Part shown: positions 1 to 64,000 of the stretch, piece after piece | Layout of the letters: each line of letters opens with the position of its first letter | Position numbering within the stretch: the stretch's first letter is position 1 | Assembly (NCBI RefSeq): GCF_002973535.1 | Contig: NZ_PVEP01000001.1 | Coordinates: 124,001-188,000 of the forward strand | DNA: 64,000 nucleotides | DNA from: Albidovulum denitrificans | Lineage (GTDB): Bacteria > Pseudomonadota > Alphaproteobacteria > Rhodobacterales > Rhodobacteraceae | Direction of reading: 5' to 3' | Made by a program: the position numbers and the translations under genes | Notes under the pieces: generated by a model | What the model saw: only the letters and a program-made list of their open reading frames with translations | The model's database searches: none | Told to the model about the DNA's origin: nothing

Positions 1-549
1 GCGATGGGGGGGAGGTGGGTCATCGGGATCTCCGTTTTCGGCGCCGGGTCTGGCGCGGCGGCGGAGGTAGCCGGGATGGGCGGGGCCATACAGGCCGATT
101 TCCAAACAGGAGCTGTGCGGCGTTGCGCAGGGGGGGCGGTTGGCTGTGCGTTGATCGGTGCAGGCCGCGAGAGAGCCATGTTCGGCGCTGGTTGGAGTTG
201 AGGCCAAGGGGACGGCGGTCACGAGAGTTTGATCCGGGACGGCAGGCGACCGTGGGCGCCGCCGGGACGGCTTCGGGAGGGGGTATGGTGCCGCCCCATC
301 GAACCCCGGTCGGGGTCTTGCCACCGCGAAAGCAGCCGCCCATGGGGGCGGCTGGCTGCCGGCCCAACGGGGCCAGGGGGCCTTCATTCACGGCCGCTTC
401 ATTGCGGGTCGGTGAGGGGCGCGCAATGCAGGAGGGGATGGCGGCCGCGTCCCGGACGTGATCCGGGACCTCTATCTTCGGGGGCGGAGGTCCCGGATCA
501 AGTCCGGGACGGCACCGCCTGCGCCATCGTGACGGCTGAGAGCCTCAGC
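1..549. other. 549-bp stretch without a convincing gene
   Basis: Several open frames exist on both strands, but they are rich in Arg, Gly and Pro, overlap each other and lack a good ribosome-binding site, as expected of chance frames in GC-rich DNA. The stretch holds a GC-rich hairpin around 331-352 (CAGCCGCCC pairing with GGGCGGCTG) and the large inverted repeat described separately at 449-510. It may be the edge of a gene lying outside the window, but nothing in it can be assigned. Confidence 0.5.
449..510. repeat. Inverted repeat, family GTCCCGGACTTGATCCGGGAC (copy 1)
   Basis: Two 24-base arms (449-472 and 487-510) are reverse complements apart from one base and flank a 14-base spacer. 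Each arm is itself nearly palindromic (GTCCCGGA / ATCCGGGAC). A second copy lies at 50009-50070. It is noncoding and would form a very stable cruciform or RNA hairpin. The type resembles the short palindromes dispersed through alphaproteobacterial genomes. Its role is unknown. Confidence 0.8.
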
Positions 550-759
550 TCAGAAATTCACGCTCATGTCGATGTCGCGAAGATAGTCGGCGTCGATCTC
601 TTTCGGCGCGGACATCAGCGAACGCTCTTCCTGCGGGGCGTAGCGGAGGCTGATGAAGGCCGCGTGCAGCTTGTCGCCCAGGCCCATCAGGCCGGACACG
701 AGCCAGGGTGCGGTCGCGGCGCCTTCGCCATGCGAAACGGTGAAATCGGATTGCGCCAT
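550..759 (-). CDS. Small hypothetical protein, 69 aa
   Basis: I do not recognise this protein. The start is well supported: GGGGAG lies about 8 bases upstream of the ATG at 759. The product is short and slightly acidic, has no signal peptide or membrane segment, and ends in a charged stretch (EIDADYLRDIDMSVNF). It lies downstream of gyrA on the same strand but some 300 bases beyond it, so it probably has its own promoter. It looks like one of the short lineage-specific proteins common in this family; no function is proposed. Confidence 0.65.
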   Translation of the reverse strand: MAQSDFTVSHGEGAATAPWLVSGLMGLGDKLHAAFISLRYAPQEERSLMSAPKEIDADYLRDIDMSVNF

Positions 760-1002
760 CTTCAGTCTCCCCTTTGGTGGCCTGGTCCCGAACGTGCCGT
801 CCGTGGTGGGGTCCGGTCCGTCCGCTCTTTCCAGCAGCCTTCACTGCATTCCTTTAGACACCGTTAAAGGATGGCGAAATTGGGGCGACAATCACACCTT
901 TGGCGGGTAATTTCGTGAGAGTTTTAGACAGCGCTGTAATCGTTGGCCTTTTTTGGACCATCATTCAGCGGGCGCTTGGCCAAATTCCGCTGAAAAATCA
1001 AT

Positions 1003-1080
1003 GGCCCGGCGTGTTTCCCCCGGAAATCGGAGAAAACGCCACCGCAACCATAGGTTGATTCGACAAAATCGCGCCGGGCC
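1003..1080 (-). terminator. Candidate terminator region of gyrA
   Basis: Immediately after the gyrA stop, GGCCCGGCG (reading the minus strand, 1080-1072) can pair with CGCCGGGCC (1011-1003). A short U-rich run (TTTTT, about 993-998) follows. The loop is about 60 bases, unusually long for an intrinsic terminator, so this is only a candidate. Confidence 0.35.
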
Positions 1081-1082
1081 GA

Positions 1083-3818
1083 TCACTCGGCCTCGGCCCC
1101 CTCATCTTCCCCCTGATCGGCGATCCGCGCGACCGAGACGACCTCTTCCCCCGCGGCGGTGTCAAAGACCCGCACCCCGCCGGCAGAGCGCGAGCGGAAG
1201 CTGATCCCCGCGACGGGGCAGCGGATCGACTGGCCGGTGGAGGTGGCCAGCATGATCTGATCGTCATGCGCGACCGGGAAGGAGGCGACCAGCGCGCCGC
1301 CGCGCATCGCCTTGTCCATGGCCATGACGCCCTGACCGCCGCGCCCGCGCACCGGATAGCCGTGCGAGGAGGAAATCTTGCCCGCGCCCTTGGCGGTGAT
1401 GGTCAGGATCAGGTCCTCGGCCGCCGACATTTCGGCATAGCGGTCCTGCGACAGGGCGACATCGGCGGTGGCCTCTTCGTCCTCATCGCTTTCGGCGCCG
1501 TCGTCAAGCGCGCCTTCGACCGCGCGGCGCATCTTCAGATAGGCGGCGCGTTCGTCGGCCGTGGCCTCGAAATGGCGGATGACGGACATCGACACGACCG
1601 TATCGCCCGAAGCCAGCCGGACCCCGCGCACGCCGGTGGAATCGCGGCCCTTGAAGACGCGCACCTCGGTCGTCGGGAAGCGGATCGCGCGGCCAAGCGC
1701 GGTCACCAGCATCACGTCGTCATTTTCATCGCAGATGCGCGCATTCACAAGGCTGACCCCTTCGGGCAGCTTCATCGCGATCTTGCCGTTGCGCATGACA
1801 TTGGTGAAATCCGACAGCGCGTTGCGCCGCACGTCGCCCTGCGAGGTGGCGAAGAAGATCTGAAGGTTCTCCCACTCCTCCTCCGGCACGTCCACGGGCA
1901 TGATGGCGGCGATCGACACACCTTGCGGGATCGGCAGGATATTGATGATCGCCTTGCCCTTCGAGGTGCGCCCGCCAAGCGGCAGCCGCCAGGTCTTGAG
2001 CTTGTAGACCATGCCGTCGGTGGTGAAGAACAAAAGCTGCGTATGCGTGTTGGCGACGAAAAGCGTGGTGACGGTGTCGTCTTCCTTCAGCGAGCCGCCC
2101 GACAACCCCTTGCCGCCGCGCTTTTGCGAACGGAAGTCGGCCAGCGGCGTGCGCTTGATGTAACCGCCCTGGGTGATCGTGACGACCATGTCCTCACGCT
2201 CGATCAGGTCCTCGTCGTCCATGTCGCCGGCCCAGTCGACGATCTCGGTCCGGCGCGGCACGGCGAATTGCGCGCGCACCTCGCGCAGTTCGTCCGAGAT
2301 GATCGCCATGATCCGTTCGCGCGAGGCGAGGATGGACAGGTAGTCCTTGATCTTCGCGGCAAGCTCCTGAAGCTCATCCGTGACTTCCTTGACGCCCATC
2401 GCGGTCAGGCGTTGCAGGCGCAGATCGAGGATCGCGCGGGCCTGCGTTTCGGACAGGTTATAGGTCCCGTCGTCGTTCATCTTGTGGGTGGGATCGTCGA
2501 TCAGGCGGATATAATCGGCGATGTCGGCGGCGGGCCAGCGCCGCGCCATCAGCCGTTCGCGCGCCTCGGCCGGATCGGCAGAGGACCGGATGGTCGCCAC
2601 CACCTCATCCACGTTCGACACCGCGACCGCCAGACCGCAGAGGATATGGCTGCGCTCGCGCGCCTTGCGCAGGTCAAAGGCCGTCCGCCGCGCCACCACT
2701 TCTTCGCGGAAGGTGATGAAATGGGTAAGGAAATCGCGCAAGGCGAGCGTTTCCGGCTTGCCGCCGTTCAGCGCCAGCATGTTGCAGCCGAACGAGGTCT
2801 GCATCGGCGTGAAGCGGAAAAGCTGGTTCAGCACCACATCGGGCGTCGCATCCCGCTTCAGCTCCACCACCACGCGGACGCCGACACGGTCGCTTTCGTC
2901 CTGCACATGGGCGATGCCCTCGATCTTCTTGTCGCGGACCATTTCCGCGATCTTCTCGATCATCGAGGCCTTGTTCACCTGATAGGGGATCTCATCGAGG
3001 ATGATCGCCCAGCGGTCCTTGCGGATTTCCTCGATCCGGGTCTTGGCGCGCATGATGACGCTGCCACGCCCTTCAAGATAGGCTTTGCGCGCGCCGCCAC
3101 GGCCAAGGATGATGCCGCCGGTGGGAAAATCGGGCGCCGGGATGATCTCCATCAGCGCCTCGGCCGACAGGTCCGGGTCCTCGATCAGCGCCAGCGTGCC
3201 GTCGATCACCTCACCCAGGTTATGCGGCGGGATGTTGGTCGCCATGCCCACCGCGATGCCGCCCGCGCCATTGACCAGCATGTTGGGGAAGCGCGCGGGC
3301 AGGACCGTCGGTTCGCGGTCCTTGCCGTCGTAGTTCAGCTGGAAATCGACCGTGTCCTTTTCGATATCGGCCAGAAGCGAGGCGGCGGGCTTGTCCATCC
3401 GCACCTCGGTATAGCGCATGGCGGCCGCGTTATCGCCGTCCATGGAGCCGAAGTTGCCCTGACCGTCCAGAAGCGGCAGCGACATGGAGAAATCCTGCGC
3501 CATCCTGACCAGCGCGTCATAGATCGCGGCGTCGCCATGGGGGTGGTATTTCCCCATCACATCGCCCACCGGACGGGCCGACTTGCGGTAGGGCTTGTCA
3601 TGGCCGTTGCCGGTTTCGTGCATCGCGTAAAGGATGCGCCGGTGGACAGGCTTCAGCCCGTCGCGCAGATCCGGGATCGCGCGCGAGACGATGACGCTCA
3701 TCGCATAGTCGAGATAGGCCGTCCGCATTTCCGATGCGATATCGACCGTGGGGCCGTCGTAAACGGGGCGCTGGGGCTTTTCCTCAGCGTTTTCAGGGGT
3801 TTCCGGGGTGTCTGTCAC
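1083..3818 (-). CDS. gyrA: DNA gyrase subunit A
   Basis: ATP-dependent negative supercoiling of DNA together with GyrB; this is the breakage-reunion subunit. The length of 911 aa is typical. The N-terminal winged-helix/tower domain carries the active-site Tyr138 in AAMRYTEVR, followed by the long coiled-coil region. The C-terminal beta-pinwheel holds the GyrA-box-like QRGGKGLSG. The quinolone-determining stretch reads [12 protein letters not shown], so the position equal to E. coli Ser83 is Ala97, while the Asp87 equivalent (Asp101) is kept. An acidic, low-complexity insert ([11 protein letters not shown]) lies near residue 775. It is divergent from usg across a 200-bp promoter region. Confidence 0.97.
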
Positions 3819-4018
3819 CGATGCTCGCCCTTGGATGTTGGGGCCGCTGACCGGCCCAGATATAGTTGCGCGCGACTATATCCCATGCCATCCCTTGGGT
3901 GCAATGCCAGGCGGGCGGCTTTCTTCCCGCGCCCCCTGCCATAATCATAACACTTTGTTTTCATTGCCCGAGGCCGCGACTCGGTTACCCTGATCCGCAG
4001 AAGGTGACGGAGGTTGAC

Positions 4019-4300
4019 ATGCGCACGGATCAGGGCGCGTCGGAAACCCGGCTCATGTTGCAGGGCTACGGGCTTACGACCGCCGAGCTTTACTACCGGA
4101 TGCCGGATTACCGGCATGTCCTGAACAGCTTCATCTGGCAGGAGTATGACCTGGCCCCGGACTACCCCGAATTGTTCCGCTTCATCGAATTCTGGCAGGA
4201 AAAGATCGAAGGCCCCCTGCATTCGGTGCGCTTCTGCCACCGCAAGCTGATCGCGCCGGGCGAGTGGCGGAATGTCGTGGGCGAATTCCGGCTGCATTAG
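4019..4300 (+). CDS. usg: Usg family protein
   Basis: A small (93 aa) protein whose sequence (LMLQGYGLTTAELYYRMPDY, then VWQ-like IWQEYDLAPDYPEL and EGPLHSVRFCH) matches the Usg family as I remember it. That family is named for its position beside tryptophan-pathway genes in some alphaproteobacteria; its molecular function is not established. The ATG at 4019 is preceded by GGAGG (4009-4013); a longer reading from 3866 would run through the promoter region and has no ribosome site. No trp gene is nearby here; it lies alone between gyrA and dusA. Confidence 0.8.
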   Translation: MRTDQGASETRLMLQGYGLTTAELYYRMPDYRHVLNSFIWQEYDLAPDYPELFRFIEFWQEKIEGPLHSVRFCHRKLIAPGEWRNVVGEFRLH

Positions 4301-4342
4301 CCACGGTGGACGGCAGGCGGCGCTTCGGGTAGGAGGGCGGCC

Positions 4343-5380
4343 TTGTTCAACGGGTGCGATGGCATGGCGGAAGTGACGACAACGGCAGGGCAGACGGCGC
4401 TTCGCCACGCCGCACGGCTGTCTGTCGCGCCTATGATGGACTGGACCGACCGCCATTGCCGGGTGTTCCACCGCCAGATCAGCCAAAAGGCGCTGCTTTA
4501 CACCGAAATGGTGACCGCCCCGGCGGTGATCCATGGCGACCGCGATAGGCTTCTGGGCTTTGACGCGGGCGAACATCCGGTGGCCCTGCAACTGGGCGGC
4601 TCGGACCCGGCGGACCTGGCGCGGGCGACGCGGATCGCGGCGGAGTATGGGTATGACGAGATCAACCTGAATGTCGGCTGCCCGTCGGACCGGGTGCAAT
4701 CGGGCTGTTTCGGCGCCGTGCTGATGGAACGTCCGGCGCTGGTCGCCGATTGCGTCGCGGCGATGATCGCGGGTTCGCCGGTGGAGGTGACGGTGAAGTG
4801 CCGCATCGGGGTGGACGATCAGGTCCCGGAAGAGGTGCTGCCCGCCTTCCTGCAAACCGTCTCTGCCGCCGGTGTCCGCCGCTTTGCCATCCATGCGCGC
4901 AAGGCCTGGCTTCAGGGCCTCAGCCCGAAGGAGAACCGGGATGTTCCGCCGCTGGACTATCCGCTTGTCCACAGGATGAAGGCGGCGTTCCCGGATCTGC
5001 ATATCTCCGTCAACGGCGGCATCGCGCGGCTGGATCAGGCGGTGGCGTTTCTGGAGAGCGGTCTTGACGGCGTGATGATCGGCCGCGCGGCCTATCATGA
5101 GCCTTATGAGGTTCTGGGCCGGGCTGACGCGGTGATCTTCGGCGGGCCCGAGGGACCGGACCGTTTCGAGGTGATCGACCGGATGCGGCCCTATATCGCC
5201 GCGCATCTGGCGGCGGGCGGGCGGCTGCATCAGATCACGCGCCACATGCTTGGCCTGTTCCACGGCCAGCCCGGCGCGCGCGGCTGGCGGCGCATCCTGT
5301 CGGAACGCGCCAACGCCCCCGGCGCGGGGCTTGAGGTCATCGACGCGGCGCTGGCCCCGGTGCGAGCCGAGGCGGCCTGA
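4343..5380 (+). CDS. dusA: tRNA-dihydrouridine(20/20a) synthase DusA
   Basis: FMN enzyme that reduces uridine in the tRNA D-loop using NADPH. It has a TIM-barrel N-terminus starting SVAPMMDWTDRHCR, the NVGCPSDRV motif with the catalytic-site segment SGCFGAVLM, the FMN-phosphate segment NGGI, and a C-terminal helical tRNA-binding domain with HMLGLFHGQPGAR. These features and the length of about 340 aa fit DusA rather than DusB. The start is TTG at 4343, seven bases after AGGAGG (4331-4336); an ATG at 4364 is the alternative. It is a monocistronic housekeeping gene. Confidence 0.93.
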   Translation: MFNGCDGMAEVTTTAGQTALRHAARLSVAPMMDWTDRHCRVFHRQISQKALLYTEMVTAPAVIHGDRDRLLGFDAGEHPVALQLGGSDPADLARATRIAAEYGYDEINLNVGCPSDRVQSGCFGAVLMERPALVADCVAAMIAGSPVEVTVKCRIGVDDQVPEEVLPAFLQTVSAAGVRRFAIHARKAWLQGLSPKENRDVPPLDYPLVHRMKAAFPDLHISVNGGIARLDQAVAFLESGLDGVMIGRAAYHEPYEVLGRADAVIFGGPEGPDRFEVIDRMRPYIAAHLAAGGRLHQITRHMLGLFHGQPGARGWRRILSERANAPGAGLEVIDAALAPVRAEAA

Positions 5381-5420
5381 CCGCCGCAAAGGACGGGCGG
5401 CGCATCAGGGCACGCCCGCC

Positions 5421-5462
5421 TGAAGCGTGTCGCGTTCAGTTGCGGTCACGCGATACGCTTCA
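5421..5462. repeat. 15-bp inverted repeat downstream of dusA
   Basis: TGAAGCGTGTCGCGT (5421-5435) and ACGCGATACGCTTCA (5448-5462) form a 15-bp stem with one mismatch around a 12-base loop. It lies 40 bp after the dusA stop, between convergent genes. It may act as a transcription terminator, although no U-tract follows. I found only this copy in the window. Confidence 0.6.
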
Positions 5463-5527
5463 ACCCTTTGATGTCGCGTGTTCGAGAAGCACGAATACCG
5501 GTTCCCACCTTTCACCCAACAACGCCT

Positions 5528-6487
5528 CTAGCGGAACCCAAGCAGGGGATCGGCGCAGATGGCCTTGGGCGTGACCTCGGTCGGGGCGTCACGCTTGCGG
5601 CGCAGGAAGGCGACCAAGGGTTCGAGGTTGTCGCCCCAGCTGGCGACGGCAGCGTCGAACCCGGCGCGGTCGTCCTTGAACACCTTTCGGCCCGTGGTCC
5701 CCCAGAAGGCTTCAAGATCGAGACCCTCGCCGGGATCGCCCGGAATGGCCATGAGGCTTGGCAAGGACAGGGTCAGAAAGAGGGCGAGCCTGTCTTTGGG
5801 CTGGACCGGATCGTAGGGATCGGTCGGTAGCGCCAGGAGCTTCTGTTCGAGATCGCCCAGGAACGCGATCGCGCTGAGCAGGGCGTGGCGACGTTTCTCG
5901 GACCCGCTTTGCGGCGGCGACTGGAGCATCGGCAGGATGCTGCGGACCTCACATCCCGCAAGGGCGTGTGCCGACTGGTCGTAGAGGATCGGGAGATAGC
6001 GCGCGGCGGTGAAGGCGGTCTCATCCCCGCGATAGAAGTCAAGCGTGCCCGCGCCAAGGTCGAGGGTGAATCCGGTTTCGGTCGGGCTAAGCTGCGCCCT
6101 GTTCAGCAAGGTGATGAGCGGGCTGGTGTAATAGGTGGCGGCAGATTGGCCGGTCGTCTCCTCAAGGTGGGGATCGACATGCGCAGTGTCGTCGAGGGTG
6201 ATGTCGGTGAGCGTGACGAGGACGTCTTCAAGCGTGGCGCGCATGGTGGCGGCATGGGCCGAGGTGCGGCAATCGCCCTTTTCCTTGCAGGCCAGCACGT
6301 CAATCGGCATGGCGCTGGAAAAGGCGATGTCGAGCGTTTCGCCTTTGATATGCAGCGTGGCATAGCGCGGAAGCTGGTCATCGGGCTAGATATGGGTGCC
6401 AAGCATGAAATCGCCCTGCGGCAGCGGTTCGGCCATCAGCGGTGTGGCGGCGAGGAGGGCAACGGGGGTGAGGCCACGCAGAAACAT
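5528..6487 (-). pseudogene. Exported protein of unknown function, interrupted by an in-frame TAG
   Basis: Read from the ATG at 6487, which has a good AAGGAAAG ribosome site, the frame encodes a signal peptide (MFLRGLTPVALLAATPLMA, then AEPLPQGDF). At codon 34 (6388-6386) it meets TAG and then continues open in the same frame to 5528, 320 codons in all. The downstream part could restart at the ATG at 6310 (260 aa) but would then lack its export signal. The mature part has no motif I recognise. The single nonsense codon suggests a recent mutation or a sequencing error; either a Trp or a Gln codon could have given TAG by one change. No partner gene is evident. Confidence 0.7.
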
Positions 6488-6585
6488 CGGCTTTCCTTCG
6501 TTACGACGACGGCCCCCCCTGTAACGCGGAGGCCGGGGCGAAGAAAAGTCCCGCTGGCCGGAATTAGATGTGAGGATCTGGCGGG

Positions 6586-6680
6586 CTATAGCATTTCGGG
6601 TTTGGACTGAATCAGAATTCGAACTTATTTCGTTCGAATTCTGATACTTACCTTCTCATCGCAAACCCGAAACGCTTTAG
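6586..6680 (-). repeat. 95-bp palindromic element, copy A
   Basis: The outer arms CTATAGCATTTCGGGTTTG and CAAACCCGAAACGCTTTAG pair with two mismatches. Inside them is a second perfect 14-bp palindrome (ATCAGAATTCGAAC / GTTCGAATTCTGAT) around a short loop. Copy C (46964-47058) is about 92% identical in the opposite orientation and copy B (40868-40961) is more divergent. The terminal CTAAAGC on the minus strand contains the TAA stop of the Bcr/CflA gene. There is no coding capacity, so it resembles a REP/MITE-like or terminator-like nested hairpin. Confidence 0.85.
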
Positions 6681-7873
6681 GCAATCTCCGCGGGCAAGGG
6701 CCGCAGCAGCACCCAAAGCGCCAGCGCCAGCGCGGCCAGCGCGCAGGCGGCGATGGCCGCGACCATCGGCACCGCCGTGCCGTCGAAGAACGGTCCCGAC
6801 AGCATCACCACCGCGCCGCCCGCCAGCATCTGAAGCGTCCCGCCCAGCGATGAGGCGAGGCCCGCAATCTCTCCATGCGGGTCAAGCGCCATCACCATCG
6901 TTGTCGGGATCACGAGGCCGAGACAGGCATTGCCCATGAAAAGCCCCGCGATCAGCAAGGGCAGCCCGCCGATCCCGGCCGCCACGACCGCCAGCGTCAG
7001 AAGGGCGAAGACCGCGAAACCCGCCGTCGCCCACAGAACGACGCGCCGCGCGCCGAAACGCTGGCCCAGCGTCGCGGCCATCTGGCTGGCGCTGAAGAAC
7101 CCGATCGCATTGGCCGCGAAGGCCAGCGAGAATTGCGTCGGCGTCAGGCCGAATTGCCCGGTATAGACAAAGCTGGCGGAGGCGAGGAAGACGAAGAAGC
7201 TTGCCATGCCGAAGCCGCCGGTGAAGGTCAGGCCCATGAAGACGCGGTCGCCCAGCAGATGCCGCGCGCCGGAGAGAAGCCGCCCGGCGCTGACCGGGAC
7301 GCGATCCTCGGGCCGCAAGGTCTCGGGCAAGAGAAACGCGATCATCAGAAGGCTGAGAAGGCCCGCGATGGCCAGCACGCCGAAAATCGCGCGCCAGTCG
7401 GCCACCGCGATCACTGCCGACCCGGCCAAGGGTGCCAGCATGGGTGAGACGGAGATCACCAGCATGATCGCCGCCATCATCCGCGTCGCCTCATGCCCCG
7501 TATGCATGTCGCGGATGATCGCGCGCGGCACCACCATCACCGCTGCCGCGCCAAGCGCCTGAACAAAGCGCCAGCCGATCAGCGCGCCGATGGAGGGCGC
7601 GAGGTAGCAGCCCGCCGTGCCGATCAGATAGATCGCGACGCCAAGGTAAAGCGGCGGTTTGCGCCCGGACTGGTCCGCCCATGGCCCATAGACCAGCTGC
7701 GCGATCCCGAAGGCGAGGAAATAGGCCGAAATCGTCGTCTGCACCCCGGCGACATCGGCATTCAGGCCCCGCGCGATCTGCGGCATCGCGGGCAGGTACA
7801 TGTCGATGGAAAACGGCCCGATGCAGGACAAAAGCCCCAGCACCAGAGCCGAGCGGAAAAGCCCGTTCCTCAT
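6677..7873 (-). CDS. Bcr/CflA-type multidrug efflux MFS transporter
   Basis: A drug:proton antiporter of the inner membrane (398 aa, about 12 hydrophobic helices). The N-terminus MRNGLFRSALVLGLLSCIGPFSIDMYLPAMPQIAR is typical of the DHA1 Bcr/CflA group (the FSIDMYLPAMP motif in helix 1), and YGPWADQSGRKP is the MFS loop 2-3 signature (G-x-x-x-D-x-x-G-R). The start at 7873 follows GGATGAGG. A longer frame to 8155 is Arg/Pro-rich and unlikely to be used. It is divergent from the TauE gene. Its stop codon lies inside repeat copy A. The substrate cannot be told from sequence. Confidence 0.88.
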   Translation of the reverse strand: MRNGLFRSALVLGLLSCIGPFSIDMYLPAMPQIARGLNADVAGVQTTISAYFLAFGIAQLVYGPWADQSGRKPPLYLGVAIYLIGTAGCYLAPSIGALIGWRFVQALGAAAVMVVPRAIIRDMHTGHEATRMMAAIMLVISVSPMLAPLAGSAVIAVADWRAIFGVLAIAGLLSLLMIAFLLPETLRPEDRVPVSAGRLLSGARHLLGDRVFMGLTFTGGFGMASFFVFLASASFVYTGQFGLTPTQFSLAFAANAIGFFSASQMAATLGQRFGARRVVLWATAGFAVFALLTLAVVAAGIGGLPLLIAGLFMGNACLGLVIPTTMVMALDPHGEIAGLASSLGGTLQMLAGGAVVMLSGPFFDGTAVPMVAAIAACALAALALALWVLLRPLPAEIA

Positions 7874-8051
7874 ATCCTCATCCTGTGGTGAGTGGCCCCG
7901 AAGGGCGCATCCGTTCGCGGCGCGCAGGGTAGGCCGATGCCGGGCGGGGTCAAGGGGGCTTCCGGGGCGCCGGGCCTCCCGACCTCTCTGCCACTGGCAA
8001 AAGCGGCGCGGGCGGGGTAGCAAGCGGGAAAGCCTTGCCAGGACCGCCGCC

Positions 8052-8870
8052 ATGCCAGCCTTCGCCGATCTTCTGCCGATGATCCTTCTCCTCCTTGCCA
8101 TCGGCGCCTTTGCAGGCGTGATCGCGGGGCTTCTGGGGGTGGGGGGCGGCATCATCCTTGTGCCGGCCTTCTTCTACGCCTTTTCCGGCCTTGGCTACGG
8201 CGGGCCGGACCTGATGCAGGTCTGCCTTGCGACCTCTCTGGCGACCATCATCGTGACCTCGATGCGGTCCGTGCTGGCGCATAACCGCAAGGGCGCGGTG
8301 GACTGGTCGATCCTGAAGGGCTGGGGGCCGGGGATCGCCATCGGCGCGGTGCTGGGGGTTCTGGTCGTGGCACAGCTGCGCACGCCGGTGCTTCAGGCGA
8401 TCTTCGGCTCGCTGGCATTGGTCGTGGCCTTCTACCTTGGCTTCGGGCGGGCCGAATGGCGGCTGGGCGCGGCGATGCCGGTGGGGATCGGGCGGGCGAT
8501 CCTGTCGCCGGTCGTGGGGTTCCTGTCGGTCCTGATGGGGATCGGCGGCGGGTCCTTCGGCGTCCCGTTGATGAGCCTTTATGCCACCCCCATCCACCGC
8601 GCCGTCGCCACGGCGGCGGGCTTTGGCGTGATGATCGCCGTGCCTTCCGTCGCGGGCTTCCTGCTGACCCCGGTCACGGGCGCGCCGCCCTATACGGTGG
8701 GCGCGGTCAACCTGCCGTCCTTCGTCCTCATCATCGCCATGACGCTGATGACCGCGCCCTTGGGCGTGAAACTGGCCCATGCGATGGACCCCAAGCCCCT
8801 GCGGCGCATCTTTGCGGCCTTCCTCGCCGTGGTGGCGCTGAACATGCTGCGCAAGGCGCTGGGGTGGTGA
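8052..8870 (+). CDS. Sulfite exporter TauE/SafE family permease
   Basis: A 272-aa membrane protein with about eight helices in two similar halves. Each half has the glycine-rich family motif (GLLGVGGGIILVPAFF near residue 25 and SVLMGIGGGSFGVPLM near 160). Family members move organosulfur anions, sulfite or related compounds out of the cell, and the substrate here is unknown. The start is the ATG at 8052; sequence upstream is not protein-like. The last codons overlap the next gene by four bases (GTGA), so the two are probably translated together. Confidence 0.88.
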   Translation: MPAFADLLPMILLLLAIGAFAGVIAGLLGVGGGIILVPAFFYAFSGLGYGGPDLMQVCLATSLATIIVTSMRSVLAHNRKGAVDWSILKGWGPGIAIGAVLGVLVVAQLRTPVLQAIFGSLALVVAFYLGFGRAEWRLGAAMPVGIGRAILSPVVGFLSVLMGIGGGSFGVPLMSLYATPIHRAVATAAGFGVMIAVPSVAGFLLTPVTGAPPYTVGAVNLPSFVLIIAMTLMTAPLGVKLAHAMDPKPLRRIFAAFLAVVALNMLRKALGW

Positions 8871-9625
8871 CGGGCTTTGCCGACCGCGGCTGGGCGCATT
8901 TCGGGGCCGAGCCCGCGGTGGCAGACTGGGCGGCGGCCGCGCTGGCCACGCTGAAGGGCAGGGCGCTGGAGGATTTGCGCCTGGGCGGCACCTGGGACGT
9001 GGGGCTTGAGGGGCTGGCGAATGACAAGACCGGCGCCGTGGGCGGGGTGCCGCTGCAAGGGGCCGCGATTGCCCTGGCGCGTAGGCTTTACGGCGATCTG
9101 CCCCTGCACCGCGCGCAGGTCTCCACCGTGCTGCCCGGCTATCCGCGCCCGTCAGAGGATGAAAGCCCCGCCGCCTTCGCCTATCGCCGCGACCGCGACT
9201 CGGCGCATGTCGACGGGTTGTTGCCCATCGGCCCCGACCGCCGAAGGCAGGTGCGCGAACCGCATGCCTATATCCTCGGCCTGCCGCTGACCGACTGTGA
9301 TGCGGGCGCAAGCCCTCTGGTCCTGTGGGAGGGCAGCCACCGGATCATGGCCCGCGCCTTCGCCGGGGTTCTGGACAGCGTGGCCGAGGCGGACCGCCCG
9401 ACAACGGACGTGACAGAGGCCTACCATGCCGCAAGGCGCGAGGTCTTCGCGACCTGCCCGCGTATCGTCGTCCCCAACCGCCCCGGCGAGGCGCTGCTGA
9501 TCCACCGCCTGACGCTGCACGGCATCAGCCCGTGGGCCGAGGGCGCGAAGGCCCCCGAAGACGGCCGGATCGTCGCCTATTTCCGGCCGGTGCTGGGAAG
9601 CGTCGCGGCGTGGATGCGGCCCTGA
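8867..9625 (+). CDS. Phytanoyl-CoA dioxygenase-like Fe(II)/2-oxoglutarate oxygenase
   Basis: About 252 aa. The pattern fits a non-haem iron 2OG-dependent dioxygenase: a proximal H-x-D in DSAHVDGLLP, a distal His in LLIHRLTLHGISPW and a downstream Arg in RIVAYFRPV. It starts with GTG at 8867 (or the adjacent GTG at 8864), overlapping the TauE-like stop. That translational coupling suggests the permease and the oxygenase act on, or respond to, the same compound, but the substrate is unknown. Assignment to the PhyH family is by motif only. Confidence 0.68.
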   Translation: MTGFADRGWAHFGAEPAVADWAAAALATLKGRALEDLRLGGTWDVGLEGLANDKTGAVGGVPLQGAAIALARRLYGDLPLHRAQVSTVLPGYPRPSEDESPAAFAYRRDRDSAHVDGLLPIGPDRRRQVREPHAYILGLPLTDCDAGASPLVLWEGSHRIMARAFAGVLDSVAEADRPTTDVTEAYHAARREVFATCPRIVVPNRPGEALLIHRLTLHGISPWAEGAKAPEDGRIVAYFRPVLGSVAAWMRP

Positions 9626-9809
9626 CCCCGTAGGGTGGGCTTTCAACCCGCCATGCCTGAACCCGCAGGACGGTCGGTTCCTTGATCCCTTCCATCACGC
9701 GCCCGCCGATGACAGCCGTGACCGCCCGGGGGCGCCCTTCGACAACGGACAGGATCGCCGCTGCCGACGCTTGCGCGCGCGGCGGCGAACCTCTAAACCT
9801 CAGCGACGC

Positions 9810-9885
9810 GCCCCTATAGCTCAGCTGGTAGAGCGTCTGATTTGTAATCAGAGGGTCGGGAGTTCGAGTCTCTCTGGGGGCACCA
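9810..9885 (+). tRNA. tRNA-Thr(TGT)
   Basis: A complete cloverleaf of 76 nt with the CCA end encoded. The acceptor stem GCCCCTA pairs with TGGGGGC, the D-loop reads AGCTCAGCTGG, the anticodon loop has TGT (GATTTGTAATC) and the T-arm is GGGAGTTCGAGTCTC. It reads ACA/ACG-family threonine codons. Confidence 0.96.
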
Positions 9886-10144
9886 TCACGCCATTGGAAC
9901 CGAATTAGGGCCCTTTGGGTCCGGGGCTTGCGGACGGGTACGCCCTCCCTCCGACTCCACTTTACATACCGACCATAAGCGAAGCTTCTGGCACTACTAG
10001 GGACACGCCAGCGGAAGGAGGACGCAATTCGCTTTATGTCTGTTTCCAAAGCGGAAACAATGATGGAAAGCGGGTGGTGGACTGGGTCGGCGATAAGATG
10101 CCGTCAAGGGGGGCGGGTGTTCGCCGACCGCGATCGGGTGCCGG
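9886..10144. other. Gene-free 259 bp between tRNA-Thr and modA
   Basis: I see no credible gene. The stretch is less GC-rich than its surroundings. It contains a small hairpin (GTTTCC-AAAGC-GGAAAC, about 10042-10058). Its place directly after a tRNA 3' end is where integrative elements often sit, but there is no integrase, and no repeat of the tRNA 3' end is visible. Confidence 0.4.
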
Positions 10145-10903
10145 TCAGTTCAGCACTGAAAACCCTTGCTTTTCGAACGGATTTCGTGCCTCGGCCCCGA
10201 ACAGCGCGTCGTAGAAAGCCCGGTCGGCGGGGTCGGTTGCATTGGAGAGAAGCGCGACCGGATAGATGATCGGCGGATGGCTGCCTTCGGGGAATGTTGC
10301 CGTTACGGTGACATTGTCGCTGGCCGCCGCATCGGTCGCATAGACGATGCCAAAGGGTGCCTCGCCGGTCGAAACCAGCGCCAGCGCGGCGCGGACATTG
10401 TCGGCCTGCGCGACCGAAGGGGCGACGCCCTCCCACAGTCCCAGCGCGCCCAGGGCGGCCTTGCCATATTGCCCCGCAGGCACCGCATCGACCAGCGCCA
10501 TGGCAAGCTTGCCGCCGCCCAAGAGCCCGACAAGGTCGAGGTCCGGGCCGATGTCCACCGCCGCCGCCCCCTTGCCATGCGCGATCAGGACCAGCGTATT
10601 GCCCAGCAGGTCCGCCCGTGCGCCTTTCTGGATAAAAGCGGCCTTCTCCACCTCATCCATCCAGCCGGCATTGGCCGAAAGGTAAAGGTCGGCGGGCGCC
10701 CCGGCGACGATCTGGCGTGCAAGCTGGCCCGAGCCCGCATAGCTGATCGTCACGGTATTGCCGGTCTCCGCCCCCCACCGGGCCGCGAAATCGTCGAGGC
10801 CGTTTTTCAGCGAGGCGGCGGCGAAGACGACGACCTCTTCGGCATGAAGCGGCGCGGCGAGGGCGAGGGTCAGGGCAAAGGCAGAGGCGACGGGGCGTAG
10901 CAT
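10145..10903 (-). CDS. modA: Molybdate ABC transporter periplasmic binding protein ModA
   Basis: Binds molybdate or tungstate in the periplasm and delivers it to ModBC. It is 252 aa with a signal peptide (MLRPVASAFALTLALAAPLHA). It has the ModA family motif VVFAAASLKNGLDDFA, then SYAGSGQLARQI and the anion-site segment ADLYLSANAGWMDE, and ends with VALLSNATDPADRAFYDAL. The start is the ATG at 10903, because the upstream sequence is an operator. It lies downstream of modE on the same strand. No modB or modC follows within the window, so the membrane and ATPase subunits must be elsewhere or absent. Confidence 0.92.
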   Translation of the reverse strand: MLRPVASAFALTLALAAPLHAEEVVVFAAASLKNGLDDFAARWGAETGNTVTISYAGSGQLARQIVAGAPADLYLSANAGWMDEVEKAAFIQKGARADLLGNTLVLIAHGKGAAAVDIGPDLDLVGLLGGGKLAMALVDAVPAGQYGKAALGALGLWEGVAPSVAQADNVRAALALVSTGEAPFGIVYATDAAASDNVTVTATFPEGSHPPIIYPVALLSNATDPADRAFYDALFGAEARNPFEKQGFSVLN

Positions 10904-10915
10904 GGGGTCCTCATG

Positions 10916-10939
10916 GGATATGTTTTGTGAAACATATCC
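10916..10939. promoter_or_regulatory. Perfect palindromic operator (Mo-box-like) before modA
   Basis: GGATATGTTT (10916-10925) and AAACATATCC (10930-10939) are exact reverse complements around a 4-base spacer (TGTG), 13 bp upstream of modA. The AT-rich ATAT cores and the position between modE and modA fit a ModE-binding site that represses modA when molybdate is plentiful. The sequence is seen; the regulator is inferred. Confidence 0.7.
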
Positions 10940-10963
10940 AGCCGCACGCCTTCGGTGCAAGCG

Positions 10964-11323
10964 TTATTTTCCGTCAGACATATCCGGCGGCACCCGCAAC
11001 ATCGCCTCCAGCGCCGCGATATCCTCACGCGCGGCGGCGCGGGCGGCCTCGACCACCCGGCGATAGCGGGTCAGCACCTCTTCCCCTGCGTCCGTCAGAT
11101 GCGCGCCCCCGCCGCCCGGCCCGCCACGGGCGCTCTGGATCAGGGGCAGGGTGAAGGCGGCGTTCATCTCCTCCACCAACAGCCAGGCGCGCTTGTAGCT
11201 CATCCCCATGCCGCGCCCGGCGGCGGAGATCGACCCCGTCTCACGAATACGCTCCAGCAGCTCCGCCTTGCCGGGGCCAAGCATCGCGTCGTCGAAAAGA
11301 ATGCGGAGTTTCAGTTCGGTCAT
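10964..11323 (-). CDS. modE: ModE-type regulator, DNA-binding domain only
   Basis: A winged helix-turn-helix protein of 119 aa matching the N-terminal half of ModE: MTELKLRILFDDAMLGPGKAELLERI, the helix-turn-helix GSISAAGRGMGMSYKRAWLLVEEMN, then the wing GGPGGGGAHLTDAGEEVLTRYR. E. coli ModE is about 262 aa with two molybdate-binding TOBE repeats, which are absent here, so it cannot sense molybdate in the same way. The ATG at 11323 is chosen because the domain begins there. It is upstream of modA on the same strand, with the palindrome between the two. Confidence 0.85.
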   Translation of the reverse strand: MTELKLRILFDDAMLGPGKAELLERIRETGSISAAGRGMGMSYKRAWLLVEEMNAAFTLPLIQSARGGPGGGGAHLTDAGEEVLTRYRRVVEAARAAAREDIAALEAMLRVPPDMSDGK

Positions 11324-11401
11324 CTTGTCCCCGGGGGCGGCATTGCCCCCATCTTCCCCGCAAGCCGCCGCGCTGGCAAGGACCGGGTCGGGCAGGGGAG
11401 G

Positions 11402-11478
11402 TGGTAGGCCCGGAGGGACTCGAACCCCCAACCAAGGCGTTATGAGCGCCCTGCTCTAACCAATTGAGCTACAGGCCC
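11402..11478 (-). tRNA. tRNA-Ile2(CAT), lysidine-type
   Basis: A 77-nt cloverleaf with encoded CCA on the minus strand. The acceptor arm is GGGCCTG/CGGGCCT and the anticodon is CAT. The body (AGAGCAGGGCGCTCATAACGC) resembles E. coli tRNA-Ile2 rather than initiator or elongator tRNA-Met. TilS would convert the wobble C to lysidine so that it reads AUA. The Ile2 versus Met assignment rests on this similarity. Confidence 0.88.
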
Positions 11479-11573
11479 GGCCTGACGTTTCACTAAGCCG
11501 GGTCTCGGGCCGGGTCAACGCATTTACAAACGCGGCGCGGCGTGACCAACTGAACCCAGCGGGAGGGCGTGAG

Positions 11574-11996
11574 GTGCCGGGGTTTTGGCGGGTGACATCT
11601 GTTTACGGGCTGGCGGCGATCCTTTCGGAGGCGTTGCTTCTATTGGCAAGCGGCATCACGTTTCGATCCGGCACCGGGGTGTTTTATGCGATATGCCTGA
11701 TCCTCTCGCTGCTCTGTCCCGCCCTTGTGGCGGGGCTAGGCTTTGGGCGACACAGCGGCCGGGCGCCGGTGTCGTCCGAGGCATGGCGATTTGGCGGATG
11801 GTTTGCTGCACTTCAGGGCGCCCTGACCGGTCTGCTGGTGTTGTTCATCGCGCAGGATTTTCTGGCAGAAGAACCCGACGGGGCGGTGATTCTGGCCGTC
11901 ATTGTGGTCGTCTATACCCTCGCCGCGCTGCTGATATCGCGCTACGCCTTCCCCTTCGGCGCGCGGCAGGCCGTCCGGGCGCGGGGTCGGCGCTGA
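11574..11996 (+). CDS. Small integral membrane protein of unknown function
   Basis: 140 aa with four predicted membrane helices (about residues 9-27, 37-56, 74-94 and 104-122) and a basic C-terminus ([11 protein letters not shown]). The size, helix layout and the end [14 protein letters not shown] recall the small ABZJ_00895-type membrane proteins, but this is a weak impression. The start is GTG at 11574, eight bases after GGGAGG. It stands alone before purM. Confidence 0.65.
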
Positions 11997-12058
11997 TCGC
12001 GCGTTGCCCCCGGAGACGGATTCGGGTATCGCGGCGGCGATGGATTCCGGGGGATACC

Positions 12059-13102
12059 ATGACGACGAAGAACGGACTGACCTATGCAGCGGCCGGGGTC
12101 GATATCGACGCAGGCAACGCGCTGGTCGAACGGATCAAGCCTGCCGCGAAACGCACCGCGCGGGCAGGGACCATGGCGGGGCTTGGCGGGTTCGGGGCGC
12201 TTTTCGACCTGAAGGCCGCGGGCTACACCGACCCGATCCTTGTCGCCGCGACCGATGGCGTGGGAACCAAGCTGCGCATCGCCATCGACACCGGGAACGT
12301 GGACACGATCGGCATCGACCTTGTCGCGATGTGCGTCAACGATCTGGTCTGCCAGGGGGCGGAGCCCTTGTTCTTCCTCGACTATTTCGCGACCGGCAAG
12401 CTTGACGTCGATCAGGCCACGCGGATCGTCGAGGGCATCGCCGAGGGCTGCGCGCAGTCGGGCTGCGCGCTGGTGGGGGGTGAGACGGCAGAGATGCCGG
12501 GCATGTATCACGGCGGCGATTTCGACCTTGCGGGCTTTGCCGTGGGTGCGATGGAACGCGGCGCGGACCTGCCTGCGGGCGTGCTAGCGGGCGACCGGCT
12601 GATCGGGCTTGCCTCGAACGGGGTGCATTCGAACGGCTATTCGCTGGTGCGCAAGGTGGTGGAGAAATCGGGGCTTGGCTGGGCTGCCGCCTCACCCTTC
12701 GGGGACGGCACGCTTGGCGCGGCCTTGCTGGCGCCGACGCGGCTTTACGTCAAGCAGGCGCTGGCGGCGGTGCGGGCGGGGGGCGTTCATGGCCTTGCCC
12801 ATATCACCGGCGGCGGGTTGACGGAAAACCTGCCCCGCGTCCTTCCCGAAGGCCTGGGGGCCGAAATCGACCTGACCGCCTGGCGCCTGCCGCCGGTCTT
12901 CGCCTGGCTGAACGAGGTTGCCGGGATGGAGCAGGCGGAACTGTTGAAAACCTTCAACTGCGGCATCGGCCTGATCCTTGTCGTCGAGGCTGGGCGCGAG
13001 GCGGCGCTGTCGGCACTGCTGGCCGAGGCGGGCGAAACCGTGATCCCGCTGGGCAGCGTCACCGAAGGGCAGGGGGTGTCTTATCAAGGCACGCTCGCTT
13101 GA
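12059..13102 (+). CDS. purM: Phosphoribosylformylglycinamidine cyclo-ligase (AIR synthetase)
   Basis: Catalyses FGAM + ATP to AIR, the fifth step of purine synthesis. 347 aa, the normal length. Characteristic segments are [18 protein letters not shown] at the N-terminus, [31 protein letters not shown] and [11 protein letters not shown]. The start is the ATG at 12059. Its TGA overlaps the TTG start of purN, forming a purMN operon as in many bacteria. Confidence 0.97.
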
Positions 13103-13686
13103 AGCGCGTCGCGATCCTGATTTCGGGCGGCGGGTCGAACATGGTGGCGCTGGCCGAAAGCATGGCGGGCGACCATCCCGCGCGGCCGGTTCTGGTCCTG
13201 TCGAACGACCCCGAGGCTGGCGGGCTGGCCAAGGCCGCCGCGATGGGGATCGCCACCGCCGCCGTCGATCATCGCCCCTTCGGCAAGGATCGCGCGGGGT
13301 TCGAGGCGGAGTTGCTGAAACCGCTGATGGAGGTGGCGCCCGACATCGTCTGCCTTGCGGGCTTCATGCGGGTGTTGACCCCCGGCTTCGTGAACCATTT
13401 CGCGGGCCGGATGCTGAACATCCACCCCTCGCTCCTGCCGAAATACCCCGGCCTGCACACCCATCAACGTGCCCTTGACGCGGGCGACGCCGAAGCCGGC
13501 TGCACGGTGCATGAGGTGACGCCGGTTCTTGATGACGGGCCGATTTTGGGACAGGCGCGGGTGCCGGTCAAAGCGGGCGACACGGCCGAGACGCTCGCCG
13601 CACGGGTGCTGGTGCAGGAACACAGGCTTTATCCCGCCGTCCTGCGCCGCTTTGCCGAAGGCGACCGCCGCCCCGTGCTTTTGTGA
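13099..13686 (+). CDS. purN: Phosphoribosylglycinamide formyltransferase (GAR transformylase)
   Basis: Transfers formyl from 10-formyl-THF to GAR, step three of purine synthesis. 195 aa. It shows the GAR site ISGGGSNM and the catalytic set Asn107, His109 ([12 protein letters not shown]) and Asp145 (VLDDGPIL), equal to N106/H108/D144 in E. coli. The TTG start at 13099 overlaps the purM stop by four bases, implying translational coupling. Confidence 0.95.
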
Positions 13687-13797
13687 CCCGGCGGGGACGG
13701 CGCGCAATTTTTCCGCGCCGCTGCCCTTCCAATGCCGCCATCGCTGCCCTATGAGGGCCGAACCCTGCGGGACGACCCCGCGCCGAACGGACCCTCA

Positions 13798-14952
13798 ATG
13801 CGCACGATCACCACGACCGAAGACCTTGCCCGCTTTTGCGAAGCCGCCAAGTCCCAGCCCTACGTCACCGTCGACACCGAATTCCTGCGTGAACGGACGT
13901 ATTATTCCAAGCTCTGCCTGATCCAGATGGCCCTTCCCGGCGAGACGGGCGAAGCGGTCCTGATCGACCCCTTGGCCAAGGACCTGTCTCTGGACCCGGT
14001 CTATGACCTCTTCCGCCATGAAGGCACGGTGAAGGTCTTCCACGCCGCCCGGCAGGATCTTGAGATCTTCTTTGTCGAGGGCAATGTCTTTCCCCGCCCG
14101 CTTTTCGACACGCAGGTCGCGGCGATGGTCTGCGGCTTTGGCGATCAGGTCGGCTATGAGACGCTTGTGCGCAAGATCGCGCGCCAGTCGCTCGACAAGA
14201 CCTCGCGCTTCACCGACTGGTCGCGCCGCCCGCTGAGCGAGGCGCAGAAGACCTACGCGCTGGCCGATGTCACCCATCTGCGGGTGATCTATGAGTTTCT
14301 GGCCAAGGAGCTTGACCGCACCGGCCGCCAGAAATGGGTGGAGGAGGAGTTGGGCATCCTTCTGGACCCCGAAACCTATATCACCCGGCCGGATGAGGCG
14401 TGGAAGCGGGTCAAGACGCGCACCACATCGGGCAAGTTTCTGGCGCTGGTGCGCGAACTGGCGCGGTTCCGCGAGGATTACGCGCAAACCCGCAACGTGC
14501 CGCGCAGCCGTGTCTTCAAGGACGATGCGCTTCTTGAACTGGCCTCGACAAAGCCGTCCTCGGTCGAGGAACTGGGCCGCTCTCGCCTTCTTTTGCGCGA
14601 AGGGCGCAAGCCCGAGATCGCCGACGGCATCCTTGCCGCCGTGAAGGCCGGGCTTGCGGCCAGGCCCGAGGATCATCCGAAACCCGACACCTCACGCGAT
14701 CAGATTCAGGTCGATTCGGCGCTGGCCGATCTTTTGCGGGTGCTGCTGAAGGCGAAATCCGAAGCCGAGGGCGTGGCGCAAAAGCTGATCGCGTCGTCGG
14801 CCGATCTGGACATGCTGGCGGCCGGGGGGCGGGATATTCCCGCGCTGAAAGGCTGGCGCGGCGAGGTTTTCGGCAAGGACGCGCTGCGGCTTTGCAAGGG
14901 CGAGATTGCGCTGTCCGCCAAGGGCGGCGCGGTGCGCGTGGTGCAGGTCTAG
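13798..14952 (+). CDS. rnd: Ribonuclease D
   Basis: A 3'-5' exoribonuclease that trims tRNA and other structured RNA precursors. 384 aa. The N-terminal DEDD exonuclease has VTVDTEFLRERTYYSKL (first Asp and Glu), VKVFHAARQDLEIF and YALADVTHL with the last acidic and Tyr residues. An HRDC domain follows (KFLALVRELARFREDYAQTRN, then DDALLELASTKPSSVEEL). The ATG at 13798 gives the correct family N-terminus; an extension upstream to 13732 has no homology character. Confidence 0.93.
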   Translation: MRTITTTEDLARFCEAAKSQPYVTVDTEFLRERTYYSKLCLIQMALPGETGEAVLIDPLAKDLSLDPVYDLFRHEGTVKVFHAARQDLEIFFVEGNVFPRPLFDTQVAAMVCGFGDQVGYETLVRKIARQSLDKTSRFTDWSRRPLSEAQKTYALADVTHLRVIYEFLAKELDRTGRQKWVEEELGILLDPETYITRPDEAWKRVKTRTTSGKFLALVRELARFREDYAQTRNVPRSRVFKDDALLELASTKPSSVEELGRSRLLLREGRKPEIADGILAAVKAGLAARPEDHPKPDTSRDQIQVDSALADLLRVLLKAKSEAEGVAQKLIASSADLDMLAAGGRDIPALKGWRGEVFGKDALRLCKGEIALSAKGGAVRVVQV

Positions 14953-14959
14953 TCCCGGC

Positions 14960-15421
14960 TTAGCGGGCGACCGACCGGCTGTTTGTCGCCCCTTCCACCA
15001 CGATCCGGCTGACGTCCTGAAGACGGATGTCCGACAGGAACACCGCCGCCGTCAGTTCCCGCGATTGCGGGGTGGAAACGCGGCGCGCCTCGGGCGGCTG
15101 GCTGACGACAAAGCGATAGGTCAGCGTGCCATTGTCGGCCACGCCGTCATTGACCGGCAGAAGGGCAGCTTCCCACCAGCCCTGCGTCGGCGGCAGGCCG
15201 GTCGCGTGGATGATCGCGCCGCCGGGCTGGCGGGCCACTTCAAGCGCCGTGACCTGCTGGACAAGGGGGCGGGGGTCGCCGGGAACGGCCTCGACCACCT
15301 GCACCTGTTCGCTTTTCGATTTTCCGAACCAGTTGAACGGGTTGAGCTTGCTGTCGCGGACCCGCGCACAGCCGGTAACGGCGATCGTGGCGACCAGCAG
15401 GGCGGCGATCGGTGTTCTCAT
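14960..15421 (-). CDS. Putative lipoprotein of unknown function
   Basis: 153 aa from the ATG at 15421 (an in-frame ATG at 15439 is an alternative). A short signal sequence ends in the lipobox VTGC (MRTPIAALLVATIAVTGC), so it should be lipidated and membrane-anchored. The rest has no recognised domain; it contains NPFNWFGKS soon after the lipobox, a pattern I associate with conserved Rhodobacteraceae lipoproteins. It is convergent with rnd, eight bases away. Confidence 0.72.
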   Translation of the reverse strand: MRTPIAALLVATIAVTGCARVRDSKLNPFNWFGKSKSEQVQVVEAVPGDPRPLVQQVTALEVARQPGGAIIHATGLPPTQGWWEAALLPVNDGVADNGTLTYRFVVSQPPEARRVSTPQSRELTAAVFLSDIRLQDVSRIVVEGATNSRSVAR

Positions 15422-15542
15422 TGTCTGTCCCCCGTTCATTCCCGTCTTGGGTAGCCCAATTGCGCCGCGCTGAAAAGAGGTCGCGGGGCTGGACCTTGGC
15501 CGCGTGCGGCATTACGTCCATCCCATCAACGGGAGAACGCGG

Positions 15543-15968
15543 ATGGCCAGCGCCGCCTTTGAGGATATTGCCGAAACGTTCGAGTTTCTCGACGACTGGG
15601 AGGATCGCTATCGCCATGTGATCGAGCTTGGCAAGGCGATGCCGGGGCTGGACGACGCGGTGAAGGTGCCCGCGACCAAGGTCGACGGCTGCGCCAGCCA
15701 GGTCTGGTTCCTGCCGCGAATCGAAGGGCAGGGTCCGGGCGCGCGGTTTGACTTTGACGGCGACAGCGACGCGATGATCGTGCGCGGGCTGATCGCGATC
15801 CTGAAGGCGCTTTATTCCGGTCTCAGCGTCGACGAGGTGCTGCGCGTCGATGCGGCGGTCGAGATGGGGCGGCTGGGGCTGGACAAGCACCTGTCATCGC
15901 AACGCTCAAACGGGTTGAAGTCGATGATCGGGCGGATCAACGCGCTGGCAGGCGCCGCGAAGGGCTAA
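15543..15968 (+). CDS. sufE: SufE sulfur-acceptor protein
   Basis: Accepts persulfide sulfur from cysteine desulfurase for Fe-S cluster assembly. 141 aa. The N-terminal FEDIAETFEFLDDWEDRYRHVIELG and the active-site loop KVDGCASQVWF with Cys50 are diagnostic. It starts at the ATG at 15543 after GGGAGA. It is not next to a suf operon here. The last bases overlap the end of the DUF1638 gene on the other strand. Confidence 0.93.
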   Translation: MASAAFEDIAETFEFLDDWEDRYRHVIELGKAMPGLDDAVKVPATKVDGCASQVWFLPRIEGQGPGARFDFDGDSDAMIVRGLIAILKALYSGLSVDEVLRVDAAVEMGRLGLDKHLSSQRSNGLKSMIGRINALAGAAKG

Positions 15969-16600
15969 AGCCGCGCCAGCGCGGTTTTCAGATCGCCATA
16001 GCCGGTGAAGCGGCGGACATAGCGCAGGCCCAGCCGGTCGGCGCAGTCCTTCGCCTTGGCATCCAGCGCCGGATCGTCGGTCTGCGCCTGATAGACCAGC
16101 CGGTCGTAATTGCCAAAGAGCATGTCGCGCAGTTCCGGGTGCCGGTCGAGGCCCATCGGCTTCCACACGAAGGCATCGAACTGACGGACCAGAAAATCGG
16201 TCAGGTAAAAGGCGCCGATTTCGTCCTCGGCGTGTTCGGCGAAGCGATCATTGCCTTCAAAAAACGAATAACAATGCGGGCCTGCGATCATCTCGACGCC
16301 CAGTTCCTTGCACTTTTCGAACAACTGGCCGCCCGTGCCGCAATCGGCATAGACCACGAAGACGGCCGAGTAGTCGTCACGGTGCTTCCTGACCGTCTCT
16401 TCCACCGCCACCGTGATCCGGTCGGGCCAGAGGTGCAGGTTGGCGGGCAGGCAGGTCAGGTCCAGATGGGTCCAGCCATTCGCCGCCTTCAGGTCGATGA
16501 TCTCGCGCGCCAGGGCACCGCAGGCGATCAGCAGGACGCGGCCGACCGCCTCGGGCGCCAGCCCGTCTTCGGTCAGGACCCGGTCGCTGGGCAGCGTCAT
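15965..16600 (-). CDS. DUF1638-type protein, possible corrinoid-methyltransferase accessory factor
   Basis: 211 aa. The VLLIACGALAREI start, HLDLTCLPANLHLWPDRI, FVVYADCGTGGQLFEKC and GPHCYSFFEGNDRF fit the DUF1638 family as I know it, which is often encoded near corrinoid proteins and B12-dependent methyltransferases. Conserved Cys and His residues (CGAL, CLPANLH, DCGTGG, GPHCYSFF) suggest metal or cofactor binding. A corrinoid protein (20136-20828) and a homocysteine methyltransferase (22154-23167) lie within 7 kb on the same strand. It overlaps the start of nothing but shares four bases with the end of the upstream 52-aa gene's reading (16597-16600). Biochemical role unknown. Confidence 0.75.
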   Translation of the reverse strand: MTLPSDRVLTEDGLAPEAVGRVLLIACGALAREIIDLKAANGWTHLDLTCLPANLHLWPDRITVAVEETVRKHRDDYSAVFVVYADCGTGGQLFEKCKELGVEMIAGPHCYSFFEGNDRFAEHAEDEIGAFYLTDFLVRQFDAFVWKPMGLDRHPELRDMLFGNYDRLVYQAQTDDPALDAKAKDCADRLGLRYVRRFTGYGDLKTALARL

Positions 16601-16755
16601 GTCCGCCTCCAGGCCAGAAGCACACCCGCCGCCAGAAGCGGCACGATGGCCCAACCGCCCGCGACACCGGCGGGAAGCATCGCGGCCACGCCCACGCTCA
16701 GCGCGGCGGCGCCCATGACAAGGGCGAGGAGCATGAAAAAGCGGCGTGGCGGCAT
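16597..16755 (-). CDS. Small two-helix membrane protein, 52 aa
   Basis: MPPRRFFMLLALVMGAAALS starts a first hydrophobic helix, a short turn (PAGVAGG) follows, and the second helix ends in AWRRT. The ATG at 16755 has a strong AAGGAG site. The stop overlaps the DUF1638 start by four bases (ATGA), so DUF1638 is probably translated by coupling to it. The family is unrecognised. The overlap suggests a functional link or simply operon packing. Confidence 0.68.
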   Translation of the reverse strand: MPPRRFFMLLALVMGAAALSVGVAAMLPAGVAGGWAIVPLLAAGVLLAWRRT

Positions 16756-16918
16756 GGGCGACTCCTTTCCCCCAATCTGGGGCGTCGCGGTGGAATTGAA
16801 AAGACCCGCAGGGCAGGCCATTTGTCCGAGGTCAACGAAAACCCGGCGCGACGGATTTAGGCTATGCCCGCGTTCAATGACGGGACCGCCCGCGAAGGGC
16901 GGCAGATGAGGGACCGAA

Positions 16919-18166
16919 ATGGCAGAAAGCGACGGCAAGGACCTTGAGGCGATGCTCGCCAGCGCGAAGCGCGGCCGGGGCGGGTGGCGTTGGGCGCTGA
17001 TCGCCGTGGTCGCGGCGGCCCTTGCCGGGGGTGCCTTCCTGTATAGCCGCGCCGGGTCCTCGGGCGGCACGACCTATGTCACCGAACCTGCCACCAAGGG
17101 CGATCTTGTCGTCACCGTCACCGCGACCGGCACCGTGCAGCCGACGACCGAGGTTGCCGTTTCGTCCGAGCTGTCCGGCACGCTGGCGACGGTTGAGGCG
17201 GACTACAACGATGAGGTCAAAGTCGGGCAGGTCCTTGCCCGGCTCGATGACACGAAATTCCGCGCGCAGGTGTCGAACGCCGAGGCGGCCCTTGCCGCCG
17301 CCCGCGCGCAACTGGCGCAGGCCGAGGCGGGCGAGCGTGAGGCGACCGCGCTTTTCGACGCGCAGGCGGAACTGGAAAAGCGCGGCGTCGTCAGGCGGAC
17401 CGATTTCATCAGCTATCAGGCAAGCAAGGACCGCGCCGCCGCCGCCGTCGATGCCGCCAAAGCCTCGCTGACCTTGGCCGAGGCGAACCTTGCGCTGGAA
17501 CAGGACGATCTGGCGAAATCGGTGATCCGCTCACCCATCAACGGGGTTGTCCTCAGCCGCGACGTTTCGGCCGGGCAGATCGTCGCCGCCTCCCTCTCTG
17601 CCCCCACGCTTTTCACCCTGGCCGAGGATCTGCGCCAGATGCAGCTTCTGGTGGATATTGATGAGGCCGATATCGGCCAGGTGAAGGTCGGCGATACCGC
17701 GACATTCACCGTCGATGCCTATCCGGGGCGCAGCTTCCCCGCAACGATCACGCAGGTGCGGTTTTCGCCCGAGACGACCGACGACGTCGTGACCTACAAG
17801 GGCGTTCTGGCGGTCGATAACGCCGAGCTGCTCCTGCGCCCCGGCATGACCGCGACCGCGACCATCACGGTGGCGGAGGAGCAGGGCCGCTTGCTCGTCC
17901 CCAACGCCGCGCTTCGCTACGCCCCGCCGCAGGCGGTGGCCGAGGACAGCGGCGGCAGCGGGTTGATCGGCCTCATCATGCCGCGTCGGCGGGGCGAGCG
18001 TAGCGGCAATGCCACCGGCAAGGCCGTCTGGGTACTGCGCGGCGAGGTGCCGACCGAGGTCGCCGTCACCCCCGGCGCGACGGACGGGCGGCAGACCGTC
18101 ATCACCGCCGGTGACCTCGCCGAAGGCGATCCGGTCATCACCGACCAGCGCAGCGCCGCACCATGA
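16919..18166 (+). CDS. macA: MacA-like periplasmic adaptor subunit (HlyD/RND family)
   Basis: Membrane-fusion protein linking an inner-membrane ABC exporter to an outer-membrane channel. 415 aa with one N-terminal helix (about residues 25-42), a lipoyl half (VQPTTEVAVSSELSGTL), a long alpha-hairpin (about 110-200: SNAEAALAAARAQLAQAEAGE and onward), the second lipoyl half (SVIRSPINGVVLSRDVSAGQ) and a beta-barrel. A small insert near 345 contains a basic patch (MPRRRGERSG). It overlaps the ATPase gene by four bases. The symbol follows gene order; the cargo is unknown. Confidence 0.85.
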   Translation: MAESDGKDLEAMLASAKRGRGGWRWALIAVVAAALAGGAFLYSRAGSSGGTTYVTEPATKGDLVVTVTATGTVQPTTEVAVSSELSGTLATVEADYNDEVKVGQVLARLDDTKFRAQVSNAEAALAAARAQLAQAEAGEREATALFDAQAELEKRGVVRRTDFISYQASKDRAAAAVDAAKASLTLAEANLALEQDDLAKSVIRSPINGVVLSRDVSAGQIVAASLSAPTLFTLAEDLRQMQLLVDIDEADIGQVKVGDTATFTVDAYPGRSFPATITQVRFSPETTDDVVTYKGVLAVDNAELLLRPGMTATATITVAEEQGRLLVPNAALRYAPPQAVAEDSGGSGLIGLIMPRRRGERSGNATGKAVWVLRGEVPTEVAVTPGATDGRQTVITAGDLAEGDPVITDQRSAAP

Positions 18167-18867
18167 CCGGCCCGCTGATCGAGCTGAAGGGGATCACCCG
18201 CCATTACGGCAGTGGCGAGGCGCTGGTGCGCGCGCTCGACGGGGTGGACCTTGCCATCGGCAAGGGCGAATTCGTGGCGATCATGGGCCCCTCAGGCTCG
18301 GGCAAGTCCACCGCGATGAACATCATCGGCTGCCTCGACCGGCCCACCGGCGGCAGCTACCGTTTCAACGGGGTTGAGGTCGGCACCCTCGATCAGGATC
18401 AGCGCGCCATCCTGCGGCGCCATTTCCTTGGCTTCGTCTTTCAGGGCTTCAACCTTCTGCCCCGCACCACCGCGCTTGAGAATGTCGAACTGCCGCTGAT
18501 CTACAAGGGCCAGCCAAGGGCCGAACGCAGGGCGCGCGCCATGGATGCGCTGGCCCGTGTCGGCCTTCAGGGGCGTGAACATCACAGCCCGGCGGAGCTG
18601 TCCGGCGGCCAGCAGCAGCGCGTCGCCATCGCCCGCGCGCTGGCGAGCGAACCGATGGTGATCCTTGCCGATGAGCCGACCGGCAACCTCGACACCAAGC
18701 GCAGTGTCGAGATCATGGAGCTTCTGGTGCGGCTGAACCGCGACGCCGGGCTGACCATCGTCATGGTCACGCATGAAGAGGACATGGCCGCCTTCGCAAG
18801 CCGCCTTGTCGTCTTCACCGACGGCCGCGTGGTCCGCGACGAGGCGGTCGGGGAAAGGGTCGGCTGA
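18163..18867 (+). CDS. ABC exporter ATPase, MacB/LolD type
   Basis: 234-aa nucleotide-binding subunit. Walker A is MGPSGSGKSTAMN, the Q-loop is GFVFQGFNLLPR, the signature is LSGGQQQRVAIARAL, Walker B is VILADEPTGNLD, and the switch His is in VMVTHEE. It starts at the ATG at 18163, overlapping the adaptor gene. It is separate from the permease, whereas in E. coli MacB the two are fused. It belongs to the mechanotransmission-type exporters used for antibiotics, peptides or lipoprotein-like cargo. Confidence 0.93.
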   Translation: MTGPLIELKGITRHYGSGEALVRALDGVDLAIGKGEFVAIMGPSGSGKSTAMNIIGCLDRPTGGSYRFNGVEVGTLDQDQRAILRRHFLGFVFQGFNLLPRTTALENVELPLIYKGQPRAERRARAMDALARVGLQGREHHSPAELSGGQQQRVAIARALASEPMVILADEPTGNLDTKRSVEIMELLVRLNRDAGLTIVMVTHEEDMAAFASRLVVFTDGRVVRDEAVGERVG

Positions 18868-20072
18868 TGCTGTGGGAAACCGTTCGTCTGGCCCTGACCG
18901 CGATCCGGCGCAACGTCCTGCGGTCGTTCCTGACCGTCCTTGGCGTCGTGATCGGCGTCGCCGCCGTCATCGCCATGGTGACGGTCGGGCAGGGGTCCTC
19001 GCAACAGGTGGCGTCGAGCGTGGAATCGCTTGGCACCAATGTCCTGATCGTGCGTCCCGGCACGCAGATCATGGGGCCAGGGTCGCGCAACTCCGCGCCG
19101 CCCTTCAAGCTGGCCGATGTCACAGCGCTTGGGGACCTGCCCGCGCTGGAGGCCGTCGCGCCGGTCGTCACCACCTCGGAAACCGCGGTTTTCGGCAACA
19201 TGAACCGCATGACCTCGGTCACCGGGACAACCGCGGCCTATCTTGACATCGGCGGGTGGGAACTGGCGCGGGGACGCCGCTTCACCTCGGTCGAGGATCG
19301 CACCGGCGCCAATGTCTGCATCATCGGCGAAACGGTGCGCACCGCACTTTTCGGCGCCACCGACCCGACGGGGGAGAAGATCCGGCTGAAGGCGATCTCC
19401 TGCGAGGTGATCGGCCTTCTGGTCGCCAAGGGCGCGGGCTCTTTCGGGCAGGATCAGGACGACATCGTCATCATGCCGGTCCGCACCGTCCAGCGCCGCC
19501 TTCTGGGCAGTCAGGATGTCTCGACGATCATGATGCAGGTGGCGCCGGGTGTGTCCTCGGACCGCGCCATCGGGGATATTCAGGCGCTGTTGCGCGAAAG
19601 GCGGCGGATTTCGCTGGGCGAGGATGACAATTTCGCCGTCATGGACATGAAGGAACTGGCCACGATGCTGAACTCGGTCAACGCGGTGCTGACCGGGCTT
19701 CTTTCCTCCGTCGCGGCGGTCAGCCTGCTGGTCGGCGGGATCGGGATCATGAACATCATGCTGGTCTCGGTCACCGAACGGACGCGGGAGATCGGCATCC
19801 GTCTGGCCGTCGGGGCCGAGGCGCGTCAGGTCCTGATGCAATTCCTGGTCGAGGCGGTGGTGCTGTCGGTCCTTGGCGGGGTGATCGGCATCGCGCTTGG
19901 CCTTGGCCTTGCCTATGTCGCGGCGCAATTCATGGCGATCCCCTTCACGCCCGGCCTCGGCACCATCCTTCTGGCCTTCGGCTTTTCGGCGGCGGTGGGG
20001 ATGGTCTTCGGCTTCTTCCCGGCGCGGGCGGCGGCCCGGCTTGACCCGATCGAGGCGCTGCACCACCAATAG
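18867..20072 (+). CDS. macB: ABC exporter permease, MacB/FtsX type
   Basis: 401 aa. One N-terminal helix (VLRSFLTVLGVVIGVAAVIAM), a large periplasmic domain (about 45-275), then three C-terminal helices with the signature GGIGIMNIMLVSVTERTREIGIRLAVGA. This is the standard MacB-permease fold. Its ATG overlaps the last base of the ATPase stop, completing an adaptor-ATPase-permease operon. No outer-membrane partner (TolC) is in the window. Confidence 0.9.
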   Translation: MLWETVRLALTAIRRNVLRSFLTVLGVVIGVAAVIAMVTVGQGSSQQVASSVESLGTNVLIVRPGTQIMGPGSRNSAPPFKLADVTALGDLPALEAVAPVVTTSETAVFGNMNRMTSVTGTTAAYLDIGGWELARGRRFTSVEDRTGANVCIIGETVRTALFGATDPTGEKIRLKAISCEVIGLLVAKGAGSFGQDQDDIVIMPVRTVQRRLLGSQDVSTIMMQVAPGVSSDRAIGDIQALLRERRRISLGEDDNFAVMDMKELATMLNSVNAVLTGLLSSVAAVSLLVGGIGIMNIMLVSVTERTREIGIRLAVGAEARQVLMQFLVEAVVLSVLGGVIGIALGLGLAYVAAQFMAIPFTPGLGTILLAFGFSAAVGMVFGFFPARAAARLDPIEALHHQ

Positions 20073-20079
20073 CAAAGAA

Positions 20080-20108
20080 AACGCCCCCCGGCCGGACCGG
20101 AGGGCGTT
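20080..20108 (-). terminator. Rho-independent terminator of the corrinoid gene (bidirectional)
   Basis: Arms AACGCCCCCCGG (20080-20091) and CCGGAGGGCGTT (20097-20108) form a 12-bp stem with one mismatch and a 5-base loop. On the minus strand it is followed by TTTTCTTT, so it ends transcription from the corrinoid gene. It may also work for the exporter operon, which ends seven bases before it. Confidence 0.8.
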
Positions 20109-20135
20109 GAAAACATTGGTGGATTGATCCGGGGA

Positions 20136-20828
20136 TCAGGCCATCTTGTTGTGCTTGCGCGCGATGAAGTCCTTGGCGGTCTGCACGGCGACGGCGGCGT
20201 CGCGGCAATAGGCGTCGGCACCGATGGCCTTGCCGAATTCCTCGTTCAGCGGCGCGCCACCGACCAGCACGATATAGTCGTCGCGCATGCCCTTTTCCTT
20301 CAGCGTGTCGATCACGACCTTCATGTAGGGCATCGTCGTGGTCAGGAGCGCCGACATGCCGAGGATATCGGCGCCTTCGGCTTCCAGCGTCTCAAGGTAT
20401 TTCTCGACCGGGTTGTTGATGCCGATATCGACGACCTCAAAGCCCGCGCCTTCCATCATCATGCCGACAAGGTTCTTGCCGATGTCGTGGATGTCGCCCT
20501 TCACGGTGCCGATGACCATCTTGCCGACGCGCGGCGCGCCGGTTTCGGCCAGAAGCGGCTTCAGGATCGCCATGCCCGCCTTCATCGCGTTCGCGGCCAG
20601 AAGCACTTCCGGCACGAACAGGATGCCGTCGCGGAAGTCGGCGCCGACGATCGTCATGCCCGCGACAAGCGCCTTGGTCAGAACGTCATAGGGCGCCCAG
20701 CCACGGCCCAGAAGAATGTTGACGCCTTCCTCGATCTCTTCCTTGAGACCGTCGTAAAGGTCGTCATGCATCTGAAGGACAAGCTCTTCGTCGTCCAACT
20801 CGCTGAGAATGATTTCGTCGTCGGCCAT
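20136..20828 (-). CDS. Corrinoid (B12-binding) methyltransferase protein, MetH/MtbC type
   Basis: 230 aa: an N-terminal four-helix cap (about residues 15-95) and a cobalamin-binding Rossmann domain. The lower-ligand motif is GDIHDIGKN (Asp112-x-His114-x-x-Gly117), followed by SALLTT and VGGAPLN. It carries a methyl group on B12 between methyltransferase subunits. The stand-alone homocysteine methyltransferase (22154-23167) on the same strand and the DUF1638 gene suggest that it is the B12 module of a split methionine synthase. A methyltetrahydrofolate-binding module is not in the window. A dimethylamine/trimethylamine-type role is the alternative. Confidence 0.87.
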   Translation of the reverse strand: MADDEIILSELDDEELVLQMHDDLYDGLKEEIEEGVNILLGRGWAPYDVLTKALVAGMTIVGADFRDGILFVPEVLLAANAMKAGMAILKPLLAETGAPRVGKMVIGTVKGDIHDIGKNLVGMMMEGAGFEVVDIGINNPVEKYLETLEAEGADILGMSALLTTTMPYMKVVIDTLKEKGMRDDYIVLVGGAPLNEEFGKAIGADAYCRDAAVAVQTAKDFIARKHNKMA

Positions 20829-20967
20829 TGCGTATCTCCTGGCGGTTCTGAACGTCTTAATGCGACCAATGCGCGCTTGTCACTTGGCAATTTGCGACAT
20901 GGCCCGATGCTCCGGCGACGTCGGGGAAGGCGGGGCGCCATCGGGGCCGCGCAGGGGCTTGCAAAAT

Positions 20968-20982
20968 GTTCTCTTTATGTTC
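20968..20982 (+). promoter_or_regulatory. LexA-type SOS box (GTTC-N7-GTTC)
   Basis: GTTC-TCTTTAT-GTTC matches the alphaproteobacterial LexA operator exactly and lies 11 bases upstream of the radical SAM start at 20994, where binding would block transcription. The box-like sequence is seen; LexA control is inferred. Confidence 0.65.
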
Positions 20983-20993
20983 CATTGTCGGCC

Positions 20994-22076
20994 ATGCCCC
21001 TGCCGCCACCCGATCCCTTCCTGCGCCTCAAGGCGCGTGGCGCCGCCACCAACCCCTCCGGCCGGTTCGAGCCGCAGGAAAGGTCGGTCGCGCATGACGG
21101 CTGGGACATGGCTGAGGACGAAAGGCTGCTCAGGACCGAGGTCAGCGTCGAACGCCCGCGCAGCGTCATCAACCATGTCGCTTCGCCGGACCTGCCCTTC
21201 GACCGCACGATCAACCCCTATCGCGGCTGCGAACACGGCTGCACCTATTGCTTCGCCCGGCCGGGGCATTCCTATCTGGGCCTGTCGCCGGGCCTCGATT
21301 TCGAAACGAAGCTGATCGCGCGGCCCGACGCGCCGGCGGTGCTGGCGCGCGAACTGGCGCGCCCGAAATACCGGATGAACACCATCGCCATCGGCACCAA
21401 TACCGATCCCTACCAGCCGATCGAGAAGACCTGGCGCGTGATGCGTGGCCTCCTGACGGTGCTGTCGGACTGGAACCACCCGGTCGGTATCGTCACCAAG
21501 GGCACGCTGATCGAACGCGACATCGACATCCTCGCCGACATGGCGCGCCGCAACCTCGTCCATGTCGGCGTCTCGGTCACGACGCTCGACCCCGCGCTTT
21601 CCCGCGCGATGGAGCCACGCGTGCCGCCCCCCGCCCGCCGCCTTGCCACGATCCGCCGCCTTGCCGACGCGGGCATCCCGGTGCGCGTCATGGTCTCGCC
21701 CGTTATCCCGGTCCTGACAGAGCCGGAGATTGAGGCGATCCTTGAGGCGGGCGCAAGGGCCGGGGCGGGGGCGGCCAGCTGGATCCTTCTGCGCCTGCCC
21801 TATGAGGTGGCGCCCTTGTTCCGCGACTGGCTGGCGCGGGCCTGTCCGGGGCAGGCGGCCCATATCCTGAACCGGCTGCGCGCGATGCGGGGCGGGGCCG
21901 ATTACGACGCCGACTGGGGCAAGCGGATGCGGGGCGAGGGGCCGTTCGCGGAGCTGATCGCGCGCCGCTTCACGGTTGCCACCCGCCGCCTCGGCCTCGA
22001 CCGGCCGCTGCCGCCGCTCGACCGCACACGATTCGCGCCGCCGCCGCGCCCCGGCGATCAGCTGTCGCTTTTCTGA
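20994..22076 (+). CDS. PA0069-family radical SAM protein (SplB-related)
   Basis: 360 aa. The radical SAM cluster motif is RGCEHGCTYCFARP, with Cys79, Cys83 and Cys86 (C-x3-C-x2-C) binding the 4Fe-4S cluster. NPYRGCEHGCTYCFARPGH and IGTNTDPYQPIEK are features of the PA0069/Rv2578c group, distantly related to spore photoproduct lyase. The substrate is unknown; the LexA-type box directly upstream points to a DNA-damage role. The ATG at 20994 has no clear ribosome site, so the mRNA may have a very short leader. Confidence 0.88.
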   Translation: MPLPPPDPFLRLKARGAATNPSGRFEPQERSVAHDGWDMAEDERLLRTEVSVERPRSVINHVASPDLPFDRTINPYRGCEHGCTYCFARPGHSYLGLSPGLDFETKLIARPDAPAVLARELARPKYRMNTIAIGTNTDPYQPIEKTWRVMRGLLTVLSDWNHPVGIVTKGTLIERDIDILADMARRNLVHVGVSVTTLDPALSRAMEPRVPPPARRLATIRRLADAGIPVRVMVSPVIPVLTEPEIEAILEAGARAGAGAASWILLRLPYEVAPLFRDWLARACPGQAAHILNRLRAMRGGADYDADWGKRMRGEGPFAELIARRFTVATRRLGLDRPLPPLDRTRFAPPPRPGDQLSLF

Positions 22077-22082
22077 GTGCCT

Positions 22083-22113
22083 ATTTCATCTTGCCCGAGA
22101 TACCTCGGGGGGG
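22083..22113. repeat. Short intergenic element, CCCCCGAGGTATTTGGGCAAG type (copy 1)
   Basis: ATTTCATCTTGCCCGAGAT followed by ACCTCGGGGGGG lies between the convergent radical SAM and homocysteine methyltransferase genes. It is the reverse of the copy at 43360-43389, and weaker relatives lie at 26459-26489 and 38490-38520. Three of the four copies sit by a GC-rich hairpin. It may act in termination. Confidence 0.6.
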
Positions 22114-22153
22114 CCATCGCAGGGCGGCGGGGGCAGCGCCCCCTCCCGCGCCT

Positions 22154-23167
22154 TCAGCCGCGCCGACGCCCGCGCCGCTCGCGCGCCGGTCCCGCATCGT
22201 CGCCGGTCCCGTCATTGGCCGAGGAAAACCCGCCAAGCGTCCCGGCAATCTCGTCCAGCGTCGGGCGCGGGCCTTTCGGGCGGCTTTCCAGCGCCGCGCG
22301 CATCGCCTTCAGATGCTCGGGCATCGTGCCGCAGCAGCCGCCGATGATCGTCGCGCCGCAATCGCGCGCCATCACCGCATATTCGGCCATCAATTCCGGG
22401 GTGCCGTCATAATGGATATGCCCGTCATGGTATTTCGGGATGCCCGCATTGCCCTTGGCGATGATCGGCCGCTCCGGCCCCGCCGCGACAAAACCAAGCA
22501 CCGTGCGCAGAAGATCGGCCGCGCCAACCCCGCAATTCGCGCCGAAGGCCAGGGGCGGCGTCGAAAGCTTGTCCACCATCGCCACCATCTGCGCCGAGGT
22601 CAGGCCCATCATCGTGCGCCCCGCGGTGTCGAAACTCATCGTGCCGCACCAGGGCATGCCGACCCTGGCGAAGGCTTCGGCGGCGGCCTGGAATTCCTCC
22701 TGCGCGCTGATCGTCTCGACCCAAAGAACATCGGCCCCGGCGTCTTTCACCGCCTCGGCCTGCTCGTGGAATATCTCCACCGCCAGCTCATGCGTCAGCG
22801 CGCCCATCGGTGCCATGATCTCCCCCGTCGGGCCGATGGAGGCGGCGACGACCACCGGGCGACCGGCCTTGTCGGCGATCTCGCGCCCCAGCGCGACGCC
22901 CGCCGCGTTGATCTCGCGCACCCGGCCTTGGGCGTTGTGCAGCTTCAACCGGCTCGCATTGCCGCCGAAGGTATTGGTCAGGAAAATGTCGCTCCCCGCC
23001 TCGACCGCGCCGCGATAAAGGGCGCGGATATTGTCGGGCTGGTCGATGTTCCACAGTTCCGGCGCCTCACCCGAGGCCAGCCCCATGTTGAACAGGTTCG
23101 TGCCGGTCGCGCCATCGGCCATCAGCCAGTCGCGTTCGCCAAGCAGGCGGGAGAGGAGGTCGCTCAT
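22154..23167 (-). CDS. bmt: Homocysteine S-methyltransferase (betaine/B12-dependent type)
   Basis: 337 aa, the Hcy-binding barrel that makes methionine. Zinc ligands are Cys212 (GANCGVG) and Cys278/Cys279 (GGCCGTMPEH); ADGATGTNLFNMGL and LTNTFGGNASRL are N-terminal family motifs. The start is the ATG at 23167 after AAGGAA. The methyl donor is not fixed by sequence: either betaine or the methyl-corrinoid protein encoded 1.3 kb away. With the latter it would act as the homocysteine module of a split MetH, as reported for roseobacters. The C-terminal tail is Arg/Gly-rich and probably disordered. Confidence 0.88.
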   Translation of the reverse strand: MSDLLSRLLGERDWLMADGATGTNLFNMGLASGEAPELWNIDQPDNIRALYRGAVEAGSDIFLTNTFGGNASRLKLHNAQGRVREINAAGVALGREIADKAGRPVVVAASIGPTGEIMAPMGALTHELAVEIFHEQAEAVKDAGADVLWVETISAQEEFQAAAEAFARVGMPWCGTMSFDTAGRTMMGLTSAQMVAMVDKLSTPPLAFGANCGVGAADLLRTVLGFVAAGPERPIIAKGNAGIPKYHDGHIHYDGTPELMAEYAVMARDCGATIIGGCCGTMPEHLKAMRAALESRPKGPRPTLDEIAGTLGGFSSANDGTGDDAGPARERRGRRRG

Positions 23168-23335
23168 GGAATTCCTTTCTGGAATAATTCGGCCGGTCCC
23201 GGCGTCGGCGCCAGCATAAGGGCTGCGCGGCACTGCGGCCAGAGCCGAGATGGGCGGGGCCTTTCAAGAAAACGGGGCGCGACCGTCAGGCCCGCCCCGA
23301 ACAGATGTCACGTCCTTCGGGCGCGCGCGGGGGCC

Positions 23336-23650
23336 TCAGGCCTCGTCCATCAGCTGGCGCTTGGCCTCGGCCATCAGCTCGATCATCTTGGTGCGGATCG
23401 TCGTCTCATCGGCGTGGCTGCCAAGATCGCCCGCCAGCTTGCGGTAGACATCCTCATCCCCCGCTTCCTCGAAATCGGCGGCGACCACTTCCTTGGCATA
23501 GCTCGCGGCGGCATCGCCCGACTTGCCCATCAGCCCGGCGGCCCAGAGGCCCAGAAGCTTGTTGCGGCGCGCCTCGGCCTTGAACTTCATTTCCTCGTCA
23601 TGGGCGAACTTGCTCTCAAAGGCGTTTTCGCGGTCGTCAAAGGTCGTCAT
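23336..23650 (-). CDS. F1-ATPase inhibitor zeta subunit (DUF1476)
   Basis: 104 aa, matching DUF1476, the zeta subunit first described in Paracoccus denitrificans. It blocks ATP hydrolysis by F1Fo-ATP synthase through its N-terminal segment. The start TTFDDRENAFESKFAHDEEMKFKAEARRNKLLG (residues 2-34) and the four-helix body (LGLWAAGLMGKSG, AYAKEVVAADFEEAGDEDV-like) are characteristic. The atp operon is not in the window. The start is the ATG at 23650. Confidence 0.87.
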   Translation of the reverse strand: MTTFDDRENAFESKFAHDEEMKFKAEARRNKLLGLWAAGLMGKSGDAAASYAKEVVAADFEEAGDEDVYRKLAGDLGSHADETTIRTKMIELMAEAKRQLMDEA

Positions 23651-23852
23651 TCCCGGCCTCGTCTGCATGGTTGCGTTGGTCCCCATATGCCCGCCCGCCC
23701 GCGCGCGCGCAAGCTCTGACAGGCAAGGAATTGGCCCAAGGCGCCCTCGAACCCGCGCTTTGGCCCGAAACAGCCGCCAATTCGGCCAAGTCGCGCCAAA
23801 ATCGCCGGGGATACTGAAGGAAGCGTTAAGATGACGGGGTATGAGGCAGGCT

Positions 23853-24290
23853 ATGGGTATTTTCACCGCGATCCGCGAAAAACCGACCGACAGGGTCGCG
23901 CGGGCCACATTAAGCTTGCCGCTCCTGATCGCGGCGGGCGAAGGCCGTCCGGCCGCGGCCGAACTGACCCGCGTCAGCAATATCTGCGCCTATTCGCCGG
24001 TCTTTCAGGCCATCGGCCCCGCGCGCACGCATGAGATCGCGCTCGACCTGCTCGACCAGCTTGAGGAAAAGGGCAAGGCGGCGCTTCTGGCCCGCGCCCG
24101 GCGCGCCCTACCGCCGAAACTGCGCGAAACGGCCCTTTGCCTTGCAATCCGCACCGCGCTCGCCGAAGGCACGCTGTCGGATGCCGACTATGCCACGATC
24201 AAGGCCATGGCGCAGGAGATGGAGATCCCCTCGGACACCGTCGCCCGCATGTTCGAGGTGATGGTGATGCTTCAGCGCGCCGCCGCCTGA
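23853..24290 (+). CDS. TerB-like helical protein
   Basis: 145 aa, all-helical by composition, with an early ARATLSLPLLIAAGEG and a late LADGTLSDADYATI-like repeat (LAEGTLSDADYATIKAMAQEM). This fits the tellurite-resistance TerB family in its broad sense. No ter operon is present, so a tellurite role is not implied. Of two close ATGs (23841 and 23853), the second follows GAGGCAGG at better spacing. It is upstream of purC on the same strand, but with a 105-bp gap. Confidence 0.65.
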   Translation: MGIFTAIREKPTDRVARATLSLPLLIAAGEGRPAAAELTRVSNICAYSPVFQAIGPARTHEIALDLLDQLEEKGKAALLARARRALPPKLRETALCLAIRTALAEGTLSDADYATIKAMAQEMEIPSDTVARMFEVMVMLQRAAA

Positions 24291-24322
24291 CCGCTTCCGC
24301 CCCGCGACCCCCGGTCTGATCC

Positions 24323-24351
24323 TTGCGGGATCACGCGCCTTGTCCTATAGG
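24323..24351 (+). promoter_or_regulatory. Candidate sigma-70 promoter of purC
   Basis: TTGCGG (24323-24328), 17 bases, TATAGG (24346-24351), 44 bases before the purC ATG. GATCC-TTGCG-GGATC overlapping the -35 is a small palindrome that could bind a regulator. Motif reading only. Confidence 0.4.
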
Positions 24352-24395
24352 GGCGCCTGAGGCCCGGACGGGTCCGCAGAGGGAAGGGGCGTTCC

Positions 24396-25160
24396 ATGGC
24401 ACCGCGTCGCAAGAAGGTTTACGAGGGCAAGGCCAAGATTCTCTACGAAGGCCCCGAACCCGGCACCTTCGTGCAATATTTCAAGGACGACGCCACCGCC
24501 TTCAACGCGCAGAAGAAGGCGACGATCGAGGGCAAGGGCGTCCTGAACAATCGCCTCAGCGAATTCTTCATGCAGGGGCTGACCAATATCGGCATCCCCA
24601 ACCACTTCATCCGCCGCATCAACATGCGCGAGCAGCTCATCCGGCAGGTTGAGATCATCCCGCTGGAAGTCATCGTGCGCAACTTCGCCGCAGGCTCCAT
24701 CGCCAAGCGTCTGGGGATGGAGGAAGGCACGCCACTGCCGCGCCCGATCGTCGAATACAGCTACAAGAACGACGCGCTCGGCGATCCGATGGTCAGCGAG
24801 GAATACATCCTCGCCTTCGGCTGGGCCAACCAGCAGGACATGGACGACATCGTGCAGATCGCGCTTCGGGTGAACGACTTCCTGTCGGGCATCTTCTACG
24901 GCGTCGGCATCAAGCTGATCGACTTCAAGATCGAGATCGGCCGCATCTGGGAAGGCGATTTCATGCGCCTCATCGTTGCCGACGAGATCAGCCCGGATTC
25001 GTGCCGGCTCTGGGACATCAAGTCGGGCCAGAAGCTTGACAAGGATGTCTTCCGCCGCGACCTCGGCAGCCTGACGGACGCCTATTCCGAGGTCGCCCGC
25101 CGCCTTGGCGTCTTGCCGAACCAGGCGACGCATATGACCAAACCGACGCTGATCAACTGA
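24396..25160 (+). CDS. purC: SAICAR synthase
   Basis: Joins aspartate to CAIR with ATP in purine synthesis. 254 aa. Typical segments are [29 protein letters not shown], the substrate segment [23 protein letters not shown], and [32 protein letters not shown]. It starts at the ATG at 24396. It is followed 14 bases later by purS, the usual alphaproteobacterial order purC-purS(-purQ). Confidence 0.97.
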
Positions 25161-25174
25161 AAGGCCGTGATGCG

Positions 25175-25414
25175 ATGAAAGCCCGTGTCCATGTCATGCT
25201 GAAGGATGGCGTTCTCGACCCGCAGGGCGAGGCGGTGAAACACGCGCTCGGCACGCTCGGCTTCGCCGGGGTGGAAGGCGTGCGCCAGGGCAAGGTGATC
25301 GAGCTTGACCTCGCCGCCACCGACCGGGCCGCCGCCGAGGCCGAGGTGAAGGCGATGTGCGAAAAGCTGCTCGCCAATACCGTGATCGAGAAATACAGCG
25401 TCGAGATCGCCTGA
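25175..25414 (+). CDS. purS: FGAM synthase subunit PurS
   Basis: 79 aa, the small dimeric subunit of the three-part FGAM synthase (PurSQL). KARVHVMLKDGVLDPQGEAVKHALGTLGF at the N-terminus and GKVIELDL are diagnostic. Its stop overlaps the start of the alcohol dehydrogenase gene (TGATG). PurQ is encoded 2.9 kb further on rather than directly after it; PurL is outside the window. Confidence 0.95.
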   Translation: MKARVHVMLKDGVLDPQGEAVKHALGTLGFAGVEGVRQGKVIELDLAATDRAAAEAEVKAMCEKLLANTVIEKYSVEIA

Positions 25415-26457
25415 TGCGCGCCGCGGTCCTGACGGGCTACCGCGCGCCGCTTGATCTTACCACCGTTCCCGACCCGGACTGCCCCGCGGACGGCGTCGTC
25501 CTGAAGGTGCTGGCCTGCGGCGTCTGCCGGTCCGACTGGCATGCGTGGAGCGGGGCCGATCCCGATGTGGCGCTGCCCCATATCCCCGGCCACGAATTCT
25601 GCGGCGAGGTGCTGGCCGTGGGCGCCCGCGTCACCCGCTGGACGGCAGGCGACCGGGTCATCGCGCCCTTCATCCTCGCCTGCGGCCAATGCCCCGCCTG
25701 CGCCGCCGGTCACCAGACGACCTGCCCGACGCAGGTGATCCCCGGCTTCACCCATCCAGGCGCCTTCGCCGAACGGATCGCGGTGCCGCGCGCCGATCAC
25801 AACCTGACCGCGCTGCCCGCGACGATGGACCCCGCGCTTGCCGCCGCCCTTGGCTGCCGCGTCACGACCGCCTGGCATGCGCTGACCGACCGCGCGGCGC
25901 TGAAACCCGGCGAATGGCTTGCCGTCTTCGGCTCCGGCGGCATCGGCCTGTCGGCGCTTCTCCTGGCCAAGGCCATCGGCGCGCGGGTGGTGATGGTCGA
26001 TGTGGTCGACGAAAAGCTGGCCCATGCCAAGGCCCACGGCGCCGATGCCACCGTGAACGCCGCCAAAACCGACGCGCCCGAAGCGATCCGCGATCTGACC
26101 GGCGGCGGCGCCCATGTCGCGGTTGAGGCGCTGGGGATCGCCGAGACCACCGCCGCCGCGCTGAAATCGCTGAGGAAGCTTGGCCGCATGGTGCAGATCG
26201 GCATGCCTGCCGGGCCGCATGTGACCATGCCCCTGCCGATGGATGCGGTCTATTCCGGCCAGCTTGCCCTTTTCGGCACCCGCGGCATGCCCGCCTGGCG
26301 CTACCCGAGCCTTTTGAACCTGATCGAGGGGGGAAGGGTCGATCTCACCCCGCTGATCGCGCGGCGCGTGGCGCTTTCCGACGCCTCCGCCGAGCTTGCC
26401 GCCTTCGACCGCCCCGCGCCGCCGGGCATCGCCGTCATCACCGATTTCACGGCGTAA
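25414..26457 (+). CDS. Zinc-dependent alcohol dehydrogenase family protein
   Basis: 347 aa medium-chain dehydrogenase. Catalytic zinc ligands lie in CGVCRSDWH and PGHEFCGEV; the structural zinc site is CGQCPACAAGHQTTC; the NAD-binding loop is VFGSGGIGLSALLLAKAIGA. The substrate is not predictable from this. The ATG at 25414 overlaps the purS stop, so it is almost certainly co-transcribed with purCS even though it has no known purine role. Confidence 0.88.
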   Translation: MRAAVLTGYRAPLDLTTVPDPDCPADGVVLKVLACGVCRSDWHAWSGADPDVALPHIPGHEFCGEVLAVGARVTRWTAGDRVIAPFILACGQCPACAAGHQTTCPTQVIPGFTHPGAFAERIAVPRADHNLTALPATMDPALAAALGCRVTTAWHALTDRAALKPGEWLAVFGSGGIGLSALLLAKAIGARVVMVDVVDEKLAHAKAHGADATVNAAKTDAPEAIRDLTGGGAHVAVEALGIAETTAAALKSLRKLGRMVQIGMPAGPHVTMPLPMDAVYSGQLALFGTRGMPAWRYPSLLNLIEGGRVDLTPLIARRVALSDASAELAAFDRPAPPGIAVITDFTA

Positions 26458-26458
26458 C

Positions 26459-26489
26459 GGCTTCTTCGTTGCGCAAATACTCCGGGGGT
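26459..26489. repeat. Short intergenic element, CAAATACTCCGGGGG type (copy 2)
   Basis: GGCTTCTTCGTTGCGCAAAT followed by ACTCCGGGGG begins directly after the ADH stop. It is nearly identical to 38490-38520. It separates two convergent genes and may help end transcription. Confidence 0.6.
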
Positions 26490-26553
26490 CGTCCTTTGGG
26501 CGCCATTGGTTCAAGCCCAATGGACGACGGCCGGCCCCGGTCCTCCCCCCGCC

Positions 26554-28155
26554 TCAATGCGCGCCGCCAAAGGTCCCGGTCCTGACCCCGTAATCGACGG
26601 CGATCCCGTAATCGGGGTCATCGGCGCTATCGACCATCAACTGCCCGGCGCGGTTCAGAAGCCGGTGGCAATCCCGGCTCAGGTGGCGCAGGGTCAACAC
26701 CTTGCCCAATGCCTCATACCGCGCCGCCAGCGTCTCGATCGCGGCCAGCGCGGATTGGTCGGCGACGCGGCTTTCGGCGAAATCGACGATGACGCGGGCG
26801 GGGTCCGCCTCGGGCGTGAACAGCTCGGCAAACCCGTCGGTGGAGCCGAAGAACAGCGGCCCCTCGATCCGGTAGACCTTGGCGCCGTCCTCGCCCGTCT
26901 CGATCCGCGCATGGATGCGCCTTGCGTTCTGCCAGGCATAGGCGAGGGCCGAGACGATGACCCCCGCGACCACCGCCGTCGCCAGATCGGTCGCGACCGT
27001 GATCGCGGTCACCAGCACGATCACCACCGCATCGACGCGCGGCACCTTGCGCAGCACGCGGAACGACTGCCAGGCGAAGGTGCCGATCACCACCATGAAC
27101 ATCACGCCCACCAGTGCTGCCAGCGGGATCTGCTCGATCAGGGGGGAGGCGAAGAGGATGAAGGACAAAAGGAATAGCGCCGCCGCGACGGCCGCCAGCC
27201 GTGTCCGCCCGCCGGAGGAGACGTTGATCATCGACTGCCCGATCATCGCACAGCCGCCCATGCCGCCGAAGAACCCGGTCACCGTATTCGCAACCCCCTG
27301 CGCCACGCATTCCTGACTGGCCCCGCCGCGCTTGCCGGTAATCTCGCCGACAAGGTTCAGCGTCAGTAGGCTCTCGATCAATCCGATCGCGGCCAGGATC
27401 ACCGAATAGGGCAGGATGATCTTCAAGGTCTCGAAGCTCAGCGGAACGGAGGGGACATGAAAGACAGGCAATCCCCCCTTGATCGAGGCAAGATCGCCCA
27501 CGCGCGGCACCTCGATCCCGAACCCGATCACCAGCGCCGCGATGATGCCGATCCCGGCCAGGGGCGCCGGGATGGCCCGCGTGATGCGCGGCATGACCCA
27601 GATGATCGCCATCGTGGCCGCAACCAGCGCCAGCATCGTGACCAGCGGCCAGCCGGTCATCCAGTGATGCCCGCCCGCGCCATCCGGCACCCGGAACTGC
27701 TCCAACTGCGCCAGGCCGATCACGATGGCCAGCCCGTTGACGAAGCCCAGCATCACCGGATGCGGCACCAGCCGGATGAACTTGCCCAGTTTCAGCACCC
27801 CCGCCGCGATCTGGATCAGCCCCATCAGCACCACGGTGGCAAAGAGGTATTCGACCCCGTGCGCCGCCACGAGGCTGACCATCACCACCGCCAGCGCCCC
27901 GGTCGCGCCGGAGATCATCCCCGGCCGCCCGCCGATCAGCGCGGTCACAAGCCCCACGATGAAGGCCGCGTAAAGCCCGATCAGCGGGTGAACGTCCGCG
28001 ACAAAGGCGAAGGCGACCGCCTCTGGCACCAGCGCCAGCGCCACGGTCAGGCCCGACAGAAGTTCGGTCTTCACCTGGCTGGCCGAGGTCGGGAAGGCGG
28101 GCGCATGGGCGGGCGACACGGCAGCGGCAAAGGCCGCGAGCGCGGAGCGGGTCAT
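26554..28155 (-). CDS. SulP family anion permease with STAS domain
   Basis: 533 aa: 10-12 membrane helices (about residues 35-420) and a cytoplasmic STAS domain (about 430-525). Family motifs are LSGLTVALALVPEAVAFAFVADVHPLIGLYAAFI and GGMGGCAMIGQSMINVSSGGRTR. It could carry sulfate, bicarbonate or another anion; nothing nearby decides which. The ATG at 28155 is preferred over a 55-residue Arg/Pro-rich extension. It lies head to head with purQ and interrupts the purine cluster. Confidence 0.88.
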   Translation of the reverse strand: MTRSALAAFAAAVSPAHAPAFPTSASQVKTELLSGLTVALALVPEAVAFAFVADVHPLIGLYAAFIVGLVTALIGGRPGMISGATGALAVVMVSLVAAHGVEYLFATVVLMGLIQIAAGVLKLGKFIRLVPHPVMLGFVNGLAIVIGLAQLEQFRVPDGAGGHHWMTGWPLVTMLALVAATMAIIWVMPRITRAIPAPLAGIGIIAALVIGFGIEVPRVGDLASIKGGLPVFHVPSVPLSFETLKIILPYSVILAAIGLIESLLTLNLVGEITGKRGGASQECVAQGVANTVTGFFGGMGGCAMIGQSMINVSSGGRTRLAAVAAALFLLSFILFASPLIEQIPLAALVGVMFMVVIGTFAWQSFRVLRKVPRVDAVVIVLVTAITVATDLATAVVAGVIVSALAYAWQNARRIHARIETGEDGAKVYRIEGPLFFGSTDGFAELFTPEADPARVIVDFAESRVADQSALAAIETLAARYEALGKVLTLRHLSRDCHRLLNRAGQLMVDSADDPDYGIAVDYGVRTGTFGGAH

Positions 28156-28355
28156 TGGCAATCCTTGGGGCAGGGTCTGTTCGCAGGGCAGGCGTTTAGC
28201 GGCAGCGGGCGGGAAACGGAACCCTTCGGGGCGGAATTTTCCGGCCGGGGTATAAATTCCTCGGCCCAGCCGCTCTCGCATCTGGCACGCGGGCGCGCTT
28301 TGCGCTATGGGCCGGGGCAGCAAGCCCCCGCGCGATCAAAACGGAGCCTGAGCCC

Positions 28356-29024
28356 ATGAAAGCTGCCGTCATCACCTTTCCCGGATCGAACTGCGACCGC
28401 GACCTTGCCGTCGCCTTCGACAAGGCGGGCGCCACCGTCACGCGGGTCTGGCACAAGGACGCGGGCCTGCCCGACGGCACCGACATCGTCGCCATTCCCG
28501 GCGGCTTTTCCTTTGGCGATTACCTGCGCTGCGGCGCCATCGCCGCGCAATCCCCCGTCGCCGCGGCGATCAAGGCCCATGCCGACCGGGGCGGCTATGT
28601 CCTTGGCATCTGCAACGGCTTTCAGGTCCTGACTGAAACCGGCCTGCTGCCGGGTGCGCTGATGCGCAATGCGGGGCTGAAATTCGTCTGCAAGACCGTG
28701 ACCCTGACCGTTGCGACCCGCGACAGCGCCTATACGAACGGCTGGGCGAAGGGCGACCGGGTCCGCATCCCCGTCGCCCATCACGACGGCAACTATACCA
28801 TCGACGCGGACGGGCTGGCCCGCCTGAAGGATGAGGACCGGATCGCCTTCACCTATGCCGAGAACCCCAATGGTTCCACCGCCGATATCGCGGGCGTCCT
28901 GTCGGCCAACCGCCGGGTTCTGGGGATGATGCCCCACCCGGAGCGCGTGATCGAGGATGCGCAGGGCGGCGCCGATGGCTCGGTGCTTTTCCGCTCGCTC
29001 ATCTCGGCGATGGCGGCGGCCTGA
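28356..29024 (+). CDS. purQ: FGAM synthase glutaminase subunit PurQ
   Basis: 222-aa class I amidotransferase supplying ammonia to PurL. The nucleophile is Cys86 in GICNGFQVLTE; His/Glu lie in MMPHPERVIE; the N-terminus is AAVITFPGSNCDRDLAVAF. It starts at the ATG at 28356 after CGGAGCC. It is separated from purCS by the ADH and SulP genes. Confidence 0.96.
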   Translation: MKAAVITFPGSNCDRDLAVAFDKAGATVTRVWHKDAGLPDGTDIVAIPGGFSFGDYLRCGAIAAQSPVAAAIKAHADRGGYVLGICNGFQVLTETGLLPGALMRNAGLKFVCKTVTLTVATRDSAYTNGWAKGDRVRIPVAHHDGNYTIDADGLARLKDEDRIAFTYAENPNGSTADIAGVLSANRRVLGMMPHPERVIEDAQGGADGSVLFRSLISAMAAA

Positions 29025-29071
29025 TCCACAATCACTTGTGACAGGCCCCGCACCGGCATAAAATCGCGCGG

Positions 29072-30877
29072 ATGGCTGAGGATACGACCGACACCGACAC
29101 CACCGCCCCGGCGGCGGAGGACGCGCCCGCGGGGCGTGGCCGGGCGTTTCTGGCGATCCGCAGCCCGTGGTGGATCAGGCTGATCATCCTGGCGTTCATC
29201 GCTGGCGCCGTGGCCGTCGTCTGGACCACCAACGCGCTTCTGACCGACCGTTTCACCGAAACCACGCGCAACCGCGCCGATGTGCGCCTTGCGCTTTTCA
29301 CCGGCAACGTGATGAGCGAGTTGCAGCGCAACTCTGTCGTGCCGCTTCTTCTGGCGCGCGACCCGGCGCTGATCTCTTCGCTCAACAGCGGCGACTATTC
29401 CGCGACCTCGCAGCGCCTGATCTCGGCCCAGTCCGAAATCGGCGCGGCGACGATCATGCTTCTGGATGCCAGCGGCCGGATCGTGGCGGCGACGGACCGG
29501 ACGCAACTGTCCTCAAGCCTTGCGCAGCGGCCCGCGTTTATCGAGGCCGTGCGGTCGAAAGACACCGTCTTTACCGCGACCGAGGGCAAGACCGGCGCCT
29601 ATGACTTTACCTATTCCCGCGCGGTGCTGTCGGACAACAAGCTGGCGGGCGTGATCATCGTCGGCGCGGAACTGTCGAAGTTTGAGCGTGTGCTAAGTGG
29701 TATCGCCGATGCGGTCGCGATCCTCGACAGCGAGGGCAGGGTGATCCTGTCGACCGAACCCCGCTGGCGCGGCAAGATGCTGACCGAGGCGCTGTCGGCC
29801 GCGCCCGCCCCCACGGCGCTGGAACGCGCCTTGCAGGCGACCTCGGACTGGACCGCGCGGTCGCCCGACGCCTATGTCGGCGGCGAGGCGGTGATCCGCA
29901 ACGAGGCGCGCATCCCGTTCCGGGGCTGGCGGCTGGTCAGCTTCACCACCTATGCCTCGATCCGCGACAAGGTGAACGCGGTGCTGGCGCTTGAGATCAT
30001 GGGCTTCGCCGTCCTTCTGGCGCTGATCTTCTACCTCCTCTCCCGCCGCGCCCGGCGCCAGTCGGCCGTCTTCCGCAAGGAGTCGGCGGAACTGCGCCAG
30101 CTCAACATCCGCCTCCAGCGGGAAATCGCCGAGCGTGAGAAGGTGCAAAAGGACCTCGCCGTCGCCGAACAGACGCTGGCGCAGTCCTCCAAACTCGCCG
30201 CGTTGGGGGAAATGTCGGCCGCCGTCAGCCATGAACTGAACCAGCCGCTTGCCGCGATGAAGACCTATCTGGCGGGCGCGCGGCTTTTGCTGCAACGGCG
30301 CAGGCCGGAAGAGGCGCTGTCCTCGTTCCAGCGCATCGACGACCTGATTGAACGCATGGGCGCGATCACGCGGCAGTTGAAAAGCTATGCGCGCAAGGGC
30401 GGTGAGGCCTTCGAACCCATTGATTTCAGGGCGTGTTTGTCCTCGGCCCTGTCGATGATGGAACCCACGCTCAGGACCCGGTCGGTGCGTATCTCCCGCA
30501 CGCTGCCCAAGGTGCCGGTGATGGTGCAGGCCGACAGGGTGCGGCTGGAACAGGTGATCATCAACCTGTTGCGCAACGCGCTCGACGCCACGAAAGAGGT
30601 CAATGACCCGACCATCGACATCCTCCTGTCGGCCGGTGAAACCGCGATGCTGACCGTGCGCGACAACGGCCACGGGATCACCGATCTCGATAATCTTTTT
30701 GAACCGTTCTACACGACCAAGAAGCCGGGCGAGGGGGTGGGCCTTGGCCTTGCCATCTCTTCCGGGATCGTGAAGGACTTTGGCGGACGTCTGACGGCGC
30801 GCAACGCGCCGGACGGGGGGGCTGTATTCGAAGTACAACTCCCCATATTGAACGCACGTTCGCAAGCAGCGGAATGA
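29072..30877 (+). CDS. dctB: Sensor histidine kinase, DctB type
   Basis: 601 aa. Helix one (about 35-52), a periplasmic double-PAS/Cache sensor domain (about 55-300), helix two (307-323), a coiled coil (330-370), then the kinase. The phospho-acceptor is His387 in AAVSHELNQPLAAMKTYL, the N box is NLLRNALDATK, and the ATP lid is DNGHGITDLDNLFEPFYTTK with GVGLGLAIS. The layout is that of C4-dicarboxylate sensor DctB. The response regulator follows one base later. The dicarboxylate ligand is inferred from the family only; no dct transporter is adjacent. Confidence 0.85.
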   Translation: MAEDTTDTDTTAPAAEDAPAGRGRAFLAIRSPWWIRLIILAFIAGAVAVVWTTNALLTDRFTETTRNRADVRLALFTGNVMSELQRNSVVPLLLARDPALISSLNSGDYSATSQRLISAQSEIGAATIMLLDASGRIVAATDRTQLSSSLAQRPAFIEAVRSKDTVFTATEGKTGAYDFTYSRAVLSDNKLAGVIIVGAELSKFERVLSGIADAVAILDSEGRVILSTEPRWRGKMLTEALSAAPAPTALERALQATSDWTARSPDAYVGGEAVIRNEARIPFRGWRLVSFTTYASIRDKVNAVLALEIMGFAVLLALIFYLLSRRARRQSAVFRKESAELRQLNIRLQREIAEREKVQKDLAVAEQTLAQSSKLAALGEMSAAVSHELNQPLAAMKTYLAGARLLLQRRRPEEALSSFQRIDDLIERMGAITRQLKSYARKGGEAFEPIDFRACLSSALSMMEPTLRTRSVRISRTLPKVPVMVQADRVRLEQVIINLLRNALDATKEVNDPTIDILLSAGETAMLTVRDNGHGITDLDNLFEPFYTTKKPGEGVGLGLAISSGIVKDFGGRLTARNAPDGGAVFEVQLPILNARSQAAE

Positions 30878-30878
30878 G

Positions 30879-32216
30879 GTGACCATGGCGCGATCCATGA
30901 AAGTGGCGATCGTCGACGACGAACAGGACATGCGGCAATCCATCAGCCAGTGGCTGGCGCTCTCCGGTTTCGATACCGAAACCTATGCCAGTGCCGAGGA
31001 AGCGCTGAAATCCATCGGCGCGGATTATCCCGGCGTCGTGGTCAGCGACATCAAGATGCCCGGCATGGACGGCATGGCCTTTCTCAAGCGGTTGATGAGC
31101 GTGGATGGCGGCCTGCCCGTCATCATGATCACCGGCCATGGCGATGTGCCGATGGCGGTCGAGGCGATGCGCGTCGGCGCCTTCGATTTCCTCGAAAAGC
31201 CCTTCAACCCCGACCGCATGACGGAACTTGCCAAACGCGCCAGCCAGACGCGGCGTATGACGCTGGACAACCGGGCGCTGCGCAAGGAACTGGCCGACGG
31301 ATCGACGCTGATGAAAAAGCTCATCGGCAATTCCCCGGCGATGGAACGGCTGCGCGAGGATATCCTCGACCTCGGCCAGGCCGACGGTCACGTCCTGATC
31401 GACGGCGAGACGGGGACCGGCAAGACGCTGGTCGCCCATGCGCTTCATGCCGTAGGCCCCCGCGCCAGCAAGAAATTCGTCGTCGTCTCCTGCGCGGCCT
31501 TTGCCGAGGATATGCTGGGAACCCGCCTGTTCGGCCCGATGGAAGAGGGCGGGCAGGTGCCCCTGGTGGAAGAGGCGCGTGGCGGCACGCTGGTGCTTGA
31601 GGATGTGGAGGCGCTGAGCCATGCGCTTCAGGCCCGGCTTCTGACCTTCATCAACGATCAGGGGACGCCCGCCGAAACCCGCATCATCGCGATCTGCAAC
31701 GATCACGAACAGGGCCACACGGTCGAGGACGCGTTGCGTCCCGACCTTTACTACCGCCTTGCCGCGCTGAAGATCACCCTTCCGCCGCTGCGCGCGCGGG
31801 GCGAGGATATCCTGACGCTCTTCACCCGTCTGGGCGAACAGTTCGCCGAGGAATACGGCTGTGACGCGCCGCAGGTCACGGCGCAGGAGGCGGCGCAGCT
31901 GTTGCAGGCGCCCTGGCCGGGCAATGTCCGCCAGCTTATCAACGTGGCCGAACGCGCGGTGCTGCAAAACCGCCGCGGTTCCGGCTCCATCGCTTCGCTT
32001 CTGATGGCGGAGAACGAAGAGGCCGGGCCGACGATCACGACCGAGGGCAAGCCGCTGAAGGACTATGTCGAAAGCTTCGAGAAGATGCTGATCGACAACA
32101 CGATGCGGCGCCACAAGGGGTCGATCACGGCGGTGATGGACGAACTTTGCCTGCCGCGCCGGACCCTGAACGAGAAGATGGCGAAATACGGCCTTCAGCG
32201 CGCCGATTATCTCTGA
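30879..32216 (+). CDS. dctD: DctD-like response regulator with degenerate sigma-54 AAA+ domain
   Basis: 445 aa: receiver (Asp57 in VVSDIKMPGMDG), AAA+ core and Fis-type helix-turn-helix (SITAVMDELCLPRRTLNEKMAKYGL). Walker A GETGTGKT (176-183) and the RPDLYYRL arginine-finger region are intact. However, the GAFTGA loop that contacts sigma-54 is missing: after RLFG the chain reads PMEEGGQVPLVEEARGG. The Walker B stretch is LVLEDVE rather than LFLDEIE. It may therefore work without sigma-54, as known for Rhodobacter NtrC. It is co-transcribed with dctB. Confidence 0.87.
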   Translation: MTMARSMKVAIVDDEQDMRQSISQWLALSGFDTETYASAEEALKSIGADYPGVVVSDIKMPGMDGMAFLKRLMSVDGGLPVIMITGHGDVPMAVEAMRVGAFDFLEKPFNPDRMTELAKRASQTRRMTLDNRALRKELADGSTLMKKLIGNSPAMERLREDILDLGQADGHVLIDGETGTGKTLVAHALHAVGPRASKKFVVVSCAAFAEDMLGTRLFGPMEEGGQVPLVEEARGGTLVLEDVEALSHALQARLLTFINDQGTPAETRIIAICNDHEQGHTVEDALRPDLYYRLAALKITLPPLRARGEDILTLFTRLGEQFAEEYGCDAPQVTAQEAAQLLQAPWPGNVRQLINVAERAVLQNRRGSGSIASLLMAENEEAGPTITTEGKPLKDYVESFEKMLIDNTMRRHKGSITAVMDELCLPRRTLNEKMAKYGLQRADYL

Positions 32217-32230
32217 TCGCCCGACGGCCG

Positions 32231-33535
32231 TTAAAGAGGCCGCACCTTCAGCCGCGTGATGCGGTTGTCCTTGCGTTGCAGGATCTCGAACCGGAAGCCG
32301 TGGAAGGAAAAGACCTGGCCTTCGTTCGGGATCATCTGCGCCTCGTGGATGACGAGGCCGGCGACGGTGTTGGCCTCATCGTCGGGCAGGCTGTATTCCG
32401 TCGCGCGGTTGAAATCGCGGATCGTCATGCCGCCGTCGAGGATGAAATCGCCGCCTTCGCCGCGTTTCAGCGGGTGTTCCGCGTCGATGTCGAATTCATC
32501 GGTGATCTCGCCCACGATCTCCTCGATGATGTCCTCAAGCGTGATAAGGCCGCGCAGGTCGCCATATTCGTCAACCACAAGGGCGAAATGGGTGCGGCGT
32601 TTCAGGAATTCGCGCATCTGTTCGTCCAGAGGCGTGGTCTCGGGGACGAAATAGGGCTTCTTGGCCACGCTGAGAATGTCGAGGTCCGAGACGGAATCGA
32701 GCTTGCCGTCGCCGCTGCGCAGGAACCGTTCGGTGGCGCGCAAAAGGTCCTTGGCATGGATGATGCCGACGATGTTTTCCCGCTCCCCCCGGTACAGCGG
32801 CAGGCGGGTATGGGGGGAGGCCAGAACCTCGGACAAGACGCGGTCGGGCGGGGCGTCGGCGTCGATCATCGCGATCTTGCTGCGGTGGGTCATGATCTCT
32901 TCGACGGTGCGGTCCGACAGGTCGAGCGCGCCCAGAAGCCGGTCGCGGTCCTCTTTCTGCATCGTGCCTTCGGAATGGCCCAGCGACAGCGCGCCGACGA
33001 TTTCCTCGCGCAGCGACAGGACATGGCTGTCGGGATCGGTGCGCACGCCGAACAGCATCAGCAGGCCGCGCACGAGAAGGCGCACCAGCGCCACGATCGG
33101 CGACAGCGCCGCGATCAGCCAGCCGATCGGGCGGGCGACGCGGGCGGCGGCGGTTTCGGGGGCGGTGATGGCATAGGTCTTTGGCAGCACCTCGGCGAAG
33201 ATCAGGACCAGCGTCGTCATCACCAGCGTCGCGATGGCCACCCCGTTCGCCCCGAAAAGCCGCGACAGAAGCGCTGTGGCGAGAGAGGCGGACAGGATAT
33301 TGGCGACGTTGTTGCCCAGCAGGATCGCCCCGATCAGCTTTTCGCCGTCCTCTGTCACCTTCAGCGCCCGCTCCGCCCCGCCGCTGCCCTTGTCGGCCTG
33401 TGCGCGCAGCTTGCCCCGCGATGCCGCCGTCAGCGCCGTCTCCGAGCCGGAGAAGAAGGCCGACAGCAGCAAAAGGCACAGGATCGCCGCGGTGGTGATC
33501 CAGAAGGTGGAATCGAGCATCTCAAGCCAGGACAT
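32231..33535 (-). CDS. HlyC/CorC (CNNM) family membrane protein
   Basis: 434 aa: DUF21 membrane domain with about four helices (residues 5-160, with LLLLSAFFSGSETALTAASRGKLRA), a CBS pair (about 205-330: MTHRSKIAMIDADAPPDRVL and LVVDEYGDLRGLITLEDIIEEIVGEI) and a CorC_HlyC domain (about 345-430). Family members are linked to Mg2+/Co2+ efflux. It starts at the ATG at 33535, is convergent with dctD, and lies 57 bases upstream of the xerD end on the same strand. Confidence 0.9.
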   Translation of the reverse strand: MSWLEMLDSTFWITTAAILCLLLLSAFFSGSETALTAASRGKLRAQADKGSGGAERALKVTEDGEKLIGAILLGNNVANILSASLATALLSRLFGANGVAIATLVMTTLVLIFAEVLPKTYAITAPETAAARVARPIGWLIAALSPIVALVRLLVRGLLMLFGVRTDPDSHVLSLREEIVGALSLGHSEGTMQKEDRDRLLGALDLSDRTVEEIMTHRSKIAMIDADAPPDRVLSEVLASPHTRLPLYRGERENIVGIIHAKDLLRATERFLRSGDGKLDSVSDLDILSVAKKPYFVPETTPLDEQMREFLKRRTHFALVVDEYGDLRGLITLEDIIEEIVGEITDEFDIDAEHPLKRGEGGDFILDGGMTIRDFNRATEYSLPDDEANTVAGLVIHEAQMIPNEGQVFSFHGFRFEILQRKDNRITRLKVRPL

Positions 33536-33591
33536 GGCGGAAAATCCCTTGGGTTTCGTCCGTTATGGGGTGCGGTGGCCCAGGTCGCAAG

Positions 33592-34527
33592 TCAGCCGTC
33601 GTCACGCGCCAGCGGGTGATGCGTCAGAACAAGGGCCTTCAGCCGTTCATCAAGGACATGGGTATAGATCTCGGTCGTGGAGATATCGGCATGGCCCAGC
33701 ATGGTCTGGATCGCGCGCAGATCGGCGCCGCCGGCCAGAAGGTGGGTGGCAAAGGCATGGCGCAGGACATGCGGCGTGACCTTGGCGGGGGATATCCCGG
33801 CGGCGATGGCGAGGTCTTTGAGAAGCCCGTGAAACGCCTGCCGCGTCATGTGGCCGGCGGCCCCGCGCGCGGGAAAAAGGTGCTTGCCCGGCGGCGCCTT
33901 GACCGTCTTGCGGGCCTCTTCCTCGGCCCTGTCGCGGATCGTCAGCCATGCCGCCAGCGCCTCGCGCGCCGGGGGCGACAGCGGCACCATGCGTTCCTTG
34001 CCACCCTTGCCCTTGACCAGCAGCATCCGCGGATCGCCCCGCGCCGCCGTGACCGGCAGGCCGACCAGCTCGCTCACCCGCATCCCGGTCGCGTAGAGCA
34101 GTTCCATCAGGCAGAGATTGCGCGCGCGTTCCACCGGATTGCGCCCGCTGTCGCGCGCGGCGGCCAGCAGCGCGTCGACCTCCGCCTCGCTCAGGATCTT
34201 CGGCAGGCGCTTTGCCTTGGCCGGACCGGCGACCTGAATCGCGGGGTTGTCGGCGCGCCAGCCCTCGTCATAGGCGAAACGGTAGAGCTGGCGGATGGCC
34301 GACAGGCGGCGGGCGCGGGTGGCGGGTGACAGCCCGTCGGCCTCGCAGGAGACGATGTAATCCTCGACATCGGCGCGGGCCGCATCGGTAAAGTCGCGCT
34401 TGCGCCCGCCCAGCCAGCCCGCGAAATCCTTCAGATCGCGGCCATAGGCCAGCAGCGTGTTGCGCGCCGCGCCCAGTTCGGCCGCCTGCGCCTCAAGAAA
34501 GGCCGAAATCCAGCGGTCCATCCCCAC
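33592..34527 (-). CDS. xerD: Site-specific tyrosine recombinase XerD
   Basis: 311 aa. The SAM-like N-terminal domain (SAFLEAQAAELGAARNTLLAYGRDL) precedes the catalytic domain with the set Arg (TGMRVSEL), Lys (VKGKGGKERMVPL), His-x-x-Arg (TPHVLRHAFATHLL), His (LGHADISTT) and Tyr (IYTHV). It resolves chromosome dimers at dif with XerC and FtsK. Length and context indicate the housekeeping XerD, not a phage integrase. It lies four bases after the unknown exported protein gene. Confidence 0.92.
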   Translation of the reverse strand: MGMDRWISAFLEAQAAELGAARNTLLAYGRDLKDFAGWLGGRKRDFTDAARADVEDYIVSCEADGLSPATRARRLSAIRQLYRFAYDEGWRADNPAIQVAGPAKAKRLPKILSEAEVDALLAAARDSGRNPVERARNLCLMELLYATGMRVSELVGLPVTAARGDPRMLLVKGKGGKERMVPLSPPAREALAAWLTIRDRAEEEARKTVKAPPGKHLFPARGAAGHMTRQAFHGLLKDLAIAAGISPAKVTPHVLRHAFATHLLAGGADLRAIQTMLGHADISTTEIYTHVLDERLKALVLTHHPLARDDG

Positions 34528-34531
34528 CCGG

Positions 34532-36088
34532 CTACCCCCGTCGTTCGAGGATAAGCAGTTCCAGCGCCGCGCGCCGTGCCGTCGTCTCCAGCCCGACCTC
34601 GCGCAGAAAGCGCAATCCGCCGGTGACGTCGCGCAGATCGCCGCGCGCCCCTTCGGTGACGTCGTCGATGGCCTTCAGGATACCTTCGCCCAGCCGGTCA
34701 TCGTTCAGATAGCCGACATAATCGGGCCGCAGCGCCGCGCCGGACAGGAACGCCTTCTGCACTGCGACACCCATCTGGTCGCCCGGCGCCAGCCCGTCGC
34801 TGCGGCCCTTGGCGATGCCCGCCAGAAACGCCTCTTCGGGCGTGCGGGGCGTGTAGCGAAGCGCGGCGGCCTCGTAGTTTTCCGACAGAAGTCCGACGCG
34901 GAAGGCCAGCGCCTCGGCCGGGCCGGTCAAGCCCGCGCGGCCCAGACGGTCGGCGAACAATTCGGCAAAGGGGACCTCAAGCTCAACCGCCGACATCTGC
35001 GACCAGGCGGCATTGAGCGCGGTCGCGACCGCCTGCGTCTTGCCCGCCCGCAAGGCGGCGTCAAGCCGCTCTACCGCATCGACCCGTTCCCAGACCCCGC
35101 CCGAGGCGGAGGCCTCATTCTCTGTGTAAAGCCCGAAAAGCTGGTTCGCCGGGATCGCCCCGCTGCGCGACAGCCGCTCTGCCGCGTCCAGCCGCGTCTT
35201 CCACCCGGCGTTGGAGCGCAGATCGGCTTGCGCGAAGGCCACCGGCAAGGACAGCGTCGACATCGGCTGCCCGATCGCCTCCATCAGCCGGAAGACCAGC
35301 GGCGAGGGCCGCGTCGGCGGCGGCAGGTCCGGCTCCCCCTCGAACAGGTCGGGGTCGAGGAAATGTTCCAGAAGCCGCGCCATGTCGTTGTCGATATAGC
35401 CCAGCGTTTCGCCCGTGCGCAGCGACAGCGCCGCCGCGTTCCAGTCGCCGCCGCGCGCCAGGCAGAAGACGCGCGCCGGAAAGGTCGGCGCGACCTGCGG
35501 GGTTTCGCGCATCACCATGCAGGCGCGATCCTCCTGCCCGGTCAGAAGGGCGATGTCGAACCAGCGCCGGAACGGCTCTGCCTCGGGCGGGTTCACCTGT
35601 TCCAGCATCGACAGCGCCGGTTCCAGCGCGCCAAGGTCCAGAAGCTTGTCGATCCGCGCCATGAACAGCGCGCCATCGCCATCGGCATCGCGCGGCGGGT
35701 CAAGCTCGGCCAGCATCAGCCGGTAAAGCAGCGCCTGGATCGAGGGCAGCGTTTCCACCCGCTCGGCCCGGATCAGCCGGACGAGGTTGGCAGACGGCGT
35801 GCGCCCCCAAAGCCCCGTCGGCAGCCCGGTCGCGCGTTCCGGCAAAAGCCCGATCATGTCCAGCGTCTGCGCGTCAAGCGAGCGTGTGGTGATCGCCCCC
35901 GGCATCGGGTTTTTCGTCACCGGCGGCTCATCCACCGCCGCGCCACCCTTGGCCATCGCGGCGGGTGTGGCGACAGACCGCGACAGCCAGTCGATCGCCG
36001 ACAGCGGCGCGGCGTCCGTCTCGGCCATCACCGGCAGCGCCGTCAGACAAAGTGCCGGTAAGAGTCCGCCCGCCCTAATCGTCCACAT
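34532..36088 (-). CDS. Exported protein of unknown function, 518 aa
   Basis: A signal peptide (MWTIRAGGLLPALCLTALPVMA) precedes a long Ala/Leu-rich helical protein with no motif I recognise. The regular helices around residues 120-330 (for example DLGALEPALSMLEQVNP) look TPR/Sel1-like without clear repeats, so it may be a periplasmic scaffold. It is packed tightly between a 45-aa membrane protein, which it overlaps by 14 bp, and xerD, suggesting one operon. Conserved in the lineage by appearance; no function proposed. Confidence 0.78.
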   Translation of the reverse strand: MWTIRAGGLLPALCLTALPVMAETDAAPLSAIDWLSRSVATPAAMAKGGAAVDEPPVTKNPMPGAITTRSLDAQTLDMIGLLPERATGLPTGLWGRTPSANLVRLIRAERVETLPSIQALLYRLMLAELDPPRDADGDGALFMARIDKLLDLGALEPALSMLEQVNPPEAEPFRRWFDIALLTGQEDRACMVMRETPQVAPTFPARVFCLARGGDWNAAALSLRTGETLGYIDNDMARLLEHFLDPDLFEGEPDLPPPTRPSPLVFRLMEAIGQPMSTLSLPVAFAQADLRSNAGWKTRLDAAERLSRSGAIPANQLFGLYTENEASASGGVWERVDAVERLDAALRAGKTQAVATALNAAWSQMSAVELEVPFAELFADRLGRAGLTGPAEALAFRVGLLSENYEAAALRYTPRTPEEAFLAGIAKGRSDGLAPGDQMGVAVQKAFLSGAALRPDYVGYLNDDRLGEGILKAIDDVTEGARGDLRDVTGGLRFLREVGLETTARRAALELLILERRG

Positions 36089-36212
36089 TCAGATCAACCG
36101 GCACTGTCACGTCACTACGCTCCGGGGTCATGTCGCCCAGGTAAGCATAGCCCACAAGCCCCACGAACGCGATGAGCGCGAGGAGGAGGAGAAACTTGAA
36201 TATGCGCACCAT
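36075..36212 (-). CDS. Small single-helix membrane protein, 45 aa
   Basis: MVRIFKFLLLLALIAFVGLV starts one membrane helix, followed by GYAYLGDMTPERSDVTVPVDLNVDD outside. It has a short basic start and an acidic tail. Its last codons overlap the start of the 518-aa exported protein (34532-36088) by 14 bp, implying coupled translation. It is divergent from aroK. Unrecognised, but gene-like in context. Confidence 0.68.
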   Translation of the reverse strand: MVRIFKFLLLLALIAFVGLVGYAYLGDMTPERSDVTVPVDLNVDD

Positions 36213-36417
36213 CTTGTCCTGCCGTTTCTTGTCTTTGCCGGGTCCTGCCCGATCCCGGCTTTTGGCGCCTGCCTTCTCTAACCGGAAAGGCTGTTCGCGG
36301 AAACATATATATGGCAATTCCGGCGAATTCACGCCATTCAGGGCGGAAAGTTTCACCATTGGCAGGAGACTGCCGTCCCGGCGGCGGGCTGACCGCTTCC
36401 GGGCGGAAAGGGGCAGG

Positions 36418-36960
36418 TTGGGGCGCAGGCTGAAGAAAACGGTCGTGCTTGTGGGCATGATGGGGGCGGGCAAGACCGCCGTCGGCACTGCCATGGCGCG
36501 GCTTCTCTCGGTGCCTTTCGTCGATTCCGACGATGAGATCGAGCGCGCCGCCAACATGACCGTGGCCGAGATCTTTGCCCGCGATGGCGAGGCCTTCTTT
36601 CGCGCCCGCGAAAGCGAGGTGCTGACCCGGCTGCTCTCCGGTCCGCCCTGCATCCTGTCGACCGGCGGCGGCGCCTTTCTTGCGCCCGCCAACCGCGCGG
36701 TGATCGCGGATCAGGGCGTGGCGGTCTGGCTCAAGGCCGACCTGGAACTGCTCTGGAACCGGGTAAAACACAAGACGACCCGGCCGCTTCTGCGCACCGC
36801 CGATCCGAAGGCGACGCTGACGGCGCTTCTCGATCAGCGCGCCCCGGTCTATGCCGAGGCGGGCGTGGTGGTCGAGGCCGAGGCCGCCTATACGGTCGAT
36901 CAGATGGCGGCCAAGGTGATCGCGGCATTGCAGGAACATGGCGAAGTGGGGGTGAGGTGA
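36418..36960 (+). CDS. aroK: Shikimate kinase
   Basis: Phosphorylates shikimate in aromatic amino-acid synthesis. 180 aa. The P-loop is LVGMMGAGKTAVG, the shikimate/Mg site is VDSDDEIE, then FFRARESEVL, STGGGAFL and the lid TTRPLLRT. The start is placed at TTG 36418, directly behind GGAAAGGGGCAGG; the frame extends upstream to 36172 but that part is Arg-rich and overlaps the divergent gene. It is two bases upstream of aroB. Confidence 0.9.
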   Translation: MGRRLKKTVVLVGMMGAGKTAVGTAMARLLSVPFVDSDDEIERAANMTVAEIFARDGEAFFRARESEVLTRLLSGPPCILSTGGGAFLAPANRAVIADQGVAVWLKADLELLWNRVKHKTTRPLLRTADPKATLTALLDQRAPVYAEAGVVVEAEAAYTVDQMAAKVIAALQEHGEVGVR

Positions 36961-36962
36961 CG

Positions 36963-38078
36963 ATGCCGGGGATGGGTGAGACGGTCCATGTCGATCTGGG
37001 CGCGCGCAGCTATGACGTGCGCATCGGCACCGGGTTGATCGAGCGCGCGGGGCAGGCGATCGCGCCGCTTCTGAAGCGTCCCCGCGTCGCGGTTCTGACG
37101 GATGAGACCGTGGGCGCACTGCACCTTGACGCGCTCCGCGCTGGCCTTGGCGATGTCGCGATGACGGCGCTGGCCCTGCCCGCGGGGGAGGCGACGAAGG
37201 GCTGGGACCAGTTTTCCCGCGCCGTCGACTGGCTGCTGGCGGAAAAGGTCGAACGCCGCGATGTGGTGATTGCCTTCGGTGGCGGGGTGATCGGCGATCT
37301 TGCGGGCTTTGCCGCCGCCGTCCTGCGCCGGGGCGTGCGCTTCGTGCAGATCCCGACCTCGCTTCTGGCGCAGGTCGACAGTTCCGTCGGCGGCAAGACC
37401 GGCATCAACTCCACCCATGGCAAGAACCTGATCGGCGCCTTCCACCAGCCCGCGCTGGTGCTGGCCGACATCGGCGTCCTTGGCACGCTGACGCCCCGCG
37501 ATTTCCTCTCGGGCTATGGCGAGGTGGTGAAATACGGGCTGCTGGGGGATGCCGCCTTCTTCGACTGGCTTGAGGGCAACGGCCCGGCGCTGGCCGCGGG
37601 CGATCTGGCGCTGCGCCAATACGCCGTCCGCCGCTCGGTCGAGATGAAGGCCCGCATCGTCGAACGCGATGAGACGGAAGAGGGCGACCGCGCGCTTTTG
37701 AACCTCGGCCACACCTTCTGTCACGCGCTCGAAACCGCGACCGGCTATTCCGGCCGGCTCTTGCATGGTGAGGGCGTGGCGATCGGCTGCGCGCTGGCGT
37801 TTGAGCTGAGCCAGCGCATGGGCCTTTGCAGTCAGGAAGAGCCAAGCCGCGTGCGCGCCCATCTCAAGGCGATGGGGATGAAGGCCGATCTGGCCGATAT
37901 TCCTGGCGATCTGCCCGATGCCGATGGCCTGCTGGCGCTGATGGCGCAGGACAAGAAGGTGGTGGACGGCAAGCTGCGCTTCATCCTCGCGCGCGGCATC
38001 GGGGAGGCGTTCGTGGCCAGCGATGTGCCGGGGGATGTCGTGAAGCCTGTGCTGGAAGCGGCGCTGCGGGCGCGCTAG
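36963..38078 (+). CDS. aroB: 3-Dehydroquinate synthase
   Basis: Converts DAHP to 3-dehydroquinate with NAD and a metal. 371 aa from the ATG at 36963, which has GAGG five bases upstream; GTG at 36957 is an alternative. Motifs: GGGVIGDLAGFAAAVLRRGV for NAD, TTLLAQVDSSVGGKTGIN-type segment (TSLLAQVDSSVGGKTGIN), and metal ligands in LNLGHTFCHALE and HGEGVAIG. The aroKB pair is the standard operon. Confidence 0.96.
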   Translation: MPGMGETVHVDLGARSYDVRIGTGLIERAGQAIAPLLKRPRVAVLTDETVGALHLDALRAGLGDVAMTALALPAGEATKGWDQFSRAVDWLLAEKVERRDVVIAFGGGVIGDLAGFAAAVLRRGVRFVQIPTSLLAQVDSSVGGKTGINSTHGKNLIGAFHQPALVLADIGVLGTLTPRDFLSGYGEVVKYGLLGDAAFFDWLEGNGPALAAGDLALRQYAVRRSVEMKARIVERDETEEGDRALLNLGHTFCHALETATGYSGRLLHGEGVAIGCALAFELSQRMGLCSQEEPSRVRAHLKAMGMKADLADIPGDLPDADGLLALMAQDKKVVDGKLRFILARGIGEAFVASDVPGDVVKPVLEAALRAR

Positions 38079-38125
38079 GTCGCCTCGCCACCGTATCACG
38101 CGGCGACAGGTCGCGGCGGCGCGGA

Positions 38126-38302
38126 TCAGGCCGCTTCGGCGATCCGGTCGAACAGTTGACGTTCCGCCAGAATATCCTCGACGGGTTGAAACCTCGCCGC
38201 CGGGTCGGTTCGGGCCTGGGCCACGAAAGGCGCGCGCTCCTTCATCCCGGTCCGGGATCCGTATGACGCCATGTGCGTTTCGAAATCGTCGCGATATGCC
38301 AT
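38126..38302 (-). CDS. Small hypothetical protein, 58 aa
   Basis: Begins MAYRDDFETHMASYGSRTG and ends AERQLFDRIAEAA; soluble, charged, mostly helical in appearance. The ribosome site (GGACGG) is weak, and a GTG five codons upstream (38317) is possible. A LexA-type GTTC-N7-GTTC box lies 122 bases upstream. No family is recognised, and it could be a chance frame. Confidence 0.45.
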   Translation of the reverse strand: MAYRDDFETHMASYGSRTGMKERAPFVAQARTDPAARFQPVEDILAERQLFDRIAEAA

Positions 38303-38424
38303 GTGCCGTCCGTCCACTTCCCTCGTGGCAGCAGGCCCCCGGTGATTCTGCGAAAGGGCAGGGCTCTGCTACAGATTGTGACCTGATTGTGGCACAGCCT
38401 AGGTGAACATCCGCGATATGGGCT

Positions 38425-38439
38425 GTTCATATTCGGTTC
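38425..38439 (-). promoter_or_regulatory. Second LexA-type box (GTTC-N7-GTTC)
   Basis: GTTC-ATATTCG-GTTC lies in the 278-bp space between ssb and the 58-aa gene. It matches the spacing rule but lacks the T-rich centre of the box at 20968. The only gene it could control is the 58-aa gene on the minus strand. Confidence 0.4.
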
Positions 38440-38489
38440 ATCATTGCGGCAGGCCAGCCGCCGCCCGAGGACGCCAGGAACGTCCCCCT

Positions 38490-38543
38490 GCTTCTTCGTT
38501 GTCCAAATACTCCGGGGGGGATGCGGGGGGCTGGCCCCCCGCC
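38490..38543. repeat. Short intergenic element plus hairpin downstream of ssb (copy 3)
   Basis: GCTTCTTCGTTGTCCAAATA and CTCCGGGGGGG (38490-38520) are followed by the hairpin GCGGGGGG-CTGG-CCCCCCGC (38524-38543). The first part nearly matches 26459-26489. It lies after the ssb stop and probably ends the ssb transcript. Confidence 0.6.
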
Positions 38544-38580
38544 GCTTCATAAGCGCCCCCGCCGCTTCAAAGGCTCTCCC

Positions 38581-39087
38581 TCAGAACGGGATCTCGTCAT
38601 CCATGTCGGCGCGGCCCCCGCCGCCGCCCTGCTGGCCGCCACCCGAGCCGCCGCCATAGCCACCACCGGACCCGCCGCCATAACCGCCGCGGTCATCCTC
38701 GTAACCGCCGCCACCGCCGCCCGAACCGCCGCCATCGCGACCGTCGAGCATCACCAGCGTACCGTTGAACCCCTGAAGCACGACCTCGGTCGAATAGCGG
38801 TCCTGACCGCTCTGGTCCTGCCATTTGCGGGTCTGCAACTGGCCCTCGATATAGACCTTCGATCCCTTGCGCAGATATTGCTCGGCGACCTTCACCAGAC
38901 CTTCCTGGAAGATGGCGACCGAATGCCACTCGGTCCGCTCCTTGCGCTCGCCCGTATTGCGGTCGCGCCAGGTTTCCGAGGTGGCGATGCGCAGGTTGCA
39001 CACCTTGCCGCCATTCTGGAAGGACCGGACCTCGGGGTCGCGCCCGAGATTGCCGATCAGGATGACCTTGTTCACCGATCCTGCCAT
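38581..39087 (-). CDS. ssb: Single-stranded DNA-binding protein
   Basis: 168 aa. The OB fold is residues 1-110 ([59 protein letters not shown]). A Gly-rich flexible linker with GGYGGGSGG repeats follows, then the acidic protein-binding tip DDEIPF. It starts at the ATG at 39087 after AGGGAGAA. Essential for replication and repair. Confidence 0.97.
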
Positions 39088-39261
39088 GAATCGTTCTCCC
39101 TTCGAATCTGTTCCGGTTTCTTAACCTTCCGGGGGTCTACAAGGAAGCTTCGTGGTAAATAACCCGTAAAGCGCGTAGCGGCCGGGCGGTTTCCCTTGCG
39201 TGGCGGCGCCCGGGGCGCGATGGTGGGAGATGGGTGAAGCGTTGCGGAAAGAGCGGGGTCG

Positions 39262-39795
39262 ATGATGCAGCAGGGCGGACGGCTCAAGGGGGCCGTGATC
39301 ATCGGCCTGATGCTGGTCCAGGCGGCCTGCGCGGCGTTTTTCGTCGTCGATGTCTGGTTCGACTATCTCGACGGCAGCTATGGTTCGGCCCTGTCGCGGC
39401 ATCTGGTGGCCGAGACGCTGGCCAATGTCCTTCTTGTCGGCGCGATCGTGTTCGAGGCCGCCTATCTGCGCACCATCCTGCGCCAGCAGGCCCATACCGA
39501 ACGTGTCCTGACCATCGCCTCGGGCGCGATGCGCGATGCGATGACGGCCTATTTCGACGACTGGGGCCTGACCCCGGCCGAGGCGGCGGTGGCCGAACTT
39601 GCGATCAAGGGCAAGAGCATATCGGACATCGCCGCCACGCGCGGATCGGCCGAAGGCACGATCAAGACCCAGCTCAACTCCGTCTACCGCAAGGCAGGCG
39701 TGAGCGGCCGCAGTCAGCTTGTCAGCATCCTGATCGAGGAACTGCTTGACGGCCAGATCGCCGCCGCCCCGCAACCGGCCCGCGCGGCGGGCTGA
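39262..39795 (+). CDS. Membrane-anchored LuxR-family regulator
   Basis: 177 aa: two N-terminal membrane helices (about 9-28 and 49-66), a short linker, then a LuxR-type helix-turn-helix (about 100-160: WGLTPAEAAVAELAIKGKSISDIAATRGSAEGTIKTQLNSVYRKAGV). No receiver or autoinducer domain is present, so it probably senses a membrane or envelope signal. It is divergent from ssb. Targets unknown. Confidence 0.82.
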   Translation: MMQQGGRLKGAVIIGLMLVQAACAAFFVVDVWFDYLDGSYGSALSRHLVAETLANVLLVGAIVFEAAYLRTILRQQAHTERVLTIASGAMRDAMTAYFDDWGLTPAEAAVAELAIKGKSISDIAATRGSAEGTIKTQLNSVYRKAGVSGRSQLVSILIEELLDGQIAAAPQPARAAG

Positions 39796-39873
39796 CGCAG
39801 AGCGGCCGCGGGGCTGGTATCGGCGCGATTATCGGCTATAGTGCGGCCCGCGAAACGGCGGGCTGGGGGACGG

Positions 39874-40494
39874 ATGCGCATTGCGCGGAACATCGCGGCG
39901 ATCACGGTGATCCTGATGGTTTCGGGTCACGCTGCGCCTGTGCTGGCCGAAGGGCTGAGCCTGCCGAAGAAGACCCGCGCCGGTGTCACCTCGCGCCTTG
40001 ACCAGTTCCGCCAGCAGACCCGCGTTCTCGACAGCCGCGCGGCCACGCAATACGCGGCCTCGGTCAAGCTGACGCCGCATGGCAAGGATGGCACCGCCGA
40101 CACGGCGATCCCGACCTATACCGGGCGCTATCGCGGCGCTTATCTTGAGGTGGCGAAGGCCGCCGCGCGCAGACATGGCGTGCCGGAGGACCTGTTCGTC
40201 CGCCTCGTGCAGCAGGAAAGCGGCTGGAACCCGACGGCGGTGTCGCACAAGGGGGCCACCGGCCTTGCGCAACTGATGCCCGAAACCGCACGGCGGCTGG
40301 GCGTGGACATCGCCGACCCGCAGGACAACCTGAACGGCGGGGCGCGCTATCTGCGGATGATGTATGACCGCTTCGGCGACTGGAAGCTGGCGCTTGCCGC
40401 CTACAATGCCGGGCCGGAGGCGGTGAAGAAGCATGGCGGCGTGCCGCCCTATGCCGAAACCAAGGGCTATGTCCTCGCCATCCTTGGCAGTTGA
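39874..40494 (+). CDS. Lytic transglycosylase, Slt family
   Basis: 206 aa. The signal peptide [25 protein letters not shown] is followed by a linker and the SLT domain (about 88-200). The catalytic Glu115 is in [31 protein letters not shown] and [12 protein letters not shown] complete the fold. It cleaves peptidoglycan in the periplasm. The ATG at 39874 is chosen because the signal peptide starts there. Confidence 0.9.
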
Positions 40495-40500
40495 CCGCCG

Positions 40501-40800
40501 CTACCCGCGCCCCTCGGGCCTGTCCTCGCTGATCGTGTAGTCGCGCGGGATGCCCGCCGTTCCCCTGGCCCAGATCGTCGCCGCCGCGCGCGCCTGATGC
40601 GCGTCAAAGGCGTCGCGGTCGCGAAAGACCTCGCTGACGGCAAAGCGCACCGGGTCGGCTTGCGACCGGAACACCTCAAACTTCAGGCAGCCGGGCTCGG
40701 CCCGCGTCAGGCGGATATGTTCGGGCAAAAGTTCCGATACCCGGTCGGCCTCGTCGAGGCTGCGGCAGATCAGGAATCCGGTCAGGGTCAGGCGCGCCAT
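40501..40800 (-). CDS. Antibiotic-biosynthesis-monooxygenase (ABM) domain protein
   Basis: 99 aa, a dimeric alpha/beta-barrel type fold. The pattern LTLTGFLICRSLDEADRVSELLPEHIRLTRAEPGCLKFEVFRSQADPVRFAVSEVF (residues 4-59) matches the ABM/quinol monooxygenase family, with FRDRDAFDAHQARAA after it. Substrate unknown. The start is the ATG at 40800; the frame runs on upstream through repeat copy B, but that is not coding. It is convergent with the lytic transglycosylase. Confidence 0.75.
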   Translation of the reverse strand: MARLTLTGFLICRSLDEADRVSELLPEHIRLTRAEPGCLKFEVFRSQADPVRFAVSEVFRDRDAFDAHQARAAATIWARGTAGIPRDYTISEDRPEGRG

Positions 40801-40867
40801 CCCGTGACGATAGGGCAGGGCGCGGGCGCCGGAAAGCCCCCTTGAAAGGCCCCGCGCGGCCGTCCGC

Positions 40868-40961
40868 CTATGGCATTTCGGGTTTGCCCTGCATCGGAAT
40901 TCGACTTTATTTCGTTCGAATTCAGATGCCTGGTTTCCAACGGAAACCCGAAACGCTTCAG
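40868..40961 (-). repeat. 95-bp palindromic element, copy B
   Basis: Outer arms CTATGGCATTTCGGGTTT and AAACCCGAAACGCTTCAG; inner GGAATTCGAC / GTTCGAATTC. It is the most divergent of the three copies (the others are 6586-6680 and 46964-47058). Its right end contains, on the minus strand, the TGA stop of the DUF4239-like gene, at the same offset as the TAA supplied by copy A. Confidence 0.82.
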
Positions 40962-41734
40962 TCCAGCGCCTCAAGGATCAGCGTGGGCTTTACCGCCGAA
41001 GGCGGCTGAAACGGGTTGCCGTGGATCAGCACGATCGCCGCCGTCGGCGCGGCGGCAAGGCCGAAAAGCACCATCGAGGTCAGCGCGGCCGAAGGGCTGT
41101 CGATATGGACCACGGCGATGGAGACCAGTGTCAGGAAGCCCAGAAACGCCATGGCGAGCCATTTCAGCGGGTTCACATGGGTCCGGCTCAGGCCGATGCG
41201 CGTGTCGCGGTTTTCGCGGATCGTGGTGATCTCCGCCAGCATCCGCTGCTGCACCACGGTGCCAAGCGCGGCCGGAATGCCGGGCGCGGCCGCCAGCGCC
41301 AGAAGCCGGTCGGCGGCCTTGCGCGCGGCCGGGTCGGTCGTGCATTGCGCCAGCGCGGGCCATTCGCCCGCCGAGGCCGCGACATAATCGCGGATCGCGC
41401 GCTGAAGCCCGGCGCCCTCTGCCCCCGTCAGGCCGGAGGCAAGGATATGAAGCCCCCGCACCGCGTCCGCCTCGCGCAGGATGGCGCTGCGGGCGCGGTC
41501 ATGCGCGGTCCAGGTGTCGTTCGACAGGAAGGCCAGCGTCAGGCCGAACAGCACGCCGACGACGTTCAGGAACGGCCCGGTGACCGGACCGAGGCCCCGC
41601 AGCCAGCCCGCGAAAGGCGAAGCGGCGACGACCCAGTAGAGAATTCCCACCGCAATCAGCGTCCCGATCACCGCCACCGCCGCATAGGCGTAGTGGTCAT
41701 AGGTGCTCCAGCCGTTCTCCTGCCGGTCGGTCAT
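40958..41734 (-). CDS. DUF4239-like membrane protein
   Basis: 258 aa: helices at about 17-36 and 53-70, a soluble helical middle (80-190), then helices at about 192-212 and 217-237. The layout and the segments [17 protein letters not shown] and [13 protein letters not shown] fit the bestrophin-like DUF4239 group. Function unknown. Its ATG overlaps the guaA stop by four bases, so it is co-expressed with guaA. Its stop codon lies in repeat copy B. Confidence 0.75.
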
Positions 41735-43290
41735 TCCATCTCGATCGTGCCGGGGGGCTTTGACGTCACGTCGTACATGACGCGGTTGACGCCCTTCACC
41801 TCATTGATGATCCGCGTGGCGGTTTCGCCGAGGAAGTCATGCGTGAAGGGGTAGTAATCCGCCGTCATGCCATCGACCGAGGTCACGGCGCGCAGGGAAA
41901 GCGCGTAGTCATAGGTCCGCCCGTCGCCCATCACGCCCACGGTCTTGACCGGCAGGATCGCCGCGAAGGCCTGCCAGATTTCGTCGTAAAGCCCATGCTT
42001 GCGGATCTGGTCGATATAGACCGCATCCGCCCGGCGCAGGATGTCGAGCTTTTCGGCGGTGATCTCACCGGGGCAGCGGATCGCAAGGCCGGGGCCGGGG
42101 AAGGGGTGGCGGCCGATGAAGCTTTGCGGCAGGCCAAGTTCCCGGCCAAGCGCGCGGACCTCGTCCTTGAACAGCTCGCGCAGCGGCTCGACCAGTTTCA
42201 GGCCCATCTTCTCGGGCAGGCCACCGACATTGTGGTGCGACTTGATGGTGACCGACGGCCCGCCAGAGAAGCTGACGCTTTCGATGACGTCGGGGTAGAG
42301 TGTGCCTTGGGCGAGGAACTCTGCCCCGTCGATCCCGGCCGCCTCACGCTGAAACACGTCGATGAAAAGCTTGCCGATGGTCTTGCGCTTGACCTCGGGG
42401 TCCGCGACCCCTTCGAGCGCGCCAAGGAACAGATCGCTTTCATCGGCATGGATCAGCGGAATATTGTAGTTGTCGCGGAACATCGCGACGACCTCATCCG
42501 CCTCGTTCAGCCGCATCAGGCCATGATCGACGAAGACGCAGGTCAGTTGATCGCCAATCGCCTCATGGATCAGGACGGCGGCGACGGAACTGTCGACCCC
42601 GCCCGACAACCCGCAGATCACCCGCTTGTCGCCGACCTGCGCGCGGATCTTCTCGATCGCGTCGTCCTTGTAGGAGGCCATCGTCCAGTCACCGGTGAAC
42701 CCGGCAAGGCGCACGAAATTCTCGTAAAGCTTGGCACCCTTCGGGGTGTGATGCACCTCGGGGTGGAACTGGACGGCGAAAAAGTTGCGGTCCGTGTCGG
42801 CGGTGATGGCGAAAGGCGCGTTGGGCGAGGTGCCGTAGACCTGAAAGCCGGGGGCGAGTTTCGACACATGATCGCCGTGCGACATCCAGACCTGTTCGCG
42901 CCCCTCGGCAAACCAGCCGTCGAGAAGCGGCAGCCGGTCGTCCTTCGGCGTGACATAGGCGCGGCCGAATTCGGCGGTGCCATGGCCGCGTTCGACAGTA
43001 CCGCCAAGGCAGTGCATCATCACCTGCTGGCCGTAACAGATGCCAAGGATCGGCACGCCAAGGTCGAAGACGCCGGCCGGCGGCATCGGCGCGCCGTCCG
43101 CAAAGACCGAGGCCGGACCGCCGGAGAAGATCACGGCCTTCGGCGCGAAATCCCTCAGAAAGGCCTCATCCACCCGGTTGAAGGGATGGATTTCGCAATA
43201 GACGTTCAGCTCACGCAACCGCCGCGCGATAAGCTGCGTGACCTGGCTGCCGAAGTCGATGATGAGAAGGCGTTGATGCGCATGTGTCAT
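41731..43290 (-). CDS. guaA: GMP synthase (glutamine-hydrolysing)
   Basis: Converts XMP to GMP. 519 aa. The class I glutaminase domain has the nucleophile Cys85 ([11 protein letters not shown]) and [10 protein letters not shown]; the ATP-pyrophosphatase domain has [19 protein letters not shown]; the C-terminal dimerisation domain ends KPPGTIEME. The start at 43290 is an ATG. It is far from the pur genes but part of the same purine theme. Confidence 0.97.
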
Positions 43291-43338
43291 GGCGCTGGAT
43301 TAGGGTTTTGGCCCGCGCTGCGCAAGCGGCTTTGGTGC

Positions 43339-43389
43339 CGGGCGGGGGCGCCGCCCCCGCACCCCCGAGGTATTTCGGGCAAGATGAAA
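43339..43389. repeat. Short intergenic element with hairpin between ocd and guaA (copy 4)
   Basis: A GC hairpin (GGCGGGGGC pairing with GCCCCCGC) is followed by ACCCCCGAGGTATTTCGGG and CAAGATGAAA. It is the inverse of 22083-22113. It begins right after the ocd stop reading on the minus strand, where it would lie in the ocd 3' end and upstream of guaA. Confidence 0.6.
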
Positions 43390-43395
43390 GGGCGA

Positions 43396-44439
43396 TCAGG
43401 CGGCGTTGGCCCCGGCGCGCAGCAGCATCCCGTAAAGGTCGCGGGGGTCGTCGGGGTCGGCGATCATGTCCAGCGGTTCGCTATAGGGGTGGGTTTTCAG
43501 GAGGTCGTGGACGTAGCGCAGCGCCGAGAAATCCTCGATCGCGAAGCCGACACTGTCGAAAAGCGTGATCTGGCGCGCGTCGCGGCGGCCCTTTGCGGCG
43601 CCGGTGAAGACCTGCCAAAGCTCGGTGACGGGGTGGTCGGGGGCAAGCTGCTGGATCTCGCCCTCGATCCGGGTCTGGGGCGGGTATTCGACGAAGATCG
43701 ACGCGCGCATCAGGATGTCGCGGTGCAGTTCCGTCTTGCCGGGGCAATCGCCGCCGACCGCGTTGATATGGATGCCGGGGCCGACCATGTTGTCGGTCAG
43801 GATCGTGGCATATTGCTTGTCGGCGGTGCAGGTGGTGACGATCCCCGCGCCCTCCATCGCCTCTTCGGCGCTGCTGCATTGGGTGAGGGTCATACCGGAC
43901 GCCTTTAGATTCCTTTCGCATTTCATAGTTGCGGCGGCGTCGATGTCGTAAAGCCGGAGATGGGTGACACCGCAGATCGCCTTGAAGGCCAGCGCCTGAA
44001 ACTCCGCCTGCGCGCCATTGCCGATCAGCGCCATGGTGGTGGCGCCTGCGGGGGCCAGGTGCTTGGCGGCCAGAGCCGACATGGCGGCGGTGCGCAGCGC
44101 CGTCAGGATCGTCATCTCCGTCAGCAGCACCGGGTAGCCGGTATCGACCTCGGCCAGAAGGCCGAAGGCGGTGACGGTCTGAAGCCCGGCGCGGGTGTTC
44201 TTCGGATGGCCGTTGACGTATTTGAAGCCGTAAAGCTCCCCGTCCGAGGTGGGCATCAGTTCGATCACGCCAACGTCGGAATGGGAGGCGACGCGCGGGG
44301 TCTTGTCGAAGCTTTCCCAGCGACGGAAATCGGCCTCGATATAGCCGGCGATGGCGCGCATCATCTCTTCAGGTCCGATCTGAAGGACGAGGCGCATCAT
44401 GTTGTCAACGCTGACGAAAGGGACGATATTCAGGGTCAT
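43396..44439 (-). CDS. ocd: Ornithine cyclodeaminase
   Basis: Converts ornithine to proline and ammonia with bound NAD. 347 aa of the OCD/mu-crystallin family. The N-terminal part (MMRLVLQIGPEEMMRAIAGYIEADFRRWESF), the substrate segment YGFKYVNGHPKNT and the NAD site MALIGNGAQAEFQALAF are diagnostic. It overlaps the arginase stop by four bases. With arginase it makes the route arginine to ornithine to proline. The divergent Lrp gene probably controls it. Confidence 0.94.
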   Translation of the reverse strand: MTLNIVPFVSVDNMMRLVLQIGPEEMMRAIAGYIEADFRRWESFDKTPRVASHSDVGVIELMPTSDGELYGFKYVNGHPKNTRAGLQTVTAFGLLAEVDTGYPVLLTEMTILTALRTAAMSALAAKHLAPAGATTMALIGNGAQAEFQALAFKAICGVTHLRLYDIDAAATMKCERNLKASGMTLTQCSSAEEAMEGAGIVTTCTADKQYATILTDNMVGPGIHINAVGGDCPGKTELHRDILMRASIFVEYPPQTRIEGEIQQLAPDHPVTELWQVFTGAAKGRRDARQITLFDSVGFAIEDFSALRYVHDLLKTHPYSEPLDMIADPDDPRDLYGMLLRAGANAA

Positions 44440-45362
44440 CCGAAGCTCCGTGTCGGGCGGTCGAACACCTTGCGGCCCATCAGCGACCCGACGAGTTCGA
44501 CCATGAGACGCGCGGTCCGCCCGCGTTCGTCAAGGAAGGGGTTGAGTTCGACGAGGTCGAGCGAGGTGACAAGCCCGCTTTCGTGCAGATGCTCCATCAC
44601 CAGATGCGCCTCGCGAAAGGTGGTGCCGCCGGGGACGGTGGTGCCGACGGCAGGCGCGATGGCGGGGTCGAGGAAATCGACGTCGAGCGAGACATGGAGG
44701 AGGCCATTGGCGGCCCGCACCCCGTCGAGGAAGGCGCGCAGGGGGGCGACGATGCCCTGTTCGTCCAGCACCCGCATGTCGCAGATCGTCATGTCGCTTT
44801 CCAAAAGCCCCGCATGTTCCGCCGGATCGACCGAGCGGATGCCGTAAAGGCAGATGCGGTCAGCCGGGACCGGGGCCGGGAAGGGCGGGAAGGCGTCAAA
44901 GCCGGGGCGGCCCGCGATATAGGCCACCGGCGTGCCGTGCAGGTTGCCGGACTGCGTCGTCAGCGGCGTGTGGTAATCCGAATGCGCGTCGAGCCAGAGG
45001 ACGAAAAGCGGCCGCCCCAAGGCCTTCGCATGGGCCGCGACACCGGCCACGGTGCCAAGCGACAGCGAATGGTCGCCGCCCATGAAGATCGGCAAGCCCT
45101 GCGCCATCGCCGCTTCCGCCCGCGCGGCCAGCGCGCGGGTCCAGGCGACGGTTTCGGCAAGGTGGTGGACGGCGGGGTTGGGGCAGGTGACCTCGGGCAG
45201 CGGGCCGGGGGTGACGTCGCCCCAGTCGTCGCTTTCCACCCCAAGCTCGGCCAGGCTGCGGGCAAGGCCCGCGACGCGGAAGGCGGCGGGACCCATCAGG
45301 CAGCCTTCGCGCTTCTGGCCGCTGTCGATGGGGGCGCCGATCAGAATCGGTTTGGGTCGCAT
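44436..45362 (-). CDS. rocF: Arginase
   Basis: Hydrolyses arginine to ornithine and urea with two Mn ions. 308 aa. Metal motifs are GGDHSLSLGTVAG, WLDAHSDYHTP and SLDVDFLDPAIAPAVGTTVPGG. The start is the ATG at 45362, matching the family N-terminus PILIGAPIDSGQKREG. It is translationally coupled to ocd and divergent from the Lrp regulator. Confidence 0.95.
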   Translation of the reverse strand: MRPKPILIGAPIDSGQKREGCLMGPAAFRVAGLARSLAELGVESDDWGDVTPGPLPEVTCPNPAVHHLAETVAWTRALAARAEAAMAQGLPIFMGGDHSLSLGTVAGVAAHAKALGRPLFVLWLDAHSDYHTPLTTQSGNLHGTPVAYIAGRPGFDAFPPFPAPVPADRICLYGIRSVDPAEHAGLLESDMTICDMRVLDEQGIVAPLRAFLDGVRAANGLLHVSLDVDFLDPAIAPAVGTTVPGGTTFREAHLVMEHLHESGLVTSLDLVELNPFLDERGRTARLMVELVGSLMGRKVFDRPTRSFG

Positions 45363-45477
45363 TGGGGGAACTCCTGTCGCTTCGGTCAAAGAATGCTGTC
45401 GGAATGCGAAGGTTGTAAGCGCATCTTTTGTCGCTATGGTGAGGAGATTAAGCAAACCGAAGGGGCAAAGCGCCGAA

Positions 45478-45909
45478 ATGGACAGTACCGACCAGAACCT
45501 GATTTCCGCGCTGCGCCGCGACGGGCGGGCCTCGCTCTCGGAACTTTCCGCCAGCCTCGGCCTGTCGCGGACGACGGTGCGGGCGCGGATGGACCGGCTG
45601 ATCGCGGGCGGGGAGATTCAGGGTTTTACCGTCGTCACGCGCGGCGATGTGACGGCGATGCCGGTGCGCGGGCTGATGATGATCGGGATCGAGGGGCGCG
45701 GTGCGGAACGCATCATGGCGCGCATCACCGGCCTGCCGGAGGTGCTGGCGGTGCATTCCACCAATGGCCGCTGGGACCTGATCGCCGAGATCGGCGCGCG
45801 CACGCTTGAGGACTTCGACGCGGTCCTGTTCCGTATCCGCGGCTTCGACGGCGTCAGTTCCAGCGAAACCAGCCTGATGCTGACGACGCGCCGCGCCGGG
45901 CGGCGTTAG
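45478..45909 (+). CDS. Lrp/AsnC-family regulator of the arginase operon
   Basis: 143 aa. N-terminal helix-turn-helix (STDQNLISALRRDGRASLSELSASLGLSRTTVRARMDRL) and a C-terminal RAM ligand domain (VRGLMMIGIEGRGAERIMARI). It is divergent from arginase/ocd, with a 115-bp shared region holding AGCG-N10-CGCT (about 45423-45440), a possible operator. The likely effector is arginine or ornithine, inferred from position. The gene end overlaps dsbB on the other strand. Confidence 0.9.
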   Translation: MDSTDQNLISALRRDGRASLSELSASLGLSRTTVRARMDRLIAGGEIQGFTVVTRGDVTAMPVRGLMMIGIEGRGAERIMARITGLPEVLAVHSTNGRWDLIAEIGARTLEDFDAVLFRIRGFDGVSSSETSLMLTTRRAGRR

Positions 45910-46361
45910 GCGCGCCGGGCGGCCGCGATCCAGATCGCGGCGAGGATCACCGACAGGATCGCGTTCCAGGTCGCCATCGACAGGCCCACGAAGCTCCACG
46001 CGATGTCGTCGCAGCGCACCAGCGGCGCGGTCATGATCTGGCCCAAGAGATCGCCGGTCGAGGAGCTTAGCGCATCGCCCGAGGTGCAGGTCGTCGGACC
46101 CTTCCACCAGCCCTGTTCGACCCCGGTATGATAAACGCCAAGCCCCCCGGTCGTCAGTGCCGCCAGCGCGCCCGCCCAAGGCAGCCAGCGCAGCCCGGTC
46201 AGGACCGCCAGCGCCCCGATCGCGATCACCGCGCCATGGGGCCAGCGCTGCCAGAGGCAGAGCTTGCAGGGCGGGTAGCCGAGCATCTGGAAGAAGAACG
46301 CGCCCAGCAGCATCGCGGCCGAGCCACCCACCGCCAGAAGGATTAGCCGATTGCGTGTCAC
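45906..46361 (-). CDS. dsbB: Disulfide bond formation protein DsbB
   Basis: Inner-membrane quinone-linked oxidase that re-oxidises DsbA. 151 aa with four helices. The first Cys pair is in YPPCKLCLWQRWPH; the second is in the periplasmic loop (GPTTCTSG and PLVRCDDIAW). It starts at the ATG at 46361, overlapping the stop of the YqaA gene by four bases. Confidence 0.92.
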   Translation of the reverse strand: MTRNRLILLAVGGSAAMLLGAFFFQMLGYPPCKLCLWQRWPHGAVIAIGALAVLTGLRWLPWAGALAALTTGGLGVYHTGVEQGWWKGPTTCTSGDALSSSTGDLLGQIMTAPLVRCDDIAWSFVGLSMATWNAILSVILAAIWIAAARRA

Positions 46362-46936
46362 AGGTATTTCACCAGGAAGAATCCGCCGATCAGGATGACC
46401 ATGAACAGCGTGAACATAAGGCCAAGCCGCCTTTCGATGAAATCACGGATCGGTGCGCCGAATTGCCACAAAAGCCCGGCCACGACGAAGAAGCGCAGGC
46501 CGCGTGCGACGATGGAGGCGACGATGAAGACCGGCAGCGACAGCCCGGTCCAGCCCGACATGATGGTGATGACCTTGAAGGGGAAGGGCGTCACCCCCGC
46601 CACCAGCACCGCCCAGGCGCCGTATTCGTTGAACTTCTGGGCAAAGACCTCCCCCGCCTCGGCCTTGCCGTAGAAATCGAGGATCGGCTGGCCGACGGTG
46701 TCGAACAGGACCGCACCGATGAAATAGCCAAAGAGCCCGCCGAGGACCGAGGTCACCAGCGCCACGGTCGCGATCAGCCAGGCGCGCGAGGGCCGCGCGA
46801 TGATCATCGGGATCATCAGGATGTCAGGCGGGATCGGAAAGAAGGAGCTTTCGATGAAAGAGATGATGCCAAGCGCCACAAGGGCATTCGGACTGTCGGC
46901 AAGCCTGAGCGTCCAGTCGTAAAGGGGTCGGATCAT
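46358..46936 (-). CDS. yqaA: YqaA/DedA-type (VTT domain) membrane protein
   Basis: 192 aa. The VTT/SNARE-associated fold shows in FIESSFFPIPPDILMIPMIIARP, GGLFGYFIGAVLFD and AGVTPFPFKVITIMSGWTGLSL. DedA relatives are linked to lipid-carrier transport and membrane homeostasis. It is coupled to dsbB by a 4-bp overlap. Upstream, repeat copy C begins 28 bases before the start. Confidence 0.86.
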   Translation of the reverse strand: MIRPLYDWTLRLADSPNALVALGIISFIESSFFPIPPDILMIPMIIARPSRAWLIATVALVTSVLGGLFGYFIGAVLFDTVGQPILDFYGKAEAGEVFAQKFNEYGAWAVLVAGVTPFPFKVITIMSGWTGLSLPVFIVASIVARGLRFFVVAGLLWQFGAPIRDFIERRLGLMFTLFMVILIGGFFLVKYL

Positions 46937-46963
46937 GGTGCCTGCCTTTGCAATTCGCGGCCC

Positions 46964-47058
46964 TTAAAGCGTTTCGGGTTTGCGTTGAGAAAGCAAGTAT
47001 CAGAATTCGAACGAAATAAGGTCGAATTCTGAGTCAGTGTAAACCCGAAATGCTATAG
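46964..47058 (+). repeat. 95-bp palindromic element, copy C
   Basis: Inverse orientation to copy A and about 92% identical (8 differences in 95 bases). AAAGCGTTTCGGGTTTG on the left pairs with AAACCCGAAATGCTATAG on the right; inner ATCAGAATTCGAAC and GTCGAATTCTGA. Unlike A and B it lies upstream of two divergent genes (yqaA and the zinc peptidase), so it cannot serve only as a terminator. Confidence 0.85.
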
Positions 47059-47162
47059 GCCATGCGCATTTCCGCAGGTCAAGCGGAACACGCTTCCAAC
47101 CGGTGGAGTTGTCGGGGTATCGTGCGATTGTTCAGCGGGAACAGGTCAATCCGGGGGTGGAG

Positions 47163-48011
47163 ATGAGGTGGCAGGGCCGTCGTGGCAGCAGCAATATCGA
47201 GGATCGTCGCGGCATGAGCCGGGGCGCCGCCGTGGGTGGGGGCGGTCTGGGCCTTGTCGTCGTGGCGCTTCTGGTCTGGGCGCTTGGCGGCGATCCGATG
47301 GCGGTTCTCCAGCAGGGCGGCGGCCAGATCGGCACCTCGGGCGATGTAGAGATCACCGAGGCCGACCAGCAGGCGGCTGAGTTCGTGTCGGTCACGCTGG
47401 CCGATACCGAGGAGGTCTGGGGCAACATCTTCCAGAACCAGCTTGGCGGCGCCTATGCCCCGGTGACGCTGGTGCTTTACAAGCAGGTGACGCAATCGCC
47501 CTGCGGCAGCGCCTCGGGCGCGACGGGGCCGTTCTATTGCCCGGTCGACAAGAAGGTCTATCTGGACACCGATTTCTTCGTCACCCTGTCGCAACGGATG
47601 GGCGCGGGCGGCGATTTCGCGGCGGCCTATGTCGTGGCCCATGAGGTCGCCCATCATGTTCAGGATGAGCTTGGGATTCTCGGCAAGGTCAACAGCATTC
47701 GCCAGCGGTCGGGCGAGGCGGAGTCCAATGCGCTCTCAGTTCGGATCGAGTTGCAGGCCGATTGCCTTTCGGGGGTCTGGGCGCGCAACGCGGCGGAGAC
47801 GTTCGGCTCCATCGAGCAGGGCGACATTGCCGAGGCGATGAACGCCGCCGCGCGGATCGGCGACGACACGCTTCAGCGCGAGGCGGGGCGGCGGCCGATG
47901 CCGGACAGCTTCACCCATGGCACCTCGGAACAACGCCAGCGCTGGTTCGCGACCGGCTACAAGGCGGGACAGATCGACGCCTGCGATACCTTCGGCGCGG
48001 CTGCGCTCTGA
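47163..48011 (+). CDS. Neutral zinc metallopeptidase, YpfJ family
   Basis: 282 aa: basic N-terminus (MRWQGRRGSSNIEDRRG), one membrane helix (about 24-42) and an extracytoplasmic peptidase. The zinc motif is AYVVAHEVAHHVQDELG, with further conserved ELQADCLSGVWA. The ATG at 47163 follows GGGTGGAG; the frame upstream runs toward the repeat. Physiological substrate unknown. Confidence 0.9.
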   Translation: MRWQGRRGSSNIEDRRGMSRGAAVGGGGLGLVVVALLVWALGGDPMAVLQQGGGQIGTSGDVEITEADQQAAEFVSVTLADTEEVWGNIFQNQLGGAYAPVTLVLYKQVTQSPCGSASGATGPFYCPVDKKVYLDTDFFVTLSQRMGAGGDFAAAYVVAHEVAHHVQDELGILGKVNSIRQRSGEAESNALSVRIELQADCLSGVWARNAAETFGSIEQGDIAEAMNAAARIGDDTLQREAGRRPMPDSFTHGTSEQRQRWFATGYKAGQIDACDTFGAAAL

Positions 48012-48063
48012 GGCGACGAAACCCCTTGTCAGGCTGATGGCGGACGGCTATTCCGCCCTCAGT

Positions 48064-48147
48064 GCCCGGGTGGCGGAATGGTAGACGCAGAGGTCTCAAA
48101 CACCTCCGGTGCAAGCCGTGCGGGTTCGAGTCCCGCCCCGGGCACCA
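48064..48147 (+). tRNA. tRNA-Leu(CAA)
   Basis: 84 nt with encoded CCA and the long variable arm of class II tRNAs. The acceptor stem is GCCCGGG/CCCGGGC; the anticodon loop CTCAAAC gives CAA, reading UUG. The T-arm is GCGGGTTCGAGTCCCGC. Confidence 0.96.
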
Positions 48148-48291
48148 CCTTGCTTCACAGCGACCGACAGCGGTGGCCCGCGTTGCCGCCGCGCACCGCT
48201 TGGGGCCGTTTGCCGCAAGGTCCGGCGCGGCTGTTGATTTATGCCAAAGCCCCGCGTACCCAGCCCTGAACACTCCGGGGGAGCCTGATTC

Positions 48292-49776
48292 ATGGCCGAA
48301 AACGATCTAGAAGCCCGCCATCTTGAGACGCTCGACCGCGATCTTGGCCGCTTCTCGGCGCTGGAATCGGCGGCGAGCTATGCCGCCCGGCCGCTGGTCG
48401 CGCCGGGGATCGCGCTGGTCTTCATCGTGCTGGCGGGGCTTGGCGCGGCGCTTTTCTTCGGCCAGACCAACCATACGCTGATCGTGGTCGTGGCAGCCGC
48501 CTTCGGGGCCTATATGGCGCTGAACATCGGGGCGAATGATGTGGCGAACAACATGGGTCCGGCGGTGGGGGCGAATGCGCTGACCATGACCGGCGCCATC
48601 GTGATCGCCGCGATTTTCGAGACGGGCGGCGCGCTGATCGCCGGGGGCGACGTGGTCTCGACCATCTCCAAGGGGATCGTGACGCCCGACAGCATGGCCA
48701 ATACGACGATCTTCGTCTGGGCGATGATGGCGGCGCTGCTGTCCTCGGCGCTTTGGGTGAACCTTGCCACATGGATCGGGGCGCCGGTCTCCACCACCCA
48801 TTCGGTCGTCGGCGGCGTCATGGGGGCGGGCATCGCCTCGGCCGGCGTGGCGGCGGTCAACTGGCCGGTGATGGGGACGATCGCGGCAAGCTGGGTGATC
48901 TCACCGCTTCTGGGCGGGCTGATCGCGGCGGCGTTCCTGTGGTTCATCAAGTCTCGGATCATCTTTCAGGAGGACAAGATCGCGGCGGCGCGGAAATGGG
49001 TGCCGATGCTGGTTGGCATCATGGCCGGGGCCTTTGCCGCCTATCTGGCGCTGAAAGGGCTGAAGCATCTGGTCAAGATCTCCTTCGGGACGGCGCTGCT
49101 GATCGGCCTTGGCGCGGGGCTTCTGACCTGGGTCGCCATGATCCCCGTCATCCGCCGTCAGTCCGAGGGGCTGGAGAATCGCAACAAGTCGCTGAAGGTG
49201 CTGTTCGGGGTGCCGCTGGTGATCTCGGCGGCCCTGCTGAGCTTTGCCCATGGCGCCAATGACGTCGCCAACGCGGTCGGCCCGCTGGCCGCCATCGTGC
49301 AGGCGACGAAATCGGGCGGGCTGGCGGATGCGGTCTCCATCCCGCTTTGGGTCATGCTGATCGGGGCTTTCGGGATTTCCTTCGGGCTTTTCCTCTTCGG
49401 GCCAAAGCTGATCCGCATGGTCGGCAGCCAGATCACCAAGCTGAACCCGATGCGCGCCTATTGCGTGGCGCTGTCGGCGGCGATCACGGTGATCGTGGCA
49501 AGCTGGCTGGGCCTGCCGGTCAGCTCCACCCATATCGCCGTCGGTGCGGTCTTTGGCGTCGGCTTCTTCCGCGAATGGGATGCCGAGCGGCGGCTGAAGG
49601 CGGCGCGGGCGGAGATGCCCGATACCGCGCCCGTGGCGCCCGAGGAACGGCGGCGGCGCAAGCTTGTCCGGCGGTCGCATGTCCTGACCATCGCGGCGGC
49701 CTGGGTCATCACCGTGCCTGCGGCGGCGCTTCTGTCGGCGGCGATCTTCCTGACGATCCGCGCGGCGGCGGGGTAG
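48292..49776 (+). CDS. pit: Low-affinity inorganic phosphate transporter (PiT family)
   Basis: 494 aa, about 10-12 helices in two repeats, each with the PiT signature (MALNIGANDVANNMGPAVGANAL near residue 80 and SFAHGANDVANAVGPLAAI near 315). A hydrophilic loop near 430-460 is basic. It takes up metal-phosphate by proton symport. The ATG at 48292 gives a charged N-terminus longer than in some relatives. No phoU/pap partner is next to it. Confidence 0.92.
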   Translation: MAENDLEARHLETLDRDLGRFSALESAASYAARPLVAPGIALVFIVLAGLGAALFFGQTNHTLIVVVAAAFGAYMALNIGANDVANNMGPAVGANALTMTGAIVIAAIFETGGALIAGGDVVSTISKGIVTPDSMANTTIFVWAMMAALLSSALWVNLATWIGAPVSTTHSVVGGVMGAGIASAGVAAVNWPVMGTIAASWVISPLLGGLIAAAFLWFIKSRIIFQEDKIAAARKWVPMLVGIMAGAFAAYLALKGLKHLVKISFGTALLIGLGAGLLTWVAMIPVIRRQSEGLENRNKSLKVLFGVPLVISAALLSFAHGANDVANAVGPLAAIVQATKSGGLADAVSIPLWVMLIGAFGISFGLFLFGPKLIRMVGSQITKLNPMRAYCVALSAAITVIVASWLGLPVSSTHIAVGAVFGVGFFREWDAERRLKAARAEMPDTAPVAPEERRRRKLVRRSHVLTIAAAWVITVPAAALLSAAIFLTIRAAAG

Positions 49777-50099
49777 GGCAGTCGGCCCCAAGCGTTGAGC
49801 CGGGGCGGCGAGGGGCGCGCAGCGCCGGGCCACGGCGCGGCGATCCGACCTTGCTGCATCGCGCTTTATGCCAGCCAGCACCCTCCGACATCGGTGTTCG
49901 GCGGGACATCGGCCAAATCGCCGGGCCTGGGGGTGGCCCGGCGATGCGCGGCGGCGCGGGGCGCCGCTGTTTCGCGCGAGTGAAGGCGCAGGGGTTTATG
50001 GCGGCACCGTCCCGGACTTGATCCGGGACCTCGGGCGCCCGAAGAAGAGGTCCCGGATCAAGTCCGGGATGCCGAAGCACGAGGCCCTCCCGCCCCGCC
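49777..50099. other. 323-bp intergenic region with no gene, between pit and tyrS
   Basis: Convergent gene ends. Contains the large inverted repeat at 50009-50070, and otherwise GC-rich sequence with no credible frame or RNA signature. Confidence 0.55.
50009..50070. repeat. Inverted repeat, family GTCCCGGACTTGATCCGGGAC (copy 2)
   Basis: 24-base arms (50009-50032 and 50047-50070, identical but for the final base) around a 14-base spacer, the same design and spacer length as 449-510. It lies 30 bases after the tyrS stop on the minus strand. Confidence 0.82.
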
Positions 50100-51347
50100 T
50101 CAGTCCAGCACGACCAGCGCGTGACGCTTGCGGCCCGCGGTCAGCTTCACCGGTTCGGCCAGTTCGCCAGCGCCGATCATCTGACCGGCATCCATGACCA
50201 GATCGTCGTTCAGCCGCGCGCCGCCCTCGGCGATCAGCCGTTTCGCGTCCTTGCCCGACTTTGACAGGCCCGAGCGCACGAAAAGCTGCGCCACGCTGAT
50301 CCCGTCGGCGACATCGGCGGCCGAAAGCGTCAGCGTCGGCAGATCGTCGCCGACGCCGCCCTTCTCGAAGACCTCGCGCGCCGTCGCCTCGGCCGCCTCG
50401 GCCGTCGCGCGGCCATGGCAAAGGGCGGTGACCTCATTGGCCAGCACCACCTTGGCCTGATTGATCTCGGACCCTTGCAGCGCGCCCAGACGCTCGCACT
50501 CCGCAAGGTCAAGTTCGGTATAAAGCTTCAGGAACCGGCCCACATCGGCGTCGGTCGTATTGCGCCAGAACTGCCAGAACTCATAGGGCGACAGCATGTC
50601 TTCGTTCAGCCAGATCGCGCCCGACTGGCTCTTGCCCATCTTCTTGCCGTCCGAAGTGGTCAGAAGCGGCGAGGTCAGCCCATAGATCTCATGGTCCAGC
50701 ACCCGGCGCGTCAGGTCGATGCCGTTGACGATATTGCCCCACTGATCCGACCCGCCCATCTGCAACAGGCAGCCATAGCGGCGGTTCAGCTCAAGGAAAT
50801 CATAGGCCTGAAGGATCATGTAGTTGAATTCGAGGAAGGAGAGCGACTGCTCCCGGTCGAGCCGCGATTTCACGCTCTCGAAGCTCAGCATCCGGTTGAC
50901 CGAGAAATGCCGCCCGATGTCGCGCAGGAAATCGAGGTAGTTCAACCCGTCAAGCCATTCGGCGTTGTTCAGCATCAGCGCGGGCGTTTCGGCCCCGTAA
51001 TCGAGGTATTTGGCAAAGACCCGGCGGATGCCTTCGATATTGTCGTCGATCTGCGCGGGGGTCAGCAGCGGACGCTCCTCGGCGCGAAACGACGGATCGC
51101 CGACCTTGGTCGTGCCGCCGCCCATGAGCGTGATCGGCTGATGCCCGGTCTTCTGCAACCAGCGCAGCATCATGATCTGGATCAGCGAGCCCACATGCAG
51201 CGACTTCGCCGTCGCGTCAAAGCCGATATAGGCCGGCACCACGCCCTTGGCCAAAGCCTCATCCAGACCCTGATAATCGGTGCAGTCGGCCAGAAAGCCG
51301 CGTTCGATCATCACGCGCATGAAGTCGGATTTCGGGTGGTAGGTCAT
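50100..51347 (-). CDS. tyrS: Tyrosyl-tRNA synthetase
   Basis: Class I synthetase, 415 aa. The HIGH-type motif is [14 protein letters not shown], the tyrosine site is [15 protein letters not shown], the KMSKS-type loop is [13 protein letters not shown], and the C-terminal S4 domain is [14 protein letters not shown]. The ATG at 51347 is preferred because GAGG lies five bases upstream; an ATG at 51362 is possible. It is divergent from anmK across about 60 bp. Confidence 0.96.
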
Positions 51348-51408
51348 ATCGGCCTCGTCCATTCTCAACGCGCCCGCTATACCGGCGGGAAGGTGCAAGG
51401 GGAAGGGC

Positions 51409-52512
51409 ATGTTGAAACCGGGTGCGGTCTGGGCCTTGGGAACGATGTCGGGGACCTCTCTCGACGGGGTGGATGCGGCGCTTCTGAAGACCGATGGCGA
51501 GGCGATCCTTGCCTTCGGGGACAGCGCCTACCGGCCCTATGCCGCATCCGAACGCGCGGTGCTGCGTGCCGCGCTGGGGCATTGGCCGGGCGAGGCGGGC
51601 GTGGAAGAGGCGGCGGAGGTCGTGGAAACCGCCCATGCCGCGCTGATGGCATCCCTCGCCGCCAAGGCCGATCTGGCGGGGTTTCACGGCCAGACGCTGG
51701 CCCATGACCCGCGCGGGCGCGGCACCCATCAGGCGGGCGACGGTGCGGTTCTGGCCGAGATCCTGAACCTGCCGGTGGTCTGGGATTTCCGCTCGTCCGA
51801 CGTGGAGCTGGGCGGGCAGGGCGCGCCGCTGGCCCCCTTCTACCACTTCGCCTGCGCGAAATGGATCGGCGCCACCGACCCGGTCGCCTTCCTCAACCTC
51901 GGCGGCGTCGGCAACCTGACATGGCTCGACCCCGCCATGCCCGCGCCCGAAAGCCCCGGCGCCTGCCTCGCCTTCGACACCGGCCCGGCGAACGCCCCCA
52001 TCGACGACCTTCTGCGCGCCCGCATGGGGGCGGAGCGGGACGAAGGCGGCGCGCTGGCCCGGAGCGGCCGGGTGGAGGCGGCGATCCTCGACCGCCTGCA
52101 AGACCAGTCCTATTTCCGCAAGATGCCGCCCAAATCGCTCGACCGGCAGGATTTCCACTGGCTTCTGGAGGCGGTCGCGGACCTCTGCGACTCCGATGCC
52201 GCCGCGACCCTGACCGCCGCCGCCGCCACCTCGGTCGTGCTGGGGACCGAACATTTCCCCAAACCCGTCTCAAGGCTTCTGGTCACCGGCGGCGGGCGCC
52301 ACAACCCGGTGATGATGGAGATGATCGCCGCAGGCATGGACTGCCCGGTGGACCCGGTGGAGGCGGTCGGCCTGGACGGCGACATGCTTGAGGCGCAGGC
52401 CTTCGCCCATCTCGCGGTGCGCGTCGCGCGCGGGCTGCCCACGTCCTGCCCCGGCACCACGGGCGTGGCGGCGGCGGTGGGCGGCGGGCGGATCAGCCGC
52501 CCCGCGCGCTGA
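51409..52512 (+). CDS. anmK: Anhydro-N-acetylmuramic acid kinase
   Basis: Phosphorylates and opens anhMurNAc during peptidoglycan recycling. 367 aa of the ASKHA fold. [20 protein letters not shown] is the ATP phosphate-1 loop, [10 protein letters not shown] and [22 protein letters not shown] contact sugar and catalytic Asp, and [11 protein letters not shown] and [12 protein letters not shown] complete the site. Its end overlaps the RarD gene on the other strand by 20 bp. Confidence 0.94.
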
Positions 52513-53434
52513 CCCGCGATGCCGCGCGGGCATTGCGCGCCTGCAACAGCATCGCGCCCGAATAGATCGCCAGCGCCGCCCAGATCAGCGGAAAGGCGAT
52601 GGCCTGCGCCGGCCCGAAGGGCTCGTGAAAGACGAAGACGGCGGTCAGGAAGATCATCGTCGGCGCGATATATTGCATCACCGCGATGGTCGTCAGCTTC
52701 AACCCCTTGGCCCCGTTGGCGTAAAGCATCAGCGGTATGGCCGTGACCGCGCCGCAACCGATCAGGATCCATGTGTCGAACGGCACCCCTTGGGCGAAAT
52801 GGCTTTCCCCCCGCGCCGACAGGTAGATCAGATAGCCAAGCGCGAAGGGTGTGAGCAGGATGACCTCAAGCGTGAATCCCTGATTGGGGCCGATGGGCAG
52901 CTGCTTCTTGAAAAAGGCGTAAAACCCCCAGGTCAGCGTCAGCCCGACCGCCACGACCGGGATGCTGCCGGTATCGACGGTCAGGATCACCACCGCGGCG
53001 GCGGCGAGCGCGATGGCCAGCCATTGCGCGCGGCTCACCTTTTCGCGCAGCAGCACCGCGCCGAGGAAGATCGAGAAAAGCGGGTTGATGTAATAGCCAA
53101 GGGCCGCGTCCAGCGCATGGCCCGCCCCGATGGCCCAGACATAGATGCCCCAGTTCATCGAGATGATCGCCGCCGTCAGCGCGGCCATCGCCAGCATCCG
53201 CGGCGTTTTCAGCGCATGGCGCAGGTCCGCGGTGCGCCCGGTCGCGATCAGCACCACCAGCGCGAAGGGCAGCGACCAGATCGCCCGGTGGGCGATCACC
53301 TCCACTGGCGGAATATGCGCCAACGCCTTCATGTAAAGCGGCAGGAACCCCCAGAGGAGATAGGCCGACATCGCGTAAAGAAAGCCCGAAAGGCTGTCCC
53401 CGGAGGGGGCGGTCGCGATGGGGCGGTCTGACAT
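52493..53434 (-). CDS. rarD: RarD-type EamA family transporter
   Basis: 313 aa, ten helices. [42 protein letters not shown] (residues 14-55) is the RarD signature, and [29 protein letters not shown] is also diagnostic. Predicted inner-membrane exporter of unknown substrate. The ATG at 53434 is chosen over a long hydrophilic upstream frame. Confidence 0.9.
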
Positions 53435-53529
53435 GGCGGGGTCCTTCTGCGCGACCTTCCCGTACCAGAAGCCGCGCGGGGCCTCCATCGCGCGATTGTC
53501 ACCGCTACATTCGGGCGGGCCGCGGAACC

Positions 53530-53952
53530 TCACCGCCCCGGTATGTCGAAGCCCGCAGGCGCCAGATCGAACCCCTCGAAGCGGAAGCCGGGGGAGACGG
53601 TGCAACCGACCAGCGTCCAGTCGCCGGTGCTGCGTGCCGCCTGCCAGTGATGGGCGGGGACGATGATCTGTGGCGCGTCCCCGGACAATAAGTCTGGTCC
53701 AAGGCGATTGTCCTCGACCGGACCTATATCCGTTGCCGAAATCGACAAGATCAGGGGCGATCCGGCATAATAGTGCCAGATCTCGACCGCATCGACCCGG
53801 TGCCAATGGCTCCGCTCGCCCGCTTTCAGCAGGAAATAGATGCAGGTGCCGAAGGCGCGGGGGGCCTCGTTCCCCGCCCAGGTCTGCCTGTACCAGCCGC
53901 CTTCGGGATGCGGTTGAAGGCCCAAAGCGCGAATAATTTCACCAGCTTGCAT
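53530..53952 (-). CDS. Cupin DUF985 family protein
   Basis: 140 aa. The pattern GLQPHPEGGWYRQTW, KAGERSHWHRVDAVEIWHYYAGSPL and PAHHWQAARSTGDWTLVGCTVSPGF matches the cupin_5/DUF985 fold; His residues in HWHRVDAVEIWH are likely metal or substrate ligands. Function unknown. It starts at the ATG at 53952, 95 bases upstream of rarD. Confidence 0.88.
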   Translation of the reverse strand: MQAGEIIRALGLQPHPEGGWYRQTWAGNEAPRAFGTCIYFLLKAGERSHWHRVDAVEIWHYYAGSPLILSISATDIGPVEDNRLGPDLLSGDAPQIIVPAHHWQAARSTGDWTLVGCTVSPGFRFEGFDLAPAGFDIPGR

Positions 53953-53999
53953 GGCAATTCATCCTTTCCCCCGTCCGGGCGCGCCCCGGACCTCATCTC

Positions 54000-54013
54000 T
54001 TGAGATGGATCAA
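54000..54013 (+). promoter_or_regulatory. FNR/NnrR-type box upstream of the globin gene
   Basis: TTGA-GATGGA-TCAA is an exact TTGA-N6-TCAA, the core of the FNR/FixK/NnrR operator. It lies 60 bases before the globin ATG, leaving room for a start site about 41 bases downstream of its centre, as in activated promoters. Confidence 0.6.
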
Positions 54014-54072
54014 TGCGCATCGCGGCGGCGGGGGTCAACATCGCGCAGACCCTGCCGAAGAAGGAATGGCCC

Positions 54073-54489
54073 ATGCCCGAAAGCGCCCCGCAAACCGCCC
54101 TGATCCGCGAATCCTTCGACGAATTGCGCAGCCGCCTCGCGCCCGCTTCGGTCAATTTCTACAACGCGCTCTTTGCCCGCGCGCCGCATCTGCGCAAGCT
54201 GTTCCGCGACGATCTGGCGGGGCAGGGGATGCGCTTCATGTCGACGCTGGGCTATATCATCGAGAATATCAACCGGACCGACGAACTGACCGACCGGCTG
54301 TCGGAAATGGGCCGTATCCACGCCATCATGGGCATCCGCGCCGCCGATTTCGAACCGATGGGCGAGGCGCTGATGGACACATTCCGCGAAGAACTCGGCC
54401 CCCGTTTCACGCCCGAGGTCGAGGCGGCCTGGCGCGCGGCCTATGCCGACCTGTCGAACCGGATCATCGCGCTGGGGGAGATCTCCTGA
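54073..54489 (+). CDS. Single-domain globin
   Basis: 138 aa. The globin pattern shows in LIRESFDELRSRLAPASVNFYNALFARAPHLRKLF (residues 10-44, including the conserved Phe region) with the probable proximal haem His83 in MGRIHAIMGIRAADF and GEALMDTFREELG. It is related to flavohaemoglobin N-termini, so oxygen binding or nitric oxide detoxification is likely. The ATG at 54073 follows AAGGAA. The FNR-type box upstream fits low-oxygen or NO control. Confidence 0.87.
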   Translation: MPESAPQTALIRESFDELRSRLAPASVNFYNALFARAPHLRKLFRDDLAGQGMRFMSTLGYIIENINRTDELTDRLSEMGRIHAIMGIRAADFEPMGEALMDTFREELGPRFTPEVEAAWRAAYADLSNRIIALGEIS

Positions 54490-54536
54490 CAGGCAGGGGA
54501 TGCTGACGCCGCGGGCGCGGCGCCAGCCGTCGTGGC

Positions 54537-55913
<1,377 letters not shown>

Positions 55914-56792
55914 TTACGCCCCGGCAGCGGGGCGGCGGCGCAACCGGGCCTCGCGCGCCAGCGTGTAAAGGCCCGATCCGATGACGATCCCGGCGCCGAT
56001 CAGGGTCCAGAGATCGACGCTTTCGTCAAAGACCGCGATGCCAAGGATCAGCGCGAAGATGATGCGCGAATAGCGAAACGGGGTGACGACGGCGACGTCG
56101 CCGATCCGCATCGCGGCGATGATCGCGTAATAGGCCGCAACGCCGACCACCGCCGTCATCGCCATCATGCCCAGGTTCCGGGCGCTGACCGGCTGCCAGC
56201 CGCCCTGAAACTGCAACAGGACCGCGCCGGCGGGCATGACGGCGAGAAAGCCGTAAAACGCCATCACCAGCGAGGCGACATGGGCCGGTGCCGTCCGCGT
56301 GGCAAGGTCGCGCGCGGCCAGAAGGACCACCGCCGCCACGGCGAGGAGCGAGGCGGGCTGAAACCCCTCCGCCCCCGGACGCACGATGATGAGGACCCCG
56401 GCGAGGCCCACCGCGATGGCGGTCCAGCGCCGCCAGCCGACCGGCGCGCCAAGGACGACCGCCGCCCCCAGCGTCACCACCAGCGGCGTCGCCTGAAGGA
56501 TCGCCGAAGCGATGGACAGCGGCGCGAGGATGAAGGCGGAGACATAGCAGACGGTCCCCAGCATCTCGCTGGCATTGCGCACCACGACCGAGCGCTGAAA
56601 GATCGCCGGGCCGACAAGCGTCAGGCCCCGCGCCCATGCCATCGCGGCAAAGATCGTGGCCCCCATCAGGGAGAGCAGCACAAGGATCTGGCCCGAGGGC
56701 AGGCTGGCGGCGGTCAGCTTGATCAGCGTGTCCTCGACCGCGAACCCGGCCATCGAGGCCACCATAAGGGCGATGCCGCGCAGATTTTCCAT
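55914..56792 (-). CDS. EamA-type DMT transporter
   Basis: 292 aa, ten helices, two EamA repeats (RGIALMVASMAGFAVEDTLIKL and the second starting near residue 150). A predicted small-metabolite exporter with unknown substrate. The ATG at 56792 starts at the first helix. It is 99 bases upstream of the eno start on the same strand. Confidence 0.88.
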   Translation of the reverse strand: MENLRGIALMVASMAGFAVEDTLIKLTAASLPSGQILVLLSLMGATIFAAMAWARGLTLVGPAIFQRSVVVRNASEMLGTVCYVSAFILAPLSIASAILQATPLVVTLGAAVVLGAPVGWRRWTAIAVGLAGVLIIVRPGAEGFQPASLLAVAAVVLLAARDLATRTAPAHVASLVMAFYGFLAVMPAGAVLLQFQGGWQPVSARNLGMMAMTAVVGVAAYYAIIAAMRIGDVAVVTPFRYSRIIFALILGIAVFDESVDLWTLIGAGIVIGSGLYTLAREARLRRRPAAGA

Positions 56793-57336
56793 GCGTGTCC
56801 TCAAGGAAAAGGGCGCGCCGGACGGCCGCCCATGGGCCAAGACCTAGAGGATTTGCGCGAGGTGGGGAAGGGCGGGGCCGGGTGATTCCCGATGCGGGCG
56901 GCCTTGCGGGCGGGGATTCGGTCGACCTACCTCTGCTAGGCGGGTGTCAAGGCATAAAACACCGCATATTGTGGCCTCACCTAGGCTGTCGCGGCGTTTA
57001 TTTTGCCGATTTGCGGGCCGGAACGGCACAATCCGGGTGACGCGGCAGGGTGCTTTCGGCTACGATCCACGGCATCGGACACGGGGCGGGTGCGCTCGCC
57101 CCCGACGGCGCTCAGGCCACAGGCGAGAACACCGGGCGGTAAACACAGAGCCTGAGCGGCGAAACTTCAGATGGGGGCGAAAGCCCCCTTTTTCTTGCCC
57201 GCTTCGTCCCCAACGTCCCTCACGTCACAATCGGCGGAAAGCCGCGCCCACCCCTTGCAGGCGGCAGGCGAAGGGGCCACATATGGCGTGACGCCGGAGA
57301 TCACCGCGCGTGTCCCTAGTGGAGTGGAATGTGACG
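56793..57336. other. 544-bp intergenic region between the EamA and EF-hand genes
   Basis: No protein frame here is convincing. The right half holds three hairpins and a textbook terminator on the plus strand (see 57083-57193). The left half contains CACCGCATATTGTGG (about 56961-56975), which partly resembles an NrdR half-site but is not convincing. Confidence 0.5.
57083..57193 (+). ncRNA. Candidate small RNA ending in a strong terminator
   Basis: Three hairpins in a row on the plus strand: GGGGCG...CGCCCC (about 57083-57102), CGCTCAGGC...GCCTGAGCG (57109-57117 with 57150-57158, 32-base loop), and GGGGGC-GAAA-GCCCCC (57173-57188), the last followed by five T (57189-57193). No gene upstream on this strand would need the terminator. 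The 5' end is unknown; a weak promoter (TGTCAA, 16 bases, TATTGT) about 100 bases earlier is possible. It does not match 6S, SRP, RNase P, tmRNA or a riboswitch I know. Confidence 0.4.
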
Positions 57337-57573
57337 ATGAAACACCTTGTCCTTGCGCTTGGCGCGATCTCTGCCCTTGGCGTGGCCCCGGCCTTTGCCC
57401 AGACCGTGGTCAGCGACACCGACGGCAACGGCACCTATTCCTTCGAGGAGCTTCAGGCAGCCTATCCCGACCTCAAGCAAGGTACCTTCTCCGACATGGA
57501 CGTGAACGGCGACGGTGAGATTGACGCGGATGAGCTTCAGGCCGCGCGCGAAAACGGTACCATCGGCGCCTGA
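57337..57573 (+). CDS. Exported EF-hand calcium-binding protein
   Basis: 78 aa. A signal peptide (MKHLVLALGAISALGVAPAFA) precedes two EF-hand loops: DTDGNGTYSFEE and DVNGDGEIDADE, both with the Dx[DN]xDG pattern. Calmodulin-like small periplasmic proteins of this kind are common in alphaproteobacteria. The ATG at 57337 is preferred over 57310 because the signal peptide starts there. It is followed by a terminator, so it is monocistronic. Confidence 0.85.
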   Translation: MKHLVLALGAISALGVAPAFAQTVVSDTDGNGTYSFEELQAAYPDLKQGTFSDMDVNGDGEIDADELQAARENGTIGA

Positions 57574-57595
57574 TCCCGGACGACCCCGACATTCG

Positions 57596-57630
57596 AACCC
57601 CGGTGCGTCCGCAAACGCGCCGGGGTTTTT
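57596..57630 (+). terminator. Rho-independent terminator of the EF-hand gene
   Basis: AACCCCGG (57596-57603) pairs with CCGGGGTT (57620-57627), with a 16-base loop that can fold further (TGCG/CGCG), followed by five T. It lies 23 bases after the stop. Confidence 0.85.
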
Positions 57631-57668
57631 CATGTCCGCCCGTCCGGGTCACCCGGGCCTTGCGCGCC

Positions 57669-58229
57669 TCAGACGCCGCGCGACAGGGCCGCGACGCCGG
57701 TGCGGGCCACGTCGATCAGGCCAAGCGGGCGCATCAGATCGGCGAAGGCGTCGATCTTCGAAGGCGTCCCGGTCATCTCGAAAACGAAGCTTTCCAGCGT
57801 GCTGTCCACCACATTGGCGCGGAAGATCTCGGCCAGACGCAGCGCCTCGATCCGCTTTTCGCCGGTCCCCGCGACCTTGAACAGCGCCAGCTCCCGTTCC
57901 ACGCTGGCACCCTCGACCGTCAGGTCATGCACCTCATGGACCGGCACCAGCCGACCCAACTGCGCCTTGATCTGGTCGATGACCGAGGGCGTGCCGCGCG
58001 TTACGATGGTGATGCGCGAGCGGTGGCCCGCATGGTCGACCTCGGCCACCGTCAGGCTGTCGATATTGTAGCCCCGGCCCGAGAAAAGCCCGATCACGCG
58101 CGCCAGCACGCCCGCCTCGTTATCGACCAGGACGGCAAGGGTATGGGTCTCATTCGCCTGCGCATGGGGATCGCGCAGGTCATAGGCGGAGTGGCTGGTC
58201 GAGCCCTTCTTGATGTTCAGTGCGGACAT
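57669..58229 (-). CDS. ilvN: Acetolactate synthase small (regulatory) subunit
   Basis: 186 aa. The N-terminal ACT domain (HTLAVLVDNEAGVLARVIGLFSGRGYNIDSLTVAEVD) binds valine for feedback inhibition, and the C-terminal ALS_ss domain follows. ATG 58229 is chosen because AGAGG lies six bases before it; an ATG at 58250 is possible. It is the last gene of the ilvB-(ASST-like)-ilvN set, 46 bases after the middle gene. Confidence 0.94.
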   Translation of the reverse strand: MSALNIKKGSTSHSAYDLRDPHAQANETHTLAVLVDNEAGVLARVIGLFSGRGYNIDSLTVAEVDHAGHRSRITIVTRGTPSVIDQIKAQLGRLVPVHEVHDLTVEGASVERELALFKVAGTGEKRIEALRLAEIFRANVVDSTLESFVFEMTGTPSKIDAFADLMRPLGLIDVARTGVAALSRGV

Positions 58230-58275
58230 TCTTGCCTCTTTCTCGGTCATGTGTCGCGTTTGGCCGGGGCCGGGC

Positions 58276-59673
58276 CTAGCCCTTTTCCGGGCAGGTCCAG
58301 TCGGTCACGGTGAAATAGCTTTCGGGGTAAAGCCGCGCCTCGGTGATCTTCAGGACATAGTCGTCGTTGAAGCGGTTGATATATTCCCAGACCACCTTGC
58401 CGGAAGCGTCGATCTGGAAGGCGCGGCCCGCCTCGAATTCGGTGATGAGGAAGCCGCCCGCCGGGACCGGGTCGATCTTGCCGCGAATGACGCTTAGCAT
58501 CTCTTCGCCGGGGCGGTCGCCATAGACCCTTGTATAGCGGCCGGTGGCCGGATCGACCATGCCGACCTCGGTGACGAAGGGCGCCTTGGGGTCGAAACGG
58601 TCGTAGGTGTTCAGGCTGTTGCGATAGGTGTTGTTGTTGAACATCGCGATCTGCCCGTTGGGCAGGAATTCCGGGTCGTGCTGGCGCCGCCAGGGTCCGG
58701 TCTGGTGCCATTTCACCCGCCATGTGTCGGGGTCCACCACCGCCAGCATGTTGTATTTGCGGAAGGAAATCAGCAGATCGCCCGCCTTGAACATTGGGAA
58801 GGCGGGGGCAAGCGCGGGGGGCAGTTCCTCGATCTTGTTGACGTGGAGAAGATCGGAATGGCCCCCCTCTCCGGCCCAGAAGCTTTCGCCCGTCGCTGTC
58901 AGAACGGGTTCAAGACCGCTGTCATAGAGAAGCCGCATGATCGAATGTTCCTCGATCACCCGGCCGTCTTCCGAGACATGCTGGACCGTGTCGTCGGAAA
59001 ACGCGCCCTTTGGCTGTTTCAGCGTGAAGGGCGGAAACTGGTCTTCCGGGGCGGGGCTTCCGGCGGCGAAGTAGCGCCGACCGGGGACCCAGAAACCGCC
59101 CTCGGCCGCGCGTTCGACGGAATGGTGGCCGGGGCGGTGCAGCGTCCAGATCGGGTCGCCGCAGCGCGAAATGCGCACCGTGCCGACATATTCGTAGTTG
59201 AACGTGACCGAGCCGTCCGGCTCGATCACCGCGCCGTGGATGTCGACATTGCGGTCGGTCTTCGGCGCGCGATTGCCGACATAGTCCAGATCGGTGATGT
59301 AACGGCTGAGCGGCACCGGCCAGTCGGCCACCACCGTGCCGTCGCGGCGCATCAGGCGGATGCCGGTCTGGCCGTCGAAGAAGCTGGTCAGAAGGACAAG
59401 TTCGCCATCCGCGCCGACCTGATTGACCGTCACCCCCGCGCCCGGCTTGCGCGAGGGGCGGATGAAGGTTTCCGGCAGGTCGGTATCCATCTGGCCCGGC
59501 AGTTCGCGCAGGACCTGCTTGAATTCCGACTTCACGGTCTGCACCGCCCGGTAGGCGAAGTTCTTGCGGTCGGCCGAATAGACGCCCGCCAGGAAGCTGG
59601 CCCCCACGACAAGCAGGGGGGCCGCAACCCAGAAGGCCCGGCGCGCGAAGGCATCTGATTTCGGCGCTTTCAC
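58276..59673 (-). CDS. Arylsulfotransferase (ASST)-family-like protein, within the ilv operon
   Basis: 465 aa. One N-terminal membrane helix (AFWVAAPLLVVGASFLAGVY) anchors a large outer domain with repeated beta-propeller-like strands (IRLMRRDGTVVADWPVPLS, DIHGAVIEPDGSVTFNYE, EYINRFNDDYVLKITEARLYPE). It fits the ASST superfamily as I know it, including the HGA...PDGSV segment and a late His-x-Glu/Asp cluster (RQHDPEFLPNGQIAMFNNN). Sulfotransfer itself is unproven. It lies 38 bases after ilvB and 46 before ilvN on the same strand, so it is very probably co-transcribed. It has no known link to branched-chain synthesis. Confidence 0.75.
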   Translation of the reverse strand: MKAPKSDAFARRAFWVAAPLLVVGASFLAGVYSADRKNFAYRAVQTVKSEFKQVLRELPGQMDTDLPETFIRPSRKPGAGVTVNQVGADGELVLLTSFFDGQTGIRLMRRDGTVVADWPVPLSRYITDLDYVGNRAPKTDRNVDIHGAVIEPDGSVTFNYEYVGTVRISRCGDPIWTLHRPGHHSVERAAEGGFWVPGRRYFAAGSPAPEDQFPPFTLKQPKGAFSDDTVQHVSEDGRVIEEHSIMRLLYDSGLEPVLTATGESFWAGEGGHSDLLHVNKIEELPPALAPAFPMFKAGDLLISFRKYNMLAVVDPDTWRVKWHQTGPWRRQHDPEFLPNGQIAMFNNNTYRNSLNTYDRFDPKAPFVTEVGMVDPATGRYTRVYGDRPGEEMLSVIRGKIDPVPAGGFLITEFEAGRAFQIDASGKVVWEYINRFNDDYVLKITEARLYPESYFTVTDWTCPEKG

Positions 59674-59711
59674 AGTCCCGCTCCCTTTCGGTCTGGGCGT
59701 GACATGGCCCG

Positions 59712-61466
59712 TTACACCAGAACCGCGCCGCCCGCCTGAATCGCGCCCTCGGTCGAGGCGTCACCCAGAAGCATCTCGTTATGCGGTTTGCCCGACGGTA
59801 TCATCGGGAAGCAGTTTTCATGCTTCTCGACCAGCACGTCGAGGATGTAAGGCCCGTCATAGTCGAGCATCGCCATGATCGCGTCGTCGAGGTCCTTGGG
59901 GCTGTCCACCTTGGCGCCCTTGCAGCCGAAGGCCTCGGCCAGTTTGGCAAAATCGGGCAGGCTTTCGGACCAGGAATGCGAATACCGCTCACCATGCAGC
60001 AATTGCTGCCACTGGCGCACCATGCCAAGGCGTTCGTTGTTCAGGATGAACTGCTTGACCGGCGCGCGGAACTGCACCGCGGTCCCCATTTCCTGCATGT
60101 TCATCAGCCAGGACGCCTCACCCGCGACGTTGATGACAAGGCTGTCGGGATGGGCGATCTGCACCCCGATAGAGGCGGGCAGGCCATAGCCCATGGTCCC
60201 AAGGCCGCCAGAGGTCATCCAGCGGTTCGGCGCCTCGAAGCCAAGGAACTGCGCCGCCCACATCTGGTGCTGGCCGACCTCGGTCGTGACATAGCGGTCG
60301 CGGTCCTTGGTCAGCGCCTCAAGCCGTTCCAGCGCGTATTGCGGCTTGATCGTCTTGTCGGACCCCTTGTAGGACAGGCAGTTCTTCAGCTTCCACTGTT
60401 CGATCTGCCCCCACCATTTCGCCAGCGCCTCCTTGTTGGTCTTGCGCCCGCGCGCCTTCCAGACCTTCAGAAGGTCTTCCAGCACATGGCCGACATCGCC
60501 GACGATGGGCAGGTCGACATGGATCACCTTGTTGATCGAGGACGGGTCGATATCGACATGGGCCTTCTTCGATTTCGGGCTGAAATCGGCGATCCGTCCG
60601 GTGATGCGGTCGTCGAAGCGCGCGCCGAGGTTGATCAGCAGGTCGCAGCCATGCATGGCCAGGTTGGCCTCATAAAGCCCGTGCATCCCCAGCATGCCGA
60701 TCCAGTTCTTGCCCGATGCCGGATAGGCGCCCAGCCCCATCAGGGTGGAGGTGACCGGAAAGCCCGTCGCATCGGCCAGTTCGCGCAAAAGCTGGCTTGC
60801 CGCGGGGCCGGAATTGATGACCCCGCCGCCGGTATAAAGAACCGGCCGTTCCGCCCGCTCGATCATCGCGGCAAGGTCGGTGATGCCCTCGATATCGCCC
60901 TTCACCTTGGGCTGGTAATGGCTGACCTTCGCCTGTTTCGGCCCCTGATAGGTGCCGGTGGCGAATTGCACGTCCTTCGGGATGTCGATCAGCACCGGGC
61001 CGGGGCGGCCGTGGGTGGCGACATGGAAGGCCTGGTGAAGCGTCTCGGCCAGCTTGTCGGTGTCCTTGGCCAGCCAGTTATGCTTGGTGCAGGGGCGGGT
61101 GATGCCGACGGTGTCGGCCTCCTGAAAGCCATCCGTGCCGATCATGAAGGTCGGCACCTGTCCGGTCAGCACGACAAGGGGGATCGAATCCATCAGCGCG
61201 TCGGTCAGGCCGGTGACCGCATTGGTCGCGCCGGGGCCTGAGGTCACCAGAACGACGCCGGGCTTGCCGGTGGACCGGGCATAGCCCTCGGCCATGTGGA
61301 CCGCGCCCTGTTCGTGGCGCACAAGGATGTGGCGAATGTCGTTTTGCTGGAAGATCTCGTCATAGATCGGTAGCACGGCGCCGCCGGGATACCCGAAGAC
61401 CACCTCGACGCCCTGATCCTTGAGCGCCTGAACCACCATCTTCGCACCGGTCATCTGCCGCGACAT
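59712..61466 (-). CDS. ilvB: Acetolactate synthase large subunit
   Basis: 584 aa ThDP/FAD enzyme making acetolactate for valine, leucine and isoleucine. The catalytic Glu lies in VRHEQGAVHMAEGYAR; FGYPGGAVLPIYDEIF is the N-terminal motif; NLGARFDDRITG lies in the central FAD-binding domain; the ThDP motif reads VAGEASWLMNMQEMGTA. GEA replaces the more common GDG, a variant I associate with alphaproteobacteria. It starts at the ATG at 61466. Expression is predicted to be controlled by the upstream attenuator. Confidence 0.96.
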   Translation of the reverse strand: MSRQMTGAKMVVQALKDQGVEVVFGYPGGAVLPIYDEIFQQNDIRHILVRHEQGAVHMAEGYARSTGKPGVVLVTSGPGATNAVTGLTDALMDSIPLVVLTGQVPTFMIGTDGFQEADTVGITRPCTKHNWLAKDTDKLAETLHQAFHVATHGRPGPVLIDIPKDVQFATGTYQGPKQAKVSHYQPKVKGDIEGITDLAAMIERAERPVLYTGGGVINSGPAASQLLRELADATGFPVTSTLMGLGAYPASGKNWIGMLGMHGLYEANLAMHGCDLLINLGARFDDRITGRIADFSPKSKKAHVDIDPSSINKVIHVDLPIVGDVGHVLEDLLKVWKARGRKTNKEALAKWWGQIEQWKLKNCLSYKGSDKTIKPQYALERLEALTKDRDRYVTTEVGQHQMWAAQFLGFEAPNRWMTSGGLGTMGYGLPASIGVQIAHPDSLVINVAGEASWLMNMQEMGTAVQFRAPVKQFILNNERLGMVRQWQQLLHGERYSHSWSESLPDFAKLAEAFGCKGAKVDSPKDLDDAIMAMLDYDGPYILDVLVEKHENCFPMIPSGKPHNEMLLGDASTEGAIQAGGAVLV

Positions 61467-61501
61467 CGTCTGAAGTCTCCATTCATTCCTGCTTCAGTAA
61501 C

Positions 61502-61527
61502 AAAAAGCCCCGGACCTGATCCGGGGC
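61502..61527 (-). terminator. Attenuator terminator of the ilv operon
   Basis: On the minus strand GCCCCGGA (61527-61520) pairs with TCCGGGGC (61514-61507) across a 5-base loop, followed by TTTTT (61506-61502), 36 bases before the ilvB ATG. A competing 9-bp pairing (GCGCATGGG at 61568-61560 with CCCATGCGC at 61534-61526) overlaps its base by two bases. Confidence 0.85.
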
Positions 61528-61552
61528 GCATGGGAACCGTTATGGTCTACCG

Positions 61553-61600
61553 TCACCGGCCCATGCGCGTCTTTTCTACAAGTACGAGGATCGGAGCCAT
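61553..61600 (-). CDS. ilvL: ilv leader peptide, 15 aa
   Basis: ATG at 61600, stop TGA at 61555-61553; the product is MAPILVLVEKTRMGR. Residues 4-8 are Ile-Leu-Val-Leu-Val, the three amino acids made by the pathway, which is the hallmark of a branched-chain attenuator. AAAGGA lies about 11 bases upstream. It is followed by the terminator hairpin before ilvB. Ribosome stalling here when charged tRNAs are scarce would prevent termination. Too short for standard gene finders. Confidence 0.85.
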   Translation of the reverse strand: MAPILVLVEKTRMGR

Positions 61601-61631
61601 TGCCCGAGGGTCCTTTTGCTGCTGCGCAGCG

Positions 61632-61660
61632 GACATTAGGCAGGCTTTGAAGGGGCGTCA
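61632..61660 (-). promoter_or_regulatory. Sigma-70-type promoter of the ilv operon
   Basis: TTGACG (61660-61655), 17 bases, TAATGT (61637-61632) on the minus strand. Transcription would start near 61625, giving a leader of about 25 bases before the leader peptide. Both hexamers and the spacing are close to consensus. Confidence 0.75.
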
Positions 61661-61756
61661 ACCGGCAAAATCGGGAATAAAATGTCGCAGGGGTGGCGGT
61701 GGTGGCTATTTTAATTGCGTGAGGCGGTCATCCGACGAAAGCTTTGCGAATTTGGG

Positions 61757-62671
61757 TCAGGCCAGAAGCACCATGTAGGCGGCATAGCCCGCCAGCAGGA
61801 CCGCGCCCCCCGCGCGCCCGACCTGGCCGGGGCGGATCGCGAACCACAGCATCGCCAGAATCGCCGCCACCGCCACCCCCATGTCGAGATGGGCAAAGCG
61901 CGGATCGACGGGGATCGGCTCAACAATCGCGGTGATGCCAAGGATGCCGAGGATGTTGAAGATGCAGGAACCGACGATATTGCCCACCGCGATCTCCGAA
62001 TGCCCGCGCAGGGCCGCCATGGCCGAGGTCGCGAGTTCGGGCAGAGAGGTGCCGATGGCGACGATGCTGAGGCCGATCACCGCCTCGGAGACGCCGAAAT
62101 CCCGCGCGATCTCGCTGGCGCTTTCGACCAGCAGCTTCGCCCCGATGATGAGGACGACCAGACCGCCAAGCGCGATCAGCGGGCTGAGGCCGAGCGCGGC
62201 CGACGGCACGTCAAGCGCCTCATGCTCCACCTCCTTGCCCGCGCGGATGCTGACGGCGAGATAGATCAGAAGTGCGGCCACCAGCCCGATCCCCTGCCAG
62301 CGAAAGACCATGCCGCCAAAGAGGATGCCCCAAAGGACAAGGCTCGCCGCCACGACGACGATGAAATCGCGTTTCGTGCGTTCAAAGGAAATTGGCACCG
62401 GCAGGACCAGCGCCGTCAGGCCAAGGATCAGCAGCACATTGGCGATGTTCGACCCGATCACATTGCCGATGGCGATGTCCGGCGCCCCGGCCAGCGCCGC
62501 CTGGACCGAAACCAGAAGCTCGGGCATCGAGGTGCCGAAACCAACGACGGTCAGCCCGATGATCAGTGGCGGGATCACCAGCCGCTGCGCGATACCGACC
62601 GAGCCGCGCACAAGAAACTCACCCCCCAGGAACAGACCGACCAGCCCGAGGACGAAAAGCACATAAACCAC
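61757..62671 (-). CDS. Calcium/sodium antiporter (CaCA family, YrbG type)
   Basis: 304 aa, ten helices in two inverted repeats. Each alpha-repeat has the ion-site motif: GFGTSMPELLVSV with GNVIGSNIANVLL, and AIGTSLPELATSA with GNIVGSCIFNILG. The start is uncertain: GTG at 62671 follows AAAAGGGA; an upstream ATG at 62725 would add a hydrophilic segment. Predicted inner-membrane Na+/Ca2+ or K+ exchanger. Confidence 0.9.
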   Translation of the reverse strand: MVYVLFVLGLVGLFLGGEFLVRGSVGIAQRLVIPPLIIGLTVVGFGTSMPELLVSVQAALAGAPDIAIGNVIGSNIANVLLILGLTALVLPVPISFERTKRDFIVVVAASLVLWGILFGGMVFRWQGIGLVAALLIYLAVSIRAGKEVEHEALDVPSAALGLSPLIALGGLVVLIIGAKLLVESASEIARDFGVSEAVIGLSIVAIGTSLPELATSAMAALRGHSEIAVGNIVGSCIFNILGILGITAIVEPIPVDPRFAHLDMGVAVAAILAMLWFAIRPGQVGRAGGAVLLAGYAAYMVLLA

Positions 62672-62835
62672 GACAGATTCCCTTTTGGTTGCAGCCTTAC
62701 TTCGGGGCTGACGCGGATTTTGCAAGGCCCCGTGGCGTCAGGGCGTGGATTTCCCACGCGGCAGGAACGCGACGGATGGACAATCCCGGCACCCCGCGAC
62801 AAGGATCGCGGGTCACCGGACGCGAGGAGGCGGCA

Positions 62836-63285
62836 ATGACCCCGGAAACGCTGCGCTATGCCACGATCATGCTGGCCGCCGGGGTCGGCATCCCGATCCT
62901 TGCCGCGCTGAACGCCCAGTTGGGCGGGCGCATCGGCTCCCCCGCCGCCGCGGCCGTGATCCTGTTCGCGGTGGCGTTCTTTGGCTCGGCCCTGGTGATG
63001 GTGCTGACCGGCGGGACCGGGGCGCTGGCGGCCGCGCCCGGACAGCCGCCGAAGCTTTTCCTCGGCGGGCTTTTCGTAGCCTTCTACGTCCTTTCCGTCA
63101 CCTGGGTCGCGCCGCGCTTCGGCCTTGGCAACGCGATCACCTGCGTGTTGCTGGGACAGCTTCTGTCGGCCGCGGTGATCGACCAGTTCGGCCTGATGGG
63201 CGCGATGGTGCGCGAGGTGACGCCGATGCGGGCGGCGGGTTTGGCCCTGATGGCAATCGGCGTCTTTTTTACGCAACGCGGCTGA
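62836..63285 (+). CDS. YdcZ-type (DUF606) DMT transporter
   Basis: 149 aa, five helices, the half-size DMT type (TLRYATIMLAAGVGIPILAALNAQLGGRIGSPAAAAVILFAV, residues 5-46). It probably works as a dimer; substrate unknown. The ATG at 62836 follows GAGGAGG. It is divergent from the antiporter. Confidence 0.87.
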   Translation: MTPETLRYATIMLAAGVGIPILAALNAQLGGRIGSPAAAAVILFAVAFFGSALVMVLTGGTGALAAAPGQPPKLFLGGLFVAFYVLSVTWVAPRFGLGNAITCVLLGQLLSAAVIDQFGLMGAMVREVTPMRAAGLALMAIGVFFTQRG

Positions 63286-63333
63286 CGCGCGCGCGCTTGA
63301 CGCTGGGTCACGGGCGGGTGCGATCCCTAAGTC

Positions 63334-64000
<667 letters not shown>

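Follow-up and report, generated by a model that had tools for sequence, protein, structure and literature searches.

What controls transcription of the acetolactate synthase gene ilvB in Albidovulum denitrificans, and does the short region in front of it act as a regulatory element? In the window, by which we mean the whole stretch of 64,000 nucleotides that was analysed, the minus strand carries a promoter, a leader ORF MAPILVLVEKTRMGR closed by a stop codon, a terminator and ilvB, in that order. We conclude that the element before ilvB is very probably a ribosome-mediated transcription attenuator of the ilvB operon, and the comparative evidence for such control of ilvB is strong. The element also occurs in front of Bcr/CflA-type MFS transporter genes in other alphaproteobacterial families; that both uses go back to one homologous module is a suggestion we put forward tentatively.

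Organization of the ilvB 5' region

The features, all on the minus strand, are as follows.

61656..61661, minus strand: -35 element TTGACG; TTGACN-16..18-TANNNT in 61/61 aligned relatives
61633..61638, minus strand: -10 element TAATGT; consensus CATAATGT in alignment A1
61611..61614, minus strand: AGGA, from its sequence the probable ribosome-binding site of the leader ORF, 10 nt 5' of the ATG
61553..61600, minus strand: leader ORF MAPILVLVEKTRMGR, ATG at 61600 to TGA at 61553; frame kept in 62 aligned loci
61577..61591, minus strand: regulatory codons 4-8, ATC CTC GTA CTT GTA (Ile Leu Val Leu Val)
61560..61568, minus strand: antiterminator 5' arm GCGCATGGG, end of codon 11 to codon 14; pairs with 61534-61526
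61550..61559, minus strand: small inner hairpin CCG-GUGA-CGG, its loop holding the stop codon; 98.9% of cells paired
61526..61534, minus strand: antiterminator 3' arm CCCATGCGC; final 2 nt common to the terminator
61507..61527, minus strand: intrinsic terminator hairpin GCCCCGGA-TCAGG-TCCGGGGC; 95.3% of cells paired
61502..61506, minus strand: terminator U-tract, five T; T columns invariant in alignment A2
59712..61466, minus strand: ilvB, acetolactate synthase large subunit; Pfam TPP_enzyme N, M and C domains
58276..59673, minus strand: arylsulfotransferase-like gene between ilvB and ilvN; Pfam PF14269
57669..58250, minus strand: ilvN, acetolactate synthase small subunit; Pfam ALS_ss_C and ACT domains

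The two promoter elements are 17 nt apart (61661-61656 and 61638-61633), and a purine-rich block occupies the position equivalent to AGGA in alignment A1. The leader ORF reads ATG GCT CCG ATC CTC GTA CTT GTA GAA AAG ACG CGC ATG GGC CGG TGA, and its stop codon lies 4 nt past the end of the antiterminator 5' arm. The antiterminator helix has 9 bp (61568-61560 with 61534-61526). The terminator stem has 8 bp (61527-61520 with 61514-61507), and the terminator as a whole reads GCCCCGGATCAGGTCCGGGGC then TTTTT (61527-61502). The original prediction had proposed a TTGACG-17-TAATGT promoter, a 15-codon leader with Ile-Leu-Val-Leu-Val at residues 4-8, an 8-bp hairpin followed by five T ahead of ilvB and a 9-bp alternative pairing; all four are found where it placed them, the pairing to the nucleotide, and only the end of its range, 61660, loses the first T of TTGACG. 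An extended GGGG/CCCC antiterminator, judged by eye, was dropped because the window has no G run there.

ilvB starts at 61466, 35 nt past the U-tract. Judging from these distances, the space is too short for a second promoter together with a ribosome-binding site, so transcription of ilvB would have to pass the terminator. Downstream, the gene row ilvB-arylsulfotransferase-ilvN was also read correctly, yet it is not the usual one: ilvN could be placed 3' of ilvB in 76 relatives, and the arylsulfotransferase lies between the two genes in 2 of these 76 (L008, L009). It is therefore a rare insertion, which would share the control of ilvB if cotranscribed.

Conservation across Rhodobacteraceae

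We collected 80 ilvB relatives (83-91% identity) with their flanks. An anchored leader is present in 61 loci and a near form in one more (L071); alignment A2 has 62 rows, 61 of them distinct, with the window included. Across many genera the leader is 15 codons long in nearly all aligned loci. Of the 310 codons at positions 4-8 in the 62 leaders, 287 specify Ile, Leu or Val; the C-terminal end reads Arg/Cys-Met/Val-Gly-Arg-stop. The promoter pattern occurs in all 61 aligned relatives, with a spacing of 17 in 60 of them, and the antiterminator helix is paired in 99.3% of cells (61 distinct sequences). Both-sided changes are seen in the inner hairpin in 2 sequences, and in the terminator at 4 pairs, amounting to 19 such cells. 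Beyond codons, stems and promoter, the leader sequence is little conserved. Alignment of relatives for the leader frame and the stems had been proposed as a check on the attenuator, and across the 62 aligned loci it passes strongly.

The last codons of the leader change in ways that keep the pairs and alter the amino acid, CGC to TGC in 4 leaders and ATG to GTG in 2; a change of both partners, CG to UA, seen once, likewise keeps the pairing. Given that these changes mostly preserve pairing though the peptide alters, a constraint at the RNA level is favoured, and the alignment indicates that it is RNA pairing that preserves the Arg-Met-Gly-Arg end.

A covariance model built from the ilvB leaders has matches in 129 of 150 Rhodobacteraceae genomes, nearly all of them single-copy. 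Since some low-scoring matches are transporter leaders (G289, G292, G296), the number of ilvB leaders is slightly below 129. The source genome of the window holds one true copy; a low-scoring match in the same genome (L105) is unrelated to the element. Genome G312 has two ilvB copies (L186, L187), each with its own leader, MGPILVVPKRMRMGR and MADIVILVGKWRMGR. In 14 Paracoccus ilvB loci (L019, L023, L037, L041, L044, L046, L047, L049, L051, L053, L062, L069, L072, L073) a leader and terminator of the RMGR type are absent, and a TTGACC/TAGTTT-like promoter near ilvB is kept; this absence looks like loss. Degenerate or altered ilvB leaders, in which the RMGR end is lost and the terminator kept, occur at L064, L070 and L079.

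Codon choice in the leader

The regulatory codons differ sharply from those of the gene they precede. GTA makes up 88 of 143 regulatory Val codons (61.5%) compared with 3.1% in ilvB of the same loci, and CTA 26% of regulatory Leu codons compared with 0.9%; likewise CTT reaches 55% in leaders against 11% in ilvB and ATT 51% against 11%, and GTG and CTG are nearly absent from the regulatory codons. Expressed as odds, the enrichment in leaders is about 50-fold for GTA and about 40-fold for CTA. Six genes of the window use GTA for 0.5% of Val codons, CTC for 14.5% and CTT for 23% of Leu codons. The suggestion that the leader codons include rare ones is thus correct for GTA, whereas CTC and CTT are not very rare here; as a family-wide trait, the evidence for it is very strong. 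According to attenuation theory, regulatory codons of low general usage lead to hypersensitivity, and rarity alone is an oversimplification (PMC1183508).

A model for control of ilvB

Transcription is predicted to start about 7 nt past the -10 element, and a ribosome would then translate the 15-codon leader. With ample charged tRNA-Ile, -Leu and -Val, the ribosome would arrive at the stop codon and mask the antiterminator arm in codons 11-14; with this arm masked, the terminator would close to its base and transcription would end, with an RNA of about 125 nt as its product. If one or more of Ile, Leu and Val is scarce, the ribosome would stall at codons 4-7, leaving the arm GCGCAUGGG free to pair with the emerging CCCAUGCGC and to capture the 2-4 nt at the base of the terminator 5' arm. 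The terminator hairpin would then be unable to close against the U-tract and RNA polymerase would continue into ilvB.

In equilibrium folding, a ribosome placed at the stop codon so that 12-15 nt downstream are covered leaves the terminator base paired with a probability of 0.99. Moving the A-site to codons 4-7 for a 12-nt footprint, or to codons 4-6 for one of 15 nt, lowers this pairing to an average of about 0.75; from codon 8 (12-nt) or 7 (15-nt) onward it is back at 0.95-0.99, so that codon 8 is just beyond the stall range that alters the fold. Because the fold changes only with the A-site at codons 4-7 or 4-6, the relevant stall region coincides with the Ile, Leu and Val codons. As to the other state, the geometry suggests that a ribosome at the stop codon would cover the antiterminator 5' arm.

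The equilibrium effect of stalling is partial because the two stems share 2-4 nt only: the overlap is 2 nt in the window and 2-4 nt in relatives, and the consensus fold draws both stems. Full mutual exclusivity of antiterminator and terminator is unsupported, as the stems largely coexist at equilibrium. The overlap at the base of the terminator that the original prediction pointed out is therefore real, though merely 2 nt here, and its reading of the locus as a peptide-coded attenuator gains comparative support, although mutually exclusive pairing rests on this short overlap. We infer that the switch works by folding order, in which the antiterminator forms first and holds bases that are due to close beside the U-tract. 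A 1:2 pause or protector hairpin does not appear in the RNAalifold consensus of the 62 leaders, where the region 5' of the antiterminator arm is unpaired; thus an untranslated leader would likewise favour the antiterminator.

Relation to known attenuators

The enterobacterial operons had been taken as the point of comparison; the closest described relatives are instead alphaproteobacterial. Vitreschak et al. 2004 are cited (in PMC1273637) for an ilvB leader peptide of alphaproteobacteria, and Tarleton et al. 1994 (in PMC4117421) for an ilvBN attenuator in Caulobacter crescentus. As far as the citing papers describe them, they are like the element studied here in having a peptide with Ile/Val codons, a Rho-independent terminator and the same target genes. 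Since the leader peptide was described in 2004, the attenuation of ilvB proposed here belongs to a known type, and its family signature is clear. In E. coli, the leaders of ilvBN (ivbL) and ilvGMEDA likewise use peptide-coded attenuation by branched-chain amino acid (BCAA) codons, but have 32 residues and 11-15 BCAA codons (PMC6123439), whereas the leader here has 15 residues, 5 contiguous BCAA codons and no conserved 1:2 hairpin.

A search of Rfam at the window leader returned zero families above threshold. RF02502 (Atu_C8) aligns over the whole leader, with an identical GCGCAUGGGC/CCCAUGCGC helix and a terminator, yet reaches 24.1 bits where the gathering score is 50. In 142 genomes the sole above-threshold Atu_C8 match, L086:1499-1609, stands before an MFS transporter and includes the Val-rich leader ORF MRMMQVSVVVGRRMGKAA. 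Given this ORF and its position, Atu_C8 looks like a cis-acting leader.

The same element before Bcr/CflA-type transporters

Run class-wide on 289 genomes, the ilvB-leader model finds six true leaders outside Rhodobacteraceae, all before a Bcr/CflA-type MFS transporter, and the above-threshold Atu_C8 match is a seventh such leader. A model that includes transporter leaders, run on 385 genomes, adds five more true leaders, again all before a transporter of this type. Outside Rhodobacteraceae, 12 of 12 true matches (L086, L093-L097, L100, L149, L152-L155) thus precede a Bcr/CflA-type MFS transporter and none precedes ilvB; four further transporter leaders lie within Rhodobacteraceae (L120, L122, L128, L188). 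Both transporter proteins examined (n=2) score above the cut-off of TIGR00710. The weak class-wide matches L098, L099 and L101-L104 were rejected, being similar to plain terminators or unrelated. Upstream of ilvB in 14 genomes sampled outside Rhodobacteraceae, a leader of the RMGR type is absent. At L113, a locus outside Rhodobacteraceae, ilvB is preceded at a distance of about 225 nt by a BCAA leader of another kind, MTTQLVLIRQPLSGRD, in which CAGCCGCTG can pair with CAGCGGCTG.

How close are the two kinds of leader? The best four transporter leaders score 57-69 bits with the model from ilvB leaders alone, and transporter leaders have the GGCGC/GCGCC helix, CGG-stop-CGG and the terminator. 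They differ from ilvB leaders in the downstream gene and in the peptide, which is mostly Val-rich (for example MNPKSVVVVVSRRCMVR and MHILIVVVGERRLDR; few Val in L097, L100 and L122), and their Val codons are ordinary (GTA 11/47). Leader-bearing transporters cluster on the protein tree, with 2 changes compared with 11.3 in shuffles, a figure biased by leaderless rows that come from one family. When 10 transporter leaders and 4 ilvB leaders are aligned together, covariation does not exceed that of shuffles.

The simplest reading of these sequences is that ilvB and transporter leaders are of common ancestry, the transporter version being the more widespread; convergence on a good antiterminator is a conceivable alternative. 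A fuller form of the common-ancestry reading is possible, at rather less than even chances: the RMGR leader may be one homologous module of ilvB in Rhodobacteraceae and of a Bcr/CflA MFS subgroup in Alphaproteobacteria, Atu_C8 included, in which the more widespread transporter version would be induced by stalling at Val codons and would have been re-tuned for BCAA synthesis through mixed rare Ile, Leu and Val codons. We found no description of an attenuator before Bcr/CflA transporters in the literature searched and, as far as that literature shows, the sharing of an attenuator with an efflux-type transporter is undescribed.

Alternative explanations

Could the leader sense a general slowing of translation, as caused by translation inhibitors or a global tRNA shortage, with the Ile, Leu and Val codons merely one way to bring it about? 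The occurrence of the same RNA element ahead of efflux-type Bcr/CflA transporters in other families would fit, yet ilvB leaders mix Ile, Leu and Val and strongly choose GTA, CTA, CTT and ATT, whereas the transporter leaders are rich in Val with ordinary codons, and we consider this explanation improbable. More improbable still is that the conserved product is a trans-acting small RNA, or a peptide, released by the terminator, with control of ilvB secondary. Rfam labels the related Atu_C8, to which the whole leader aligns below threshold, an sRNA, and the S. meliloti trp attenuator does yield a trans-acting sRNA and peptide (PMC10117765, PMC7298713). Against such a role, the position ahead of ilvB is kept, the regulatory codons fit the product of the operon, and little sequence apart from the codons, the stems and the promoter is conserved.

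The upstream exchanger gene (61757-62725) is on the same strand, and a hydrophobic short frame might by chance lie beside its ordinary terminator. When the 290-nt intergenic region was put through 5000 dinucleotide shuffles, an ORF with five consecutive Ile, Leu or Val codons arose in 11 and a comparable terminator in 2, but the two together in 0; the fold of the 136-nt leader is 2.9 sd better than that of its own shuffles. Frame, codons and promoter are, moreover, kept across genera, and coincidence is hardly credible. Ribosome-mediated attenuation of ilvB is thus the reading that we retain.

The ilvB leaders form a well-delimited, testable family of BCAA-synthesis attenuators in a major family of marine and soil bacteria, and their unusually clear rare-codon signature bears on the theory of selective tRNA charging. 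If the link to the transporters is true, a peptide attenuator would have moved between an amino acid operon and an efflux-type gene, and the Rfam "sRNA" Atu_C8 would be a cis-regulatory leader.
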